The notes below the pieces were generated by a model. That model did not search any database, was not told the origin of the DNA, and worked only from the letters and a program-made list of their open reading frames with translations. Positions 1 to 64,000 of a stretch of 64,000 bases of DNA are shown here, in pieces; positions within the stretch are counted from its first letter, which is position 1, and each line of letters opens with the position of its first letter. Source of the DNA: Thermostichus lividus PCC 6715 (GTDB lineage: Bacteria; Cyanobacteriota; Cyanobacteriia; Thermosynechococcales; Thermosynechococcaceae); the NCBI RefSeq assembly GCF_002754935.1, contig NZ_CP018092.1, positions 1,736,001 through 1,800,000 on the forward strand, written 5' to 3'. The position numbers were made by a program, and so were the translations under genes.

Positions 1-2134
1 GAATATCCATCCCCACTAACTCATCCCCCGGACGCAGGTTCATCGACTTCACCCCACGGGTAGCCCGCCCCAACGGCCGTAGCTGATCGTGACTGGCACG
101 AAAATGAATTGCCATGCCCTGCCGTGAGCCAATGATAATGGTGTCCTCTTCGCGGGTTCGCCGCACCCAGCGCAGTTGGTCTCCCTCCTCAAGGGAAATT
201 GCAATGAGGCCATTAGTACGAATATGACTAAAGGCGGCAAGCGCCGTTTTTTTAATAAAGCCCTTGCTTGTGAGCATCACTAAGTACTCGTCGGCACTAA
301 AATCGTGCACCGCAATGACGGAGGTGATCTTCTCTTCGCGGGGAATGGGCAGGAGTTGAACAATGGGAGTGCCGCGAGCTTGACGCGAGCCAGTGGGAAT
401 CTGATAGGCGGGCAGGGCATAGACGATGCCGCGATCGCTAAAGAAGAGGATGCGATCGTGATCGTTGCAGCCAAAGAAGTGCTCAACCGCATCATCCTCT
501 TTAATTTCCGCCCCTTTGCGACCCCGGCCATCCCGACTTTGGGCTTCAAAGGTATCGACGGGCATCCGCTTAATGTAGCCCTGCTGGGTAACGAGAATCA
601 CTGATTTATCGTTAGCAATGAGGTCGGTATCGCTAATGTCAGCGTCGGCTTGGACAATCTGCGATCGCCGCGGTGTGGCAAACTTCGCTTTAATTTGCAA
701 CACCTCAGCTTCAATAATATCGAGTACCCGTTGTCGGTTGGCAAGGATATTGTGGAAGTCAGCAATTTGCCGCTGGAGCTCTTCGTGTTCGCGCTGAATC
801 TTTTCTGCTTCTAGAGCCGTGAGCCGCCGCAGTTGCATCTGTAAAATGGCATCCGCTTGAGCCTCGCTGAGGGCATAGGTCTGCATGAGGTCTTGGCGTG
901 CTAAGGCGGTATCGCTGGCAGCACGGATGCGTTGAATCACCTCATCAAGGTTGGCTAGGGCAATCAGCAGTCCCTGCAAGAGGTGATCTCGCTCTTCAGC
1001 TTTACGCAGAGCATAGCGGGTACGGCGGGCGATCGCCTCTTCCCGGAAGCTCAGGAATACTTCGAGGCTGCGCTTGAGGGTCAGCAGTTGCGGTTCGTTG
1101 TTGACGATCGCCAGCATATTGGCGCCAAAATTTACCTGTAGGGGGGTTTGCTTGTACAGATTATTCAGCACCACCCGGGGATAGGCATCCCGCTTGAGTT
1201 CGATGACCACGCGAATGCCCTCGCGATCGCTTTCGTCGCGCAGATCCGCAATGCCATCGATTTTTTTGTCGTTCACCAACTCAGCAATTTTTTCCATCAG
1301 AGCAGCTTTGTTGGTTTGGTAGGGCAGCTCCGTGACAATAATGGCCTCGCGGGGCTGACGACCGGGCACCTCTAGGGTTTCAATGGTGGCAACGGCTCTC
1401 AGGGTAATGGAGCCGCGCCCTGTGGTATAGGCATCTTGAATACCAGCTTGGCCAAGAATATGTCCGCCAGTGGGGAAATCAGGCCCCGGAATATAGCGCA
1501 TTAACTCGCGATCGCTGATGTCAGGCCTGTGGATCAGTGCCACCAGTCCATCCACCAACTCACCGAGGTTATGGGGGGGAATGTTCGTGGCCATCCCCAC
1601 CGCAATCCCAGAGGTGCCGTTTAGCAGGAGCTGGGGCACCCGTGCGGGCAAAACAAGGGGTTCCTGTTGTGAGCCATCAAAATTATCAACAAAGTCAACG
1701 GTTTCCTGCTCAATGTCTTGGAGCAGCGCTTCCGATGCCAGCGCTTGCAGCCGACATTCGGTATAACGCATCGCAGCCGGCGGATCGTTGTCAATGGAGC
1801 CAAAGTTGCCATGCCCATCAATGAGGGGATGGCGCATGGAAAAATCCTGAGCCATGCGCACGAGGGCATCATAGACCGCCGAGTCACCATGGGGGTGGTA
1901 TTTCCCCAGCACTTCACCGACCACACGGGCACATTTGCGAAAGGGACGGTCTGCGGTTAAACCTAACTCGTGCATCGCGTAGAGAATACGACGGTGCACG
2001 GGCTTGAGGCCATCCCGGGCATCCGGTAGCGCCCGCCCAACAATGACGCTCATGGCATACTCGAGGTATGAGCGCGAAATCTCATCCCGCAGTTCAGTAG
2101 GGATAATGCGGTTGGAATCAGCAGCAAAGGTCAT
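1..2134 (-). CDS. gyrA: DNA gyrase subunit A, 3'-truncated by window edge
   Basis: Type IIA topoisomerase A subunit; with GyrB it introduces negative supercoils. About 711 codons are visible in one uninterrupted frame from the ATG at 2134; the C-terminus lies outside the window. The N-terminal breakage-reunion domain carries the catalytic tyrosine at residue 124 in AAMRYTE, preceded by [11 protein letters not shown] and GKYHPHGD. A long coiled-coil arm ([21 protein letters not shown]) is followed by the beta-pinwheel, with a degenerate GyrA-box [10 protein letters not shown] near residue 530. The box and blade pattern favour GyrA, but cyanobacteria also carry a ParC-like paralogue, so a topoisomerase IV A subunit is the main alternative. 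Confidence 0.88.
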
Positions 2135-2169
2135 GGTGTGCCTCGTGAGAGACTCTTATTTTACCACGA

Positions 2170-2184
2170 AAGGGTTCAACCCTT
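2170..2184. promoter_or_regulatory. inverted repeat upstream of gyrA
   Basis: Seven-base arms AAGGGTT / AACCCTT separated by one base lie 36 bp upstream of the gyrA start, in the 76-bp gap after the PotD-like gene. A TAAAAT element that could be a -10 lies between it and gyrA on the minus strand. It could be an operator, or a weak hairpin ending the upstream transcript. No factor is assigned. Confidence 0.3.
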
Positions 2185-2210
2185 GACAGCGTGGGCGATC
2201 GCGCCCTCTT

Positions 2211-3244
2211 CTACGTCAGAAAAATATCCTGCCAGAGGCGATCGTAGGTCTGCTGGGCGGCGGCAGGCAGGGGCAGCAGTGCCTCACTACGGGTCAACAG
2301 GGTTTGCAGATCAACATAACGATTCGCTTGGGCTAGGCTGAGATCCCCCAAGACGGGGGACACTGCCGTTGTAAACTGGCTTAACTGCTCGGCTACGGTG
2401 GGTTGCCACCAGTACTGTAACCAAGCGGTTGCCGCTGCATCGGGCACTTGGGAGCACACCCACAGATCCGCCCACAGTGCAGTTCCTGCCGCCGGAGCCA
2501 CCACTGCAAACGTATCGGGCTGCCGCTGCACGAGGGGGAAAATATCGCTCGACCAGCCCACGGCCAATTGTGTACTGCCTAAGATCAAGGGCTGAAGATA
2601 GGCATCGGAGCTAAAGAAACCGCACCGTTGCCGCAGCGCCAGTAATCGCGCTTCGAGGTCTGGATGGTCGGGGGGGTCATTGTAGGTGCGCCCCAAGGAC
2701 TTAAGGGTGAGACCAATCACTTCGCGGGGGGTGTTCAGCAGGCTATAGCGCCCGTCAAGGTCAGGGTGCCACAGGGCATCCCAGTTCGTGGGTTCCCAGC
2801 CTAAATTGGCAAAGAAATCGCGACGATACACCATGAGGGTCGCACCCCAGCGATAAGGAATACCCCAAACGGCATCGTTGGCGCTGAACCGTGCTAAGAA
2901 GGTGCGCCAAGGTGGGGTAAGGAGCGACCAATTTTCAATGCTGCTTTTGGGAATGGGCTGAACCCACCCGTTGGCGACGGCCGCTGCCAGCCAAGCATCC
3001 CCCAAGCTAACGATAGCCGCCCCCCTGTTGTCGTTGGCGAGGGTATCGGCAAGGCTCTGGGGGTCTCTTTCAGGCGCAGGTTCACCCCAATGCCATGGGT
3101 TTGGCGAAAACGGCGGATGAGTTGGGGCGGCAGGGACTTTTGCAGCAGATGTACGGTAATGCCCCCTTGGCTTGATCCTTGGCACCCAGCTAGTGCCATG
3201 GCGGCGATCGCCACTCCCCCCTGACAAAATTCGCGTCGCTGCAT
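2211..3244 (-). CDS. PotD-like extracellular solute-binding lipoprotein (frameshifted as sequenced)
   Basis: Periplasmic binding protein of the spermidine/putrescine (PotD/PotF) type, probably presenting a polyamine-like solute to an ABC transporter that is not encoded nearby. The N-terminus has a twin arginine (MQRREF) and a lipobox (LAGC), suggesting a Tat-exported lipoprotein. The mature part has the family pattern NDAVWGIPYRWGATLMVYRRDFF. The reading frame breaks at the five-G run 3059-3063 (CCCCC on the coding strand). One extra C joins GVNLRLKETP to QSLADTLANDN and gives about 344 residues, a normal family length. The start codon overlaps the pgi stop as TAATG, so the two genes are translationally coupled. 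Either a sequencing indel or a recent pseudogene. Confidence 0.75.
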
Positions 3245-4832
3245 TAGCGTTGCCAACAAAACTGTAGTTGGTTGGGACACGCCGGATCCCCCAGTTGCGC
3301 CACGCCGCGATCGTTGGCCACCAAATGCCGCAGAATCAGGTAAATGGTTTCTTGCTGCTCGGAGGCGTTGAGCGCTTGGGCGATCGCCTGCACATCTAAT
3401 GGCGCAGTACTCTGCTGGAGCACCTTCACAATCTGTTTTTGTAACGCCAGAGTGGCGGCGGCTGCTTTTTTGCCCGCCTCCACCCCCGGTTGATGGTAGG
3501 CATTGATATTCACCAAAAAGCCGTACAATCCTACTGCCCGCTCGTAGAGGGCAATGAGTGCCCCCACCGTCCGAGGCGTGACCTCTGGAATGGTGACGGT
3601 GAGGGAAGGCCGATCCTTTTCGTAGAGAGCTTGGCGCGTCCCCAACAGCAGACCGCTCAAATAGTCACCGGCGGTAATGCCCGGCTCCACCTCAATGCCT
3701 GGTTGCTGGCCATCCCGCAGTACCTCGATAAACGTCACAAAAAAATTTGCCAAGCCGTCGCGTAGCTGCTGCACGTAGGCGTGCTGATCTGTGGTGCCCT
3801 TGTTGCCATAGACGGCAATCCCTTGGTGGACAATGTTGCCAGCAAGGTCTTTCTCCTTGCCCAAGGATTCCATCACTAACTGTTGCAGATAGCGGCTAAA
3901 GAGCAGCAGGCTATCTTTATAGGGCAGAATGACCATATCTTTTTCGCCACGGCCGTTCCCTGCGTGGTACCAGGCCAAGGCCAACAGAGCTGCCGGATTT
4001 TGGCGCAGTTGCGGCACCCGGGTAGCCTGGTCCATTTGCCGCGCCCCGTGGAGCATGGCTTCAATGTCAATCCCCTGTAGGGCGGCGGGCAACAGACCCA
4101 CGGCGGAGAGTTCGGAGGTGCGCCCCCCCACCCAGTCAAACATCGGGAAAATTTCCAGCCAGCCATTGGACTCGGCAATTTGGGCAAGGCCACTGCCGGG
4201 CATGGTGATAGCCACTGCGTGGTCAGCAAAGGCTAAGCCTGCCTGCTGATAGCGGGCTTGCGTTTCCAGCATACCATTGCGGGTTTCTGGGGTGCCCCCA
4301 GACTTGGAAATAACGATGACCAGTGTGGTGCGCAGGCGATCGCCAATTTGGGCAAAAACCCGCTCAAATCCCGCTGGATCAGTATTATCGAGAAAGTGAA
4401 TGGCCAAGGGGGGGTAACGGGTGCTAAGGCGGCAGACACAAACTGGGGGCCCAGTGCCGAGCCGCCAATGCCAATGGAGAGAATATCCGTAAAGCGTCCA
4501 CCTTGGGGTGGGGCAATTTGGCCGGAATGGATGTACTGGCTAAAGCGATGCACCTGGGCGATTCCGTCGCGAATCTCAGCCCGTATCTCTGGGGTGGGGG
4601 CAAGGTCGGCATCCCGCAACCAGTAGTGCCCCACCATTCGACCTTCATCCGGGTTGGCGATCGCCCCCGCTTCGAGAGCCTGCATCTGCTCAAAGGCGCG
4701 CCTAAAGGCAGGCTCTAGGTCACGAACAACGTCTTGGGTCAGCCCCATCCGACTGACATCAACGTAGAGATCAAGGTCTGGGTGGTAGTACAGCCAGTCT
4801 TGGTAGTGGTGCCAAAGAGCCAAAGCATCCAT
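3244..4832 (-). CDS. pgi: glucose-6-phosphate isomerase (frameshifted as sequenced)
   Basis: Interconverts glucose-6-phosphate and fructose-6-phosphate in the cytoplasm, feeding glycogen metabolism and the oxidative pentose-phosphate pathway. The N-terminal part ([25 protein letters not shown]) and the C-terminal part ([36 protein letters not shown]) lie in different frames. The junction is the seven-G run 4408-4414. One more base reads [18 protein letters not shown] and restores about 529 residues, the usual cyanobacterial length. Because pgi is a core gene, an assembly indel is the likelier cause. It lies divergently from acs, about 130 bp away, and is coupled to the downstream PotD-like gene. 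Confidence 0.9.
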
Positions 4833-4964
4833 AAAAATTAAAAAAATTGCGCTACGATTCCAGCGTACCCCAACAATTACCCTCCGCAGGGAATCATCAC
4901 CGTCTTCAAGATAGCGGCGATCCCTCCTCGGTTAAGATAGATCTTGCTGCCACGGAATCTAGGG

Positions 4965-6934
4965 ATGAGCCGCCCCACTATTGAATCCATTCTTCAGGAA
5001 CACCGTCTTTTTTACCCCCCCGCTGACTTTGTGGCGAAGGCACGGATTAACTCCTTTGAGGCCTACGAGCACCTCTACGCCAAAGCAAAAGCAGATCCGG
5101 CGGCCTTCTGGGGGAACTGGCACAGCAGGAACTCGACTGGTTTCAGCCTTGGGATCAGGTACTCGATTGGCAGCCTCCCACCGCCAAGTGGTTTGTCAAT
5201 GGCAAAATTAATATTACCTACAACTGCCTCGATCGCCACCTGACCACGTGGCGCAAGAACAAAGCAGCCCTGATCTGGGAAGGGGAACCCGGCGATAGCC
5301 GCACCCTCACCTATGCCCAACTGCACCGCGAGGTGTGCCAGTTTGCCAATGTTCTCAAACAACTTGGAATTAAAAAGGGCGATCGCGTCGGCATTTATAT
5401 GCCCATGATTCCGGAAGCGGCGATCGCCATGCTCGCCTGCGCGCGCATTGGTGCACCCCATTCCGTCGTGTTTGGTGGCTTTAGTGCCGAAGCCCTGCGC
5501 GATCGCCTCATTGATGCTCAAGCGAAGCTAGTGGTCACTGCCGATGGTGGCTGGCGCAAAGATGCCATTGTTCCCCTCAAAGATCAAGTCGATAGCGCCC
5601 TTAGCGATCAAGCGGTTCCCAGCGTCGAGCACGTTTTGGTGGTGCAGCGCACCCAGCAGCCGATCACCATGGTGCCCGGTCGCGATCACTGGTGGCACGA
5701 TCTCCAAAAAGGGGTGAGTGCCGATTGTCCCGCTGAACCGATGGACAGTGAAGACTTACTCTTTATCCTCTACACCTCTGGCTCCACGGGCAAACCTAAG
5801 GGGGTTGTGCATACCACCGCTGGCTACAACCTCTATACCCACATCACCACCCAATGGACCTTTGACCTGCAAGATACCGATGTCTATTGGTGTACTGCCG
5901 ACGTTGGCTGGATTACGGGGCACAGCTACATCGTCTATGGCCCCTTGTCTAACGGTGCTACCACTGTCATGTATGAGGGCGCACCCCGCGCCTCAAATCC
6001 GGGGTGTTTCTGGGACGTGATTGAAAAGTACGGTGTCACTATTTTTTATACCGCCCCCACTGCCATCCGCGCCTTTATTAAAATGGGCGAACACCTGCCC
6101 AAGGCGCGTAATCTCTCCTCGTTGCGCCTGCTGGGGACCGTTGGCGAACCCATTAATCCCGAAGCATGGATGTGGTACTACCGCGTCATTGGTCGCGAAC
6201 GCTGTCCCATTGTCGATACGTGGTGGCAAACCGAGACCGGCGGCCACATGATCACCTCCTTACCCGGTGCCATCCCCATGAAACCCGGCTCAGCCACTAA
6301 ACCCTTTCCTGGCATCTTGGCAGATGTTGTTGATTTAGAGGGGCACCCGGTCGGGGTCAACGAAGGGGGGTATCTGGTGATTCGCCACCCATGGCCGGGG
6401 ATGATGCGCACCGTCTATGGCGATCCCGATCGCTTCCGCCGGACGTACTGGGAGCATATTCCTCCCCAGAACGGCCAGTATGTTTACTTTGCGGGGGATG
6501 GGGCGCGCAAAGATGCAGACGGCGACTTCTGGATCATGGGACGGGTGGATGATGTGATTAACGTGTCGGGGCATCGCCTAGGCACCATGGAAATTGAGTC
6601 AGCCTTGGTCGCCCACCCTGCGGTGGCCGAGGCTGCCGTTGTTGGCAAGCCTGACGAGGTGAAGGGCGAAGATATCGTGGCCTTTGTGATTTTAGAAGGT
6701 AGCACTCCCCCCACCGAGACCCTGCAGCAGGAACTCAAGCAGCACGTTGTTAAGGAAATCGGTGCGTTGGCACGCCCAGCGGAGATTCGCTTTACCGATG
6801 CGCTGCCCAAAACCCGCTCCGGCAAAATTATGCGGCGGTTACTGCGCTCTTTGGCCGCTGGGGAAGAGGTGGCAGGGGATACCTCAACCCTTGAGGATCG
6901 CTCGGTACTCGATAAATTGCGTCAGGGAGCGTAG
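4965..6934 (+). CDS. acs: acetyl-CoA synthetase (frameshifted as sequenced)
   Basis: AMP-forming acetate-CoA ligase. ANL-superfamily motifs are intact in the long C-terminal part: the P-loop [15 protein letters not shown], the [10 protein letters not shown] region, the hinge [16 protein letters not shown], and the acetylatable lysine in [10 protein letters not shown]. The first roughly 50 codons ([16 protein letters not shown] to ADPAAFWG) are in another frame. The break is the five-G run 5110-5114; a sixth G continues as [13 protein letters not shown] and gives about 656 residues, the usual size. The start at 4965 follows AGGG and matches the family N-terminus. A TAAGAT element about 30 bp upstream could be a -10. 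Confidence 0.92.
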
Positions 6935-6949
6935 GCCATAGGGAGTCTG

Positions 6950-7537
6950 ATGGCGACTGGCATTCGCACAAAAACGCTGATTTTGCTGGCAACTGCGGCC
7001 ATTTTGGGAGGCAGCCTCTTTTTATTTGAGCAACAACTACCGGCACCAAACGCACCAAGTCAACAAACCAAGGCTCGCCTCTTTAGCTTCCAAGAGGCGG
7101 ATGTTACCGCTCTCAAGATTGTTGCGCCCCAGTACACCCTTAACCTCAAAAAGCAGAAAACGGGGACGTGGGTCATTCAGCGAGAGCAGGAGGTACCGGC
7201 GGAAGAGGGAACCGTTGTCTTTTTATTAAATTTGCTGACCACGGGTGAGCGCGATCGCTCCCTTGACGTGCCCACGAATCGTGCCGCTGACTATGGCCTT
7301 TTGCCCCCTATGGCTACCCTAGAGATGACCCTTAAGGATGGCACTCAGCATCGGCTATTACTGGGCAACCCAACCTTTGATGGCCGGCAACTCTATGCCG
7401 AAATTGACCCCCAACCACAGCCTCGTGACACTATGACAGTCACCTTGGTTCCCTTAGACCTGAAAAATGCTATTGAACGTCCCCTGATCGAGTGGGAGCG
7501 CCAGCCAGCCCCACGCTCACCCGAACCCTCAAACTAA
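6950..7537 (+). CDS. DUF4340-family membrane-anchored protein
   Basis: A 195-residue protein with an N-terminal signal anchor (TLILLATAAILGGSLFLF, residues 9-26). A periplasmic or lumenal domain follows, with the DUF4340 pattern: SFQEADVTALKIV, TGTWVIQRE, AADYGLLPP, and a TLKDGTQHRLLLGNPTFDG segment. Relatives sit beside ABC exporter or gliding-type genes in other bacteria, but no partner is present here. It begins 15 bp after acs and probably shares its transcript. Its last bases overlap the end of the convergent 62-residue gene. Function unknown. Confidence 0.7.
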   Translation: MATGIRTKTLILLATAAILGGSLFLFEQQLPAPNAPSQQTKARLFSFQEADVTALKIVAPQYTLNLKKQKTGTWVIQREQEVPAEEGTVVFLLNLLTTGERDRSLDVPTNRAADYGLLPPMATLEMTLKDGTQHRLLLGNPTFDGRQLYAEIDPQPQPRDTMTVTLVPLDLKNAIERPLIEWERQPAPRSPEPSN

Positions 7538-7722
7538 GCGTCAGCCACCCGAATCAGGTTTTTCTTCAGTAGGGCTTGCAAATCTGCATTGTGGGTTTTG
7601 CAGTTGCGCCAACGGCGTTCATCAACATTTTCATTCCGACCCGGCTGGAGGGTCAGCGGGCCAAAAAAACTATCGAAGGTGATGGGTTGCTCTAACTCAC
7701 TAATTACTGTCACCATTGTCAT
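7534..7722 (-). CDS. conserved small hypothetical protein, coupled to ATP-grasp gene
   Basis: A 62-residue soluble protein starting MTMVTVISELEQPITFDSFFGPL and ending KKNLIRVADA. I do not recognise a named domain. The start is chosen because its ATG overlaps the stop of the upstream ATP-grasp gene as TAATG, the usual mark of translational coupling; longer starts would run back into that gene. The coupling suggests that the two products work together or in fixed ratio. In many bacteria this ATP-grasp type is followed by an alpha-E protein, which is absent here. Confidence 0.55.
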   Translation of the reverse strand: MTMVTVISELEQPITFDSFFGPLTLQPGRNENVDERRWRNCKTHNADLQALLKKNLIRVADA

Positions 7723-9155
7723 TACTCGCTTAATACCCAAGTATCTTTACTGCCACCTCCTTGGGAGGAATTTACCACTAAGGATCCGGGCTTCATAGCA
7801 ACCCGTGTGAGTCCTCCGGGGTGCACGTAAATCTCTTTGCCATAGAGAATATAGGGGCGCAGATCCACATGGCAGCCAACAATCTCATCGCCGAGGAGGG
7901 TTGGTACCCGCGAGAGAGACAGGGTAGGTTGGGCAATATAGTTGCGGGGGTTAGCCTTCACGCGCTCAGCAAACTCAGCCCGCTCACTAGCTGTGGATTG
8001 GGCGCCAATGAGCATCCCGTAGCCCCCCGACTCGTTGGCAGATTTGATCACCAATTCATCTAAATGATGGAGCACGTAGTCGAGTTGCTGCGGTTCCCAG
8101 CACAGATAGGTGGGGACGTTCGGTAACCGCAGCTCTTCCCCCAGATAGTAGCGGATCATTTGGGGAACGTAGGCATAGATCACTTTATCGTCAGCAACAC
8201 CAGTGCCCAAGGCGTTGGCGATCGCTACCCGTCCTTGACGATAGACCTCTGTTAAGCCTGCCACCCCTAGCATCGAGTCCGATCGAAAGACGGCCGGATC
8301 AATAAAATCATCATCAATGCGGCGATAGACCACATCCACCCGTTTTAAGCCTTTGGTGGTACGCATTTGCAAGTAGCCATCTGCCACCACCAAATCCCGC
8401 CCTTCCACAAGGGTGACACCCATCTGCTGCGCCAAAAAAGAATGCTCAAAATAGGCTGAGTTATACATCCCCGGAGTCAGTACCACCACTGTGGCATCCG
8501 GCAATCCGGGTGGGGCTAGGTTCAATAGGGTTTCCAGTAAATGGCTGGCGTACTCATCCACCGGTTGGATATCCAACTCCTTAAATACCAGCGGAAAGGT
8601 ACTTTTCATCACCCGTCGATTCTCAAGCACATAGGAAATGCCAGAGGGACAGCGCAAATTATCCTCAAGGACATACCATGTGCCGTCGCGATCGCGCACC
8701 AAGTCAGTTCCCGTAATATGGCACCAAATTCCTGCGGGTGGCTTTAGATCGTGGCAAGCACGCAGATAGCCCTTGGCTGACTCGATGAGTTCCCGGGGAA
8801 TCACGCCATCATTAATGATTTTTTGCTGGCCATAGACATCCGCAATAAAACAGTTCAGCGCTTGAATGCGTTGCTTGAGCCCCTGTTCAAGCTGCCGCCA
8901 CTCTTGCGCCGGAATCACTCGCGGCAAAATATCAAAGGGCATAATCCGCTCGGTGCCCTCCTCAGAGCCATAGACCGTAAATGTGGCACCGATGTTAAAC
9001 ATGACCTGCTGAGCCGTGGTTTGGCGCCGTTTTAGCTCTCCTTCTGGCAGCGATCGCACCCGCCGTAAGAGAGGCTCAATAAACGGTCGTGGCTGACCGC
9101 GGGCAATAAACCACTCATCATAAAAATCGCCCGGATCGTAATTATCGAGTTCCAC
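7722..9155 (-). CDS. circularly permuted ATP-grasp protein (DUF404/DUF407 type)
   Basis: About 477 residues with the pattern of circularly permuted ATP-grasp type 2 proteins: YDPGDFYDEWF near the start, PFDILPRVIPAQEW, RELIESAKGYLRACHDL, DLVRDRDGTWYVLEDNLRCPSGISY, and a C-terminal VIKSANESGGYGMLIG segment. Such proteins are predicted carboxylate-amine ligases that may modify a peptide; the substrate is unknown. I place the start at the GTG at 9155 because GGAGAG stands five bases upstream and relatives start close to YDPG. An ATG at 9182 with a poor ribosome site would add nine residues. It is divergent from the UbiB-type gene across a palindrome-rich gap. Confidence 0.75.
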   Translation of the reverse strand: MELDNYDPGDFYDEWFIARGQPRPFIEPLLRRVRSLPEGELKRRQTTAQQVMFNIGATFTVYGSEEGTERIMPFDILPRVIPAQEWRQLEQGLKQRIQALNCFIADVYGQQKIINDGVIPRELIESAKGYLRACHDLKPPAGIWCHITGTDLVRDRDGTWYVLEDNLRCPSGISYVLENRRVMKSTFPLVFKELDIQPVDEYASHLLETLLNLAPPGLPDATVVVLTPGMYNSAYFEHSFLAQQMGVTLVEGRDLVVADGYLQMRTTKGLKRVDVVYRRIDDDFIDPAVFRSDSMLGVAGLTEVYRQGRVAIANALGTGVADDKVIYAYVPQMIRYYLGEELRLPNVPTYLCWEPQQLDYVLHHLDELVIKSANESGGYGMLIGAQSTASERAEFAERVKANPRNYIAQPTLSLSRVPTLLGDEIVGCHVDLRPYILYGKEIYVHPGGLTRVAMKPGSLVVNSSQGGGSKDTWVLSE

Positions 9156-9231
9156 TATTCTCTCTCCACTGCTGCTCAGCATCCTTGGACGTTCCCAAGT
9201 ATCCTAGCTTCCATGTTTGTCTATTTCCCTA

Positions 9232-9249
9232 TAGTACAAAGTTGTACTA
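9232..9249. promoter_or_regulatory. perfect 18-bp palindrome containing a GTA-N8-TAC NtcA-type site
   Basis: TAGTACAA-AG-TTGTACTA is a perfect inverted repeat in the divergent gap between the ATP-grasp and UbiB-type genes. Its core GTACAAAGTTGTAC matches the consensus GTAN8TAC of the cyanobacterial nitrogen regulator NtcA. Neither direction shows a convincing TAnnnT box at the spacing typical of NtcA-activated promoters; the nearest on the minus strand, TAGGAT, is 27 bp away. Binding is therefore plausible, but the sense of regulation is open. Confidence 0.45.
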
Positions 9250-9263
9250 GCTTCAATGACGTA

Positions 9264-9275
9264 AGCACCGGTGCT
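9264..9275. promoter_or_regulatory. 12-bp perfect palindrome AGCACCGGTGCT
   Basis: A second perfect palindrome 14 bp beyond the NtcA-like one, 63 bp before the UbiB-type start. No known factor is recognised. It could be a second operator in this divergent control region. Confidence 0.3.
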
Positions 9276-9338
9276 CCTCACAGAGGCGTTAGCCAAGTCA
9301 ATTGTTACAATACGTTACAGCGTTATCCCCACATCCCT

Positions 9339-11273
9339 ATGAACACGGCCTTACCCCCTGCGTCTGAGTCTCCCCAAGACATTGCGATCGCTGCTGAAGC
9401 GCTACCCAATGGCAACGATGAGTTTCAGCCCTACGATCCGGAGGCGATCGCGGCTTATTATCGGCAACGCCCCTTGCTGGTGATCAGCCGTTGGGTGCAG
9501 ATTCTGTGGCCGGTGTTTTGGCTGCTATTCAATCGCTGGTGGGATAACCTCACAGGACAAGGGAAGAAAAATCAACATCGCCGGGCGATCGCCCTGCGAG
9601 ATACCCTAACCCGCCTCGGTCCGGCCTACATTAAAGTGGGGCAGGCACTGTCCACCCGCCCAGACCTGTTGCCTGCCGTTTACCTTGAAGAACTGACGAA
9701 ACTCCAAGATCAATTACCGGCGTTTCCCAATGAGGTTGCATTTCGCTTTATCGAGGAGGAACTCGGGGCACCCCCCCAGGAACTGTTTGCCGACCTGAGT
9801 GATCAGCCCATTGCGGCGGCATCCTTAGGGCAAGTTTATCGTGGTCGCCTCAAAAGTGGTGAAATAGTTGCCGTCAAAGTACAGCGCCCCGGCCTCGCTG
9901 AAAGTATTACCCTTGACATTTACATTTTGCGGGGAGTGGCCTACTGGGCTCAACGCCTCATCAAAGAAATTCGCAGCGATTTGGTGGCAATTTTAGATGA
10001 GTTTGCTAGTCGGCTGTTTGAGGAAATGGACTATACCCAAGAGGGGCGTAATGCCGAGCGCTTTGCCCGTCTCTACGGTCATCTACCCGATGTCTATATT
10101 CCAAAAATCTACTGGGACTATACCCGCCGCCGCGTCCTGACCATGGAATGGGTGACGGGGGTCAAGCTCAACCAGCCACAGCAAATTCAAGCCCAAGGGA
10201 TCGACCCCCGCTATATGGTGTATGTTGGGGTACAGTGTTCCCTGCGGCAATTGCTGGAGCACGGTTTCTTCCACGCAGACCCACACCCCGGCAACCTGCT
10301 GGCGATGCCCAATGGTAAACTCGCCTACCTTGACTTTGGCATGATGAGCGAGATTGAACCTGCCCAGCGCTACGGTTTACTGAATGCCATTGTTCATATT
10401 GTCAACCGCGAGTACGAAAGTCTTGCCTATGACTATGTGCGCTTAGGGTTTTTGGCGGAAGATACCAATCTAGAGCCAATTATTCCGGCGCTGGCGCTGG
10501 TCTTTGAGGATGCCCTAGGGGCAAGTGTGGCTGAGTTGAATATTCAGCGCATTTTTGATCGCCTTTCGGAAGTAATGTACGAGTATCCGTTTCAGGTGCC
10601 CGCTTACTATGCCTTAATTGTGCGATCGCTACTCACGATGGAAGGGATTGCCATGGGCGTGGACCCAAACTTCAAGGTGCTCAGTGCGGCCTATCCGTAC
10701 ATTGCCAAACGGCTCCTTACCGATTCAGCGCCGGAGTTGCGCACTAGCTTGGCAAACTTGCTGCTCAAGGATGGTCAATTCCGCTGGACCCGCCTTGAGA
10801 ATTTGCTGCGTAATGCTCGCGAAAGCCGTGACTACGATTTTAATGTGGTGTTCGAACAAGCCCTTGACTTTTTATTTTCTGAGCGGGGTGAGTTTTATCG
10901 CGATCGCCTTGCCGATGAAATTGTCAAGAGTTTGGATACTTGGGCACGGGTAACGGTGGGTCAGTTCAATGTGGCGCAGATGTTACCGCTGGTTACCCGC
11001 CCCATTCCCACCAGTAGCGCCCCAAGCATTATCAGCGAACCCAATGCCCTTGAGCATTTGCGGCGGATTTTTAGTATTTTGCAGGACACCCCCGGGTTTG
11101 ATGTGATGAAGATTATTCCTGCGATTCTGAAAATTATCCTCCGCCCAGAATTGCAGCAGATGGGACAGCGAATTGTCAATGGTCTCCTCCAACGGGCGAT
11201 CGCCCGCTTTGTCCGGGAAGTCTTTTTAGCAGATACAAAACCTCAACTGCAATCCACAGGGGCAACCAACTGA
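9339..11273 (+). CDS. ABC1/UbiB-family atypical kinase
   Basis: A protein-kinase-like ATPase of the ADCK/UbiB family, about 644 residues; cyanobacterial members are linked to quinone and tocopherol metabolism and membrane stress. Family marks are present in order: the KxGQ motif (KVGQALSTRPDLLP), the alanine-rich loop (AAASLGQVYRG), the lysine strand (VAVKVQRPG), EMDYTQEGRNAERF, the catalytic loop HADPHPGNL and the DFG-like YLDFGMM. A C-terminal extension of about 250 residues follows. The start at 9339 (MNTALPPASES) is preferred over an upstream in-frame ATG at 9213 because the extra 42 residues look non-coding and would cross both palindromes. Confidence 0.85.
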   Translation: MNTALPPASESPQDIAIAAEALPNGNDEFQPYDPEAIAAYYRQRPLLVISRWVQILWPVFWLLFNRWWDNLTGQGKKNQHRRAIALRDTLTRLGPAYIKVGQALSTRPDLLPAVYLEELTKLQDQLPAFPNEVAFRFIEEELGAPPQELFADLSDQPIAAASLGQVYRGRLKSGEIVAVKVQRPGLAESITLDIYILRGVAYWAQRLIKEIRSDLVAILDEFASRLFEEMDYTQEGRNAERFARLYGHLPDVYIPKIYWDYTRRRVLTMEWVTGVKLNQPQQIQAQGIDPRYMVYVGVQCSLRQLLEHGFFHADPHPGNLLAMPNGKLAYLDFGMMSEIEPAQRYGLLNAIVHIVNREYESLAYDYVRLGFLAEDTNLEPIIPALALVFEDALGASVAELNIQRIFDRLSEVMYEYPFQVPAYYALIVRSLLTMEGIAMGVDPNFKVLSAAYPYIAKRLLTDSAPELRTSLANLLLKDGQFRWTRLENLLRNARESRDYDFNVVFEQALDFLFSERGEFYRDRLADEIVKSLDTWARVTVGQFNVAQMLPLVTRPIPTSSAPSIISEPNALEHLRRIFSILQDTPGFDVMKIIPAILKIILRPELQQMGQRIVNGLLQRAIARFVREVFLADTKPQLQSTGATN

Positions 11274-11366
11274 CCTTCTCCCCGCCCACGGGGGGGCTTG
11301 GAGATGTCCCGATGAACCCACCTCACGCCAGAATTCACCAAAGAATCTAAGCGACACGCTGGTGCC

Positions 11367-11657
11367 GTGCTGAGGCTACGGTGGCTTGGCTATAGTCTGC
11401 CATTGGTGTGGAGCCTAGGGGGGAATCGCCCAACCGGCTGCCCCGACCTGCTCTGCATCAGAGCTTCTCAGTGCCCCTCACTATCGTGGAGATACCCTTG
11501 AGCTAGAAGAAGAGCGCCTTTACAATCTCATCATGGCCTACCGCCAACAGCACAGTCTTTCTCCATTTCCCTCTCGCCCTCGCTGAACCTAGTCGCTATC
11601 CAGCAACACCAAGCCTTTGGGCAGCTTGAGCACAATTGTTGGGAAGCGATAGGGTAA
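11367..11657 (+). pseudogene. decayed CAP (SCP/PR1)-domain exported protein
   Basis: No intact gene fills 11274-11682, but three frames read together resemble the start of an exported CAP-domain protein. A GTG-started hydrophobic leader (VLRLRWLGYSLPLVW) leads into GIAQPAAPTC after a six-G run near 11420. Then come LELEEERLYNLIMAYRQQHSLSP, the typical first helix of CAP domains, and LSPSLNLVAIQQHQAFGQ in a third frame, ending at a TAA. At least two frame changes and loss of the catalytic half make this a relic. The identification rests on a short motif. Confidence 0.4.
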
Positions 11658-11682
11658 TACCAGTTGGGGTTGAAGCAGTGCT

Positions 11683-13317
11683 ATGGGCATTTTGGTGTAT
11701 CACGATGATGAGACGACAGCAGCCACACTTGTTACCATGCTGAGTGCATCAGAGCAGCGGGTTGATGTAGTTGCCCGAGCCGATGACCTCTGGGGGATAT
11801 TGGCCAGTAGCCGCTACGAGTTGCTGATTGTAGATGACGCACACCTAGAGACAACGGTGGAGCGTTTTTGTCAGCAGGTGCGCAGCCATGGCTTTCAGGA
11901 GCCAATTTTGGTATTGACCCGCAGCGAAGTTCCAAGGCAGCCAGACGATCAAGTCATTTACTACCGTTATCCCTGTAGTCAAAGTTCCCTAGTTCAGGTG
12001 GTCAAGCCTCTTCTGAGCGCGATCGCCACCTCTAGGCTAAAAACCAATCATGACTCTGGTCTGCCCTTGGTGCTGCACATTGATAACGATGCCGCCTTAG
12101 TACATTCCCTAGAACGCCATGCCGCCGATGCTGGGTTTCGTTATGTAGCCATTGATAGTTGGCCCTTAGTCAAAGCCTACGTTGAAGACTTTGCCCCCAA
12201 TGTCGTGATTCTCAATCCAGAAGTGGTTCCCGACGAGGCCACAAGCCGCGAGTTTTTACAAGAGTTACGCCAGCATCGTCCGCCAATTCCTGTGTTGGTC
12301 TTCACGGCCCACGACACATGGCGCGATCGCCTTGCCGCCATTCGCTTGGGGTCGCGGATTACCCTCAACAAGCCTGTGGATATGGAGCGACTGCTGCAAA
12401 CCCTCGAACAACTGTTGCAGCCGCAGGAGGTGACATCCGCCAGTATTCTAACGGTGGATGATGATCCGGTCACCTTAGCCATTCTCAAGCGGCTCCTTGA
12501 GCCGTGGGGGATGAGTGTCACGTCCCTACAAGATCCAGATCAATTCTGGGATGTTTTGGAAGCCACCCATCCAGAATTAGTGATTCTCGATGTGCAAATG
12601 CCCGGCATCAATGGCATTGAACTGTGCCAAGTTGTACGCAATGACCCCCGCTGGAGTCGTCTACCAATTTTGTTTCTCACCGCAACCACCGATCCGGCAC
12701 TTGTGAACCAACTCTTTGCCGCTGGTGCCGATGATTTTGTGAATAAGCCGATTGTCGGGCCAGAGCTAATGACACGCATTATCAACCGCCTTGAGCGTAC
12801 ACGGCTCCTCAAGCGGTTGGCGGAGGTGGATCCGCTCACTGGGGTGTGCAACCGTCGCAAGGCCACCGAGGATATTGAACGCTTTTTGCAGTTGGCAGAT
12901 CGGCAGCAGCAACCGCTGTGTCTCGCAGTTTTAGACTTAGACTACTTCAAACGTATTAACGATACCTACGGCCATGATCTGGGGGACCAGGTCTTGGTGA
13001 CGACAGCGCGCATTCTGCGGCAATCCTTACGCATGGAGGATGTAGTGGCTCGTTGGGGTGGAGAAGAGTTTTTAGTAGCTTTGTACGGAATTTCCCTAGA
13101 GGTAGCAGAACAGCGATTGGGGATGTGCTTACAGCGTCTGCGCAGCCATACCTTCCCTGTGTCGGATCAAGAGGGGTTCCAGGTCAGCTTTAGTGCAGGG
13201 GTGAGCCAATATCCCAACCATGGTGCCACTCTCCTAGAACTGGTGAAAGCAGCAGATGAGGCACTTTATAAAGCCAAGGCCGCAGGCCGCTGTCAGATTG
13301 CCACGGCAATGATCTAA
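11683..13317 (+). CDS. triple receiver-GGDEF response regulator (diguanylate cyclase)
   Basis: A 544-residue soluble protein predicted to make cyclic di-GMP. Domains in order: receiver 1 (residues 1-115, possible acceptor D51/D52), receiver 2 (about 128-245, asparagine N178 replaces the acceptor aspartate in VVILNPE), receiver 3 (about 253-370, canonical ILDVQMPG with D303 and the conserved K in NKP), and a GGDEF domain with an intact active-site GGEEF at residues 459-463 after the LDLDYFKRINDTYGH pattern. Output is probably gated by phosphorylation of receiver 3, with the first two acting in dimerisation or partner binding. No histidine kinase is adjacent. The start follows the decayed CAP gene by 25 bp. 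Confidence 0.9.
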   Translation: MGILVYHDDETTAATLVTMLSASEQRVDVVARADDLWGILASSRYELLIVDDAHLETTVERFCQQVRSHGFQEPILVLTRSEVPRQPDDQVIYYRYPCSQSSLVQVVKPLLSAIATSRLKTNHDSGLPLVLHIDNDAALVHSLERHAADAGFRYVAIDSWPLVKAYVEDFAPNVVILNPEVVPDEATSREFLQELRQHRPPIPVLVFTAHDTWRDRLAAIRLGSRITLNKPVDMERLLQTLEQLLQPQEVTSASILTVDDDPVTLAILKRLLEPWGMSVTSLQDPDQFWDVLEATHPELVILDVQMPGINGIELCQVVRNDPRWSRLPILFLTATTDPALVNQLFAAGADDFVNKPIVGPELMTRIINRLERTRLLKRLAEVDPLTGVCNRRKATEDIERFLQLADRQQQPLCLAVLDLDYFKRINDTYGHDLGDQVLVTTARILRQSLRMEDVVARWGGEEFLVALYGISLEVAEQRLGMCLQRLRSHTFPVSDQEGFQVSFSAGVSQYPNHGATLLELVKAADEALYKAKAAGRCQIATAMI

Positions 13318-13432
13318 ATAGATTAATGACACCTGAATTGCTCCCTTCGGTTGCGCATCGCTATCGGCACGCTATGCGAAGACCACCACGGATTTTTGCT
13401 AGTGGTACTATTGCTGATGCTCTGCTAGGACT

Positions 13433-13831
13433 CTAACCGCCGCTTTTGTGCCTCTTGATCGTTGGCTTTGGCACGGCGGAGCGTCTTTTCTTTAATGTCA
13501 ACCCATGCTTTTTTAGAAAATTATGTATCGTGACTGTACTGACATTAATCCCTAGCTGCTCGCTGATCATGTCTCGGTACTGCCATAGGCACTTGTCTGG
13601 ATAGGCTACAATAATCTCCATCACCTTGCTGTAGTTTTGATCTAGAATGCCAATTCGTTTTGTCCCCACTTTCTTAGGGGTTAAGTCCTGTGTCTCTTGA
13701 TACTGCCGAACCCATCGATGTACGGTTCTCTTGGTCACCATGAACCGCTCTGCTACCTGCCGGATGGAGGTTCCGCCCGCTTGATAGGCCGCCACAACCC
13801 TGCGCCGTAAATCTAAGGAGTGGGTTGGCAT
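13433..13831 (-). mobile_element. IS630-family transposase orfA fragment
   Basis: A 132-codon reading frame with the helix-turn-helix N-terminal domain of IS630-type transposases (HSLDLRRRVVAAYQAGGTSIRQVAERF, KRTVHRWVRQYQ). An AGGAG ribosome site precedes the ATG at 13831. At TTA-AAG-AAA-AGA a -1 shift would continue as KKKTLRRAKANDQEAQKRRLES, the natural junction to the catalytic half, but a stop follows within about 20 codons and no DDE domain is present downstream. The element is therefore truncated and cannot move on its own. I found no convincing terminal inverted repeats; the gap 13832-13995 holds only a short AGCTTA-A-TAAGCT palindrome. Confidence 0.7.
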
Positions 13832-13995
13832 ATGCTACTCTCCTGACCTTTGAGTACTTTATTTCCTATATTAGCTTAATAAGCTTTAACTAATGAGGGG
13901 TTCGGAGAGCGATACGTCCCGCGCTGTACCCGTAGGGTCAGTGTCGGGGGGATGTCACAAACTTGGATTAAGGTGTCCGTTCTAGAACTACCCCT

Positions 13996-14952
13996 ATGAC
14001 ACACTGGTTGAGTACCTACGGCTTTTTAATTGTGTCCATGACTCTGGGGGCATTACTAGCGTTGTCGCTCTACTTGCCCTTCATGAGTGGTCAGCTCTCC
14101 CTTGCTAGTCCTGGGTTTTATGCCATTGGTGGCTATATTGCGGCAATTCTCTCAACTCGGGTTTTCTCAGCGGTGACACCCTACCCTCTGTGGTGTATGG
14201 CGGTGGAACTGGTTTTGGCGGTGGTATGTTGTGGCCTATTGGGCTGGGGAATTGGCGTGCCCGTGCTGCGGCTGCGGGGAATCTACTTTGCCATTGCTAC
14301 GATCGCCTTGGTGGAAGTGCTGCGGGTCTTGGCCTTGAATCTAGAGATTACAGGGGGGGCGATCGGTATTTTTGGGGTGCCGCAGCCGTTTCGCGAACCC
14401 TTGGGATACCTGTGGTTGACGTTGCCCTTGTTAGTGGTGGTGGCGATCGCCATTGGCCGCCTTGAGCACAGCCGGCCGGGGCAAGCGATGCAGGCGATTC
14501 GTGCCGATGAGCTAGTGGCCACCACCCTTGGCATTGATGCAACTCGCTACAAAGTGTTGGGGTTTACCCTTGGCGCGATGCTAGCGGGGGTGGCAGGGGT
14601 TTTAAGTGCCCATTTACTGAATACGTGGAACCCGCGCCAAGGGACGTTCGACACGGGGATTATTGCCCTGACCGCGGTGTTAATTGGCGGCAATCGTACC
14701 TTTGTTGGGGCGGTGGTTGGCGGTATGGTCTTTACTGCCCTCCCTGAATTGCTGCGTGGTTTGGCGGATCAACCCGAACTGCCAACGGCGATTGCAGCCT
14801 TTTTACGCGATGGGCGGATGATTCTCTACGGTGGGTTGATTGTGCTGGGCACCTGCTTTTTTCCACAGGGGGTGTGTCAACCGCCCCGTTGGCGGCAACT
14901 TCAATCTCGGTTGAGGGTCTGGCGGCACATCCGAAAGGATTTGTTACACTGA
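13996..14952 (+). CDS. branched-chain amino acid/urea-type ABC permease (LivM/UrtC family)
   Basis: A 318-residue integral membrane permease of the LivM family with about eight to nine hydrophobic helices. The family signature is in the middle: GQLSLASPGFYAIGGYIAAIL, LRLRGIYFAIATIALVEVLR, and ELVATTLGIDATRYKVLGFTLGAMLAGVAG. It would form one of the two inner-membrane subunits of a hydrophobic amino acid (or urea) importer. No livH, ATPase or binding-protein gene adjoins it, so its partners are elsewhere, as is common for cyanobacterial Nat systems. It follows the IS630 fragment and precedes the RsbW-like gene by 6 bp. Confidence 0.8.
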   Translation: MTHWLSTYGFLIVSMTLGALLALSLYLPFMSGQLSLASPGFYAIGGYIAAILSTRVFSAVTPYPLWCMAVELVLAVVCCGLLGWGIGVPVLRLRGIYFAIATIALVEVLRVLALNLEITGGAIGIFGVPQPFREPLGYLWLTLPLLVVVAIAIGRLEHSRPGQAMQAIRADELVATTLGIDATRYKVLGFTLGAMLAGVAGVLSAHLLNTWNPRQGTFDTGIIALTAVLIGGNRTFVGAVVGGMVFTALPELLRGLADQPELPTAIAAFLRDGRMILYGGLIVLGTCFFPQGVCQPPRWRQLQSRLRVWRHIRKDLLH

Positions 14953-14958
14953 ATCCCT

Positions 14959-15381
14959 ATGGTTGTTTCCTTAACCCTCAGTAGCGACTTGAACGAGCTT
15001 GAGGCACTGCTAGAGTGGTTCAACCGCTATCAACCACCGCTATTTCCCCTTGAAGAATGGCTAAAGCTCGAGCTAGCCTTGGCCGAGGGGTTTACCAATG
15101 CTGTGCGCCATGCCCACCGCGATCGCCCCAAGGAAACCCCGATTCGAGTCGAGTTATCCCTAACCCAGACAATGATTGAGCTGCGCATCTGGGATCAGGG
15201 GCAGGGCTTTGATTTGATGACACATTTGCAACAGTTGCCCGCCCAAATTGCTGTGGATGCCGAAGGCGGACGTGGTTTGCGCCTATTAGCCACCATCGTG
15301 GATGAGCTAAGCTATAGGCCCAGTGAAACGGGCGGGAATTGTTTAACCTTGCGAAAACGGGTTGCTCACCTAGCCCATTAG
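14959..15381 (+). CDS. RsbW-like anti-sigma/anti-anti-sigma kinase (HATPase_c)
   Basis: A 140-residue GHKL ATPase of the switch-kinase type that phosphorylates STAS-domain antagonists or binds a sigma factor. The N box ELALAEGFTNAVRHAH, the G1 box DQGQGFD and the G2 box GGRGLRLL are in order. There is no sensor or transmembrane region. It begins 6 bp after the permease gene, so they may share a transcript. The next gene downstream encodes a PP2C phosphatase, and phosphatase plus switch kinase is the classic partner-switching pair, although this phosphatase is of the PrpC rather than the RsbU type. No STAS protein is in the window. Confidence 0.75.
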   Translation: MVVSLTLSSDLNELEALLEWFNRYQPPLFPLEEWLKLELALAEGFTNAVRHAHRDRPKETPIRVELSLTQTMIELRIWDQGQGFDLMTHLQQLPAQIAVDAEGGRGLRLLATIVDELSYRPSETGGNCLTLRKRVAHLAH

Positions 15382-15498
15382 CCTAGATTTCTATTGGATT
15401 GAACGTGGCTAGGACGTAAGGGCTACCATAGAGACTAGAGCAGTTGTGCCGATAATCGCTTCCTTCAGACATCCGCTGTTTTTAGGCCGCAAATTTCC

Positions 15499-17387
15499 AT
15501 GAACCAGCCCCTAGTCACTCTTACCTGTCCCGAGTGTGGCACGGCGAACCCCATTACTAATCAAGAGTGTAGTCATTGCCATGTCCCTCTTCTGAAGCGT
15601 TATCTGTGGGCGATTGGCTCTAGTTTAGATGGTTATAAGATCGGGGCTATTGTTGGCGATCGCTATCTGGTGCAGGGCAAACACCTACTGCTAGACCTCT
15701 TCCCCGGTGAGCCTGCCCCTGGTATCGATAACACCGTGCAACTATATCGCCCCTATCTGAAACTTTTTCCCAAACGTCCCCACGTCCCCGAACTATTTGG
15801 GGCACTGTCGCTAGGGGCAGGGGAATTGCTGCTGCTTGAGCACGCTCCCGTCAGTTGCATCGACATTAACGGTGCCCAAAGCACCCCGGCTTAACCCATG
15901 CTGCCCCGCTGACGAGCATTTGGCAACAGGCTGGTCTCGTGCGGCGATTGAGTTGGTTATGGCAAATTATTTCCCTGTGGCCTGCCCTCATAGAAGAGAA
16001 TGTGGCAGTTACACTTCTGAACCCCCAACTGTTGCGGGCAGAAGGCTCTTTAGTGCGGCTGCTGCAACTACAGGTTGGGGCCGATCCAACCTTGGCAATG
16101 CTGGGAGCCTTTTGGCAAAAGCACTTTGGCTTTGCAGATCGAGACGACAACTTTGACCAAGCATTTCAGACGCTGTGTGAGCAAATGCAGCACAGTCAGG
16201 ACGTAACCGCAGAATCGGTACGCTCAACCATTGAAGCACTGTTTCAGCAGGCTCTGAGCCATCTAGACTATCAATACCACTATGATATTGTTACCCGCTC
16301 TGATCAAGGCCCAAGCCGGAGCCGAAATGAAGATAGCTGCTACCCGCCTCACGGTACCACCCTCAACCATGCGTCGCGGATGTTAGCCTTGGTCTGTGAT
16401 GGGGTAGGGGGGCACGAAGGGGGAGACGTGGCCTCTGGTTTGGCCATTTCAATTTTAGTGGAGGCTCTGGAGCCACTCAACCTCCTCGACACGAATCCAG
16501 AAGAGGTGCAGCAGGCTATTCAAAACGCCATTCATCGCACGAACGATGCCATCAGTGCGCGTAACGATTCTGAACATCGCCACGAACGGCAACGGATGGG
16601 AACGACCCTTGTGGGCACCCTCATTGAGCACGCCAATCTTTACCTTGCCCACATTGGCGATAGTCGTGCCTACTGGATTAATCGTTGGGGCTGCTATCAG
16701 CTGACCCTCGATGACGATGTGGCAAGCCGCGATGTCCGCTTGGGGATGAGTACCTACCATCAGGCTCTTGAGCATCCCTACGGCGGCTCCCTTGTGCAAG
16801 CTCTTGGGATGGCACCGTCTCACCATCTTTACCCCACGGTGGAGCGCTTTTTGCTGGATGAAGAGGGGATCCTGCTCCTGTGCTCCGATGGCCTAAGTGA
16901 CTTTAATCGGGTAGAAACCTATTGGCGTCGGTATCTCCTGCCGGTGCTCAAAGGAGACATCAGCCTTGAGGTGGCGGGCGATCGCCTCATTGAACTAGCC
17001 AACAGTGCCAATGGCCACGACAATGTCACCGTTGCCCTCATCCACTGCCACGTTAGCACCGCCCACGGTGCCATTGAGCCGGACTACAGCAGGATGGTCT
17101 GTAGCGACGAACTGCCAGAGGTAACAGATGTCACCATGACCTATACCCCCCCCGAAAACCACAGCGACGACTTGGCGGTAACGGTCTCCTCGGTCGGTGA
17201 AACCTTGCTTCCCCCGCTGACGGCTTCCCCTGTCCGTCGGACAACAGCAACACGGCAACAGTGGCCGTTACTGCTGGTGCTGGTGGGTCTAATTGCCGCA
17301 GGGTTATCACTGCTGGCGGTCTTAAGTCTTAAACGCCCCCAGATGATGGATGTGAACCCCTCCCCTACACCAGTATTGGCCGATTGA
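15499..17387 (+). CDS. zinc-ribbon / PP2C Ser-Thr phosphatase (frameshifted as sequenced)
   Basis: Restored length is about 629 residues. A CxxC-x10-CxxC zinc ribbon (C10, C13, C24, C27) opens the protein. About 200 residues follow that look like a degraded kinase-type lobe (GDRYLVQGKHLLLDLFPGE, ELLLLEHAPVS). Then comes a full PP2C domain (about 262-510): SRNEDSCYP, VCDGVGGHEGG, MGTTLVG, IGDSRAYW, LLCSDGLSDF, GHDNVTVAL. A single transmembrane helix (LLLVLVGLIAAGLSLLAVL) lies close to the C-terminus. The frame breaks at the four-C run 15884-15887; one more C continues STPGLTHAAPLTSIWQQ. The role is presumably protein dephosphorylation at a membrane. Queuosine gene queA follows by 28 bp. Confidence 0.82.
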
Positions 17388-17415
17388 CAGTTCTCCTGTG
17401 CTGACTGAGGTTTTG

Positions 17416-18477
17416 ATGAGCCTGACTGACTTTTCCCTAGATGCTTACGATTACTATTTGCCCCCAGAGCGTATTGCGCAGCAGCCTGCCACGCCTCGCG
17501 ATCACGCTCGTCTGCTGGTGGTGGATCGGGAGACCGCACGCGATCACTGGTTTTACGAACTGCCGCAACTATTGCAACCGCAGGATTTGTTGGTGCTGAA
17601 TGATACTCAGGTCATTCCGGCGCGGCTGATGGGGCACAAGGTGGGGGAGCCCGGCCGCAGTGTTGAGGTCTTTTTACTCGAAGAACTCAGCGATCGCCAG
17701 TGGTTGGCACTGGTCAAACCTGGCCGCAAACTTCGCCCCGGAGCAGTGATTCAACTGGGGTCATTACAGGCCACCGTACAGGCGATCGATCCTGCCACCC
17801 GCGGGCGAGTCATTGAATTTGATCTACCGCCGGGCGATCGCCTCTGGCCTTACCTCGATGAAGTGGGAGACATTCCCCTGCCCCCCTATATCCAAACCCC
17901 CATCCAAGATGCCCAACAGTACCAAACCGTCTATGCCCAACGTCCGGGGGCAGTAGCAGCCCCCACCGCAGGACTGCACTTCACCCCAGACCTCCTGAGC
18001 AAATTAGCCTATTGTGGCATTGACCACTGCTTTATTACCCTCCATGTTGGCATTGGCACCTTCCGCCCCGTAGAGGTCAACGACATTCGCCAGCACCGCC
18101 TCCACCACGAGTGGATTGAGGTGTCTGCGGCCACCGTTGCCAAAATTAAGGCGGTGCAGCGGGCGGGCGGACGCATTATTGCGGTGGGTACCACCGTGAT
18201 TCGCTCCCTAGAGACCGCAGCTCAGTCCGGTGAACTTCAGCCCTTTCGGGGAAAAAGTGACCTCTATATCTACTCGGGCTATCAGCCAAAAATTGTTGAG
18301 GGCTTCATTACCAACTTTCATCTGCCGCGCTCTAGCTTAATGATGCTCGTTAGTGCCTTCATTGGGCGCGATCGCCTCTTGCAGCTTTATGACTACGCCA
18401 TTGCCCAAGCCTATCGCTTTTACTCCTTTGGCGATGCCATGCTGATTTTACCGACTGCTTGGCAGAGTTCCGCGTGA
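17416..18477 (+). CDS. queA: S-adenosylmethionine:tRNA ribosyltransferase-isomerase
   Basis: Transfers and isomerises the ribose of SAM onto preQ1 in tRNA to give epoxyqueuosine. About 353 residues with characteristic segments: YYLPPERIAQQPATPRDHARLL, LVLNDTQVIPARL, LVKPGRKLRPG, APTAGLHFTP, TLHVGIGTFRPV, and TNFHLPRSSLMMLVSAF. The start at 17416 (MSLTDFSLDAYDYYLP) matches the family; an in-frame upstream start would add six residues. It stands alone on its transcript, or at the end of the phosphatase transcript. No other queuosine gene is nearby. Confidence 0.93.
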   Translation: MSLTDFSLDAYDYYLPPERIAQQPATPRDHARLLVVDRETARDHWFYELPQLLQPQDLLVLNDTQVIPARLMGHKVGEPGRSVEVFLLEELSDRQWLALVKPGRKLRPGAVIQLGSLQATVQAIDPATRGRVIEFDLPPGDRLWPYLDEVGDIPLPPYIQTPIQDAQQYQTVYAQRPGAVAAPTAGLHFTPDLLSKLAYCGIDHCFITLHVGIGTFRPVEVNDIRQHRLHHEWIEVSAATVAKIKAVQRAGGRIIAVGTTVIRSLETAAQSGELQPFRGKSDLYIYSGYQPKIVEGFITNFHLPRSSLMMLVSAFIGRDRLLQLYDYAIAQAYRFYSFGDAMLILPTAWQSSA

Positions 18478-18505
18478 GTGTGCTATCCTAAGGGCAGTTG
18501 TTTTG

Positions 18506-18519
18506 GAACGGTACCGTTC
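18506..18519. promoter_or_regulatory. 14-bp perfect palindrome GAACGGTACCGTTC
   Basis: Perfect inverted repeat 28 bp after the queA stop, at the head of a 424-bp stretch without an established gene. It could be an operator for a small transcript that ends at the hairpin at 18683-18720. No factor is known to me for this sequence. Confidence 0.3.
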
Positions 18520-18540
18520 AGGGAGATGGAGGTGATGCCC

Positions 18541-18594
18541 ATGGCAGATAGTAGTAAACGCTTGGGTCGTCGTTTCGGAGTACAGGGGCTGTAG
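18541..18594 (+). CDS. possible 17-residue leader-type ORF
   Basis: ATG-started ORF MADSSKRLGRRFGVQGL, with a good GGAGG eight bases upstream and a stop at 18592. Nothing in it is recognised. It lies between the 14-bp palindrome and a strong terminator-like hairpin, so it may be a short peptide gene, part of a regulatory RNA, or chance. Low confidence. Confidence 0.22.
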   Translation: MADSSKRLGRRFGVQGL

Positions 18595-18682
18595 CCTAGG
18601 ATTGTTCTCCACTAACACTGCGGATCAACATCTGTTAAGGTGTGAGTTATCCTAGCAGTCTTATCCAAACATGACCACCAGA

Positions 18683-18720
18683 CCGCTCCTAAGTCCGTAC
18701 TTAGGGGCGGATGGTTTTTA
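18683..18720 (+). terminator. strong hairpin with short T tract
   Basis: A 12-bp stem (CCGCTCCTAAGT / ACTTAGGGGCGG, one T-G wobble) with the four-base loop CCGT is followed by ATGGTTTTTA. It lies 200 bp after queA and about 90 bp before a separate promoter, so it would end either the queA transcript or a small RNA from the 18.5-18.7 kb gap. Confidence 0.6.
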
Positions 18721-18769
18721 GAAGTTATGTATTCTTGTTGCCAACCCAATTAAAAAATGTTTCAGAACC

Positions 18770-18798
18770 TTGGCGACCTGAGGGGGGCGATCTATAGT
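18770..18798 (+). promoter_or_regulatory. sigma70-type promoter for the 18902 gene
   Basis: TTGGCG and TATAGT are separated by exactly 17 bp. A start near 18805 would give a leader of roughly 95 bases before the ATG at 18902. Confidence 0.55.
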
Positions 18799-18901
18799 AG
18801 GGGCAACCGGAATGCTGCCATTATTTTCTGTTCCAAAACTTAATCACTGTTAATAATTAATAATGGCAAGCTCTGGGACTGTTGCATTCGAGAGAGCAGC
18901 C

Positions 18902-19120
18902 ATGACGGTTCAATTTTCCAGTCGCGAAAAGCACACCAACACCCCTCAACTTCGCCCCATCAGCGGTATCAAGCTATTGCTGATTGTTGGCTTGAACATC
19001 CTGCTAGCGGGCTACGTCTTTTGGGCGTACCGCAGTGCCTACTATAATGAGTTGCCGACCCAGCGAAATCCGATCTTGCAGAACCTACGGCAACGCGGTA
19101 ACTCAGTAACGCCAGATTAG
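18902..19120 (+). CDS. single-pass membrane protein of unknown function
   Basis: A 72-residue protein starting MTVQFSSREKHTNTPQLRP, with one hydrophobic helix (IKLLLIVGLNILLAGYVFW, about residues 24-42) and a polar C-terminus ending QRGNSVTPD. The start follows GAGAGAGC; an in-frame ATG at 18863 would add 13 residues. The size and topology resemble the small accessory subunits of cyanobacterial thylakoid complexes, but I do not recognise the sequence and assign no role. A well-spaced promoter stands upstream. It ends against the convergent 65-residue gene. Confidence 0.6.
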   Translation: MTVQFSSREKHTNTPQLRPISGIKLLLIVGLNILLAGYVFWAYRSAYYNELPTQRNPILQNLRQRGNSVTPD

Positions 19121-19314
19121 TAGGCTAAGGTTTCCAGCGCTTGGCGCAGGTAAGCGGTTACACAGGCATCGAGATCAAGGGGCTGTTCTAGCTTCATTGC
19201 AGAGTGCTTTTCGCTGAGCCACCGCTGAAAACCAGAACTATGGGCGATCGCCCGCTTCAAAGAGTCCCAAACCTCGCGGGAATCTGGGGCAGTTGCTGCA
19301 ACGGGGATATCCAT
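19117..19314 (-). CDS. conserved small cyanobacterial hypothetical protein
   Basis: A 65-residue soluble protein (MDIPVAATAPDSREVWDSLKRAI to YLRQALETLAY), mostly helical by composition and rich in leucine and alanine. A ribosome site AGGAG lies eight bases before the ATG at 19314, which supports real translation. Its end overlaps the stop of the convergent membrane-protein gene by four bases. No motif or function recognised. Confidence 0.55.
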   Translation of the reverse strand: MDIPVAATAPDSREVWDSLKRAIAHSSGFQRWLSEKHSAMKLEQPLDLDACVTAYLRQALETLAY

Positions 19315-19427
19315 AGAGATACTCCTAGTGAGTTTGGACTCAGAAAAAGGATTTGCCTATGGTTCTACCATACCGCAGGCGTCCTAGGCGTGGTGTATGC
19401 AATGTTACGATTTGTTGCAAAAGTGGC

Positions 19428-19874
19428 TCACGGGACTTGTTGTAGCGTGGATTCTTGGCTAGTCCACTGTTGCATAAGGTTGGTTAGCTTTGCGATGAAG
19501 GGTTCTCCGGCAATACTGGGGTGAAATTCGCTAATGGCTGTCTCCACCTTTGGATGCGTAGGAGAAGGACATGGCTCCGAGTTTGGGATCAGGGGGGACA
19601 GGGGGTGGCAAATAATCGCTTCAAACTCACTATTAAAGTGGTAAATGGGCTGCTCACGCCGTTGCCACAATTCTAAAATTTGCTCGACAGAAATTGCTTT
19701 ATAACGACCGAGGTACAGCGCTTCAATTAAGGCGAGGCGAATCCAGCGGGGCGAAAAGTGGCGCAGCCAGCGATCAAGGATGGCCTCGACGGAGGCACCA
19801 TCAAGGTCGAAGCCGTACTGACGCAGCAGGCGATCAGCGACCTGAATAGCGGCATTGTCGCCAAGGTGTGCCAT
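19428..19874 (-). CDS. conserved cyanobacterial hypothetical protein
   Basis: A 148-residue soluble protein with a well-kept N-terminal helical half ([56 protein letters not shown]) and a variable proline-rich C-terminal half. I recall similar proteins in other cyanobacteria but no function. It runs divergently from thiG, and the 126 bp between the starts must hold both promoters. Coding is supported by the conserved-looking composition and the absence of a competing frame once thiG is started at 20001. Confidence 0.6.
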
Positions 19875-20000
19875 CTGCTAAATCTGCTTTCCTATCGTAA
19901 TGGTGTCTCTATATTGCCACAACTTTCTCGTGGTAGCAGCGGGAGGTGTCTCAACCCTGATATGGTAGAAAGGCGAATTCTCAGGCGTTTCTTGCCCGAT

Positions 20001-20834
20001 ATGGTTACTGTTCACCCTCCCGAATCCCTTTTGCACGATCGCCCTTTAACCATTGCGGGACGGCAGTTTCGCTCCCGCCTCATGACTGGGACTGGTAAAT
20101 ACCGCTCTATCGCCGACCTCCAAGCCAGTGTAGCCGCTAGTGAGTGCGAAATTGTTACTGTGGCGGTGCGACGGGTGCAGACCAATGCCCCTGGCCATGA
20201 AGGCTTGGTGGATGCCCTTGACTGGCAGAAGATTTGGTTACTGCCCAACACTGCTGGCTGTCAAACCGCCGAAGACGCGGTTCGGGTGGCACGGCTAGGG
20301 CGCGAGATGGCCAAGCTCCTAGGGCAAGAGGAGAATAACTTTGTCAAGCTGGAAGTTATTCCGGATCCTAAATACTTGCTGCCGGATCCCTTTGGTACCC
20401 TAGCGGCAGCGGAACAACTGGTCAAGGAAGGGTTTGCGGTCTTACCCTACATCAATGCAGATCCGCTGCTGGCCAAGCGACTCGAAGAGGTGGGGTGTGC
20501 CACAGTCATGCCCCTAGCCTCGCCGATTGGATCGGGTCAAGGCTTACGAAATGCCGCCAATATTCAGATTATTATTGACCAAGCAAGGGTGCCCGTGGTC
20601 ATTGATGCTGGCATTGGTACCCCCAGTGAGGCTGCCGCTGCGATGGAATTGGGAGCCGATGCCCTGCTCATCAATACGGCGATCGCCCAAGCGGGACATG
20701 CTGCTGCCATGGCACAGGCAATGGCAATGGCAACCATAGCCGGGCGGTTGGCCTACCTAGCCGGACGGATTCCCGTTAAACCCTACGCGAGTGCTAGCTC
20801 CCCCAGTAGCGGCACGATCACAGCAGCTCCATGA
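20001..20834 (+). CDS. thiG: thiazole synthase
   Basis: Builds the thiazole phosphate of thiamine from deoxyxylulose phosphate, dehydroglycine and ThiS thiocarboxylate. It is a TIM-barrel protein of about 277 residues with [19 protein letters not shown], the Schiff-base lysine in [26 protein letters not shown], and [31 protein letters not shown]. The ATG at 20001 ([16 protein letters not shown]) fits the family N-terminus; an ATG at 19962 with GGGAGG 15 bases upstream is an alternative. The stop overlaps the next start as ATGA. No thiS or thiO gene lies beside it. Confidence 0.92.
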
Positions 20835-21997
20835 CCCTTGTTTTACATAGCCTTGGGGTTCTTCTTGGCCTCCTCAGCCTTGCCAGTGGCGGGTTTTACC
20901 TTGTAGCTGGGCTGCTGACGCTGCGGTTTTTCAGCAAATCGCGCCCCCAGCCCCTTGATCCTGCCCCCGCTATTTCTGTGCTGGTGCCTGTGTGTGGCCT
21001 CGATGCCGGTGCATGGCAAAACTGGTCATCGTTGTGTCAGCAAGACTATCCCAACTACGAAGTGATTTTTGGGGTTCAAGATCTCAGCGATCCGGCCTTA
21101 CCCGTGCTCAAAGACCTGTGCCAAACCTTTCCAGAGCGTGCCCGCTGGTACTTTTGCGACGAAATCCGGGGGATTAACCGCAAAATGAGTAACTTGTCGC
21201 AGATGTTGCCCCATGCCCACCATGAGGTAATTGTGCTGGCGGACAGTGATGTGCGAGTGACCCCCGGCTATCTCCGCCAAATTACCGCCCCCTTGGCAGA
21301 CCCCCGCATTGGCGTGGTGACCTGTGGCTATGTTGACCATTCCCCAAAGCGCCTAGGTGCCGCATTCTTGGCCATGGGGCGCTGCATTGACTTTATTCCC
21401 AGCGTTCTGATTGCCCGCTTTTTAGATGGTGGCCTGCGGTTTGCGATTGGGCCAACGGTGGTGTTGCGGCGGGAAGTGCTCGAAACGATTGGCGGCCTCG
21501 AGATTGCCCTCAATCGGATTGGGGATGACTACCGTTTAGGCTACACCGCTTGGGAAGCAGGCTATCGGGTTGAACTCTCGACCTATGTGCTGGACAATGA
21601 CTGTAGCGATGAATCTCTTCTCAAGGCAGTAGAGCGGGAATTGCGGTGGTGTCGCACCATTCGCTCCAATCGCGGTAAACAGTACTTTGGCATGGTGTTT
21701 ACCTTTGGGACGGTGTATAGCGCCCTCCTGTGGGGGTTGCTGCCCAGCGTTTGGACGCTAACCCTCTGTTTGGCAGTCCAGGGAATCCGTTGGCTACAGG
21801 CAATCGTGAGTATGATACTCATGGGGACACCCCGCTTGCTGCTGTGGCTATGGCTACTGCCGCTGCGAGATGTGATGAGCCTAGTAATCTGGCTGTTGGG
21901 CTGTTTTGGCAACCGCATTTACTGGCGGGGGCGCTGGTTACAGGTGCATCGCCATGGTCAATTACAAGAAATTATTAAGAACTCTCAGGGTGAGTAA
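20831..21997 (+). CDS. HpnI-like glycosyltransferase (GT2/GT21 type)
   Basis: A 388-residue membrane glycosyltransferase resembling ceramide glucosyltransferase and hopanoid HpnI, which adds N-acetylglucosamine to bacteriohopanetetrol. There is an N-terminal membrane helix, then the catalytic domain with [11 protein letters not shown], the DSD metal site in [32 protein letters not shown], a GDD motif in IGDDYRLG, and the (Q/R)xxRW-type [10 protein letters not shown]. Two or three C-terminal helices follow. Its start overlaps the thiG stop by four bases, so the genes are co-translated, although their pathways differ. The substrate is inferred from resemblance only. Confidence 0.78.
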
Positions 21998-22049
21998 AGT
22001 TTGCTTGCTAGAATAGCTCCACCGTAACAATTGATTGAGGTTTGTTTCG

Positions 22050-22220
22050 ATGCCGTACACAACTGAGGAGGGCGGTCGCCTAAATAATTTTGCGGTTGAG
22101 CCAAAGGTGTATCAAGCGCAGCCGTGGACAGCCCAGCAGAAGGTACGCGCCGCGCTATTGGTGACAGGGGTGCTAGTGTTAGTGGCAGGGCTGATGGCGA
22201 TCGCCGTAGGAGTCAGCTAG
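22050..22220 (+). CDS. psb34: photosystem II assembly factor Psb34 (Ssl1498 family)
   Basis: A 56-residue Ssl1498-type light-harvesting-like protein. The diagnostic N-terminus (M)PYTTEEGGRLNNFAVEPKVYQA is followed by a single transmembrane helix (ALLVTGVLVLVAGLMAIAVGV). Family members in Thermosynechococcus (Psb34) bind a photosystem II assembly intermediate at CP47 and resemble Hlip proteins. The start at 22050 is chosen over 22035 because the family begins at this methionine and GAGG lies 10 bases upstream. A TAGAAT box about 40 bp upstream may be a -10. The tsaB gene starts 10 bp downstream. Confidence 0.85.
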   Translation: MPYTTEEGGRLNNFAVEPKVYQAQPWTAQQKVRAALLVTGVLVLVAGLMAIAVGVS

Positions 22221-22230
22221 TCTGCTGTGT

Positions 22231-22839
22231 TTGGGATTCGATACCAGTGATGCCACCCTAGTGGCCGGGTTATGGGATCTGGCCACTGAAACGGTGCTGG
22301 ATGTTAGGACATGGGAACTGGGGCGGCAACTGGCCACAGAACTCCATCCCTGTCTAGGGGCTGTGATGGCAGGGCGAACATGGCAGGAGTTGGGGGCGAT
22401 CGCCGTGGGCTGTGGCCCGGGTAGCTTTACGGGAACACGCTTAGGGGTCGTGACAGCTCGCATCCTCGCGCAGCAGTTGGCTATTCCCCTCATTGGTCTT
22501 TCCAGCCTTGGGGTGATGGCTTGGCACCACCGCCAGCACCTAAGGGTTAGGGATGGTGTTGTCTCACGCGCTGCACAGCAGGGTCACCAGTATGTCGGCA
22601 TTTATCGCTATGAACACTCCGCCCTCAAGGCAGTGTGGGGCGATCGCCTCGTCACTGAAGCTGAATCTGAGGAGCTGCTGGCCACCTGGCCGATGCCCTA
22701 CGAGGTGCTGACAGCACCCGCGCCTGCAGACTATGGCCATGCCCTACTCACATGGGCAGCTTGGCACTGGCAGGATACACTGAGGTCAGGGGGCACCCTT
22801 CCCCACTGGTCTAGTGTGGTTCCACTCTATGGCAAATAA
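22231..22839 (+). CDS. tsaB: tRNA threonylcarbamoyladenosine synthesis protein TsaB
   Basis: A partner of TsaD in forming t6A37 in ANN-decoding tRNAs; an ASKHA-fold protein of 202 residues. LGFDTSDATLVAGLWD opens the actin-like fold, and the family signature IAVGCGPGSFTGTRLGV follows at about residues 57-73. The start is uncertain: TTG at 22231 is the only usable start codon before the motif, and the psb34 stop is just 10 bp upstream. Cyanobacterial TsaB proteins often begin this close to the FDTS motif. It overlaps the start of the SDR/CIA30 gene. Confidence 0.85.
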   Translation: MGFDTSDATLVAGLWDLATETVLDVRTWELGRQLATELHPCLGAVMAGRTWQELGAIAVGCGPGSFTGTRLGVVTARILAQQLAIPLIGLSSLGVMAWHHRQHLRVRDGVVSRAAQQGHQYVGIYRYEHSALKAVWGDRLVTEAESEELLATWPMPYEVLTAPAPADYGHALLTWAAWHWQDTLRSGGTLPHWSSVVPLYGK

Positions 22840-24283
22840 CTGGGAACTCAGTCGCTTTCTCGACACCCTACGCTTTTTTCAAACCCTACCCTTTGTGGGT
22901 AGTTTAGAGCCGCTCCGTCCCATGCTTGCCCCACTGCTTCCGGATCTATTTACCTCCCCCGCCTACCGTGGCAGTGGCTTAGTGGTGGTAACAGGGGCAA
23001 CGGGCAGAACCGGTCAAGCAGTTGTCAAGGCCTTACTGCGTCAAGGCTATGCTGTGCGGGCACTGGTGCGCGATCGCCCCAAGGCAGAGCAAGTATTACC
23101 AACGCAATCTGCGGTGGAGATCGTCGTTGCCGATATAACCCAACCCCTGCCGGCGGATTTGATGCAGGGCAGCCGCGCCGTCATTCACTGTATCGGCACA
23201 GTGATTCAGCCCCAGCCTGATGCGCCCCCGCCGGGACTAGCAATTGTTGGCGACAGCCCCGAAGCCGTTGAATTTAACGGCATGCGCCACCTGCTAGAGC
23301 GCGCCCAGCCCTACTTTCAGCAGCAGCCCACCACCTACCCCCTGTTTGACTATCGCTATCCTACGCCTCCCCTCAAGGAAGTATGGGGGGCACTAGACGA
23401 TGTTGTGATGGGCGGGGTCAGCGCCAGCCAGTTCTACCTCAGGGAACACAGTGCCCTATTTACCGGAACAGTCTCGACAGCAAATTCCGGAGGGTTTGTC
23501 TCCATTCGCACCCGTAACCTGACTCCTCCCCTCAACCTCCAAGGGTACACTGGCCTGCAACTGCGCCTGCGTGGGGATGGCCAGCGCTATAAATGTTTCC
23601 TACGCAGTGATCCGGCTTGGGATGGCGTGGGCTATGCCATCTCCTTTGACACGGTGGCGGATCAATGGATAACTGTGACCCTGCCCTTTAGCCATTTCAT
23701 TCCGGTGGTGCGGGCGCGCACCGCCACGGATGCCTCTCCTCTGAATTTGGGGCAAATCTACTCGCTGCAACTCATGCTCAGTAAGTTTGAGTACGATGGT
23801 GCCCTTAACCCTCACTTTCGGGCGGGCGCCTTTAGCCTTGAACTAGAATCTATCCATGCCTACGGTGGCTCACCTCTACCCCAGATCATTCACGTGAGTT
23901 CAGCAGGGGTGACGCGCCCCGGGCGATCGGACGTAGGAGACCAGCGCCAGCCCTTAGCGGTACAGTACAACGACCAGTTGGGGGGTATTCTCACATGGAA
24001 ATTGGCGGCAGAAAATATGCTCCGTCAGAGTGGCTTGCCCTACACCATTGTCCGCCCCTGTGGCCTCACTGATAACCCCGGCGGGCAACACCTGCGTCTT
24101 GACCATGGCGATACGCTGACGGGGCAACTCAGCCGGGCTGATCTAGCAGAGTTCCTTGTTGCGCTGTTAAACCTGCCCACTGCCTGCTACCGAACCGTAG
24201 AAGTGGCGGCAACAGATCAAGCCGCAGGCACCACACCTTCTTGGTCGGCGCTCCTTGCCCAACTCCCCAGCGATCGCCCCTAG
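22829..24283 (+). CDS. NAD(P)-binding SDR protein with CIA30 domain
   Basis: A 484-residue protein in which an atypical short-chain dehydrogenase fold (VVVTGATGRTGQAVVKALLRQGY, GxxGxxG near residue 57) is interrupted after about residue 160 by a CIA30 beta-sandwich (WGALDDVVMGGVS, FTGTVSTANSGGFVS, LRLRGDGQRYKCFLR). The Rossmann half then resumes (WKLAAENMLRQSGLPYTIVRPCGL). CIA30 proteins assist complex I assembly in mitochondria; cyanobacterial and plastid relatives belong to the Ycf39/HCF173 group of photosystem II biogenesis factors. A photosynthetic assembly role is inferred, supported by psb34 just upstream. The start at 22829 lies inside tsaB. Confidence 0.82.
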   Translation: MANNWELSRFLDTLRFFQTLPFVGSLEPLRPMLAPLLPDLFTSPAYRGSGLVVVTGATGRTGQAVVKALLRQGYAVRALVRDRPKAEQVLPTQSAVEIVVADITQPLPADLMQGSRAVIHCIGTVIQPQPDAPPPGLAIVGDSPEAVEFNGMRHLLERAQPYFQQQPTTYPLFDYRYPTPPLKEVWGALDDVVMGGVSASQFYLREHSALFTGTVSTANSGGFVSIRTRNLTPPLNLQGYTGLQLRLRGDGQRYKCFLRSDPAWDGVGYAISFDTVADQWITVTLPFSHFIPVVRARTATDASPLNLGQIYSLQLMLSKFEYDGALNPHFRAGAFSLELESIHAYGGSPLPQIIHVSSAGVTRPGRSDVGDQRQPLAVQYNDQLGGILTWKLAAENMLRQSGLPYTIVRPCGLTDNPGGQHLRLDHGDTLTGQLSRADLAEFLVALLNLPTACYRTVEVAATDQAAGTTPSWSALLAQLPSDRP

Positions 24284-24295
24284 GAGCATTAGACC

Positions 24296-25555
24296 ATGCC
24301 CCGCTTTCTCCATGTGGCCGATGTTCATCTGGGGTTTAACAAGTACCGACAGGAGAACCCCGCTCGCACGCTGGATTTTTTCACGGCCTTTGACAGCAGC
24401 ATTGAGCGCTATGCCCTGCAGGAGTCGGTCGATTTTGTCGTAATTGCCGGGGATTTGTTTGAGGAGCGGTTGATTACGCCAGGGATCCTCAACCAAGCGG
24501 AGTGCGTCCTAGAGAAACTCAAAGATGCTGATATTCCTGTGCTGGCCATTGAAGGTAACCACGATAACTGCCCCTACGGTGTAAAAACCAATTGGCTGCG
24601 TTACCTGTGTGAACGAGGGTATTTGTATCTGCTCGAACCCGATGACACGGGCAGCCTGCAACCTTGGGATGCCGAATTGGCACGGGGGGGCTACATTGAT
24701 CTGCCCTGCGGGGTGCGGGTGATTGGCTCGCAGTGGTACGGTGCCAGTGCGCCGCAAGCCATTAAGCACTTAGCCAGCCAAATTCAAGCCCTGCCCCCAG
24801 CGCCGGGAACCACTATTATGCTGTTTCACCATGGCCTCGAAGGCCAGATTGCGCGCTACCAAGGGGCATTGCGCTACAACGATCTCCTGCCGCTGCGGCA
24901 GGTGGGGGTGGATTATTTGGCGCTAGGACATATCCACCGCTTTTACACCGTTGAAAATTGGATTTTTAACCCCGGCTCTGTCGAAGCCAACTCCATTGCC
25001 GAGAATCAAGAACAAACCCCCCGGGGGGTGCTCTTGGTAACGATTGACAATGGGCAGATCACGGCAGACTTAAAACGGGACTATTGGCAACGGTCGATTC
25101 ACCGCTATCGTTTGAAGCTAACCCCCAATGACACCGCAGCCAACGTTAAGGTGAAACTACAGACTTTGCTAGAGCAACACCAATCTGTACTGCCAGAGGC
25201 AATTGTCGAAGTACGCCTCGAGGGGAATGTGGGCTTTGAGCGCAGTGAACTCGGGGTGCGATCGCTCCAGCAACAATTACAGGATCAATCGGGTGCCTTT
25301 ATTTTCCGGCTCGTGTTTGCTGCTGCCCCTGTGAACTACCAGAGCTATCAAGGGGAGCTAGGAGAGGTGCCCCAACGCGCCACTATTGAGCAACAGGTCT
25401 TTGCCGATCTGCTCGCCAGTGTGGCGGAGTACCGCGAGCAGGCCGAACCCCTTGCCCAGGAATTAATGCACCTCAAAGCCCAGCTTCTTGATGGCAGCAG
25501 TAGCATTGATGATCTCTACGATCGCCTTGGCAGCGTTATCCCTCCCAAGGCTTAA
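24296..25555 (+). CDS. SbcD/Mre11-like exonuclease
   Basis: A 419-residue calcineurin-type metallophosphoesterase acting on DNA. The five metal-site motifs are present: HVADVHLG, VIAGDLFEE, EGNHDN, FHHGLEG and GHIHRF. A C-terminal capping region of about 190 residues follows. No sbcC gene adjoins it, so either the partner is elsewhere or this is one of the stand-alone cyanobacterial paralogues. It follows the SDR/CIA30 gene by 12 bp on the same strand. Its last four bases overlap the convergent DUF928 gene. Confidence 0.83.
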   Translation: MPRFLHVADVHLGFNKYRQENPARTLDFFTAFDSSIERYALQESVDFVVIAGDLFEERLITPGILNQAECVLEKLKDADIPVLAIEGNHDNCPYGVKTNWLRYLCERGYLYLLEPDDTGSLQPWDAELARGGYIDLPCGVRVIGSQWYGASAPQAIKHLASQIQALPPAPGTTIMLFHHGLEGQIARYQGALRYNDLLPLRQVGVDYLALGHIHRFYTVENWIFNPGSVEANSIAENQEQTPRGVLLVTIDNGQITADLKRDYWQRSIHRYRLKLTPNDTAANVKVKLQTLLEQHQSVLPEAIVEVRLEGNVGFERSELGVRSLQQQLQDQSGAFIFRLVFAAAPVNYQSYQGELGEVPQRATIEQQVFADLLASVAEYREQAEPLAQELMHLKAQLLDGSSSIDDLYDRLGSVIPPKA

Positions 25556-26283
25556 GGTTGGGGTGGAAATGCCAGCACCGGTTCATTGACAAGCTGGGGT
25601 AACTGCACCGCTGGGGACTGCAGCAAGGCTTGCCATTTTTGCTTCAGGGCGGCATCCTGCGGTTGGGCGAGGCGTTCCTGAGCCAGTTGATTGAGGGCAT
25701 CGTACCAGTAACCAGCGGCAGCAAATGCCCCCGCAGCGTCAGTAGCGGCTTGCAGATTCCGTTGTTGCTGAGGGCTAGGAGCCATAGGACGCAGCCAACT
25801 GGCTGTTTTCACGGCAGTGGTGCCGTTACTACAGGTGAGGGTCAGTTGCCATTGGTAGTCCACGCCATCCTTGAGGGACACATTTGCCAGCGGCCAACCA
25901 ATAATGCCAGCGGTAGTGGGGGCAGGGCGTTGCTGGCTGTATAGCTCTGTTCCTTGGGTATCTAGGAGGGTGAGGGTGAGGGTTGCACCAGTATTGGCGG
26001 GGACATAGCTATAGAGGGTTGGCGAGGGGGTACTACTGAGGCCATTATTATCCTTTGGCACCAGCGCCACCACGGTTTGCTGCGGTTCCACAATACAACT
26101 GTCGGTACCACCTGTACTTTCGCGCAGTAGGGTCGGACGGGCAATGCGGGTGGCGGCCCCTTCACGATTACCGGGCTTGCCAATGTTTGCAGGAGGACGG
26201 TAATTCGCCCACGACGCTTGGGCGATCGCCCCCATTAGCACCATAGCCAAACTGAAGGGAAGGGCAATTAGCTTTATGCTCAT
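25552..26283 (-). CDS. DUF928-family exported protein
   Basis: A 243-residue protein with a signal peptide (MSIKLIALPFSLAMVLMGAIAQASWA). A family-typical mature part follows: CIVEPQQTVVALVPKDNNGLSSTPSPTLYSYVP, then a beta-rich segment with IIGWPLANVSLKDGVDYQWQLTLTC, and a helical tail with DALNQLAQERLAQPQD. Cyanobacteria carry many DUF928 paralogues of unknown role, often next to CHAT or secreted proteins. Here it lies downstream of a trypsin-like protease on the same strand, separated by 55 bp. Confidence 0.75.
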   Translation of the reverse strand: MSIKLIALPFSLAMVLMGAIAQASWANYRPPANIGKPGNREGAATRIARPTLLRESTGGTDSCIVEPQQTVVALVPKDNNGLSSTPSPTLYSYVPANTGATLTLTLLDTQGTELYSQQRPAPTTAGIIGWPLANVSLKDGVDYQWQLTLTCSNGTTAVKTASWLRPMAPSPQQQRNLQAATDAAGAFAAAGYWYDALNQLAQERLAQPQDAALKQKWQALLQSPAVQLPQLVNEPVLAFPPQP

Positions 26284-26338
26284 AACAACTAATCCTCAAC
26301 AATAACAGCATCCACTGATTGATTTTTCAACAGGGACA

Positions 26339-27241
26339 CTAGAAGCCAAAAATACTGCGTATCACCCCAACACCCGTATTCACCGTATTCAGAATTGAAT
26401 TAATGTTCTCAATACGATCGCGACTGTCGGGTTGAGCGGGCTGCGTGACCACCACTGGTGCACTGGTGTCAGCAAGCACCTGATTATCTACCTGAAGGGA
26501 CAAAAATAACCCTGCCGCTGGGGCGCTGGTCAAAAAGGTATTGATGGGAATGGCGTAGTTAAACCCCGGTTTAATGAGGCTAGCAATGCTGGAGGCTGCT
26601 TCGGGACTTAACCCTTGGCGCTCAAGGGTACGGGGGTCTTCAGTGTCCCCTAGTCCATGCACCGCCACAACCCGACCTGCGCCATCCAACACCGGCCCGC
26701 CACTCATCCCCCGCCGTGTAACGTTGGTGTAAATCATCTTGTAGCCGTCAATCGGCTCAATTAAAAAGCCAGAAATGCGGCCATCCGTAAACTGGCGCAC
26801 CAGTTGACCACTGCCACCCGGCTGCGGCCAGCCAGAAATAAATACCTGCGCCCCCTCTTTGGCTAGATCGGAGTTAGTGAGGGTGGCAACGTCATAGGTG
26901 CGATCGCTGGTAAACTCGACAACCGCCAGATCGCTGTTGGGTAAGAACTTGATGGTTTTGAAATCAATGGCATAGGCTTGTTGATCCACGGGAATCACCC
27001 GATAATTATCCTTACGATTCACCACATGCTTGGCGGTGAGAACATAGTAGGTGGAACCTGAGCGGGAAATAATGGCACCAGAGCCGTGGGAGTCTTTGCC
27101 CACAATCAGTACGGTAATGTTGCGAGCAATTTCGTTAATGCGCTCTCCGCTCAAGGGTTGCACCTGCGCCCAAGTGGGGAGGGGTGCCACTAAAATACTG
27201 GCAGCGGCGATCGCGCTCATGCCGACCCGTGAATACCACAT
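26339..27241 (-). CDS. secreted trypsin-like serine protease
   Basis: About 300 residues with a signal peptide ending near PTWAQ. The chymotrypsin-fold catalytic triad is visible: histidine in LTAKHVVNRK, aspartate in NSDLAVVEF, serine in RGMSGGPVLD. This places it with the cyanobacterial periplasmic trypsin-like peptidases rather than Deg/HtrA proteases, as there is no PDZ domain. An asparagine-rich C-terminal tail ends IRSIFGF. The start at 27241 (MWYSRVGMSAIAAAS) gives the best signal peptide; an in-frame ATG at 27289 would add 16 residues. The DUF928 gene follows. Confidence 0.78.
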   Translation of the reverse strand: MWYSRVGMSAIAAASILVAPLPTWAQVQPLSGERINEIARNITVLIVGKDSHGSGAIISRSGSTYYVLTAKHVVNRKDNYRVIPVDQQAYAIDFKTIKFLPNSDLAVVEFTSDRTYDVATLTNSDLAKEGAQVFISGWPQPGGSGQLVRQFTDGRISGFLIEPIDGYKMIYTNVTRRGMSGGPVLDGAGRVVAVHGLGDTEDPRTLERQGLSPEAASSIASLIKPGFNYAIPINTFLTSAPAAGLFLSLQVDNQVLADTSAPVVVTQPAQPDSRDRIENINSILNTVNTGVGVIRSIFGF

Positions 27242-27521
27242 ATGCCCTAACTCACAAAACCACAACGTTAGGACGATTGTAAACGGCAAGCAGTTCCTCT
27301 GCGGTGATGGCGATCAACGTTCTGCTCGAAGCGATGCGCTAGCATACTCTAGATTTTTTGCTAGGAATAAAACAGGCTAGAAAATAACTTGCCAACCTTG
27401 GCTCTGAATACACGGTGTAGAACGTGTTTACGGTGTGGCACAGCATGACCGTCGAGAGCATTTGCAGGGGCTAAGCCATGAGGTTTAGGCTGATATTAAT
27501 GCTTTAGGATTAGAGATTCTT

Positions 27522-27821
27522 ATGGTTGCAGCCAAAGAACAGCAGCGGTACTTTACCCCTGAAGAGTATTTTGCTTGGGAAGAACACCAGCTAGAAAAGC
27601 ACGAACTGATCGATGGCCAAGTGTATGCGATGACTGGCGGCACGCAAAATCATAGCGCGATTAAATTAAATATTGCAGGGTTGATCAAAGCCCACTTGCG
27701 CGGCAGTAAATGCCGTGTGTTCAATTCCGATTTGAAGGTTAATATTCTCCATACAACTAACTATACCTATCCAGACTTGAGTGTGACTTGCGATGAGAGG
27801 GATCAAGTGCATCCCTTATAG
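27522..27821 (+). pseudogene. Uma2-family endonuclease gene, 3' half lost
   Basis: The 99 codons match the first half of Uma2 (DUF820) proteins: RYFTPEEYFAWEEHQLEKHELIDGQVYAMTGGT, HSAIKLNIAGLIKAHLRGSKCRVF, and YPDLSVTCDERDQ. After CDERDQVHPL a stop interrupts the segment where the family continues with its EVLSP motif and catalytic lysine. An IS200/IS605-type relic begins at once, and the missing half does not reappear beyond it. The product would lack part of the PD-(D/E)xK active site. An insertion with deletion is the simplest reading. Confidence 0.7.
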
Positions 27822-28257
27822 GAGTGATGTGGGCGGGCTAAAACCCCTCCGCTTTAGCGAGGGGATACAGCCAACTCAGGGGGCTTTAGCCCTCTCTATG
27901 TGTTAAACTAGAGACGTGGAAAGTAGGCGTATCAACTACGCGAAGAAACATCCTAGTACAGAGAAATCCCGGCAAGTAAGTCACTACCGCTTTGGCGGCA
28001 AGCCTAAACCACTGCAAGCAATGGCAGGATGTTGAGCGTATCGAATTGGCTAGTGTTGAAAAGCGCGAAACCACGAACCGAAACATAAACGTAGTCCCAA
28101 TAGCAGAAATGCTTGAGGTGAGTAGGGGGTCTTTGACTGCCCCCACCCGCATTAAGTTGTGGGTGACAGCTCAAGGGAAAAGCGAAGCAACGCGGCTTCA
28201 GCCCGTTGCGCAGCATCCGTTGGGAATCCCCTCTCTTTCAAGGAGGGGAGAAGTCAA
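27822..28257 (+). mobile_element. non-autonomous IS200/IS605-type relic with subterminal hairpins
   Basis: About 430 bp with no transposase. The right end has the form of IS605/TnpB elements: CGTTGGGAATCCCCTC, a loop, GAGGGGAG and a terminal TCAA at 28254-28257; TCAA is the right cleavage site in IS608. A left hairpin at 27844-27864 uses the same arms (CCCCTC / GAGGGG), and a second hairpin (GGGC-TTTA-GCCC) follows at 27881-27892. The inner sequence may include an omega-RNA-like scaffold. A weak reading frame from 27992 shows no TnpB nuclease motif. The left boundary is uncertain. Confidence 0.5.
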
Positions 28258-28344
28258 GCCGAGCCACCCCTATAGCGTCCTGACCCTCCCATCAGTTATC
28301 TTATTAAAACTCTGCCCCCCCCACAGAACAATGCAGCTCAGGGA

Positions 28345-29637
28345 ATGGACTACAGCCGGCCTGAAATCAACCACGTGCGCTTAGACGATCTTGCGGCTCA
28401 CGATTGGTATCGCTTTGTCCTGTCTTTTCCGCCTCACTTAGTGCAAGATTATTTAGCCAAGTTTCAAATTAACTCGCAACAGCAAGTGCTTGATCCGTTT
28501 TGTGGAACAGGCACGACAGTCGTGGAGTGTAAGAAACTAGGTATTCCTAGTGTTGGGATTGAAGCAAACCCGATGGCATGGTTTGCCGGAACAACCAAGC
28601 GGGATTGGACGCCGGATCCTCATACCTTACTGGAGATAGCCCTCGAAATTGCTACCCGAGCGCAAGCCGCTATATCAATTCACGGTGAACCTCTGAGAAC
28701 CCTACCGGAGGAGAGTTATAGGCTGCTTTTGAAAAACTCTATTAGCCCACTCCCGCTCCATAAGACCCTTATTTTGTTGGAGGCTATTGAAGGCTATCCT
28801 GAGCAGAGCTATTCCTGCCATCTTAAGTTAGCTTTGGCTAAAGCGCTAGTGACATCAATTAGTAATCTGCGGTTTGGACCAGAGGTTGGTGTAGGTAAAC
28901 AAAAGGAGGATGCACCAGTGGTCGAAGCTTGGCTTGAGGAGGTCAGCAGGATAGCAAACGATTTGCCTCAACTGGCACCCTTAATGTCTGTTCCCAGTAA
29001 AATCTATCGTGCGGATTCTCGGCAAATTTTACCAGCCTTGTCACCCAAGTCTATCGATGCAGTGATTACCTCACCGCCCTATCCTAATGAAAAGGACTAT
29101 ACGAGAACGACTCGATTAGAATCGGTTCTCCTAGGATTTATCAAGAACAAAGCTGATTTACGTGCACTTAAGCAAAATCTCATCCGATCTAATACACGCA
29201 ATATCTATAAACTTGATGCAGACGATCGCTGGGTGAATAAACATACAGGCATACAGGCGATCGCTAAGGAAATTGAAGATCGGCGAATTGAATTAGGAAA
29301 AACCAGCGGTTTTGAACGGTTATATCACCGTGCAGTTAAGTTGTACTTTGGCGGCATGGCTAAGCATCTTGCTGATTTACGCTATGTGTTACGGCCAGGG
29401 GCGCATCTTGCCTACGTTGTTGGCGATCAGAGATCCTATTTGCGGGTGATGATTCGCACCGGTCATCTCTTAGCAGAGATTGCCAGTGGATTGGGCTATG
29501 AGGTCTGTGGCATTGATCTTTTCCGTACTCGTGCGGCAACCATTACCAAAGAGCACGTTAGAGAAGAGGTGGTTATGCTGCGTTGGCCCGGAGAGCTGCC
29601 AAATTATCCCTATCCTTTTAGTGATCAAGCCTTATGA
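28345..29637 (+). CDS. DNA methyltransferase (amino-methylating, orphan)
   Basis: A 430-residue SAM-dependent DNA methylase. The SAM motif DPFCGTGTTVVE (about residue 49) comes first. The catalytic motif TSPPYPNEKDYTR comes near residue 240, with a roughly 190-residue segment between that could hold target recognition. SPPY is typical of N4-cytosine or N6-adenine enzymes. No restriction endonuclease is adjacent, so it is probably an orphan or the survivor of a restriction-modification system. The gene sits between a transposon relic and tab2, and its codon choice (more AT-rich, many TTA and ATA) looks unlike its neighbours, suggesting transfer. Confidence 0.8.
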   Translation: MDYSRPEINHVRLDDLAAHDWYRFVLSFPPHLVQDYLAKFQINSQQQVLDPFCGTGTTVVECKKLGIPSVGIEANPMAWFAGTTKRDWTPDPHTLLEIALEIATRAQAAISIHGEPLRTLPEESYRLLLKNSISPLPLHKTLILLEAIEGYPEQSYSCHLKLALAKALVTSISNLRFGPEVGVGKQKEDAPVVEAWLEEVSRIANDLPQLAPLMSVPSKIYRADSRQILPALSPKSIDAVITSPPYPNEKDYTRTTRLESVLLGFIKNKADLRALKQNLIRSNTRNIYKLDADDRWVNKHTGIQAIAKEIEDRRIELGKTSGFERLYHRAVKLYFGGMAKHLADLRYVLRPGAHLAYVVGDQRSYLRVMIRTGHLLAEIASGLGYEVCGIDLFRTRAATITKEHVREEVVMLRWPGELPNYPYPFSDQAL

Positions 29638-30483
29638 ATCACTGCTGCTTTGGTATTCAAGGGGATGTAGCAGCCACAGTGCCGTGTAGGTGGTATCGTT
29701 TTCGGCAGGCTGAATCAGGAAAAAGTGTAAGCCTTGAGTGCGGGCGAGGCGATCGCGAAAGAGATCACCCGCAGCAGCAATCTCTGGATTGCTAAAGGTT
29801 AAAAAGACCCAGCGATCGCGCAGGCCACTGTGGAGGATCACGCCACAGGGTTCACCCCGAATGAATTCCAGCCGATAGGGCGACTGCTCTTGAAACCAGC
29901 GGGCAAGTTTCAACGACTTACGGCCAGCATAAAGAATAATCCCCGGAATGGCACAATCACTCGCAAGGCCGAGGTTTTCAGGCAGCATATCCATCTCAAA
30001 GGACAAAATTCGCAGCGGATACTGCATCAGTTGACTCAGTTGGTCGGGGCTAATGGCGGCAAACTGCCAGTAGTCACCCCAAATGTCATCGGGTAGGGGC
30101 AGTGGCGGTGGCTGGTCGATCGCCAGTGGATCGTAGGCGGCGCCAGTGTAGGTTTCAAGGCTAGGATATGCCGCTGCCCGTTGCAAGAGAAATTGCTTGA
30201 GTGTCAACGTCCGCCGTGTTGCCTCTAGGGGTAGATTTAAGCGTTGACAGGCAACTTCAATTAAACCTAGACTTTGCGGACGAAACACTTGAACGCGATC
30301 GGGCAAGGGCTGACCACAATTACGAAAGGCTTGAGTGAGCCATACTGAAGTTGCCAAAGGCTCTGGGCAAAATTCCGTGTAGTAAAACTGCTGCTGTGGG
30401 TCACAAATTACAAGCTCCCACAAAGGAATTCCTGTAGGAGTTTGCAGGGGGCGGCGATAAAAATCAACTTGCCAGTAGGACAT
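29632..30483 (-). CDS. Tab2/Atab2-family RNA-binding protein
   Basis: A 283-residue DUF1092 protein. Plant and algal relatives bind the psaB mRNA leader and promote photosystem I translation, and cyanobacterial members are thought to have a similar role. Typical segments are YWQVDFYRRPLQ, WELVICDP, FYYTEFCPEPLATS, RPQSLGLIEVACQRLN, and a C-terminal LHFFLIQPAENDTTYTALWLL. The start at 30483 fits the family; an in-frame ATG at 30504 lies upstream. Its stop overlaps the convergent methyltransferase by six bases. A terminator stands between it and ftsH upstream. Confidence 0.85.
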   Translation of the reverse strand: MSYWQVDFYRRPLQTPTGIPLWELVICDPQQQFYYTEFCPEPLATSVWLTQAFRNCGQPLPDRVQVFRPQSLGLIEVACQRLNLPLEATRRTLTLKQFLLQRAAAYPSLETYTGAAYDPLAIDQPPPLPLPDDIWGDYWQFAAISPDQLSQLMQYPLRILSFEMDMLPENLGLASDCAIPGIILYAGRKSLKLARWFQEQSPYRLEFIRGEPCGVILHSGLRDRWVFLTFSNPEIAAAGDLFRDRLARTQGLHFFLIQPAENDTTYTALWLLHPLEYQSSSDS

Positions 30484-30548
30484 TTTTCTGGGGATAAGCA
30501 GCAATATTTTATTAATAAATATGGAGTTCTTAGGATATGCAAAAGCAT

Positions 30549-30584
30549 AAAAAATGAGGTGTCAGTTTTGATACCTGCACCTCA
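30549..30584 (-). terminator. rho-independent terminator of ftsH
   Basis: On the minus strand TGAGGTG-CAG ... CTG-(T)-CACCTCA forms a ten-bp stem with one bulged base and a nine-base loop, followed directly by TTTTTT. It lies 44 bp after the ftsH stop and before the tab2 start. Confidence 0.7.
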
Positions 30585-30627
30585 AATATTTCAACTATAG
30601 AGTTAACTACACTGGGGTAAAAAGACC

Positions 30628-32522
30628 CTACAGTTGCGGCACAAATCGTTCCTTATCAGGTACAACAGTATATTCAGCAACAATTTGCCGGAACTCTTCT
30701 CCGTCAATGGTTTCTTTTTCTATCAATAGGTCCACTAAGCGATCAATGACTACACGATGTTCACGGATCAGCTTAATGGCTAACTCATAGCTGTGCTGCA
30801 CCAGTTCGCGGACTTGGGCATCAATGCGGGCGGCAATTTCTTCGGAGTACTCTGAGCGAGAGACCAGATCGCGCCCTAGAAAGACTTCGCCATTTTGGCT
30901 TTCCAACGAGAGCGGCCCAAGGTCAGACATGCCAAAGCGGGTGACCATCTGCCGTGCCATAGCAGTCACCTGTTGCAGATCATTGCTAGCCCCTGTGGTG
31001 ACTTCTGCATCGCCAAAGACGACGTATTCAGCGGCACGTCCCCCTAGGGCACCGGCCATCCGTGCCATGAGTTGCGATCGCGAGATCAGGCCTGAATCTT
31101 CTGAGGGCATGAACCACGTCAGGCCACGAGCCTGGCCCCGAGGTACAAGGGTGACCTTTTGAACAGGGTCGTGATCCTTGAGCAGCGTACCGACAATGGC
31201 ATGCCCTACTTCGTGGTAGGCAATCAAGCGCTTACTTTTGCCGTCAATGAGGGGGGTGCCTTCCATACCGGCTACAACCCGATCCACGGCATCATCAATT
31301 TCCAGCATGGTGATGGCGGGTTTGCGACGACGGGCTGTGAGGATTGCTGCTTCGTTGAGCAGGTTGGCTAAGTCAGCACCCGTGAAGCCAGGGGTGCGGC
31401 GAGCAATAGCCTCTAGGGAGACTTCAGGGGCGAGTTTCTTGTTACGGGCATGAACATTTAAAATCGACAGCCGGCCTTTAATGTCGGGGGCATCTACAAT
31501 CACTTGGCGATCGAACCGCCCGGGGCGCAGTAATGCGGCATCGAGGACATCGGGACGGTTGGTTGCCGCAATGATAATGATGCCGGTGTTGCCCTCAAAG
31601 CCATCCATTTCCGTCAGCAACTGGTTGAGGGTTTGCTCGCGCTCATCATTGCCACCGCCAATACCGGCACCGCGCTGGCGACCCACCGCATCAATTTCAT
31701 CAATAAAAATCAGGCAAGGGGCATTCTCTTTCGCTTTCTTAAAGAGATCCCGTACCCGCGAGGCACCGACCCCCACAAACATTTCCACAAACTCTGAGCC
31801 AGAAATGGAGAAGAAGGGCACACCGGCTTCCCCCGCAATGGCCTTGGCCAACATGGTTTTACCCGTTCCTGGGGGCCCACCAACAGGACACCCTTGGGAA
31901 TGCGGGCACCCACTGCGGTGAATTTTTCTGGCTTCTTCAAAAAGGTAACGACTTCTTGGAGTTCTTCTTTAGCTTCATCGACGCCAGCAACATCGTCAAA
32001 CATTACGCCTGTTTTGGCTTCCATCTGAAAACGCGCCCGGGACTTGCCAAAGTTCATTGCTTGGCCGGGGCCACCGGGGACGTTGCTCGAGCGCCGAAAG
32101 AGGAAAAAGAGACCGCCGATGAGCAAAATTGGAAAGAGAAGATTACCCAGCAGACCCCAAATAGCGCCATCGTTGCGAGTCGGGTGCACGTCTAGTTCAA
32201 CGTGCTGCTCGCGCAACTTACTAATAATCTCAGGGGAGGTGCCGGGCATATCGACCCGTACGCGCAAGGGTCGTCCATTGACTAGCTCTGGGTCAGACAC
32301 ATCAACAATGGCGGTACGGCCGTTATCAAAAATATCGACTCTACTAATGCGCCCAGCATCCAGATAACTGAGAAACCGACTATAACTCATGCGGGTGCTG
32401 GCGGTGTTGAGTGGGGGTTGGCTTTGGCTGAGCATAAAGTTGCTGGCACCCTGCCAAATCAAGACTCCTACAAGAAGTAGGGGGACTGACCAAAGAAGCA
32501 GTGTTTTCCAAGAGACTTTCAT
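30628..32522 (-). CDS. ftsH: FtsH2-like thylakoid/plasma membrane protease (frameshifted as sequenced)
   Basis: An ATP-dependent zinc metalloprotease; the close relatives FtsH2/FtsH3 degrade damaged D1 in photosystem II repair. Two N-terminal membrane helices flank a lumenal domain. The AAA module then shows Walker A, the SRH region ([21 protein letters not shown]) and the zinc site HEVGH, ending [18 protein letters not shown]. Walker A itself is split. At the five-G run 31871-31875 one more base turns [10 protein letters not shown] into [17 protein letters not shown] and restores about 631 residues. Such a break would destroy ATP binding, so an assembly indel is likely. The sequence most resembles Synechocystis Slr0228 from memory. 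Confidence 0.93.
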
Positions 32523-32587
32523 GGGCGGTATTTATTATTCAGATTCTTAACTAAATTTAACATAAGGATCAGAAGAGTGGGAAACCG

Positions 32588-35002
32588 CTAATTCATCATC
32601 CCCTCGAGGAGGCGATCGCGCCGTTGCTTGAGGGTTGAGCGCAGCAATGGATAAGCCTGTAATTCTGGATCCTTAGCGAGCAGGTCGGCAGCGGCCTGCC
32701 GAGCGTCCTCCAAACAGTCTTGGTCGTCAACTAAGCTCGCGAGGGCAAAATCCGGTAACCCCGATTGACGGGTTCCCAGCACCTCACCAGGACCGCGCAA
32801 CCGCAAATCCATTTCAGCAATAAAAAAACCATCTTGGGACTGGGCTAAGACGTTTAAGCGTTGCTTGGCGGCATCGCTACGGGAGCTATTGAGCAAGATA
32901 CAGAAGGACGGATAGCGACCGCGCCCGACCCGACCCCGCAGTTGATGAAGTTGGGACAGGCCAAAGCGTTCGGCGTGTTCAATGAGCATCACTGTGGCAT
33001 TGGGGACATCCACCCCGACTTCCACGACGGTGGTGGCCACCAGAATATCTAGTTCTCCTTTGGCAAACGCCTGAATCGCTGTATCTTTTTCGCTAGGGTT
33101 CATGCGGCCATGGAGGAGGCCAACGCGAAAGTTGGGGAAAATATCGCTCTGGAGACGGTCGTGTTCAGCAATGGCAGATTTGAGATCTAGCTTTTCTGAC
33201 TCTTCCACTAGGGGCAGAATAATATAGGCTTGGCGGCCTTGCGCTACTTCACGGCGGATAAGATCGTAGGCATGGGGGCGATCGCCCCGTCCTAGTACGG
33301 TTGTTTGAATAGGTTGGCGACCGGGGGGGAGTTCATCAATTTGGCTCACCTCCAGGTCGCCATGGAGCGTCAAGGCCAAGGTACGCGGTATCGGTGTAGC
33401 CGTCATGGTCAATACATGGGGAAGCTCCCCCTTCGCTTGCAACTTGGCGCGCTGAGCGACCCCAAAGCGATGCTGTTCGTCAATGATCACTAAACCCAAG
33501 CGAGCGAAGGTTACCCCGTCCTGAATGAGGGCATGGGTTCCCACTAGGAGCGGTAGCTCCCCCGTGGCTAACTGATCTAGGATCTGTCGCCGTTTAGCAG
33601 TACGGACTGACCCCGTCAGCACTTCTACAGGCAGATGCAGGGGCGTCAACCACTCCAGAAGTTTACGGTAGTGTTGCTCAGCGAGCACTTCGGTGGGGGC
33701 CATGAGCGCTGCCTGATAGCCAGACTGAATGGCTGCCAAGAGTGTAATCACCGCCACCACCGTTTTCCCGGATCCCACATCCCCTTGAACCAGGCGGTTC
33801 ATGGGAACCGGTTGCTGTAAATCTGCCAAAATCTCGGCCACAACCCGCTGCTGCGCTCTGGTGAGTTCAAAGGGCAGCTGGCCATAAAACTGCTCAATGA
33901 GTTTCCCTTGAGGGCTAACGGGTGGGCTGTGCTGCTGCTGGTGTTGGCGACGACGTTGCAGCAGGCTCAACTGCAAATAAAAGAATTCATCAAAAATGAG
34001 CCGTCGCCGTGCCTGTGCGAGGCAGTCGTGATCCGTGGGGAAGTGAATCTGCCGCAGGGCGGTTTCAAGGCCGATTAAGCCATGGGCACGGGCGATCGCC
34101 GCGGGCAGGGGATCGGGGTACCCGCTCAGCAAGGGCAGCACGCGATCCACAGCACGGCGCAGGATGCCGGGGGAGATCCCCTCGGTTAGGGGATACACCG
34201 GCACAATGCGCCCCACCGACAGAGACTCAATCTCAGCGCCAGCGTGCTCCAGCACCTCTAGCTCCGGGTTATCGAGGGTTAGGCCATAGGTGCTGGCTTT
34301 CACTAACCCGGAGGCTGCCACAGTGGTTTGCGGGGCATACAACCGCTTTTGTTGCTCCTGCCACCCCCGCTGGGCATAACGCGCCCCAGCATAAAAGCGA
34401 CTGAGACGAATTTGGCCACTGCGATCCTGGAGCACCAATTCGAGGATGGTTAACTTGGCATTCCGGGGACTGGTAAAGCAGTTGCAACGGCGTACGGTGC
34501 CCACAAGGGTCACGGTTTGCCCTGGCTCTAGCTCACGAATCGCCACTTGACGGGCATAATCAATGTAATCGCGCGGAAAGTAGTAGATGAGATCATTCAG
34601 CGTGTAAAGACCGAGTTTGGCTAAGCGATCGGCAGTGCGATCGCCAATGCCGGAGATTTTTGCAAGGGATTGTTGCCAAGGATCGGGGCGCGGTGCAGCC
34701 GTTAACTGTTTGTGCACCTCGTAGAGGAGTTGGCGGGTTTTCACCACAAGGTGCTGTCGCTCAGGGGTGGAGAGGTTAGGGTAGTCTGCGTAGGCGGCAG
34801 CGGTCTGTTGCCAGCGATCGCGCACCTGAGTTGGCAGGTGTTGCAGCGGGGCTTGACTGAGTTCTTGGTGTAAATATTCGCTAAAGCGGGAGGTCTTACC
34901 CTGCAAATTACAAAAGCCCCGCTCGGTTTCAATGGCAAGGGCGCGTTGTAAGCGTGGCCAATCCAGTGACACCGAGGGTCTCCTTACGCTAGTCCGCGGC
35001 AT
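32588..35002 (-). CDS. recG: ATP-dependent DNA helicase RecG
   Basis: A branch-migrating helicase that remodels stalled forks and recombination intermediates. About 804 residues. An N-terminal extension typical of cyanobacteria precedes the wedge (OB-fold) domain (TVTLVGTVRRCNCF). The helicase core follows with Walker A GDVGSGKT, the DExH-type IIDEQHRFGV, TATPIPRTL, and the C-terminal TTVVEVGVDVPNATVMLIEHAERFGLSQLHQLRGRVGRG. The start at 35002 (MPRTSVRRPSVSLDWPRLQ) lies inside the last codons of the upstream coiled-coil gene, giving a 14-bp overlap and likely coupling. Confidence 0.92.
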   Translation of the reverse strand: MPRTSVRRPSVSLDWPRLQRALAIETERGFCNLQGKTSRFSEYLHQELSQAPLQHLPTQVRDRWQQTAAAYADYPNLSTPERQHLVVKTRQLLYEVHKQLTAAPRPDPWQQSLAKISGIGDRTADRLAKLGLYTLNDLIYYFPRDYIDYARQVAIRELEPGQTVTLVGTVRRCNCFTSPRNAKLTILELVLQDRSGQIRLSRFYAGARYAQRGWQEQQKRLYAPQTTVAASGLVKASTYGLTLDNPELEVLEHAGAEIESLSVGRIVPVYPLTEGISPGILRRAVDRVLPLLSGYPDPLPAAIARAHGLIGLETALRQIHFPTDHDCLAQARRRLIFDEFFYLQLSLLQRRRQHQQQHSPPVSPQGKLIEQFYGQLPFELTRAQQRVVAEILADLQQPVPMNRLVQGDVGSGKTVVAVITLLAAIQSGYQAALMAPTEVLAEQHYRKLLEWLTPLHLPVEVLTGSVRTAKRRQILDQLATGELPLLVGTHALIQDGVTFARLGLVIIDEQHRFGVAQRAKLQAKGELPHVLTMTATPIPRTLALTLHGDLEVSQIDELPPGRQPIQTTVLGRGDRPHAYDLIRREVAQGRQAYIILPLVEESEKLDLKSAIAEHDRLQSDIFPNFRVGLLHGRMNPSEKDTAIQAFAKGELDILVATTVVEVGVDVPNATVMLIEHAERFGLSQLHQLRGRVGRGRYPSFCILLNSSRSDAAKQRLNVLAQSQDGFFIAEMDLRLRGPGEVLGTRQSGLPDFALASLVDDQDCLEDARQAAADLLAKDPELQAYPLLRSTLKQRRDRLLEGMMN

Positions 35003-35828
35003 CCTGAAAATGGTTGGCTTCGTTGGCTTTCCACGTCTGCCACCAGACACGGCTGGCTTTCAGGGTCAGGTACTGGCGCTGTTTTTTATGCAGTTGCTGT
35101 TGCAGGCTGGCCAACCGGGATTCCAGTTCGCGAATCTGACTGCGCTGATGAGCAAGGGAGGGGTGCTGAAACTCTAACTCCTCCAACTGGAGATAGATGG
35201 CTGCTATTGGATGAGGGGCCGGGTTTGCACTCTTGTCTTCAGTGTTCGCGTTCTCCTGCGTTTGTTGCTCCTCCAGCATCATCGTGAGCAGATGGGGAAT
35301 GCGACCCAAAGGACGATTTTCGGCCTTACTGGCAATATCTAGGATGACGGCAATGGGGGCAGGGGGCAAAATTGCGGCACGTTGCAATAGGTGATTCATC
35401 TTGAGAGAGCCGCGGTACAGGGTTTTGCTGAGTTTCTTCTGTAGGGAGTCGTCCGGGGCGATAGAATCCTCAGCCTCATCCTCGGAGTCATCGGGCACTG
35501 CCGCTGCAGATTCCTCGCCTGCGTCCTCTTGGGCTGACGCTTCCTGCTGGTGCGGCTGAAGGCGCAGAATCGCTGCTTCTAGGCTCAGGGCAAGCTGATA
35601 AATACGCTGTTGCAACTGTTGGCGATCGCCCTCCTCAAGAGTTAGAAACTGCTCAGGAAACACTTGGGTGCACACTTGGTAGCTAACAGTAATAAGCTGC
35701 TGACGGGCGATCGGAGCTAGTACCTGAAGGTATGCATCATAGAGGTGGCGCATTTCTTGGAGGGTACCCATCAGCAGCCCCTGCAGAGCCAGTACTTCCT
35801 GTTCAACGGTTTCTAAACTTCCAGACAT
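34989..35828 (-). CDS. conserved cyanobacterial protein with acidic linker and coiled coil
   Basis: A 279-residue soluble protein in three parts. First, a helical N-terminal region of about 95 residues (VEQEVLALQGLLMGTLQEMRHLYDAYLQ). Second, an acidic low-complexity linker (SAQEDAGEESAAAVPDDSEDEAEDS, about residues 97-125). Third, a helical C-terminal half ending in a coiled coil (SQIRELESRLASLQQQLHKKQRQYL). I do not recognise it. The overlap with recG suggests coordinated expression and a possible DNA-repair link, which is inference from position only. Confidence 0.6.
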   Translation of the reverse strand: MSGSLETVEQEVLALQGLLMGTLQEMRHLYDAYLQVLAPIARQQLITVSYQVCTQVFPEQFLTLEEGDRQQLQQRIYQLALSLEAAILRLQPHQQEASAQEDAGEESAAAVPDDSEDEAEDSIAPDDSLQKKLSKTLYRGSLKMNHLLQRAAILPPAPIAVILDIASKAENRPLGRIPHLLTMMLEEQQTQENANTEDKSANPAPHPIAAIYLQLEELEFQHPSLAHQRSQIRELESRLASLQQQLHKKQRQYLTLKASRVWWQTWKANEANHFQDAAD

Positions 35829-35923
35829 AGACCTCCACTGTTCGCTAGCGTGCGAGGGGACATCCCCATAGCCATCTCCCAGACGAAAACTATTAAAGAC
35901 TATTAATATTAATATCTTGGCAA

Positions 35924-35957
35924 GATACTCCCCTGATAGGCCAACCAGAGGAGTATC
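35924..35957. terminator. hairpin downstream of tal
   Basis: GATACTCC / GGAGTATC arms (eight bp, extended by CT/AG after one mismatch) enclose a 13-base loop 26 bp after the tal stop. The following minus-strand sequence is AT-rich but has no clean T run, so it may be a weak terminator or an RNA-stability hairpin. Confidence 0.4.
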
Positions 35958-35982
35958 GTAGCAGCATTGACAACGTAGTCAG

Positions 35983-37155
35983 CTAGCGAGCCTTGGCTAA
36001 ATGCAGCACAGCCCCCAAGCCCGCACCCATATCTTCGGGTGTGACTTTACCGTCATGATTGGCATCAAGGGCATCAAACACCGCATCGGTGCCTAACCAC
36101 TCTTCGCGGGTAATAATTCCATCACCATCCAGATCGTAAACATGAAACAGCTCCTCTGCCGCATGGGTCAGGGTCGATTCCCCTTCGAGTCGTGCCAGTC
36201 GTTGCGACAGTAAGTCTTCTAAGGTTTCTAATGCCTTCGTAAAGCCCTTAATTCCCTCATCCAGCTTTTCACTAGCCATCGCATCAGCGGCATGCATTTG
36301 GGCAAACGTCACCTCATCCATCGTCAGTTTCTCAATGGTGAGACTAGCGGCAGTCGCTGGGTCGAGCTTGCGGGGTAACTCGCCGTTGGTGCTCTGCAAT
36401 TCCTGTAGCAGAGCCGGAGAAATGGTCAGTAAATCGCAGCCTGCTAGCTCAGTAATTTCGCCAATGTTACGGAAACTAGCGCCCATGACTTCAGTGGCAT
36501 AACCAAACTTCTTGTAGTAGTTATAGATTCGGGTGACAGAAATCACCCCCGGATCCTCGCTGGGCGGATAGTCCTTGCCGGTTTTTTTCTTATACCAATC
36601 CAGAATGCGACCCACAAAGGGGGAAATTAAGGTGACACCCGCTTCAGCGCAGGCCACCGCCTGATGTAGCCCAAACAGCAGGGTGAGGTTACAGTGAATC
36701 CCTTCTTTTTCTAGCGTTTCTGCGGCGCGAATCCCCTCCCACGTTGAGGCAATTTTAATCAGAACGCGATCGCGCCCTACCCCCGCGGCTTCGTACTGGG
36801 CAATGAGATCCCGGGCTTTAGCTACGGTTGCCGCTGTATCGTAGGACAGTCGGGCATCCACTTCTGTCGAGACCCGACCGGGAATAATGTTTAAAATTTT
36901 TAGCCCAAAGGCCACGGCTAAGCGGTCAACGGCAAGGGAGACGACCTCCTTTGCGGTGGCTCCAGACCCTAGGTGCTCTTTTGCCTTGAGTAGGGTCTCA
37001 TCAACAATCGGCTGATATTCGGCCATCTGAGCGGCGGCGGTAATCAACGAGGGATTAGTGGTCGCATCGCGGGGGGTAAATTTTTCAATGGCCAAAATGT
37101 CTCCGGTATCTGCAACCACGACCGTCATTTTTCGTAACTGTTCTAGCAGGTTCAT
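35983..37155 (-). CDS. tal: transaldolase with C-terminal EF-hand pair
   Basis: Transfers dihydroxyacetone units between sugar phosphates in the pentose-phosphate pathway. The class I barrel occupies about 320 residues: [27 protein letters not shown], the Schiff-base lysine in [43 protein letters not shown]. The tail of about 70 residues carries two canonical EF-hand loops, [12 protein letters not shown] and [12 protein letters not shown], so calcium binding is predicted. Cyanobacterial transaldolases with this tail are known, but the effect of calcium on activity is not. An inverted repeat GAGACA / TGTCTC lies directly before the start codon. Confidence 0.92.
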
Positions 37156-37180
37156 GAGACAGGCATCCCAAACGTGTCTC
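37156..37180. promoter_or_regulatory. inverted repeat adjoining the tal start codon
   Basis: GAGACA and TGTCTC, 13 bases apart, begin one base from the tal ATG in its 5' leader. They could form a hairpin that masks the ribosome site or serve as an operator. Suggestive only. Confidence 0.28.
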
Positions 37181-37247
37181 TTTTATCTTAGTGCGCCACC
37201 TCAAGACCCCGTTGCTCTCCTGCAGCTCGGCATTCCCATCCGTCGCA

Positions 37248-37269
37248 GCCGATATAATGCCGATATAAT
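37248..37269 (+). repeat. tandem duplication of GCCGATATAAT in the leuC promoter
   Basis: Two perfect, adjacent 11-bp copies, each containing a consensus TATAAT -10 hexamer, end 37 bp before the leuC start. No good -35 is visible at 17 bp from either copy. The duplication offers two alternative -10 boxes and may have arisen by slippage. Confidence 0.55.
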
Positions 37270-37306
37270 AAAGTGATCCACATTTTTTGTTTCTCTCTTA
37301 ACCCTT

Positions 37307-38710
37307 ATGAGTCGCGGCACCCTCTTTGATAAAGTTTGGCAGCAGCACACGGTGGGCACCTTACCCTCGGGGCAGACCCAGTTGTTTATCGGCCTGCACC
37401 TCATCCACGAGGTCACCAGCCCCCAAGCCTTTGCCATGCTGCGGGAGCGAGGATTAAAGGTGTTGTACCCCCAGCGGACGGTGGCAACGGTGGATCACAT
37501 TGTGCCGACGGACAGCCTCGCACGACCGTTGCAGGACGCCCTAGCAGAGGAGATGCTCCAAGCCCTTGAGGCCAACTGCCGCGAGCACGGCATTCCCTTT
37601 TTTGGCATTGGCTCCGGGCGGCAGGGGATTGTGCATGTGATTGCCCCAGAGCAGGGGTTGACCCAGCCGGGGATGACCATTGCCTGCGGGGATAGCCACA
37701 CCTCAACCCACGGTGCCTTTGGGGCGATCGCCTTCGGTATTGGCACCAGTCAAGTTCGTGATGTGTTAGCCACCCAAACCTTGGCACTGAATAAGCTCAA
37801 GGTGCGCAAGGTGGAGGTCAACGGCACCCTCGCGCCTGGGGTGTATGCTAAAGATGTCATTTTGCACCTGATCCGTCACCTAGGCGTCAATGGTGGGGTA
37901 GGCTATGCCTACGAGTTTGCTGGCACCACCGTTGCCCAAATGTCGATGGAAGAGCGGATGACCGTCTGTAATATGGCCATTGAGGGGGGGGCGCGCTGCG
38001 GCTATATCAATCCCGATGAAACCACGTTTGCCTATCTCAAGGGTCGTCCCTTTGCCCCCCAAGGGGAGGCTTGGGAGACAGCGGTAGCGTGGTGGCGATC
38101 GCTGCGCACTGAGGTGGATGCCGAGTACGATGATGTGGTGGTCTTTGATGCAGCCACCATTGCCCCAACCGTCACTTGGGGGATTACTCCAGGGCAGGGG
38201 GTTGCTGTGGACGAAACCTTACCCAGCTTAGAGATGCTGCCGGAGTCAGAGCGAGGCATTGCCCAAGAAGCCTATGATTATATGGGTTTACAGCCCGGTC
38301 AGCCTATCCGTGGCACCAAAGTCGATGTCTGTTTTATTGGCAGTTGTACCAATGGTCGGATCAGCGATCTGCGGGAAGCCGCCAAAGTCCTAGAAGGACG
38401 CAAAGTCAAGCCCGGGGTCAAGGCCTTTGTGGTGCCCGGTTCTGAGCGCGTCAAAGCCCAAGCGGAAGCTGAGGGGCTAGATACCATCTTTGAAGCAGCA
38501 GGGTTTGAATGGCGTAATCCCGGCTGCTCGATGTGTTTGGCCATGAACCCCGATAAACTCCAAGGCCGGCAAGTGAGTGCCTCTTCCTCAAACCGTAACT
38601 TCAAGGGGCGGCAAGGCTCAGCCGCAGGGCGAACACTCTTGATGAGTCCCGCGATGGTGGCAGCAGCGGCAATTACTGGGGAAGTCACCGATGTGCGCCA
38701 ATTTCTCTAG
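37307..38710 (+). CDS. leuC: 3-isopropylmalate dehydratase large subunit
   Basis: Isomerises 2- to 3-isopropylmalate in leucine synthesis together with LeuD, which is not nearby. A 467-residue aconitase-family protein starting [19 protein letters not shown]. The three cysteines that bind the 4Fe-4S cluster are in GSCTNGR and [11 protein letters not shown]. Other family segments are [26 protein letters not shown] and [12 protein letters not shown]. It is divergent from tal across 151 bp that hold both promoters. It is followed on the same strand by a phasin-like gene, FKBP and radA with short gaps. Confidence 0.94.
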
Positions 38711-38752
38711 GGGCAATGGCACAATACAGTATAGGCGTTGTCTGCGTGCCCC

Positions 38753-39073
38753 ATGAACCAACAAAATTTGCTTCAGCAATTGCTTCTCATCGGTGTTGGC
38801 ACCACCTCCTTGGTGGCAGAAAAGTTACGCCAAGTCAGTGATCAGTGGGTAAAGGAAGGACGGCTCAATGCCGATCAAGCCAAGGCAATGGTGGATGACG
38901 TCCTCGCTCACCTCAAGGAGGATGCGGCCACCCTAGATGAAGCAGTTCAGCGGCAAACTCGCCAGTTCCTCGAAAGTTTGGGAGTGCCCCAACGGTCTGA
39001 ACTGGATGAACTGCGCGGACGCATTGATCGCCTCGAACGAGATGTTAGGGAGTTAAAAAATCGCTCATGGTAG
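38753..39073 (+). CDS. phasin-like coiled-coil protein
   Basis: A 106-residue helical protein (MNQQNLLQQLLLIGVGTTSLVAEKL, then VDDVLAHLKEDAATLDEAVQRQTRQFLESLGVP, ending in LDELRGRIDRLERDVRELKN). The pattern matches the small phasin/PhaF-type proteins, in which an amphipathic helix is followed by a C-terminal coiled coil. No polyhydroxyalkanoate genes are nearby and the function in this organism is unknown. The start at 38753 is preferred over 38738. Its stop overlaps the start of the FKBP gene by seven bases. Confidence 0.65.
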   Translation: MNQQNLLQQLLLIGVGTTSLVAEKLRQVSDQWVKEGRLNADQAKAMVDDVLAHLKEDAATLDEAVQRQTRQFLESLGVPQRSELDELRGRIDRLERDVRELKNRSW

Positions 39074-39549
39074 TTGTCCATCGTCCCCTGCGCCAACTGC
39101 TCTGTGGTATTGTCCTAGTAGTGGTATGGATGGTGATCGCGTTGCCAGCAATCGCCAGTGTGCCGCTGGAGGCATCAACGGAGGCTGCTGGACTAATGAG
39201 TGATTCTACGGTTGTCACGACCCCCTCGGGGTTACAGTACGAAGATTTAGTGGTGGGGTCGGGGGCACAACCCCAGCCGGGGAATCGGGTCACGGTTCAC
39301 TATACCGGAATGCTCACCAATGGGCGTGTGTTTGATAGCTCTCACGATCGCGGTCAGCCCTTTCAGTTTCAGATTGGTGTGGGGCAAGTGATTAAAGGGT
39401 GGGATGAAGGCGTTGGCTCCATGCAGGTGGGAGGTCGTCGCCGTCTCATTATTCCGCCAGACCTCGGCTATGGTGCGCGCGGTGCCGGAGGTGTGATTCC
39501 CCCCAATGCCACTTTGATTTTTGATGTAGAACTCCTTGGCGTGCAATAG
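39067..39549 (+). CDS. FKBP-type peptidyl-prolyl isomerase, exported
   Basis: A 160-residue protein with an N-terminal hydrophobic signal (LLCGIVLVVVWMVIALPAIAS) and a single FKBP domain: GNRVTVHYTGMLTNGRVFDSS, GQVIKGWDEGVGSMQVGGRRRLIIPPDLGYG, and VIPPNATLIFDVELL. The aromatic active-site residues are in place. It probably folds proteins in the periplasm or thylakoid lumen. The ATG at 39067 is inside the end of the phasin-like gene. The gene radA follows by 12 bp. Confidence 0.88.
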   Translation: MVVVHRPLRQLLCGIVLVVVWMVIALPAIASVPLEASTEAAGLMSDSTVVTTPSGLQYEDLVVGSGAQPQPGNRVTVHYTGMLTNGRVFDSSHDRGQPFQFQIGVGQVIKGWDEGVGSMQVGGRRRLIIPPDLGYGARGAGGVIPPNATLIFDVELLGVQ

Positions 39550-39561
39550 CGCGCAGCTTCC

Positions 39562-40944
39562 ATGCCTAAGGCGAAGGTACTGTACATCTGCCGCGAGTGC
39601 GGTGCCGAATCGCTGCAATATTTTGGTCGCTGTCCCAGTTGTGGTCAGTGGAATACGCTGGATGAGCAGGTGACCTCACCCCTGACGACCGAGTCGGGTA
39701 CTCGGCGATCGCCCCGTCGTAGCCATCTTGCCCAACCCCTTGCGGCCAAACCACTAGCTGCGATTGAGGAGCAGGCGCACCCCCGCTCCCTCTCTGGGTT
39801 TAGCGAACTGGATCGTGTCTTGGGGGGGGGCATTGTTGTGGGTTCCTTAGTGCTGGTGGCGGGTGAACCCGGAATTGGCAAATCGACCCTCTTGCTGCAA
39901 ATGGCGGCTCAGTTAGCCACTCGGCAGCGGGTGCTCTACGTTTGTGCCGAGGAGTCAGGGCAACAGGTAAAGTTGCGATCGCAACGCTTAGCCGTCGCTG
40001 TACCGGAGTCCCTCTACTTGTTGGCAGAGACCGACCTAGAAATTATTCTCCAAGAGCTGGCTCACCTGCAACCGCAGTTAGTCATTATTGACAGTATTCA
40101 AGCGGTGTATTTACCGCAACTGACCGCTGCCCCTGGCTCTGTCTCCCAAGTGCGTGAGGGCACCGCCGCCTTAATGCGCCTCGCTAAGCGGGATCACATC
40201 AGCTTATTTATTGTTGGCCATGTCACCAAGGAAGGGGCGATCGCTGGGCCAAAGGTGTTGGAGCATTTAGTGGATACGGTACTCTACTTTGAGGGCGATC
40301 GCTTTGCCAGCCACCGCCTCGTGCGCGCCGTCAAAAATCGCTTTGGTGCTAGTCAGGAAATTGGTGTTTTTGAAATGGGTGCCCAAGGCTTAGTGGAAGT
40401 CACCAATCCCTCAGCGTTGTTTTTGGGCGATCGCGACCCCGCACCGGGCACCGCAACCATCGTGGCCTGCGAAGGCACCCGCCCCCTCGTCGTCGAACTG
40501 CAAAGCTTGGTCAGCCCCACTAGCTACCCCTCCCCCCGCCGCACTACCACTGGCATTGAATACAATCGCTTCCTGCAAATTTTAGCCGTCCTAGAAAAGC
40601 GCCTTGGGGTTCCCCTCTCTAAGCTTGATGCCTACGTGGCCACCTCAGGGGGCTTAACCGTAGCGGAACCCGCAGCGGATCTGGGCGTTGCCGTTGCAGT
40701 GGTAGCCAGCTTTCGCGATCGCTGGGTGCAGCCCCACACCGTCATCATTGGCGAAGTGGGGTTAGGCGGGCAAGTACGGGCGGTGTCGCAACTTGAGCTA
40801 CGGTTGCGGGAAGCCGCGAAGCTAGGGTTTCGCCGTGCCATTATTCCCCACAGCCAACAGTGTGCGATTGCCGGTCTTGAGATGTGTCCCGTGAGCCGCG
40901 TGGCCGATGCCATTGTTGCTGCTTTGGCAGCCCCTGCGCCCTAA
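39562..40944 (+). CDS. radA: DNA repair protein RadA
   Basis: A RecA-related branch-migration helicase (also called Sms) in recombination repair. A 460-residue protein with all hallmarks: a four-cysteine zinc finger at the N-terminus (CRECGAESLQYFGRCPSCGQW), Walker A GEPGIGKST, the RadA-specific KNRFG in AVKNRFGASQEIGVFEM, and a C-terminal Lon-protease-like domain (YVATSGGLTVAEPAADLGVA, GEVGLGGQVRAV). It sits in the leuC-FKBP-radA run. The convergent M16-like gene ends four bases beyond its stop. Confidence 0.94.
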   Translation: MPKAKVLYICRECGAESLQYFGRCPSCGQWNTLDEQVTSPLTTESGTRRSPRRSHLAQPLAAKPLAAIEEQAHPRSLSGFSELDRVLGGGIVVGSLVLVAGEPGIGKSTLLLQMAAQLATRQRVLYVCAEESGQQVKLRSQRLAVAVPESLYLLAETDLEIILQELAHLQPQLVIIDSIQAVYLPQLTAAPGSVSQVREGTAALMRLAKRDHISLFIVGHVTKEGAIAGPKVLEHLVDTVLYFEGDRFASHRLVRAVKNRFGASQEIGVFEMGAQGLVEVTNPSALFLGDRDPAPGTATIVACEGTRPLVVELQSLVSPTSYPSPRRTTTGIEYNRFLQILAVLEKRLGVPLSKLDAYVATSGGLTVAEPAADLGVAVAVVASFRDRWVQPHTVIIGEVGLGGQVRAVSQLELRLREAAKLGFRRAIIPHSQQCAIAGLEMCPVSRVADAIVAALAAPAP

Positions 40945-40948
40945 AGCC

Positions 40949-42409
40949 CTAAAATAGTCTGAACTCACTGTGGGGCAAGGCTTGAGCCTCCAACTTACGA
41001 CCATTACCGACAATAAGCGTGCGCCAAGTATCTGGCGCGAGGTGTTGTTGCGCCACCCGTTGCACATCCTTGGCAGTAGCCGCTTTCACCGCTTGCTGGT
41101 AACGAAAAATAAAATCCTTAGGGAACCCATAGTACTCGTAGCGGATTAAGCGATTAAGAATTTGCACACTATCGCGAAAATTAAACACAAAGGAGTTCAG
41201 GATCGACTCTTTGGCGTAGGCTAGCTCTGCTGCGGCAATGGGTTCGTGCTGCAGGCGTTCAATTTCCTGTCGCAGTGCCGCTAAAAACGTTGCTGTCGCA
41301 GCAGTCTGCGTTTGACCCACACCGTAGAAAACCCCTTCATAGTCAAATTCTGGGTTCCATGCTGCATAAACGCTGTAGGCCAAGCCTTGGCGCGATCGCA
41401 GTTCGTTAAACAGCCGTCCGCCAAAGCCATTGAGAACCCCATTCAAAACGTAGAGGTGAAAGACATCAGGATCCCTAAGGGTGCCCCCCAACTGACCGGT
41501 GTAAATATAACTTTGGGACAAATGAGGCCGATCAATAACAACCGTTGCGGGGGTGCGATCGACGCTAATCGTTGGCAACGGCGGCAGCGGCGGTAACTGG
41601 GGTGGGTCTTGCCACTTGCCAAAAATACGCTCTACGGTTTGTTTCATCTGGGCAGCATCAAAATCACCCGCAATCCCAAGAATGCAGCGACTGGGGGCAA
41701 GGTACGTTTGATAGAACTGCTGCACATCCTGAGGCTGAATAGCGGCTAAGGTATTGAGCTCCTGAGTGCGGGCATAGGGACTCTCAGCGCCATAGATCAG
41801 CTTATAAAATTCCCGCTCCGCTTGGGCATTGGGTTGATCATTGCGCCGCTCAATCACACCTTGGCGACGACGAATGGCTAACTGGAAGCGCGCCGGTTCC
41901 ACCGCTGGCGCTTGCAGCATTTCCGCCACCAGTGCCAAGAGGCTCTCATGGTGCTCGCGTAAACCATTGAAACTGAGGCGACCCATACTTTTGCCCACCC
42001 CTGCTTCAATCGAGGCGGCGTGATCCTCTAGCCACTGATCAATCTCCGCTGCCCGATGTCGGCGAGTCCCACCCGTCCGCAATAGGTCGCCGCTGACCTC
42101 TGCTAACCCCACTTGCATCGGTGGATCCCAGCGATTTCCAGCCTGAAACAGTAAACTCCCCTGCACGAGTGGCCATTCATGATCTTCAAGGAGATACACC
42201 ACGATGCCATTGCCCAGTCGAAACCGCTCAGTGGCGGGTAGCTGAATCTCTGGCAGGGGCGGCAATACTAGGTCAGTGTAATGTTTAGCCGTCATGGCGC
42301 TAGCTGAGCGTGGCCATAGGAGCATTAGACCCACCACAAGTACAACAAGACAAGCAAACCCCCACCCCTGTCGCTGCCAACGGCGGCACTGGTAGCAGGT
42401 GCGGGACAT
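40949..42409 (-). CDS. M16-family peptidase homologue lacking the zinc motif
   Basis: About 486 residues with a signal peptide or anchor (FACLVVLVVGLMLLWPRSASA) and two M16 domains (FRLGNGIVVYLLEDHEWPLVQGSLLFQAGNRWD; YLAPSRCILGIAGDFDAAQM; GGRLFNELRSRQGLAYSVYAAW). The HxxEH zinc site expected after GNRWD is replaced by GLAEVSGDLLRTGG, so this should be a non-catalytic partner that pairs with an active M16 subunit encoded elsewhere. Starts at 42409, 42421 and 42430 are all possible; none has a clear ribosome site. Confidence 0.8.
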   Translation of the reverse strand: MSRTCYQCRRWQRQGWGFACLVVLVVGLMLLWPRSASAMTAKHYTDLVLPPLPEIQLPATERFRLGNGIVVYLLEDHEWPLVQGSLLFQAGNRWDPPMQVGLAEVSGDLLRTGGTRRHRAAEIDQWLEDHAASIEAGVGKSMGRLSFNGLREHHESLLALVAEMLQAPAVEPARFQLAIRRRQGVIERRNDQPNAQAEREFYKLIYGAESPYARTQELNTLAAIQPQDVQQFYQTYLAPSRCILGIAGDFDAAQMKQTVERIFGKWQDPPQLPPLPPLPTISVDRTPATVVIDRPHLSQSYIYTGQLGGTLRDPDVFHLYVLNGVLNGFGGRLFNELRSRQGLAYSVYAAWNPEFDYEGVFYGVGQTQTAATATFLAALRQEIERLQHEPIAAAELAYAKESILNSFVFNFRDSVQILNRLIRYEYYGFPKDFIFRYQQAVKAATAKDVQRVAQQHLAPDTWRTLIVGNGRKLEAQALPHSEFRLF

Positions 42410-42512
42410 GAATGGGGTCATAGGGAGCAAGCGTTGCCGTGTGAAGAATCATCCACCTATTCTAGAGGGTGACGTGGTGGCCAAAGCGCTACTGAGAAGC
42501 GGCAATATTTTC

Positions 42513-42532
42513 TTGAACAGCATAAAATGCTG
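42513..42532 (+). promoter_or_regulatory. possible promoter with palindrome CAGCAT-AAA-ATGCTG
   Basis: TTGAAC at 42513-42518 can serve as a -35, with AT-rich CTTAAAATAG about 17 bp on. The six-base inverted arms CAGCAT / ATGCTG overlap its edge and fill the spacer, a typical operator position. It would control the FHA-GGDEF-EAL gene about 100 bp downstream. Confidence 0.35.
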
Positions 42533-42628
42533 CCACTTAAAATAGCAGTATAGTGAAGCTAGCCTGCGCTCCTACTGCCATAATTTTGCGAGTTCACTTC
42601 CCGATTGCTACTATTCGAGGCTACTTGC

Positions 42629-45121
42629 GTGACATCTGAGACGCAAAAGTTTCGGCACCTGCTTGTCATTGAGGATCAATCGGGTCGCCGGACGGTGAAT
42701 TTACAAGCCAGCACCTATACCATTGGCCGACATCCCAGTAACAAAATTGTCCTGAAGTCGGCTATGGTGTCGCGCCAGCACGCCGTCTTACTGCGAGTGT
42801 GTGATCCGAGTACAGGCCAGTATTTTTTCCGTTTAATTGATGGGGATTTACAGGGTAAACGGAGTGTCAATGGCATCACCGTCAATGGGATGCCTTGTCA
42901 GTCTCGCATTCTGCAGCATCGGGATTTGATTATTTTTGGCGGGGAGGTGCGGGCACGTTACCATTGCCTTAGCAATCTCTCGGATTCGGACTTTAATCGC
43001 TACACCCATGCCCTTGCGTTTGCCAGTATTCCCGATGGTTATGTTCCCAATGCGGCTAAGACTGCGCTGGTGGAACGCCAAATGTCTCAGTTGAGCGATG
43101 TCCAGCTTTTGCGGCTCTCGTCGTTTCCAGAGTTAAGCCCCTATCCAATTATTGAACTCTCCCCCCATGGTCATATTACCTATGTGAACCCGGCAGCCAT
43201 TAGTGCATTTCCGGATTTAGAGGATACGGGCTTTGGCCATCCATTGTTGGCGTGGATCCAAGAGAACTCACGCTGTGATCAACGCTTTTTTCTGCAAGAG
43301 GTTATCGTGGGCGATCGCACCTATGAAGTAACAGTACACAGCCTGCGGGAAAGTGATCTCATTCGCTGTTATATCACCGACATTACCGAACGTAAGCGAT
43401 CGGAAATGGCGCTGCGCATCAGTGAGGAGCGCTACGCCCTAGCCGCTGAGGGTGCCAATGACGGCCTTTGGGACTGGCACATTGTTGATGCGTCAATGTA
43501 TTACTCGCGCCGCTGGGAGCAATTAGTGGGCGAACCCCCGGGCACCCTCAAACCTACGATTGAAGAGTGGTGGCAGCGGGTGCATCCCGACGATCGGCAG
43601 CGGGTGCAGACGGACATGCAGGAGCATTTGCTGGGGGCGCGCCCCCATTTTGAGTGTGAGTTCCGCATCAAGCATGCAGATGGCAGTTATCGCTGGATGC
43701 GATCGCGGGGTAAAGCCCTGCGTAATGAACAGGGGCAGCCCTACCGGATTGCTGGTTCAATGACCGATGTGACTGAATATCATCTCATCCAAGAGCAAAT
43801 TCTCCACGATGCCCTGCACGATGCAATGACGGGGTTACCCAATCGGGTGTTGATGATGGATCGGTTGGGGCAAGCGCTGATCCAACGCATCCGTCGTCCC
43901 TATAAGCTCTTTGCAGTGCTCTTCTTGGATGTAGATCGCTTTAAGCTGATCAACGACAGTTTGGGGCATTTGGCCGGAGACCAGCTTTTGATTGCAATTG
44001 CGCAACGCTTGCTAGCCTGTGCTCGCGCTGAAGATACAGTGGCCCGCTTGGGAGGAGATGAATTTGCCATTCTGGTTACAGATTTAACGGCACCGGAGCA
44101 GGCCATTGAAATTGCTGAGCGGATTTTATTAGCTCTGGATCGCCCCTTTTTACTCGATGGTCATGAAGTGTTTACAAGCGCCAGTATTGGCATTGCCTTT
44201 CCGAGTGCCGAAAGTTCAACGGCTGAAGACCTGCTGCGGGATGCCGATACAGCAATGTACCGTGCGAAGTCCTTAGGTAAGGCTCGCTACGAAGTATTCA
44301 GCATGGCGATGCGGGCGCAGAATATTGCCCTGATGCAAACGGAGACAGAGCTGCGCCGGGCTGCGGAACGCAATGAATTTTTGGTGTATTACCAGCCGAT
44401 TGTGGATTTAACGTGCCGGTGCATCGTTGGTTTTGAAACCCTCCTGCGTTGGCAGCATCCACAGCGGGGCATTGTCAGCCCGGGTGAGTTTATGACCGTT
44501 GCAGAGGAAACCGGGTTGATTTTACCCATCAGTTGGTGGGTGATGGCCGAGGCCTGTCAGCAAATGCAGCGATGGGCGGTGCAGTTTCCCCAGAGTAGGG
44601 AGTTAACGATTAGTGTGAACTTAACGGGGCGGCATTTTCAGCAGACGAACCTACTCCCCCAGTTAGAAGCGATTCTCAGTGAAACGGGATTTCCGGCTCA
44701 GCGGTTGCGGCTTGAAGTAACGGAGGGGGTCTTAATTGACAATAAGGAGATGGCGATCGCCGCGCTTAAAGAAATCCGTGCCATGGGGATTGGCCTGTAC
44801 ATGGATGATTTTGGTACGGGTTATTCGTCGTTGAGTTATCTGCACCGCTTCCCAATTGATACCCTGAAAATTGACCGTGCCTTTATCTCCCCCCTCGACC
44901 AAGAGGAGCAATCCCTTCGTATCGTACATACCATTATTGCCTTAGCGCAGTCGCTCCAGTTAACGGTGGTGGCAGAGGGGATTGAAACCCAAGGCCAGTA
45001 TCGCGCCCTGCAAACGATGGGCTGTACCTACGGTCAAGGGTATTTCTTTGCGCGCCCGTTACCCGCTGCCAAGGTAGAGGAGTTACTGGCGCAGCAGTCG
45101 CTACAGGTACTTGCCAGTTAA
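42629..45121 (+). CDS. FHA-PAS-GGDEF-EAL cyclic di-GMP protein
   Basis: About 830 residues, soluble. An N-terminal FHA domain (TYTIGRHPSNKIVLKSAMVSRQHAVL, SVNGITVNG) should bind phosphothreonine partners. A PAS segment and a PAS/PAC pair follow (DGLWDWHIVDASMYYSRRW, YRWMRSRGKALRNEQG). The diguanylate cyclase domain has an intact GGDEF at residues 475-479. The phosphodiesterase domain reads ETL (603-605) instead of EAL but keeps the metal-site DDFGTGYSS and the AEGIE motif, so activity is likely. I place the start at the GTG at 42629, nine bases after GAGG; a TTG at 42605 would add eight residues. Confidence 0.9.
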   Translation: MTSETQKFRHLLVIEDQSGRRTVNLQASTYTIGRHPSNKIVLKSAMVSRQHAVLLRVCDPSTGQYFFRLIDGDLQGKRSVNGITVNGMPCQSRILQHRDLIIFGGEVRARYHCLSNLSDSDFNRYTHALAFASIPDGYVPNAAKTALVERQMSQLSDVQLLRLSSFPELSPYPIIELSPHGHITYVNPAAISAFPDLEDTGFGHPLLAWIQENSRCDQRFFLQEVIVGDRTYEVTVHSLRESDLIRCYITDITERKRSEMALRISEERYALAAEGANDGLWDWHIVDASMYYSRRWEQLVGEPPGTLKPTIEEWWQRVHPDDRQRVQTDMQEHLLGARPHFECEFRIKHADGSYRWMRSRGKALRNEQGQPYRIAGSMTDVTEYHLIQEQILHDALHDAMTGLPNRVLMMDRLGQALIQRIRRPYKLFAVLFLDVDRFKLINDSLGHLAGDQLLIAIAQRLLACARAEDTVARLGGDEFAILVTDLTAPEQAIEIAERILLALDRPFLLDGHEVFTSASIGIAFPSAESSTAEDLLRDADTAMYRAKSLGKARYEVFSMAMRAQNIALMQTETELRRAAERNEFLVYYQPIVDLTCRCIVGFETLLRWQHPQRGIVSPGEFMTVAEETGLILPISWWVMAEACQQMQRWAVQFPQSRELTISVNLTGRHFQQTNLLPQLEAILSETGFPAQRLRLEVTEGVLIDNKEMAIAALKEIRAMGIGLYMDDFGTGYSSLSYLHRFPIDTLKIDRAFISPLDQEEQSLRIVHTIIALAQSLQLTVVAEGIETQGQYRALQTMGCTYGQGYFFARPLPAAKVEELLAQQSLQVLAS

Positions 45122-45133
45122 GTTACACCAGCT

Positions 45134-45285
45134 TTGACATGCTCCCCATGCCTAAAGTCAGGGGATGCTTCTAGCCTCACAGCTTAGAATGACTGGTTCA
45201 CCGACAACACTTCAAGCACAGCAGTTTCCTACGTTACCCCAGAGGTTTGTTCCCGTATGCCCTACGGTACAGCAAAAAACTACGA
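45134..45285 (-). mobile_element. tnpB 3'-tail and right end of an IS200/IS605-type element
   Basis: On the minus strand a broken frame reads TVGHTGTN followed by a stop and VVGEPVILSCEARSIP; TVGHTGTN is a hallmark of cyanobacterial TnpB C-termini. It runs into CATCCCCTGACTTTAGGCA, GGGG and the terminal GTCAA, the right-end hairpin shared by these elements and the 3' part of their guide (omega) RNA. The nuclease domain and left end are gone. The rest of the gap up to the MerR promoter holds two copies of GATA(A)CTCGGTTTTT (near 45283 and 45318) and nothing else I can name. Confidence 0.55.
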
Positions 45286-45457
45286 TACTCGGTTTTTATG
45301 GTACTTGCTATCGGTTAGATAACTCGGTTTTTTGAGTGGTTGCATACCTTGCCACTAATACCAGTACGGCACAAAAGAAAATAATTTGGGCCTTATATCC
45401 CCATCGCTAAAGCTATGGGCTTTACGGCGTTCTTCGGTAATTTTGTCCAAAAAACCA

Positions 45458-45489
45458 TTGACCTTATACCTAAGTCTAAGGTGTAGGAT
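45458..45489 (+). promoter_or_regulatory. MerR-type promoter with 20-bp spacer and internal dyad
   Basis: TTGACC (-35) and TAGGAT (-10) are 20 bp apart, too long for unaided polymerase and typical of promoters untwisted by MerR proteins such as ZntR. The spacer holds a 22-bp dyad at 45461-45482 with perfect outer arms ACCTTA / TAAGGT. The merR start is 35 bp downstream, so the regulator would control its own operon, which continues through the thioredoxin, permease and CopZ-like genes. Confidence 0.75.
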
Positions 45490-45523
45490 TGATGCATGGA
45501 ATGGCAACGGAGTATCCGAGCCG

Positions 45524-45946
45524 ATGTTGCAGGTAGGTGAAGTTTCTCGTCAGTTAGGGCTCAATCCTCAGACCCTTTACTTTTACGAACGGATTGGCCT
45601 GATGCCCAGTCCAAAACGAACAGCGGCAGGCTACCGGCTCTATGAGCAGTCAGATCTGGAACGGCTAGCTTTCATTTCCCATGCCAAAGCCTTGGGACTG
45701 AGCCTAGAGGAGATCAGGGAACTGTTGCTGTTACAAGATGGGCGGCAGCTTTCTTGCCAGGAAGTGTATGACCGCCTGCTCAAGAAAGTGCAACACATCG
45801 ACGAGACCATCAGCCAATTGCAAACCCTGAAAGCGCAACTCAAGCCCCTTCTAGATCAATGCCAGCAGAGTTTGACACACCCCTCAACAGGGCAACAGTG
45901 TGTCGTGTTTCAACAACACCCGTTAGTGAGTCCGGCAGAGTCGTGA
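45524..45946 (+). CDS. MerR-family metal/thiol-responsive regulator
   Basis: A 140-residue dimeric activator. The winged helix-turn-helix (MLQVGEVSRQLGLNPQTLYFYERIGLMPSPKRTAAGYRLY) is followed by the long dimerisation helix (EVYDRLLKKVQHIDETISQLQTLKAQL). Cysteines C78, C113 and C126 occupy places close to those of the metal ligands in PbrR, ZntR and MerR, so a soft or divalent metal, or a thiol-reactive compound, is the likely inducer. The start at 45524 matches the family; the upstream in-frame codons would cross the promoter. It is the first gene of the cassette. Confidence 0.85.
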   Translation: MLQVGEVSRQLGLNPQTLYFYERIGLMPSPKRTAAGYRLYEQSDLERLAFISHAKALGLSLEEIRELLLLQDGRQLSCQEVYDRLLKKVQHIDETISQLQTLKAQLKPLLDQCQQSLTHPSTGQQCVVFQQHPLVSPAES

Positions 45947-45983
45947 CCCAACCCACCACTTCAGGATCAGGAGCAATTAAACC

Positions 45984-46223
45984 ATGACACTCAAGGTTGA
46001 AATTTTAGGAACCGGTTGCAAAAAATGTCAGCAGTTAGAGGCGAATGCGAAGGAAGCGATCGCCCATCGCCAGCTAGACGCTGAGATTGCCCACATCACC
46101 GACACGATGGAAATTGTCAAACGGGGGGTGATGAAAACGCCAGCTCTGGTCGTCGATGGCAACGTGCTGAGCCAGGGCAAAGTGCTAGAAGCCAAGGATA
46201 TTGAGGCGCTTTTGCCTGCGTAA
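45984..46223 (+). CDS. small CxxC thioredoxin-fold protein (redox-active disulfide protein 2 type)
   Basis: A 79-residue glutaredoxin-like protein of the Thioredoxin_3 family: MTLKVEILGTGCKKCQQLEANAKEAI with the redox pair C12-KK-C15, the cis-proline in MKTPALVVDGNVLSQGKV, and a closing helix. Such proteins are often encoded next to YraQ/ArsP-type permeases and may reduce or deliver the transported metal(loid). A ribosome site AGGAG lies 11 bases before the ATG, and the gene follows merR by 37 bp. Confidence 0.85.
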   Translation: MTLKVEILGTGCKKCQQLEANAKEAIAHRQLDAEIAHITDTMEIVKRGVMKTPALVVDGNVLSQGKVLEAKDIEALLPA

Positions 46224-46304
46224 CGATTGCAAGTCCACAACGGAGCGACATTTTATCTTCATCGACTCCATGGCTCCCCGATGGTTCGGATAGGAGGGTC
46301 GTTT

Positions 46305-47618
46305 ATGCATTTTTGGAAATCGGAATGGAAACCCCTATTGTGGATTGTGGTGGGTTTCCTCCTGTGTTTTTACCTCCCTGTGGAACTGATTCAAAATTCA
46401 GAACGGCTGAGAAATGCTGTTTTTGAATCGTTGTACCTGGTGCGTTGGTATGCGCAAGAACATGTTCTACTGTGTCTGATTCCCGCCTTCTTTATTGCCG
46501 GCGCGATCGCCGTGTTCATTTCCCAGGATGCGGTGATGAAATACCTGGGGGCTAATGCGAATAAAGTGCTGGCCTACAGTGTGGCCTCGGTGTCCGGCAC
46601 CATTCTGGCTGTCTGTTCCTGTACGGTTTTACCGCTATTTGCCGGAATTTATCGCATGGGGGCTGGTTTAGGCCCTGCCACAGCCTTTCTCTATTCGGGA
46701 CCGGCCATTAACGTTTTAGCGATTATCATGACGGCTCGCATTCTGGGTCTCCAGTTGGGCATTGCAAGGACAGTGGGGGCGATCGCCTTCAGCGTCATTA
46801 TTGGGTTGCTGATGGCGTTCATTTTTCGCAAAGAAGAACTGGAGAAAATCGACGCTCAAGCAGGATTTCCCGAACCGGAAGTGGCCCGTCCACTGTGGCA
46901 AAATACCCTGTTTTTTGCCGTGATGGTGGGGATTCTGGTCTTTGCCAACTGGGCAAAACCCACGGAAATGGTAGGCACTTGGGCCGCGATTTATGCCGCG
47001 AAGTGGTGGATTACGGGCGGATTGGCGATCGCCCTGGCAGCCATTCTCATTACCTGGTTTGGCCTCAATACGGGCAAAGTGGTTTTAATTGCAGCCGTGA
47101 CGGCTGTTTTGGCCTTCCGAGTTCCGGAACAGCCAATGGTGGCCTTTGGGGCGGGCGTCATCGGGCTATCCTGGCTGACCAGCACCAACAAGGATGAAGC
47201 GGGGGAATGGTTTGCTTCCTCCTGGGACTTTGCCAAACAAATTCTGCCGCTGTTGTTGCTGGGGGTGATCGTGGCGGGTGCGTTGCTCGGTCGTCCGGGA
47301 CATGAAGGCTTAATCCCGTCAGAGTGGGTAACACGGGCAGTCGGCGGCAATTCCTTGCTATCAAACTTTGTGGCGGCGTTTGCGGGCGCGTTTATGTACT
47401 TTGCTACGCTGACCGAGGTTCCGATTCTGCAAGGCTTAATTGGCAGTGGCATGGGTCAAGGCCCTGCCTTAGCCCTGTTGCTAGCAGGCCCTGCGCTGTC
47501 ATTACCCAATATGCTGGTGATTCGCAGCATTATGGGGACGAAGAAAACGGTGGTGTTTGTGTCGTTGGTGGTGGTCATGGCAACCATTTCGGGAATGGTG
47601 TATGGGGCATTTTTCTAA
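46305..47618 (+). CDS. YraQ/ArsP-like permease (DUF318) with CSC motif
   Basis: A 437-residue integral membrane protein with about ten helices. The family signature is in the first half: VSGTILAVCSCTVLPLFAGIYRMGAGLGPATAFLYSGPAINVLAIIM, where CSC is the likely substrate thiol site; a matching FMYFATLTEVPILQGLIGSGMGQGPALALLLAGPALSLPNML lies in the second half. ArsP relatives export trivalent organoarsenicals; the substrate here is not known. The start at 46305 follows AGGAGG by seven to eight bases, while a longer in-frame start lies at 46281. It is the third gene of the MerR cassette. Confidence 0.85.
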   Translation: MHFWKSEWKPLLWIVVGFLLCFYLPVELIQNSERLRNAVFESLYLVRWYAQEHVLLCLIPAFFIAGAIAVFISQDAVMKYLGANANKVLAYSVASVSGTILAVCSCTVLPLFAGIYRMGAGLGPATAFLYSGPAINVLAIIMTARILGLQLGIARTVGAIAFSVIIGLLMAFIFRKEELEKIDAQAGFPEPEVARPLWQNTLFFAVMVGILVFANWAKPTEMVGTWAAIYAAKWWITGGLAIALAAILITWFGLNTGKVVLIAAVTAVLAFRVPEQPMVAFGAGVIGLSWLTSTNKDEAGEWFASSWDFAKQILPLLLLGVIVAGALLGRPGHEGLIPSEWVTRAVGGNSLLSNFVAAFAGAFMYFATLTEVPILQGLIGSGMGQGPALALLLAGPALSLPNMLVIRSIMGTKKTVVFVSLVVVMATISGMVYGAFF

Positions 47619-47719
47619 ACCCAAAGGGTTTTGGCAAGCGCTGCTTGACGCCATTGCTAGTTTTGATGCTGGGAGCAATCGGTTTAGGGGCTTGGATGGG
47701 TTATCAGGAGGCATGTTGA
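47604..47719 (+). CDS. possible small membrane peptide between permease and CopZ-like gene
   Basis: A hydrophobic run TPLLVLMLGAIGLGAWMGYQEAC ends with a TGA that overlaps the ATG of the next gene as TGATG, a sign of coupling. An ATG inside the permease end (47604) reads MGHFSKPKGFWQALL in another frame. The two join only if one T is removed near 47646. So this may be a 38-residue membrane peptide with an indel, a shorter peptide with a non-ATG start, or chance. Confidence 0.3.
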
Positions 47720-48132
47720 TGAATTGTCCCCACGATCGCAGCCAAGGAAAACCTGTCAAAGTGCTGACATTGAAAAGCCTCCTAGTACCCCAGGCGCTCG
47801 AACGACTCAATTCTCAGGCAGACTATCAATTTTGTAGCAGCGCCAATTGTCCCATTGTTTACTTTTCAGCAGAGGGAGACACGTTCACCACCAGCGATCT
47901 GAAAGTACCTATGTTTCAAAAAGATCCCGCTAAGGAGGTGCCGGTTTGCTACTGTTTTGGCTGGACGCGCCAGCGGCTTCAACAAGATCTGGAACAGCAC
48001 GGGCAAACTTTAGCGATCGCTGCCATTACCGCTCACATCCAAGCCGGACGCTGTGGGTGCGAGGTCAATAACCCCCAAGGGAGTTGCTGTCTGAAAAACG
48101 TTCGCGATTATCTGAGTGGGCGACAGGAGTAG
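47719..48132 (+). CDS. CopZ-like iron-sulfur metallochaperone
   Basis: A 137-residue protein matching the N-terminal domain of archaeal CopZ, which binds zinc and a 2Fe-2S cluster. Cysteine motifs in order: C3 near the start, FCSSANCPIVYF (residues about 39-50), VCYCFGWT (about 80-87), RCGCEVNNPQGSCCL (about 112-126). The heavy-metal-associated C-terminal domain of AfCopZ is absent. In other genomes such proteins sit beside metal ATPases or mer/ars genes. The start at 47719 is chosen because AGGAGG lies seven bases upstream. It is the last gene of the cassette by spacing. Confidence 0.8.
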   Translation: MNCPHDRSQGKPVKVLTLKSLLVPQALERLNSQADYQFCSSANCPIVYFSAEGDTFTTSDLKVPMFQKDPAKEVPVCYCFGWTRQRLQQDLEQHGQTLAIAAITAHIQAGRCGCEVNNPQGSCCLKNVRDYLSGRQE

Positions 48133-48229
48133 CACTTTGGGGAATCGTTCTGGCGCTGATTGAGAATCGAGGCTTCATCTGGTTGGAAGTCAGATGACCT
48201 ATGATCAATGTACGCATGGCGAGGGTTTT

Positions 48230-48796
48230 ATGCAGTCCACCAACACCAATCCAGTCCGTTGGACAACGGCTGATCTGGCGATCTTTGACGGCGATCGCGC
48301 CAATCGCTATGAAATTATTGAGGGAGAACTGTTTGTGACCAGAGCGCCCGATTGGAAACACCAAGCCGTTTGTATCAATGTTGGAACGGTGCTCAAGCTC
48401 TGGTCTGACCAGAGTGGGCTAGGGCAAGCCGCGATCAACCCTGGTATTGTGTTTTCGGAATCAGATGCTGTGATTCCTGATGTGGTGTGGGCTAGCCATG
48501 AGCGACTGGAGCAATTACTAGATGAGGCAGGACATCTCACAGCGGCTCCCGAACTGGTGGTTGAGGTGCTGTCACCGGGGAAGACAAATGAACAACGCGA
48601 CAGGGAAGCGAAGTTGAAGCTGTATTCGGTGCGGGGGGTGCTGGAATACTGGATTGTGAATGCTCAGTCCCAAAGTGTTGAAGTGTATCGCCGGGAGAAT
48701 GCGGTGCTGAAGCTGGTGGCAACGCTGTATCCGCAGGATGAATTGACCAGCCCGGTTTTGCCTAGTTTTCGCTGCCTGGTGAGCCAGCTTTTCTAG
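48230..48796 (+). CDS. Uma2-family PD-(D/E)xK endonuclease-like protein
   Basis: A 188-residue DUF820/Uma2 protein, a family hugely expanded in cyanobacteria with a restriction-like fold and unknown role. RYEIIEGELFV, IPDVVWASHERLE (aspartate), APELVVEVLSPGKTNEQRDREAKLKLY (glutamate and lysine of the active site) and VLEYWIVNAQSQSVEVYR are all present. The start at 48230 (MQSTNTNPVRW) follows GAGGG; an ATG at 48194 would add 12 residues. Unlike the copy at 27.5 kb it is complete. It lies about 100 bp after the CopZ-like gene, within the accessory island. Confidence 0.85.
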   Translation: MQSTNTNPVRWTTADLAIFDGDRANRYEIIEGELFVTRAPDWKHQAVCINVGTVLKLWSDQSGLGQAAINPGIVFSESDAVIPDVVWASHERLEQLLDEAGHLTAAPELVVEVLSPGKTNEQRDREAKLKLYSVRGVLEYWIVNAQSQSVEVYRRENAVLKLVATLYPQDELTSPVLPSFRCLVSQLF

Positions 48797-48816
48797 CTGC
48801 AAGGCATCAGCGTCAC

Positions 48817-48996
48817 CTATTGCCCTAACCGCAACCATCCAAAGAGGATTTGCAAAAGCCTGGCCAGCAAGACCACGGTACAGGCCATCGCCATGCCAAA
48901 TACCAACGCCAACAGTAATGCCACAATGGCAGTGGTCAAACTTCCAAACAGGTCGCCGCGCCAATTGCAAAAGTGAATGGGATTGATCAAGCTCAT
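48817..48996 (-). pseudogene. truncated, internally deleted SulP/BicA-type transporter
   Basis: A 59-codon frame starts MSLINPIHFCNWRGDLFGSLTTAIVALLLALVFGM, the N-terminus of SulP-family bicarbonate/sulfate transporters. It then jumps to CTVVLLARLLQILFGWLRLGQ, a segment that lies well further on in intact family members, and stops. At least one in-frame deletion and loss of most of the roughly 550-residue protein are implied. The start overlaps the stop of the universal-stress-protein remnant (ATGA), the order of a former usp-bicA operon. Confidence 0.6.
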
Positions 48997-49083
48997 CGAA
49001 ACACCAGGACAGGAATATTGCTACTGCGCAGACTTTGGGCAGTGGTGCTGCCAATGACCAATTTGTCATGTAAGTCGCGATAA
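48993..49083 (-). pseudogene. universal stress protein, 3' remnant
   Basis: Thirty codons reading RDLHDKLVIGSTTAQSLRSSNIPVLVF and a stop match the C-terminal strand-helix-strand of Usp-family proteins (VIGS then PVLV). Nothing upstream continues the domain, because the antiporter gene ends 40 bp away. Usp proteins commonly accompany SulP transporters. Decayed together with the bicA remnant. Confidence 0.5.
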
Positions 49084-49123
49084 CAGCTCGCTACGTCTAT
49101 CAACTACGGTGGTTGTTGCGTAC

Positions 49124-51373
49124 CTACGGCGGCAGGGGCACCGATCGCGCCGTTAGTTGATCCCCCAAACGGGTTAACTCTGTCCCTGCACCCGCCAACA
49201 GGAGACGATCCCCAGCCATTAACTTACAGTCCGGCGCAGGCTGAGAGAGGAGGGTTCCCTCCCGGCGTAACGCACGAATGGTCACAGTGTCTGGTAAGTG
49301 CAGATCGGCAATGGTCAGATGCCGCTCATTGATTTGACTGGGCAACATCAACCACAGAAACGATGTTTCGCCCTGAGGCACACTCACAGTGCCGCTAATC
49401 AGCGATTCAAAGGCTTTTAGCTCTGAGGGCTGGCCGATGATCAACAGGCGATCGCCCGCTTCTAGGCAGGTTTCACCACTAGGATAATCTACCTCTGTGC
49501 CATCTTGACGCACAATGGCCAGCAGCGTTACGCCAGTGAGCTGACGCAGTTGGATTTCCGCCAAGCTCATTCCCCTCACCGGCGAATCATCAGGGAGCAG
49601 GTACCAGCGACTGTTCATGTCCTGTGCTGCTTGGCGCAATAACCGTGCTGTTTTATCTGGCGAGGTATCGCCCCGCAAGTTTTCATAGTGGCTTTCACGC
49701 ACCTGTTGCACCTGTTGCTGGATAGCACGCTCACCCATGCCAAAGGTAAAGAACAGGTGGGCGGCTAGTTCCAAACTGGCTTCAAACTCCGGCTGCACAA
49801 CTTCCCGTGCCCCCAACTGGTAGAGCAGTTCAATATCGCGATCGCTATTGGCACGGACAATGACATCCAGCTCCGGCGCAAACTCAAGGGCACGCTTCAA
49901 ACACAGGCGGGTAGTCATACTATCCGGCAGGGCGATCGCCATCCCTAGGGCTGCTTCCACCCCAGCCTTTGCCAGAATCGTGGCACTGGCTGCATTCCCA
50001 TAGATATAAGGCAACTCCGCAGCTTTCACCTCATTGATGACACTCTCACTTTGCTCAATCACCAGAACCGGGTACTGTTGGTTTTGCAGCAGCGTGACCA
50101 AGCTTTTACCCACTCGACCATAGCCACAGACAATCACGTGATTGCGTTGGGGCAACTCCCCTAAATCCATCCCCAAAATCTCGTCCTCCTTGAGGACTTG
50201 CCGCAACCATGGTAAGTCTAACAGCAGCGGCACCAATTTCAGCAAAAAGGGTGTAACGACCAAGGTCACCGCCGTTGTGCCCAACGTCAGAAGGTAAACT
50301 TGCTGAGACACTAACCCTAGCCCCCGCCCCGCCGTCAGCAGCACAAAAGAAAACTCCCCAATTTGCGCCAAGCCAATCCCCGCCAGCAGTGAGGTTTTCC
50401 ACGTATAGCCAAAGAGCTTCACAATCGGGGTTGTAATTAAAAACTTACCGACAATCACCAAGCTCACCAATTCAATGATCAGATCCAGATGCTGCCAGAG
50501 AAAGATAGGATCAATGAGCATCCCAATTGAGGCAAAAAAGAGGGTTGTAAAAATATCCCGAATCGATTCCACGTAGTCAAGGGTTTGGTCAGCGTACTCC
50601 ACCTCAGAAATCATCAAACCGGCAATAAACGCGCCAATTTCAATCGATAGACCCAAATACTCCGTAAGCAGCGCAATCCCCAGACACAGCGCCACCACCC
50701 CCAACAAAAACAATTCCCGACTTTCGGTTTTCGCCAGCAGGCGCAGCAGGGGAGGCAATAGCCAAATCCCCGCCACCACCGCTCCCACGGCAATCAGGCC
50801 AATGGTTAGCACAGCTTCTCCCACCGCCCAGCCCAACTCCTCAAGGGGCTTATCCAAGGCAGGTAACACGGCCACCATTAGCCCTACCGCCAGATCCTGC
50901 ACCACTAACATCCCCAGCATAATCTGGCCTTGCAGGGATTCTAACTCGTTGCGATCCATCAAGCTGCGCAGTACCACTGCGGTTGAGGACAACGACAGCA
51001 CTGCCCCCAAAAAGATTCCCTGACTGGCAGAGGTCACCCAACCCACCCCCACCGAAATCAACGTTGTAACGGCGATCGTCAGCAGAATTTGCAACGTGCC
51101 ACCGCCTAAGCTAATGCCCTGTACCTTTTTAATTTCACCCAGGGAAAAGCTAACCCCCAAGGCAAAGAGCAAGAATGCGACCCCTAACTGCGCCAAGGCT
51201 TCAACTTGGGGGACTTCCCGCAGCAGCCCAAGCCCCGTTGGCCCCACCAGCATTCCAGCGAGCAGGTAGCCAAGGAGAATAGGCTGTCGTAGCAAGGCCG
51301 CCAGCACCCCACCCACCGCCGCTGCCCCCAGCACAACACCGAGGTCAATGACGAGGCGAAAGTCTTCATTCAT
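49124..51373 (-). CDS. CPA2 cation/proton antiporter with RCK domains (KefB/NapA type)
   Basis: A 749-residue inner- or thylakoid-membrane protein. About twelve helices of the CPA2 antiporter fold come first (GYLLAGMLVGPTGLGLL, LSLSSTAVVLRSLM, AFIAGLMISE). A TrkA-N nucleotide-binding domain follows (HVIVCGYGRVGKSLVTLLQ, about residues 413-530), then two TrkA-C domains (DDSPVRGMSLAEIQLRQLTGVTLLAI; SQINERHLTIADLHLPDTV). It would exchange K+ or Na+ for protons under ligand control. A ribosome site is not obvious. opcA lies 10 bp upstream on the same strand, so co-transcription is likely. Confidence 0.88.
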   Translation of the reverse strand: MNEDFRLVIDLGVVLGAAAVGGVLAALLRQPILLGYLLAGMLVGPTGLGLLREVPQVEALAQLGVAFLLFALGVSFSLGEIKKVQGISLGGGTLQILLTIAVTTLISVGVGWVTSASQGIFLGAVLSLSSTAVVLRSLMDRNELESLQGQIMLGMLVVQDLAVGLMVAVLPALDKPLEELGWAVGEAVLTIGLIAVGAVVAGIWLLPPLLRLLAKTESRELFLLGVVALCLGIALLTEYLGLSIEIGAFIAGLMISEVEYADQTLDYVESIRDIFTTLFFASIGMLIDPIFLWQHLDLIIELVSLVIVGKFLITTPIVKLFGYTWKTSLLAGIGLAQIGEFSFVLLTAGRGLGLVSQQVYLLTLGTTAVTLVVTPFLLKLVPLLLDLPWLRQVLKEDEILGMDLGELPQRNHVIVCGYGRVGKSLVTLLQNQQYPVLVIEQSESVINEVKAAELPYIYGNAASATILAKAGVEAALGMAIALPDSMTTRLCLKRALEFAPELDVIVRANSDRDIELLYQLGAREVVQPEFEASLELAAHLFFTFGMGERAIQQQVQQVRESHYENLRGDTSPDKTARLLRQAAQDMNSRWYLLPDDSPVRGMSLAEIQLRQLTGVTLLAIVRQDGTEVDYPSGETCLEAGDRLLIIGQPSELKAFESLISGTVSVPQGETSFLWLMLPSQINERHLTIADLHLPDTVTIRALRREGTLLSQPAPDCKLMAGDRLLLAGAGTELTRLGDQLTARSVPLPP

Positions 51374-51383
51374 CCAAGGGTTC

Positions 51384-52729
51384 CTAAGGGATCAAGTCTA
51401 ACAGTTGTAAGACCGCGGCAAAGCTCTCAGTATATAGCACATCCTGCCCCCAGCGTTGCAGTTCTTGGCTCAGGAGCAGCTCAGCAGTCTGATCCGTTAA
51501 GGGAGTCACATGGTAGGTACGGCACATCTGAGCACTGCCGCCCGATTCCATGCGCATGCAGCCACGTGTCTCCGAGCAAATAATCGTACAACAATCTGCC
51601 TCTGGATTGCTAGAGGTGAGTTTGAGATCAATTAAGTCCCCCAGAACCAAACCGCTGTCGCCGGTGGGAATGCCTGCTAACTCTGCTTTAATCAGCCGCT
51701 CATCTGAACCCACCAGTTCAATGTGGTAGAGGTCATAGTCGCCACTTTCGAGGGTGACGCGACGGGGTTGCCACTGTAAGCGGGACGCCAGCCACCCCAG
51801 ATACATTAATGCTTGGGCAGGATTGCCTTTTTCGTAGTCAATCACGACCTGATCAATCTCCTTGACCGCTAGCCGTCGTTCCGGTGGGTCAAAGGCTTCA
51901 GCCGCTAATTCTTGCCATGCCCCAGTCGCCGCCAGTTTAGATCGGTAATTGGCAATCCTTGCTGCAATAGGTCAGCAAGGGTACGAAATGTGCTAGTGGG
52001 CACCAGAAACTCACTAGAGTCAACAATAATCCGGCTAAATTTGGGGGCAAGGGTTTGAAACAGATCAAGGTTATGTTGCAAATCCCCTTTCCACCAGAGG
52101 AAGCGGGGTAAGTCGCGAATGACCAAGGACTGCAAGAGTGGCTCAACCCGCGCAAAGGCGGCATGGGTTCCCTTAAGGGTAATGTACTCGCAGCAGATCA
52201 GGGAACTGCGGACTTTTTTGTTAATGGGACAGTAGGCGGCCACTTGGGCGGTAATACCCGTATCGTCGCCAAGGGTTGGGCACAGGGCAATGACGCGACA
52301 GGGATTTTGACTGGCGATCGCGTCGGCAACACTGCCACCGCGCACATCCATGGCATAGCGATCCGGACGAGTCATTCCTTTAGCCGCTTGGGCAGCATAT
52401 TCCTGCTGTAGGATCTGGCGTAGCTCAGGGGACGGTCGGCCGGTAATGGGCAACCCGTAATCTTTTTGCGCCGATCGCAGGGCTGCTTGCATCCGCGGCC
52501 CCAGAATACCATCAATTGGACCGCTGTAGTAGCCCAAAGCGGCAAGAAGTTGTTGCGTATCGTCCGCTTCGTAAACAACGAGGGTAAACGTTGTAGCTCG
52601 CACTGCTGCAGGGGCATTGCCATCTCCCCCATGGCTGACCCAGATTTGGCTGAGGCTGTGTTCAATATCATCAAGGGAGACATCAACTGGATCTTGAAGG
52701 GCGACAAGGGGCGTAGATTCGCTGGACAT
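51384..52729 (-). CDS. opcA: glucose-6-phosphate dehydrogenase assembly protein OpcA (frameshifted as sequenced)
   Basis: An allosteric partner that activates cyanobacterial Zwf and links it to thioredoxin. The N-terminal 274 codons (with a peptidoglycan-binding-like repeat, LLAALGYYSGPIDGILGPRMQAALR, residues about 60-110) and the last roughly 175 codons are in different frames. The break is the four-C run 51920-51923; one more base joins LNWRRLGAWQELAAEAFDPPERR and gives about 448 residues, the expected size. A cysteine cluster (CCTIICSETRGCMRM) near the C-terminus is a candidate redox site. It lies downstream of zwf and fbp. Confidence 0.88.
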
Positions 52730-52837
52730 AACTGAAGTACCTGTATTACGTCGATTCGATTGATTAAGGAGTGCCTAGGGGGTGAGCCTTTTACATGCCT
52801 ATGATTTCTATGATGCGTAATTTGGCCGCCATCTATC

Positions 52838-54367
52838 CTACAGGCGTCGCCAGCGACGACCGTCAGCGTTAATCATCGCTTCGGCGGCATCCGGATCCCA
52901 TGTCCCCGCTTCGTAGGTGGGAATTAACGCCGGATCGCTAGGCGCCTCCCAAGCGCTCAGGACGGGCATCACCACCTGCCATGCCGCTTCCACTTCATCT
53001 GCGCGGGTAAAGAGGGTTTGATCCCCAAGCATACAGTCTAGTAACAGGCGGGCGTAGGCATCAGCAGTGGCCATACCAAAGGACGCCCCATAGCTAAAGT
53101 CCATTTCCACCGTGCGCGATCGCAAGTCAGCACCGGGCATTTTGGCCTCAAAGCGTAGGGCAATGCCCTCGTTGGGCTGGATGCGCATGGTCAGGATGTT
53201 CGGGTTCGTCTGGCGCGCCGCTGACTGAAAAATCAAGAGGGGGACTTGGCGAAATTGAATCGAAATTTCCGTTACCTTTTTTGCAAGGCGTTTGCCGGTG
53301 CGCAAATAAAAGGGCACCCCCTGCCAGCGCCAGTTATCAATGAGCAGCTTCAAGGCGACGTAGGTCGGGGTGGTGGAGGTGGCACTGACTCCCGGCTCTT
53401 CGCGGTAGCCCACCACGGGCTTACCCTTCATCCACCCAGCACGGTATTGCCCCCGCACCGCACAGGCATCAAGGTTATCGAGATTTGCCAGCCGAGTGGC
53501 CTGTAGCACCTTCACCTTTTCGTTGCGAAGGCTGTCGGCATCAAGGGCATTGGGGGGTTCCATCGCCGTCAGTGCGAGTAGTTGGAGCATGTGGTTTTGC
53601 ACCATATCCCGCAGGGCACCAGAGGTTTCGTAGTAGCCTGCCCGGTCTTCTACACCAACGGTTTCGGCCACGGTAATCTGGACATGATCGACGTACTGCC
53701 GATTCCAAAGTGGCTCAAAAATCGCATTGGCAAAGCGAAACACCATCAGGTTTTGGACGGTTTCTTTCCCTAGGTAGTGGTCAATACGATAGACCTGCTC
53801 TTCTTTACAAACGGACTGCACCACTTGGTTGAGGGACTGGGCAGAGGTGAGATCGCGACCAAAGGGCTTTTCAATGACTAGTCGCCGCTTTTGGGGGTTG
53901 GCTAACAGCCCTGCCGCCCCAAGTTGCTGAATGCCTTCCACAAAAAAGTTAGGAGACACTGCAAGGTAAAAAACATAGTTTCCGCGGGTCTGCCGCTTTT
54001 CGTCGAGATCCGCAAGCAAGCCCTTAAGTTTGCTATAGGTGTTCGGATCGTCCATATTCCCGGCACAGTAGTAAAGCCCTTGGGCAAACTCCTGCCAGAG
54101 GGGTTCCGCTTGGATGCCGCCGCCAAATTCCTCCACTCCCTTGCGCAGGTGCTCCCGGAAATAGTCGTCACTCCAGTCCCGACGGGCAACGCCAACAACA
54201 GTGATCTCGGCAGGCAGGCGGTGTTCTAACTTGAGTTGATAAATCGAGGGAATCAGTTTGCGTTGGGTGAGGTCGCCAGTCGCGCCAAAAATCACCAAAA
54301 TAAGTGGCTCTGGGGTGCGTTCTTGACGTAAGCCTACCCGCAGCGGATTTTCAAACAGCGTGACCAT
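52838..54367 (-). CDS. zwf: glucose-6-phosphate dehydrogenase
   Basis: The first step of the oxidative pentose-phosphate pathway, making NADPH in the dark. 509 residues with the nucleotide-binding [15 protein letters not shown] and the substrate signature [13 protein letters not shown] (catalytic histidine), also [13 protein letters not shown]. It starts three bases after the fbp stop and is followed after 108 bp by opcA, the standard cyanobacterial fbp-zwf-opcA arrangement. OpcA and thioredoxin are the known regulators in the family. No oddity in length or frame. Confidence 0.95.
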
Positions 54368-54370
54368 GAG

Positions 54371-55423
54371 TTAAACCTGTAGGACAGTTGTGTTGGCATC
54401 GGCTTGCTGAATAAAGGATTCCACGAGTTCTACATTCTGCTGACTGCCGATAATGAGGGGGGTGCGCATGTGCAGATGGTTGGGCACAATATCCAAAAGG
54501 GGCTGAGTGCCATTGCTGGCTTTGCCTCCCGCTTGCTCCACTAAAAAGGCAATGGGGGCAGATTCGTAGAGCAGCCGCAGTTTACCCTCGGGATTTTTCT
54601 GGGTGCCGGGATAAAGAAAAACCCCTCCCTGCATAAGAATGCGGTGGATGTCTCCCACTAAGGCACCGCTATAGCGGGCACTGTACCCCGGCTGGCGATG
54701 GACATGGCGGACATAATTGCGAATGGATTCATCCCATGCCCAGAAGTTGCCTTCGTTAACGCTATAGATGGAACCGCTGGCAGGCATTTGTAGGTTTTCA
54801 ATGGCGAGGATAAATTCCCCTAGGCTGGGATCTAAGACAAACACATGGGTGCCCTTGCCAATGGAATAGACCAGCATGGTACTTGGGCCATAGAGAATGT
54901 AGCCCGCTGCAATTTGCTTGTGGCCGTTTTGGAGTAAATCTGCGGCATTGCCATCCAGATCATTCCCCTCTTGCTGGCGAATCGCAAAGATGGAGCCAAC
55001 GTTGAGGTTGATATCCACGTTGGAAGAGCCATCTAAGGGATCGTACAGGAGGGTATAGCGACCGATGGGACAGTTTTCAGGAATGTAGTAGGGCGTTGCC
55101 ATTTCTTCTGAGGCAAGGCGGCAGACTAAGCCACTTTGCTTGAAGACGGAAATAAATACTTCGTTGGCGTAGAGATCCATTTTCTTGACATCTTCGCCCT
55201 GAACATTCACTGCCCCTGTAAATCCGAGTACTCCCTCCATTAAGCCAGCACGGCTAAGGCGGCGGGCAATGAGCTTCCCTGCTAGGGCAATCCGATTCAT
55301 GAGGGCGCTGAGGTCTTGGGCAGCAGCATCAAAACTTTGCAGTTGCTGCAAGACGTGACGAGATAGGGTACGACAATCGCGATCAAGAGTTTGTTCGTGG
55401 GTGTCGGTTGGGGATTCGGCCAT
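54371..55423 (-). CDS. fbp: fructose-1,6-bisphosphatase, class I
   Basis: Hydrolyses fructose-1,6-bisphosphate in gluconeogenesis and the Calvin cycle. 350 residues with the class I metal site [22 protein letters not shown] and substrate segments ([30 protein letters not shown]). In cyanobacteria a separate class II enzyme usually handles both sugar bisphosphates in the light, and the class I gene clusters with zwf and opcA as here. It is the promoter-proximal gene of that cluster; the 304-bp gap upstream contains a palindromic repeat. Confidence 0.95.
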
Positions 55424-55538
55424 GAGACCCTCCCTACGTGGAGATGCATCTAGCCCCCATCGTAAAAGTTATTTTTCAGGAGAATGTAACTCTTTAGAAC
55501 AACTAAAGATTCTGTGGGCTTACGACGGCGATGGCGTG

Positions 55539-55619
55539 CCCTCATCCCCAACCCTTCTCCCCAAGGAGAAGGGAGCTAAGAGTCTTGTGCCCTCTCCTTT
55601 GCGAGAGGGCTAGGGTGAG
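55539..55619. repeat. double-hairpin dispersed-type palindromic repeat
   Basis: Two perfect hairpins stand side by side: CCCTTCTCC-ccaa-GGAGAAGGG (nine bp) and GCCCTCTC-ctttgc-GAGAGGGC (eight bp). They are bracketed by roughly complementary CCCTCATCCC and GGGTGAG. This 'ccctcatccc...gctagggtgag' form is familiar from intergenic repeats in many cyanobacteria. It sits between the divergent fbp and secG genes, so it is unlikely to be a terminator. The rest of the gap 55424-55727 shows nothing further. Confidence 0.65.
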
Positions 55620-55727
55620 CTTCCTTAAGGGTGCCTGCACCCACTACACTGTAAGTGATGAGTTCGTCAGGCAATGTGGGCTTGGCCTTCTGTTGTGGGG
55701 GCGATCGCCCAAGTAGTGAGGTAAACC

Positions 55728-55961
55728 ATGATTGAAACGATCGCCACGGGAATTTGGGCATTTTCGGCGCTTGGCTTAATTGTACTAGTGCTACTCCATA
55801 GTCCTAAGGGGGATGGCTTGGGAGGGATTGGTGGTCAGGCGCAGTTATTTACCAGCACCAAAAGCGCTGAGACAACGCTTAATCGTGCCACTTGGACTTT
55901 AACGGTACTGTTTATGGCGCTGACGGTTGCCCTGAGTGCAGGGTGGCTGCGGTCACCATAG
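55728..55961 (+). CDS. secG: protein translocase subunit SecG
   Basis: The small non-essential subunit of SecYEG. 77 residues with two membrane helices (GIWAFSALGLIVLVLLHSP; TWTLTVLFMALTVALSAGWL) separated by the glycine-rich signature loop PKGDGLGGIGGQAQLFTSTKSAETTLNRATW. An ATG at 55728 follows GAGG. The next gene (DUF427) is 42 bp downstream on the same strand. Confidence 0.9.
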   Translation: MIETIATGIWAFSALGLIVLVLLHSPKGDGLGGIGGQAQLFTSTKSAETTLNRATWTLTVLFMALTVALSAGWLRSP

Positions 55962-56003
55962 CCACTAGAGTCTAGGTATTTGAGAGTTCATCGAGGGATA
56001 ACC

Positions 56004-56288
56004 ATGGCCACAGCCACGTGGAATAACGTCATTCTTGCCCAGAGCGATCGCTACGAAGTGGTGGAAGGCAACATCTATTTTCCGCCGGACGCTTTGCATC
56101 AGGAGTATTTCCAGCCCAGTGATACCCATACGGTGTGCGGCTGGAAAGGAACCGCCAGCTACTACCATGTTGTAGTAAACGGCAAGACCAATCGGGATGC
56201 GGCGTGGTATTACCCCGATCCCAAGCCAGCGGCGGCCAATATTAAGGGGTATGTGGCGTTTTGGCGGGGAGTGCAAGTCACCCGCTAG
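56004..56288 (+). CDS. DUF427-family protein
   Basis: A 94-residue beta-rich protein with the DUF427 pattern: MATATWNNVILAQSDRYEVVEGNIYFPPDAL, TVCGWKGTASYYHVVVNGK, AAWYYPDPKPAAANIKGYVAFW. The family is widespread and of unknown biochemical role. The start at 56004 is the family start; a longer in-frame start at 55980 exists. Its stop overlaps the stop of the convergent metF by three to four bases. Confidence 0.82.
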   Translation: MATATWNNVILAQSDRYEVVEGNIYFPPDALHQEYFQPSDTHTVCGWKGTASYYHVVVNGKTNRDAAWYYPDPKPAAANIKGYVAFWRGVQVTR

Positions 56289-57193
56289 TTTGGCGAAGCT
56301 CCGCTGAGGGGAGGAATGCCAGCACGGTCCAAAATTTTAGGAATCAGATCCTCGCGGCGCACGGCCATCAGGTGAATGCCTTGGCACAGCGATCGCGCCT
56401 GTTGGATGTGCTCTGCCGCAATGGTGATGCCTTCATCAAGGGGGTCAGTTGCCGCTGCGAGGCGATCGATAAGATGCTGAGGGATAGAGGCACCCGGCAC
56501 CGCCCGGTTAATAAACGCTGCATTCTTGGCAGACTTCAGCAGAAAAATCCCCGCTAAAATCGGTCGTTCACAGCCGGCAGCCACTTGGGTCATAAACTTT
56601 TCGAGGCGATCGAAATCCGTAATTAACTGGGTTTGGAAAAACTGCGCCCCCGCCTTTAGCTTCTTTTCAAAGCGTTGCTGCAACCCTGACCAGCTTGGGG
56701 ACTGGGGATCCAACGCCGCACCTGTAAAAAACTGGCTGGCACCGTCGGGCAGCGGACGGTGCTCGCTATCCATCCCCTGATTCAGTTGCTGGATGAGGTG
56801 GAGTAACCGCACCGACTCCAGATCAAACACAGGGCGGGCGTGGGGATGATCCCCAGCTTTTACGGGATCCCCTGTCAATGCCAGCAGATTGCGAATACCG
56901 AGGGTGGCAATGCCCATTAAATCTGCCTGTAGGGCAATGCGGTTGCGATCGCGACAGGCCAGTTGGCAAATAGGTTCTAAGCCGTGCTGTTGCAGTAAAT
57001 AGGCCGCAGCCCACGAACTCATCCGCAGTACCGCTCGGCTGCCATCGGTCACATTCACGGCGTGGACTCGCCCGCGCAGGTGTGCCGCTTGGCGCAGCAT
57101 TGCTGCTGGGTTGGTGCCCTTGGGAGGACACACCTCTGCTGTAATTAAAAAATCACCCCGCTGGCAGGCAGCTTGGAAAGACGAAACACTCAA
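56285..57193 (-). CDS. metF: methylenetetrahydrofolate reductase-family protein
   Basis: A TIM-barrel flavoprotein that reduces methylene- to methyl-tetrahydrofolate for methionine synthesis. 302 residues. The folate/FAD barrel motifs are [67 protein letters not shown], and [21 protein letters not shown]. The N-terminus is short, as in cyanobacterial and archaeal-like MetF proteins. It lies 62 bp downstream of der on the same strand. Confidence 0.85.
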
Positions 57194-57255
57194 GAGAGGT
57201 TAGACACAATGCGACTAGGCCACTATGATACCCGCAATGGGGCGCTAGGATTCCT

Positions 57256-58593
57256 TTAGGTTTCGACCTGCCGTGGCTTTTTACTGCGCCACAGCAGCCG
57301 AATCGGTGTGCCTTGAAAGCCGAGTTGCTTGCGTACTTGGCTTTCAATATAGCGGCGGTAGTTCTCCTTAAACAGTTTGGCATCGTTGACAAAAATGGCG
57401 ATCGCTGGGGGTTGGGTGGCCACCTGGGTTGCATAATAAATTTTGCCTTGACGACCTTGGCGGGTGGCGGGGGGCTGTGCCAGCGCAGGGCATCTTGAAT
57501 CACCTCATTCACCACTGCCGTACTGACGCGGCGGCGGTGTTGCTCAACCGCTGCATCCACCGCTGTAAAAATTTTATCGAGACGCTGCCCTGTCTTGGCG
57601 CTAATAAAGAGTGCCTCCGCCCAGTCCAAAAAGTTGAGCCGTCGGTAGAGGCGATCGCGATAGGTATTGATGGTGTAGGTATCCTTCTCAGCCACTGCAT
57701 CCCACTTGTTCATAATTAGAACACAGGCCCGCCCCTGATCCGCAATGTGCCCTGCCAAGCGTTGATCCTGCTCGGTAATCTCCTCTAGGGCATCCAACAC
57801 CAGCAGCACCACATCCGAGCGATGAATGGCCTTAAAGGCGCGGTGCACACTAAACATTTCCGGCCCATATGCCACACTGCTCCGCTTGCGAATTCCCGCT
57901 GTATCAATGAAGCGGTAGTACACACCGTTGCGTTCAATCACCGTATCAATGGTGTCGCGAGTGGTGCCGGAAATAGGACTCACAATGGCGCGATCGCTAC
58001 CAATGAGAGCATTGAGGAGACTCGACTTACCGACATTCGGGCGACCGGCAATAGCCACTTGAATCTCCGTGGGGGTTTGGGGAGCCGTTTCTACGGGCAG
58101 ATAGGTAATTAACTGATCGAGGAGATCGCCGGTACCGCTGCCGTGGATACTCGAGACCGGATAGGGTTCCCCCAGCCCTAGCGACCAAAACTCTGCCGCC
58201 TGCACCTGTCCCATCTGGCGCGATTCACACTTATTGACCGCCACCAAGATCGGCAGCGATAGTTGCCGCAACCATCTAGCAATATCATGGTCTAAGGCGG
58301 TGGGTCCGGTCTGTCCATCCACCACAAAAATTGCTGCGGTGGCTTCCTGTAGTGCCAGTTCCGCTTGCTGACGAATTAGAGGCAGAAACTCACTGTCATC
58401 GTCAAATACCAAGCCCCCCGTATCCACCACCAGAAATTCCCGATCTTGCCAAAAAAACAGGGCGATAGGTGCGATCGCGCGTCACCCCCGGCGCATCATG
58501 AACAATGGCATCTCGCTCCCCCGCCAAGCGATTGACGAATGTAGATTTGCCGACATTGGGGCGACCAACAACAGCAACAATAGGTAATGACAT
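57256..58593 (-). CDS. der: ribosome assembly GTPase Der (two frameshifts as sequenced)
   Basis: A double GTPase (EngA) needed for 50S maturation. GTPase 1 ([15 protein letters not shown], then DTGGLV) and GTPase 2 ([30 protein letters not shown]) precede a KH-like tail. The frame breaks twice: an extra A in the seven-A run 58451-58457, where six would read [19 protein letters not shown]; and a missing G in the six-G run 57469-57474, where seven would read [18 protein letters not shown]. With both corrected the protein has about 445 residues and ends [10 protein letters not shown] at 57256. Two opposite indels in one essential gene strongly suggest assembly error. Confidence 0.92.
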
Positions 58594-58729
58594 AGCAATG
58601 ACTCCACAGCCAAGAATGGGATTTTCAAGACCGTTGCGTTCATGTCTAGCCCGTACTGCTGAGGATGGTTTAGAGAGGGCATTCACGGTCAAGATAGGTG
58701 TCTGCCAAGGCAGCAAATTCGCACTAACG

Positions 58730-58770
58730 AAAAAAGGCGATAGGGGAGCGAGGTATTGCTGTGCTCCCCT
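58730..58770 (-). terminator. rho-independent terminator of petG
   Basis: On the minus strand an eight-bp perfect stem AGGGGAGC / GCTCCCCT with a 13-base loop is followed after ATCGCC by TTTTTT. It lies about 66 bp after the petG stop and before der, separating the two transcripts. Confidence 0.65.
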
Positions 58771-58836
58771 GCACCGCCATGCACAGGATAGGATGGTTGA
58801 TTAAGTCTTGAACGACGCTTGAGAGCCAGTCAGCCC

Positions 58837-58950
58837 CTAGAGTCCCAGCTGATTACCGCGCTTATACTGCTGGTAGGCAGCAAAAAATAAGCCTGCTAAG
58901 GTGACCGGAATTAACCCCAAAACAATCCCACACAGTAACGGCTCAATCAT
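58837..58950 (-). CDS. petG: cytochrome b6f complex subunit PetG
   Basis: A 37-residue single-helix subunit at the periphery of the cytochrome b6f complex, needed for its assembly. The whole protein is readable: [20 protein letters not shown], then [17 protein letters not shown]. It matches PetG along its length, with the usual MVEPLL start changed to MIEPLL and a cysteine at position 7. A terminator follows it. It is divergent from the hybrid histidine kinase gene, 200 bp away. Confidence 0.93.
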
Positions 58951-59150
58951 GATGGTTGTTTGACCTTTGCACAATACATGAACTCCATCCCTCACGATAC
59001 ACTAAATTTACGGGGTCTTACGGCCTACGTTAGGGAGTTAACGTATCAACTCTCTCATCTGGGAACTCTCCCCGGTGTTCTCCTACCGTCTCACCCGATG
59101 CGCTTGATCGTCGCTCCTACGGTTCTCCCTAGAGGTGTGTATCGTTCCCC

Positions 59151-62100
59151 ATGGCTCAGCGTCCACTGTCCCAATTTCTCAAGTTTTTGTTGCCTGCAAC
59201 GATCGCTCTGGTAGCCATTCTTGGGCCGATTTATCTGGCACAGCGCAGGGATGCCATTGAAGATCTTCAACTTCGAGAAGAGGCCAAGGTTGAGCGGGGT
59301 GCCTTTACTTTAACGAATTATATAAATTTACTGATCACTGAAGTACAAATTTTGGCGGCAACCCATGACGTAAAGTATTTTTTAGCCCTCAAGCAGGGTC
59401 ACGGAAGCCCCTCGGCAATAGATGCCTTAGATCACGCCCGCTCCCTGCAAGCCATTGAAGATGACCTGTACAATTTTTTGCGGCAAAAGCGAATCTACGA
59501 TCGCCTGTACCTATTCGATCTAACGGGACATCTTAGACTGAATATTGCCCTGAGTCATGACTTTAATCGCCGCTTAAGCAATGACACTCCCTCGTCGGAG
59601 TTACAGAAAATCTACTGGCCAGTCATTCGTCAATTAGAACGGGATGAGGCCTTTATTTCCCCGTTTGACATTGATATTGACAAAAATCAACCCCACATTG
59701 CCCCCACGCCCATTTTGTATTTGGCTGCACCGGTCTATACCCGCGATCAACAACGTGTTGGGTTTTTGGTGCTGCGATATGATGCCAACCATTTACTGCA
59801 TATCCTCATGAACACTTGTCAGGGGGTGTACGGCAGTTGCCTATTAGTAAACGATCAAGGGTATTGGTTACTGGCAGAGCGCACGAGCGATGAATGGGGC
59901 TTCCGCTACCCAGAGCGGCAGGGTTCCACCGTGGGGGCTATGTTTCCAGAATTATGGCAGCGGATGCGTACTCAAACGCTTGGCCGGTTCATCAGTGATG
60001 ATGGCCTCTTTGCCTTTCACCAGGTTTTACCTCTGAAAGTCAACCATTACTCGGTCAACCTGACAAATAACGGTGCGATCGCCGAGCGCGACTATCGTCT
60101 ATGGGTGATTTCCCGCGTTTCCCCTCACATTCTGGCTCAGCAACTAACACCAATTCATCTACAGTTCCTATTCCTATTTATTGTTCTATGGCTGTCAGCA
60201 GGGATCGGCATTTTTATGATTACCAGTAATCGTCATCGCCAATTCTTGCTCAATCAGCGACTTGCAGCTAGTGAGGTTCGGTTTCGTACGGTCAGTGACA
60301 TGGCACCTGTAGGTATTTTCACCGCCGATGCTGAGGGCAAACTGACCTATGCTAACAAAACATTCCTGAAGATGCTGGCTGTTGAGCCAAATGAGACTGC
60401 GGCGATCGCTTGGCAACAGTTTCTTCATCGGGAAGATCGGCTATCTGTTATCGCCGCTTGGCAGTATGCGATCGCCCAACAGCGACCCTTCAAAAAGCAG
60501 TTTCGGCTGCTCGATAGGGATAGTCAAGTCTCTTGGGTGAATGCTCAAGCCATTCCCACCTTTGAAGAGGGGGTGTTCACCGGTTTTGTTGGCACTTGGC
60601 AAGATATTTCGCAAATGATGCAGCAGCAGCAACTGCTAGAGGCCGCCCGCCATGCTGCTGAAGACGCAAGCCGTGCCAAGAGCGAGTTTTTGGCCACTAT
60701 GAGCCATGAAATTCGCACGCCTATGAATGCCATCATTGGCCTAACTGGGTTGCTGCTGGATACCCCCCTTACCCCTCAGCAACAGGAATTCTTAAATACC
60801 ATTCGCCTGAGTGGTGATGCGCTACTCACCATCATTAATGATATTCTCGATTTTTCCAAAATTGAATCCGGCACACTGGAGCTAGAAGCCTATCCCTTTA
60901 ACCTGCGCACCTGTGTTGAGGATGTGCTGGACTTAATGGCCAACCGTGCCTTAGAGCGGAAAGTGGAACTCATTGCCCACATTGACCCAGAGGTTCCGGT
61001 TCATGTCATTGGCGACATGGGGCGACTGCGGCAAATTCTGGTTAATTTACTCAGCAACGGTGTGAAGTTTACCGAGCATGGCAACCTTATTTTGTCTGTA
61101 AAGCCTTTCGGGCAAGGCAAGCTGGGCGATCGCTACGAGTTTTTATTTGCTATTCAAGATACGGGGGTGGGCATTACACCTCAAGGGGTACAGCGACTGT
61201 TTAAGCCCTTTAGCCAAGTGGATGCCTCGATTACCCGCCACTATGGTGGCACAGGGTTGGGGCTGGTGATCTGTCAGCGGCTGGTGGAGCGCATGCAGGG
61301 GCGCATTTGGTTGGAAAGTAAAAGTCAAGGGTCAGCCTTAGCCATAGGTGGGAATCCACCGCCTCACTATGAGTCCATTCCCATACCAGAAACGGGTTCA
61401 GTGTTTTACTTTACGGTGCAGCTTCTGCTCAACCCAAATGGGGCCAAAATTACCCCGATGGATGGCTCTCTCCTGCAAAACCGTCGTGTGCTAATTGTGG
61501 ATGATAATGCCACTAATCGACAGATTTTAGCCTTGCAAACCCGTAACTGGCAAATGCAGCCCCTTGTGGCGGAAAGCGGTGCCGCTGCCCTATCCTTACT
61601 GCAAACGAATGCTGCCATGGATGTGGCAATTTTAGATTTACAAATGCCGGAGATGGATGGCGTAACGCTGGCACGACAGATTCGCCAAGTCCATCAGCAA
61701 TTACCAATTATTCTGCTGACGTCGCTAGGATGTTCCCTCAGTCTTGAAGAGACTCAACTATTTACAAGGCTGATTAGTAAACCAGTGAAACAGTCCACCC
61801 TTTACAATGTCCTCAACGACTTGTTTAGTGACTCTCCCATTCTCTCCATAGCAACACCCAAACAGTTTTCAACTCAAGCCCTCAAGGCAGATTTACCCCC
61901 CTTGCGTATCTTGGTTGCTGAAGACAATAAGGTCAACCAGATGGTGGCATTGCGTATCCTCGAAAAAATCGGCTACCGTGGCGACATTGCGGCCAACGGC
62001 CTAGAGGTGTTGGATGCGGTGAAGCGACAGCCCTATGATGTCATTTTAATGGATATGCAAATGCCGGAAATGGATGGGTTGACCGCCACGCGGGAGGTGA

Positions 62101-62294
62101 TCCGGCTCTACGAAACCCTAGCTCAGCCGCGACCACGGATTATTGCCATGACCGCCAATGCTATGGAGAGCGATCGCCAACTCTGTTTAGAGGCTGGGAT
62201 GGACGATTATGTCAGTAAACCCATCAGTCTGGAAGAACTCGTCCGCGCCCTGCGGCAGTGTACTCCCCTCGTCAACGCTACCACCGCTGGTTAG
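59151..62294 (+). CDS. hybrid sensor histidine kinase (extracytoplasmic sensor, PAS, two receivers)
   Basis: A 1047-residue membrane phosphorelay kinase. One N-terminal helix (about residues 12-30), an extracytoplasmic Cache-like sensor of about 300 residues and a second helix (about 338-358) precede a PAS/PAC domain. The HisKA domain follows with phosphoacceptor H519 in [16 protein letters not shown], then HATPase ([26 protein letters not shown]). The C-terminal receivers have D829 ([11 protein letters not shown]) and D968 ([11 protein letters not shown]). No Hpt domain is attached, so the phosphate must pass to a separate Hpt protein or response regulator. The gene recJ begins 10 bp downstream. 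Confidence 0.92.
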
Positions 62295-62304
62295 GGTGAT
62301 TCCG

Positions 62305-64000
62305 ATGTGGCAGCAACTCACCACGGAAGTGGCTCCGGCGGACTTTGTGGCTCAGGTTCGAGCGCTCTACCCCCAAGCCGGCGCATCTACCGCCCAACTG
62401 TTGTGGCAGCGGGGCATCCGACGGGAGGAGGTCGCTGCCTTTTTAGATTGGCAAGCGTATTGCCCGACCTCCCCTTTTGAGTTTCCAGAGATGTCTGTGG
62501 CTATGGCGCGGTTACAGCAGGCACGCCAGCAGCAGGAGAAAATTGCCATCTGGGGGGATTTTGATGCCGACGGCGTGACCGCAACGGCGGTTCTTTGGGA
62601 GGGTCTCTATCATTTTTTTGGTCAACAACTAGCGGGCTACTACATCCCTAATCGCCTGCAGGAGTCCCATGGTCTTTCGGCAAAAGGATTGCAACAGCTC
62701 AAGCAGCAGGGGGTTTCCCTAGTCATTACCTGCGACACTGGTTGCACCAACCACGCAGAAATTGCCTTTGCTCGCACCCTAGGGATTGAGGTTATTGTCA
62801 CCGATCACCATACCCTTGCGCTGAAACCTCTGGGTGCGGTTGCCTTAATTAACCCGCGGCAGTTGCCCCCAGAGCATCCCCTGCGCCCGTTATCGGGGGT
62901 GGCAGTGGCCTACAAGTTTGTTGAGGCGGTCTATGAGACATGGCCGCAACACCCAGCAGTGCCTCTGGAGTCCTTACTGGATTTAGTGGCGATTGGTCTG
63001 ATTACCGATTTGGTGGAGTTGCGTGCCGAGGCGCGGTATTTGGCGCAGCGAGGGCTAGAGGTGCTTGCCAAGACACCACGGCCTGGCCTCAACGCACTAT
63101 TGGCAACGTGTCGGCGGCAGGGAAATCGGGTTACGGATATTAGTTTTGGCATTGGTCCGCGCATTAATGCTGTCAGTCGGGTGGCCGGGAATGTGAAGCC
63201 GCTGATTGAACTCCTGACGACCCTCGATCCGCAGCACGCCCAGAATATTGCCAATGCCGTTGAACAGGCCAATAATAGTCGGCGGCAGCTCCAAGGGGCG
63301 ATCGCCACCGAGGCACATAAGAAGGTGGCTCAACTGGATCTGTCAACAGCGCGGGTGATTGTCTTAACCGATGAAAATTGGTCTGCTGGCATTCTTGGCA
63401 TTGTGGCCAATGAGTTAGTGACCACCTATGGTCGTCCGGCCATTTTGCTGCGTACGGATCCCCAGACTGGCATGGCCACTGGTTCAGCTCGGTCAGGGGG
63501 CACCGTGGATCTCTACGAGGCACTGCGGACTCAGCAACACCTGTTTGTCCATTTTGGCGGCCACCCCTACGCGGTGGGGTTTAGCCTGAAAACGGCTGAT
63601 ATTCCTGCCCTCACAGCGGCGCTGAATGATTACCTCCTCCACCAGCAAGGCACAGCCACGGCGATCGCCCAGCCCCTCACCATTGACCTAGAGGTTCCCC
63701 TGTCGGCATTGGGGATGCCTCTGTTCAAGGAGCTGCAGCTACTAGAGCCGTTTGGCTTAGGCAATCCTCAACCCCGTTTGTTCGTCCGTGGGGTAGCGAT
63801 CCAGAACCCCAAAGAGTATCGGGCTAAACATCAGTCTCTCGTCTATACACGGTTCGATTTAGTCGAGCCACAGACAGCAGTCCGCTTTCCAGCAGTATGG
63901 TGGCGCCATCGGGTCAGCGATTGTCCAGCAACGACCTGTGATGTTGTCCTAGAGCTTGAAGAATGGAACGGCAGGATAACAGCTAACCTTGTGGCGCTCC
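62305..64000 (+). CDS. recJ: single-stranded-DNA-specific exonuclease RecJ, 3'-truncated by window edge
   Basis: A 5'-3' single-strand exonuclease of the DHH phosphoesterase family for recombination and mismatch repair. About 565 codons are visible in one open frame. The DHH domain carries IAIWGDFDADGVTATAVLW, ITCDTGCTN, VTDHHTL and IGPRINAVSRV; the DHHA1 domain has ARSGGTVDLYEAL and FVHFGGHPYAVGFSL, and the OB-fold is underway at the edge (FGLGNPQPRLFVRG). The start at 62305 is the first ATG after the kinase stop and gives a normal N-terminus. Probably co-transcribed with the kinase. Confidence 0.93.
   Translation, partial: MWQQLTTEVAPADFVAQVRALYPQAGASTAQLLWQRGIRREEVAAFLDWQAYCPTSPFEFPEMSVAMARLQQARQQQEKIAIWGDFDADGVTATAVLWEGLYHFFGQQLAGYYIPNRLQESHGLSAKGLQQLKQQGVSLVITCDTGCTNHAEIAFARTLGIEVIVTDHHTLALKPLGAVALINPRQLPPEHPLRPLSGVAVAYKFVEAVYETWPQHPAVPLESLLDLVAIGLITDLVELRAEARYLAQRGLEVLAKTPRPGLNALLATCRRQGNRVTDISFGIGPRINAVSRVAGNVKPLIELLTTLDPQHAQNIANAVEQANNSRRQLQGAIATEAHKKVAQLDLSTARVIVLTDENWSAGILGIVANELVTTYGRPAILLRTDPQTGMATGSARSGGTVDLYEALRTQQHLFVHFGGHPYAVGFSLKTADIPALTAALNDYLLHQQGTATAIAQPLTIDLEVPLSALGMPLFKELQLLEPFGLGNPQPRLFVRGVAIQNPKEYRAKHQSLVYTRFDLVEPQTAVRFPAVWWRHRVSDCPATTCDVVLELEEWNGRITANLVAL

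Follow-up and report, generated by a model that had tools for sequence, protein, structure and literature searches.

In Proteobacteria the gene for Anbu belongs to an operon with the gene order ATP-grasp, alpha-E, transglutaminase, Anbu, and in nitrogen-limited Pseudomonas putida the Anbu gene is raised, as described in the portions available of two publications (PMC6376114, PMC5666114). Class II promoters of the cyanobacterial nitrogen regulator NtcA, among them those of glnA, nirA, ntcB and urtA, combine a GTA-N8-TAC core with a -10-like box about 22-24 nt further downstream, to judge from the part of PMC3898017 at hand. For the HLR1 element the consensus KTTACAWW-N2-KTTACAWW is given in the consulted parts of PMC11633204 and PMC13421787, the latter a review according to which an HLR1 that overlaps the transcription start results in repression by RpaB.

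The window, by which we mean the whole analysed stretch of 64 kb, harbours sequences resembling parts of each of these systems in and around a single short intergenic region (Table 1). With a probability of roughly 0.8, based on sequence comparison, the inverted repeat at 9232-9249 is a chance sequence within a junction private to this genome and most likely not bound by NtcA, while the ATP-grasp genes of most other families possess an ancestral NtcA-type promoter which was lost in the window's clade, and the HLR1-like repeat is probably a working signal.

Table 1. Features in and around the intergenic region (positions refer to the window).
Feature	Position	Strand	Remarks
Circularly permuted ATP-grasp protein (CP_ATPgrasp_2)	7722..9182	-	PF14403, E 2.6e-172, profile 1-374 of 374, full-length; solved relative 3n6x, E 2.8e-159
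Private junction between ATP-grasp and UbiB/ABC1 genes	9183..9297 (115 bp)		without homologue in relatives
Inverted repeat TAGTACAA-AG-TTGTACTA with GTA-N8-TAC core	9232..9249 (core 9234-9247)		most likely chance sequence
Perfect 12-bp palindrome AGCACCGGTGCT	9264..9275		no sign of function; inside private junction
HLR1-like direct repeat GTTACAAT-AC-GTTACAGC	9304..9321	+	14/16 RpaB-box positions; overlaps TACAAT -10 at 9306-9311
UbiB/ABC1 atypical kinase gene	9339..11273	+	PF03109, E 8.2e-86

The divergent genes and the HLR1-like box

As stated in the preliminary description, the region is a divergent one: 156 bp separate the ATP-grasp gene from the UbiB/ABC1 gene. Translation of the former would start at GTG 9155 or ATG 9182 and that of the latter most likely at ATG 9339, the list of open reading frames also holding a longer UbiB frame from 9213. 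A UbiB/ABC1 gene is present in all 58 genomes and a match to the ATP-grasp protein in 52 of them. To judge from its ATP-grasp fold, this protein would be an amide-bond former.

The HLR1-like repeat in front of the UbiB/ABC1 gene is probably a working signal of the intergenic region. Among the upstream sequences of this gene, which were examined in 30 of the 58 genomes, the motif GTTACAAT-NN-KTWAYA occurs at 20 of 30 loci and, outside the window's genus, at 18 of 19. In contrast, it is found in none of 123 ATP-grasp upstream regions used as controls and in one of 20 chosen upstream regions of other ABC1 paralogues. All 19 loci outside the genus reach an HLR1 score of 13 to 16 out of 16, while control upstream regions mostly yield 11 to 12. 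Within the window's genus the match is weak, eight of eleven members scoring 12/16, which equals background; most of the genus may thus have lost the HLR1 box too.

It is conceivable, if rather unlikely, that the motif is no RpaB box but simply an extended -10 promoter whose start region is favoured. The element does contain TG-N-TACAAT, and nine of ten congeners retain a TTAAAAT -10 while their second repeat is degraded. Against this, the second half of the element is kept at a fixed distance past the -10 in 18 of the 19 orthologues outside the genus, and both its spacing and its letters are those of HLR1; to our knowledge, a half-site beyond the -10 is part of no core promoter. Taking the repeat as an HLR1 box, RpaB would repress the UbiB/ABC1 gene in low light and release it in high light, acting at a predicted binding and start site. 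The conservation of the element suggests that the high-light RpaB regulon includes this ABC1-type kinase. Titles and abstract openings on RpaB and ABC1 contain no report of RpaB together with an ABC1 kinase, the texts consulted offer no RpaB data on this kinase gene, and neither HLR1 nor ABC1 was found in the text of PMC5785211.

Upstream of a different ABC1 paralogue of one relative, L305 (G012:C2:1121726-1122426), we observed GTTACAATCTGTTACAGA, which agrees with HLR1 at 15 of 16 positions.

The ATP-grasp promoter and its fate in the window's clade

According to the preliminary description, the ATP-grasp gene would be linked to nitrogen status by NtcA. Where the gene of most other cyanobacterial families is concerned, this proposal is well supported by a predicted NtcA site, whereas the window's own clade seems to have lost such a site. 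A GTA-N8-TAC core is present in 72 of 123 oriented 300-bp regions upstream of ATP-grasp genes and, if the window's genus is set aside, in 71 of 114. These 123 loci, to which 125 given loci were reduced as L173 and L179 yielded no anchor, represent part of the matching genomes (52/58 and 142/194 in two overlapping sets). Related loci are not independent of each other and the count by family is the safer number: at least one site-bearing locus occurs in 21 of the 27 families outside the clade (22 of 28 groups if the clade is counted as one). Six families (4, 8, 14, 17, 20 and 33) show no site among 16 loci, hence NtcA-type control is not universal.

Among all 4096 pairs of triplets separated by eight nucleotides GTA/TAC ranks first, compared to a mean count of 7.6, and the next two pairs, with counts of 49 and 42, are made up of its own flanks. 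When the spacing is altered to N7 or N9, the count drops to two in either case. The sites share the consensus GTATCnnnngcTACAGt, and a TA begins 22, 23 and 24 nt past the site in 19, 28 and 12 of 73 sites, respectively, with a further TA peak at 29-30 nt; the strict form TAN3T is rarer at these three distances (0, 7 and 10 of 73). In named cyanobacterial records the core is found at 14 of 21 loci versus one of 58 non-cyanobacterial homologues, a set from which L285 was left out.

The ATP-grasp gene of most cyanobacterial families would accordingly carry an ancestral class II NtcA-type promoter, consisting of GTATCnnnngcTACAGt and a -10-like box 22-24 nt downstream. In named cyanobacteria the gene is followed by genes for an alpha-E protein (PF04168) and, further on, a transglutaminase-like protein (PF08379, PF01841), the Pfam assignment of the cluster genes referring to L209, L212, L217 and L225 only. 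Under nitrogen shortage, NtcA together with 2-oxoglutarate would bind and switch on these three genes. Titles and abstract openings on NtcA with ATP-grasp, transglutaminase or Anbu, or on Anbu with nitrogen, contain no report of NtcA control of the ATP-grasp gene, the main regulon papers lying outside this scope; likewise, the main text of the Anabaena NtcA ChIP paper contains none of six site cores looked for in it.

Among 21 genomes, ATP-grasp and alpha-E are both missing in two (G031 and G036), and in two congeners (G006 and G009) only remnants of both persist, in the form of short pieces or of copies with stop codons. Since the two genes were lost or have decayed in the same genomes, it is suggested that their products work together.

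In an ATP-grasp tree of 46 loci, on which sites were labelled within 350 bp rather than 300 bp (this adds L027), the window's genus and three further genera (G012, G016 and G019) form a clade with a support of 99/98. The site is present at every one of the 14 same-family loci outside this clade. Within the clade the core is found at one of 12 loci only, and this one is the inverted repeat of the window. At the background rate of other spacings, 12 loci would contain one or more cores with a probability of 0.39. The window's clade thus appears to have lost the NtcA site of its ATP-grasp gene. In the window's genome the alpha-E gene is located at 2,091,602, far from the ATP-grasp gene at 1,743,725. 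We considered whether, in the window's genus, the NtcA site might now precede the detached alpha-E gene and rejected this, as no GTA-N8-TAC is present within 400 bp upstream of alpha-E at any of 12 loci read (seven congeners and five outsiders) or within the 6 kb around alpha-E in the window's own genome. The course of events would be one in which the clade dropped the ancestral NtcA site, with alpha-E elsewhere in the genome in the members checked.

If this holds true, a widely conserved amidoligase-type cluster joins the cyanobacterial NtcA regulon, and its membership tells when the product is to be sought, namely upon nitrogen step-down. The window's clade, devoid of the site, would then provide a natural contrast.

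The inverted repeat at 9232-9249

Positions 9232-9249 of the window read TAGTACAAAGTTGTACTA. An inverted repeat is indeed present where an 18-bp perfect palindrome had been described, but it is an interrupted one: two arms of 8 bp, which are 100% complementary, enclose the two non-palindromic nucleotides AG. The claimed GTA-N8-TAC core is in place, and so is a second, truly perfect palindrome nearby. Neither of the two is clearly above the chance level for a scan of 64 kb. Inverted repeats with 8-bp arms and loops of 0-2 nt occur four times in the window versus 0-5 times in eight order-1 Markov resamplings, GTA-N8-TAC occurs eight times versus 3-13 times in 20 resamplings, and perfect 12-bp palindromes number 22 versus 14-19 in five resamplings. 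Throughout the genome TAGTAC-N6-GTACTA is found once without mismatch, and GTAC-N6-GTAC at ten places compared to 25 for its reversed control, which means that sites of this kind do not form a dispersed family; with one copy and no enrichment, a genome-wide repeat or regulon site was rejected. An intrinsic terminator was dismissed as well, no G+C-rich stem followed by a T run being present within 9140-9360, and no Rfam element reaches its gathering threshold within 7500-11500.

The repeat lies in sequence that is private to this genome. In a blastn comparison with the closest relative (G010), whose ATP-grasp is 94% identical to that of the window, homology stops at 9182 and restarts at 9298, and the ATP-grasp and UbiB/ABC1 genes of this relative start near 233,010 and 384,917, that is, about 150 kb apart. 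When 9183-9300 was used as a query against 57 genomes, no hit in a genome other than its own had an E value better than 0.02; over 19 bp, 9194-9212 resembles the 3' end of ATP-grasp genes from congeners (E about 3), which we attribute to chance. A rearrangement would have brought the ATP-grasp and UbiB/ABC1 kinase genes into their divergent arrangement, giving rise to the short private junction which holds the repeat. A short open reading frame at 13433-13831 on the minus strand resembles the N-terminal part of an IS630-type transposase and is presumably a mobile element, or a remnant of one, near the rearranged region. Two overlapping minus-strand frames in different reading phases (4233-4832 and 3244-4407) resemble a single glucose-6-phosphate-isomerase-like gene, which we take to be split by a frameshift or a sequencing error.

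As an NtcA operator the repeat is very probably to be rejected because of its matrix score, its flanks, the distance to the -10 and the loss of the site throughout the clade. The matrix, which was built solely from 70 distinct sites of the ATP-grasp gene family and may score atypical sites too low, assigns -6.8 and -6.4 bits to the repeat, compared to a family median of 19.0, and 1293 of 127962 window positions score as high. By comparison, this genome's own ntcA upstream site reaches 9.7. The flanks are disfavoured, as a C following GTA is seen in one and a G preceding TAC in none of the 73 family sites, although the core in one ntcA upstream region (L189) does have a C after GTA. On the ATP-grasp side the nearest -10-like box, TAGGAT, is 27 nt away from the repeat instead of the 22-24 nt typical of NtcA, and the UbiB side lacks a -10 at 22-24 nt. 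Loss of the palindrome in close relatives had been named beforehand as speaking against NtcA control, and such loss is what we found: none of the eight congeners with an intact ATP-grasp gene has the palindrome upstream of that gene. The UbiB upstream sequences of ten congeners also differ from that of the window. NtcA control of the UbiB gene was rejected, GTA-N8-TAC being present in only one of the 30 UbiB upstream regions, a set which includes the window's own.

One might argue that the site was regained in this lineage, a new GTA-N8-TAC having arisen within the junction after the clade-wide loss and having retied the ATP-grasp gene to nitrogen. In favour of this, the core is intact and well placed, its position 92 nt before the GTG start falling inside the range of the family sites, the relatives of the gene are mostly under an NtcA-type site, and NtcA is encoded in this genome. 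Yet the disfavoured flanks, the poor matrix score, the offset of the -10-like box and the ease with which at least one core is expected by chance among the 12 clade loci render a regained site improbable. Equally improbable is an operator of another lineage-specific dimeric regulator, e.g. a repressor of the LexA or TetR type acting on either gene or on both, since, albeit two 8-bp arms within a divergent region make a well-placed symmetric site, it exists in one genome copy, GTAC-N6-GTAC stays below its control, the sequence is not conserved and its spacing is 2 nt off what we take to be the cyanobacterial LexA box. Most likely, the repeat is a chance near-palindrome found in this genome only, and in itself of little importance.

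Comparison with described systems

With class II NtcA promoters (available part of PMC3898017) the ATP-grasp genes of most other families share both the core and the distance of the -10-like box. In contrast, the repeat of the window shares the core only; its flanks and its -10 distance are different and it is not conserved. Compared to RpaB-repressed high-light promoters, as far as presented in the accessible portions of PMC13421787 and PMC11633204, the UbiB gene has an HLR1-like repeat situated over its presumed -10 and start region, the copy in the window agreeing with the consensus repeat at 14 of 16 positions.

We further consider it likely, from sequence, that the genes for ATP-grasp, alpha-E and transglutaminase are under direct NtcA control in the majority of cyanobacterial families and represent an Anbu-less counterpart of the Anbu operon, forming a nitrogen-starvation module which makes or edits peptides or proteins, and that the window's clade has lost this control, with alpha-E away from ATP-grasp in the members checked. 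Unlike the Anbu operon, the two cyanobacterial clusters whose next open reading frame was inspected have no adjoining Anbu gene, and ATP-grasp and alpha-E lie at distant places in the genome of the window. In the portions available on the Anbu operon of Proteobacteria, however, the gene order is the same as that of the cyanobacterial ATP-grasp, alpha-E and transglutaminase-like genes, and the response to nitrogen limitation in Pseudomonas putida is what NtcA control would predict for the cyanobacterial genes.
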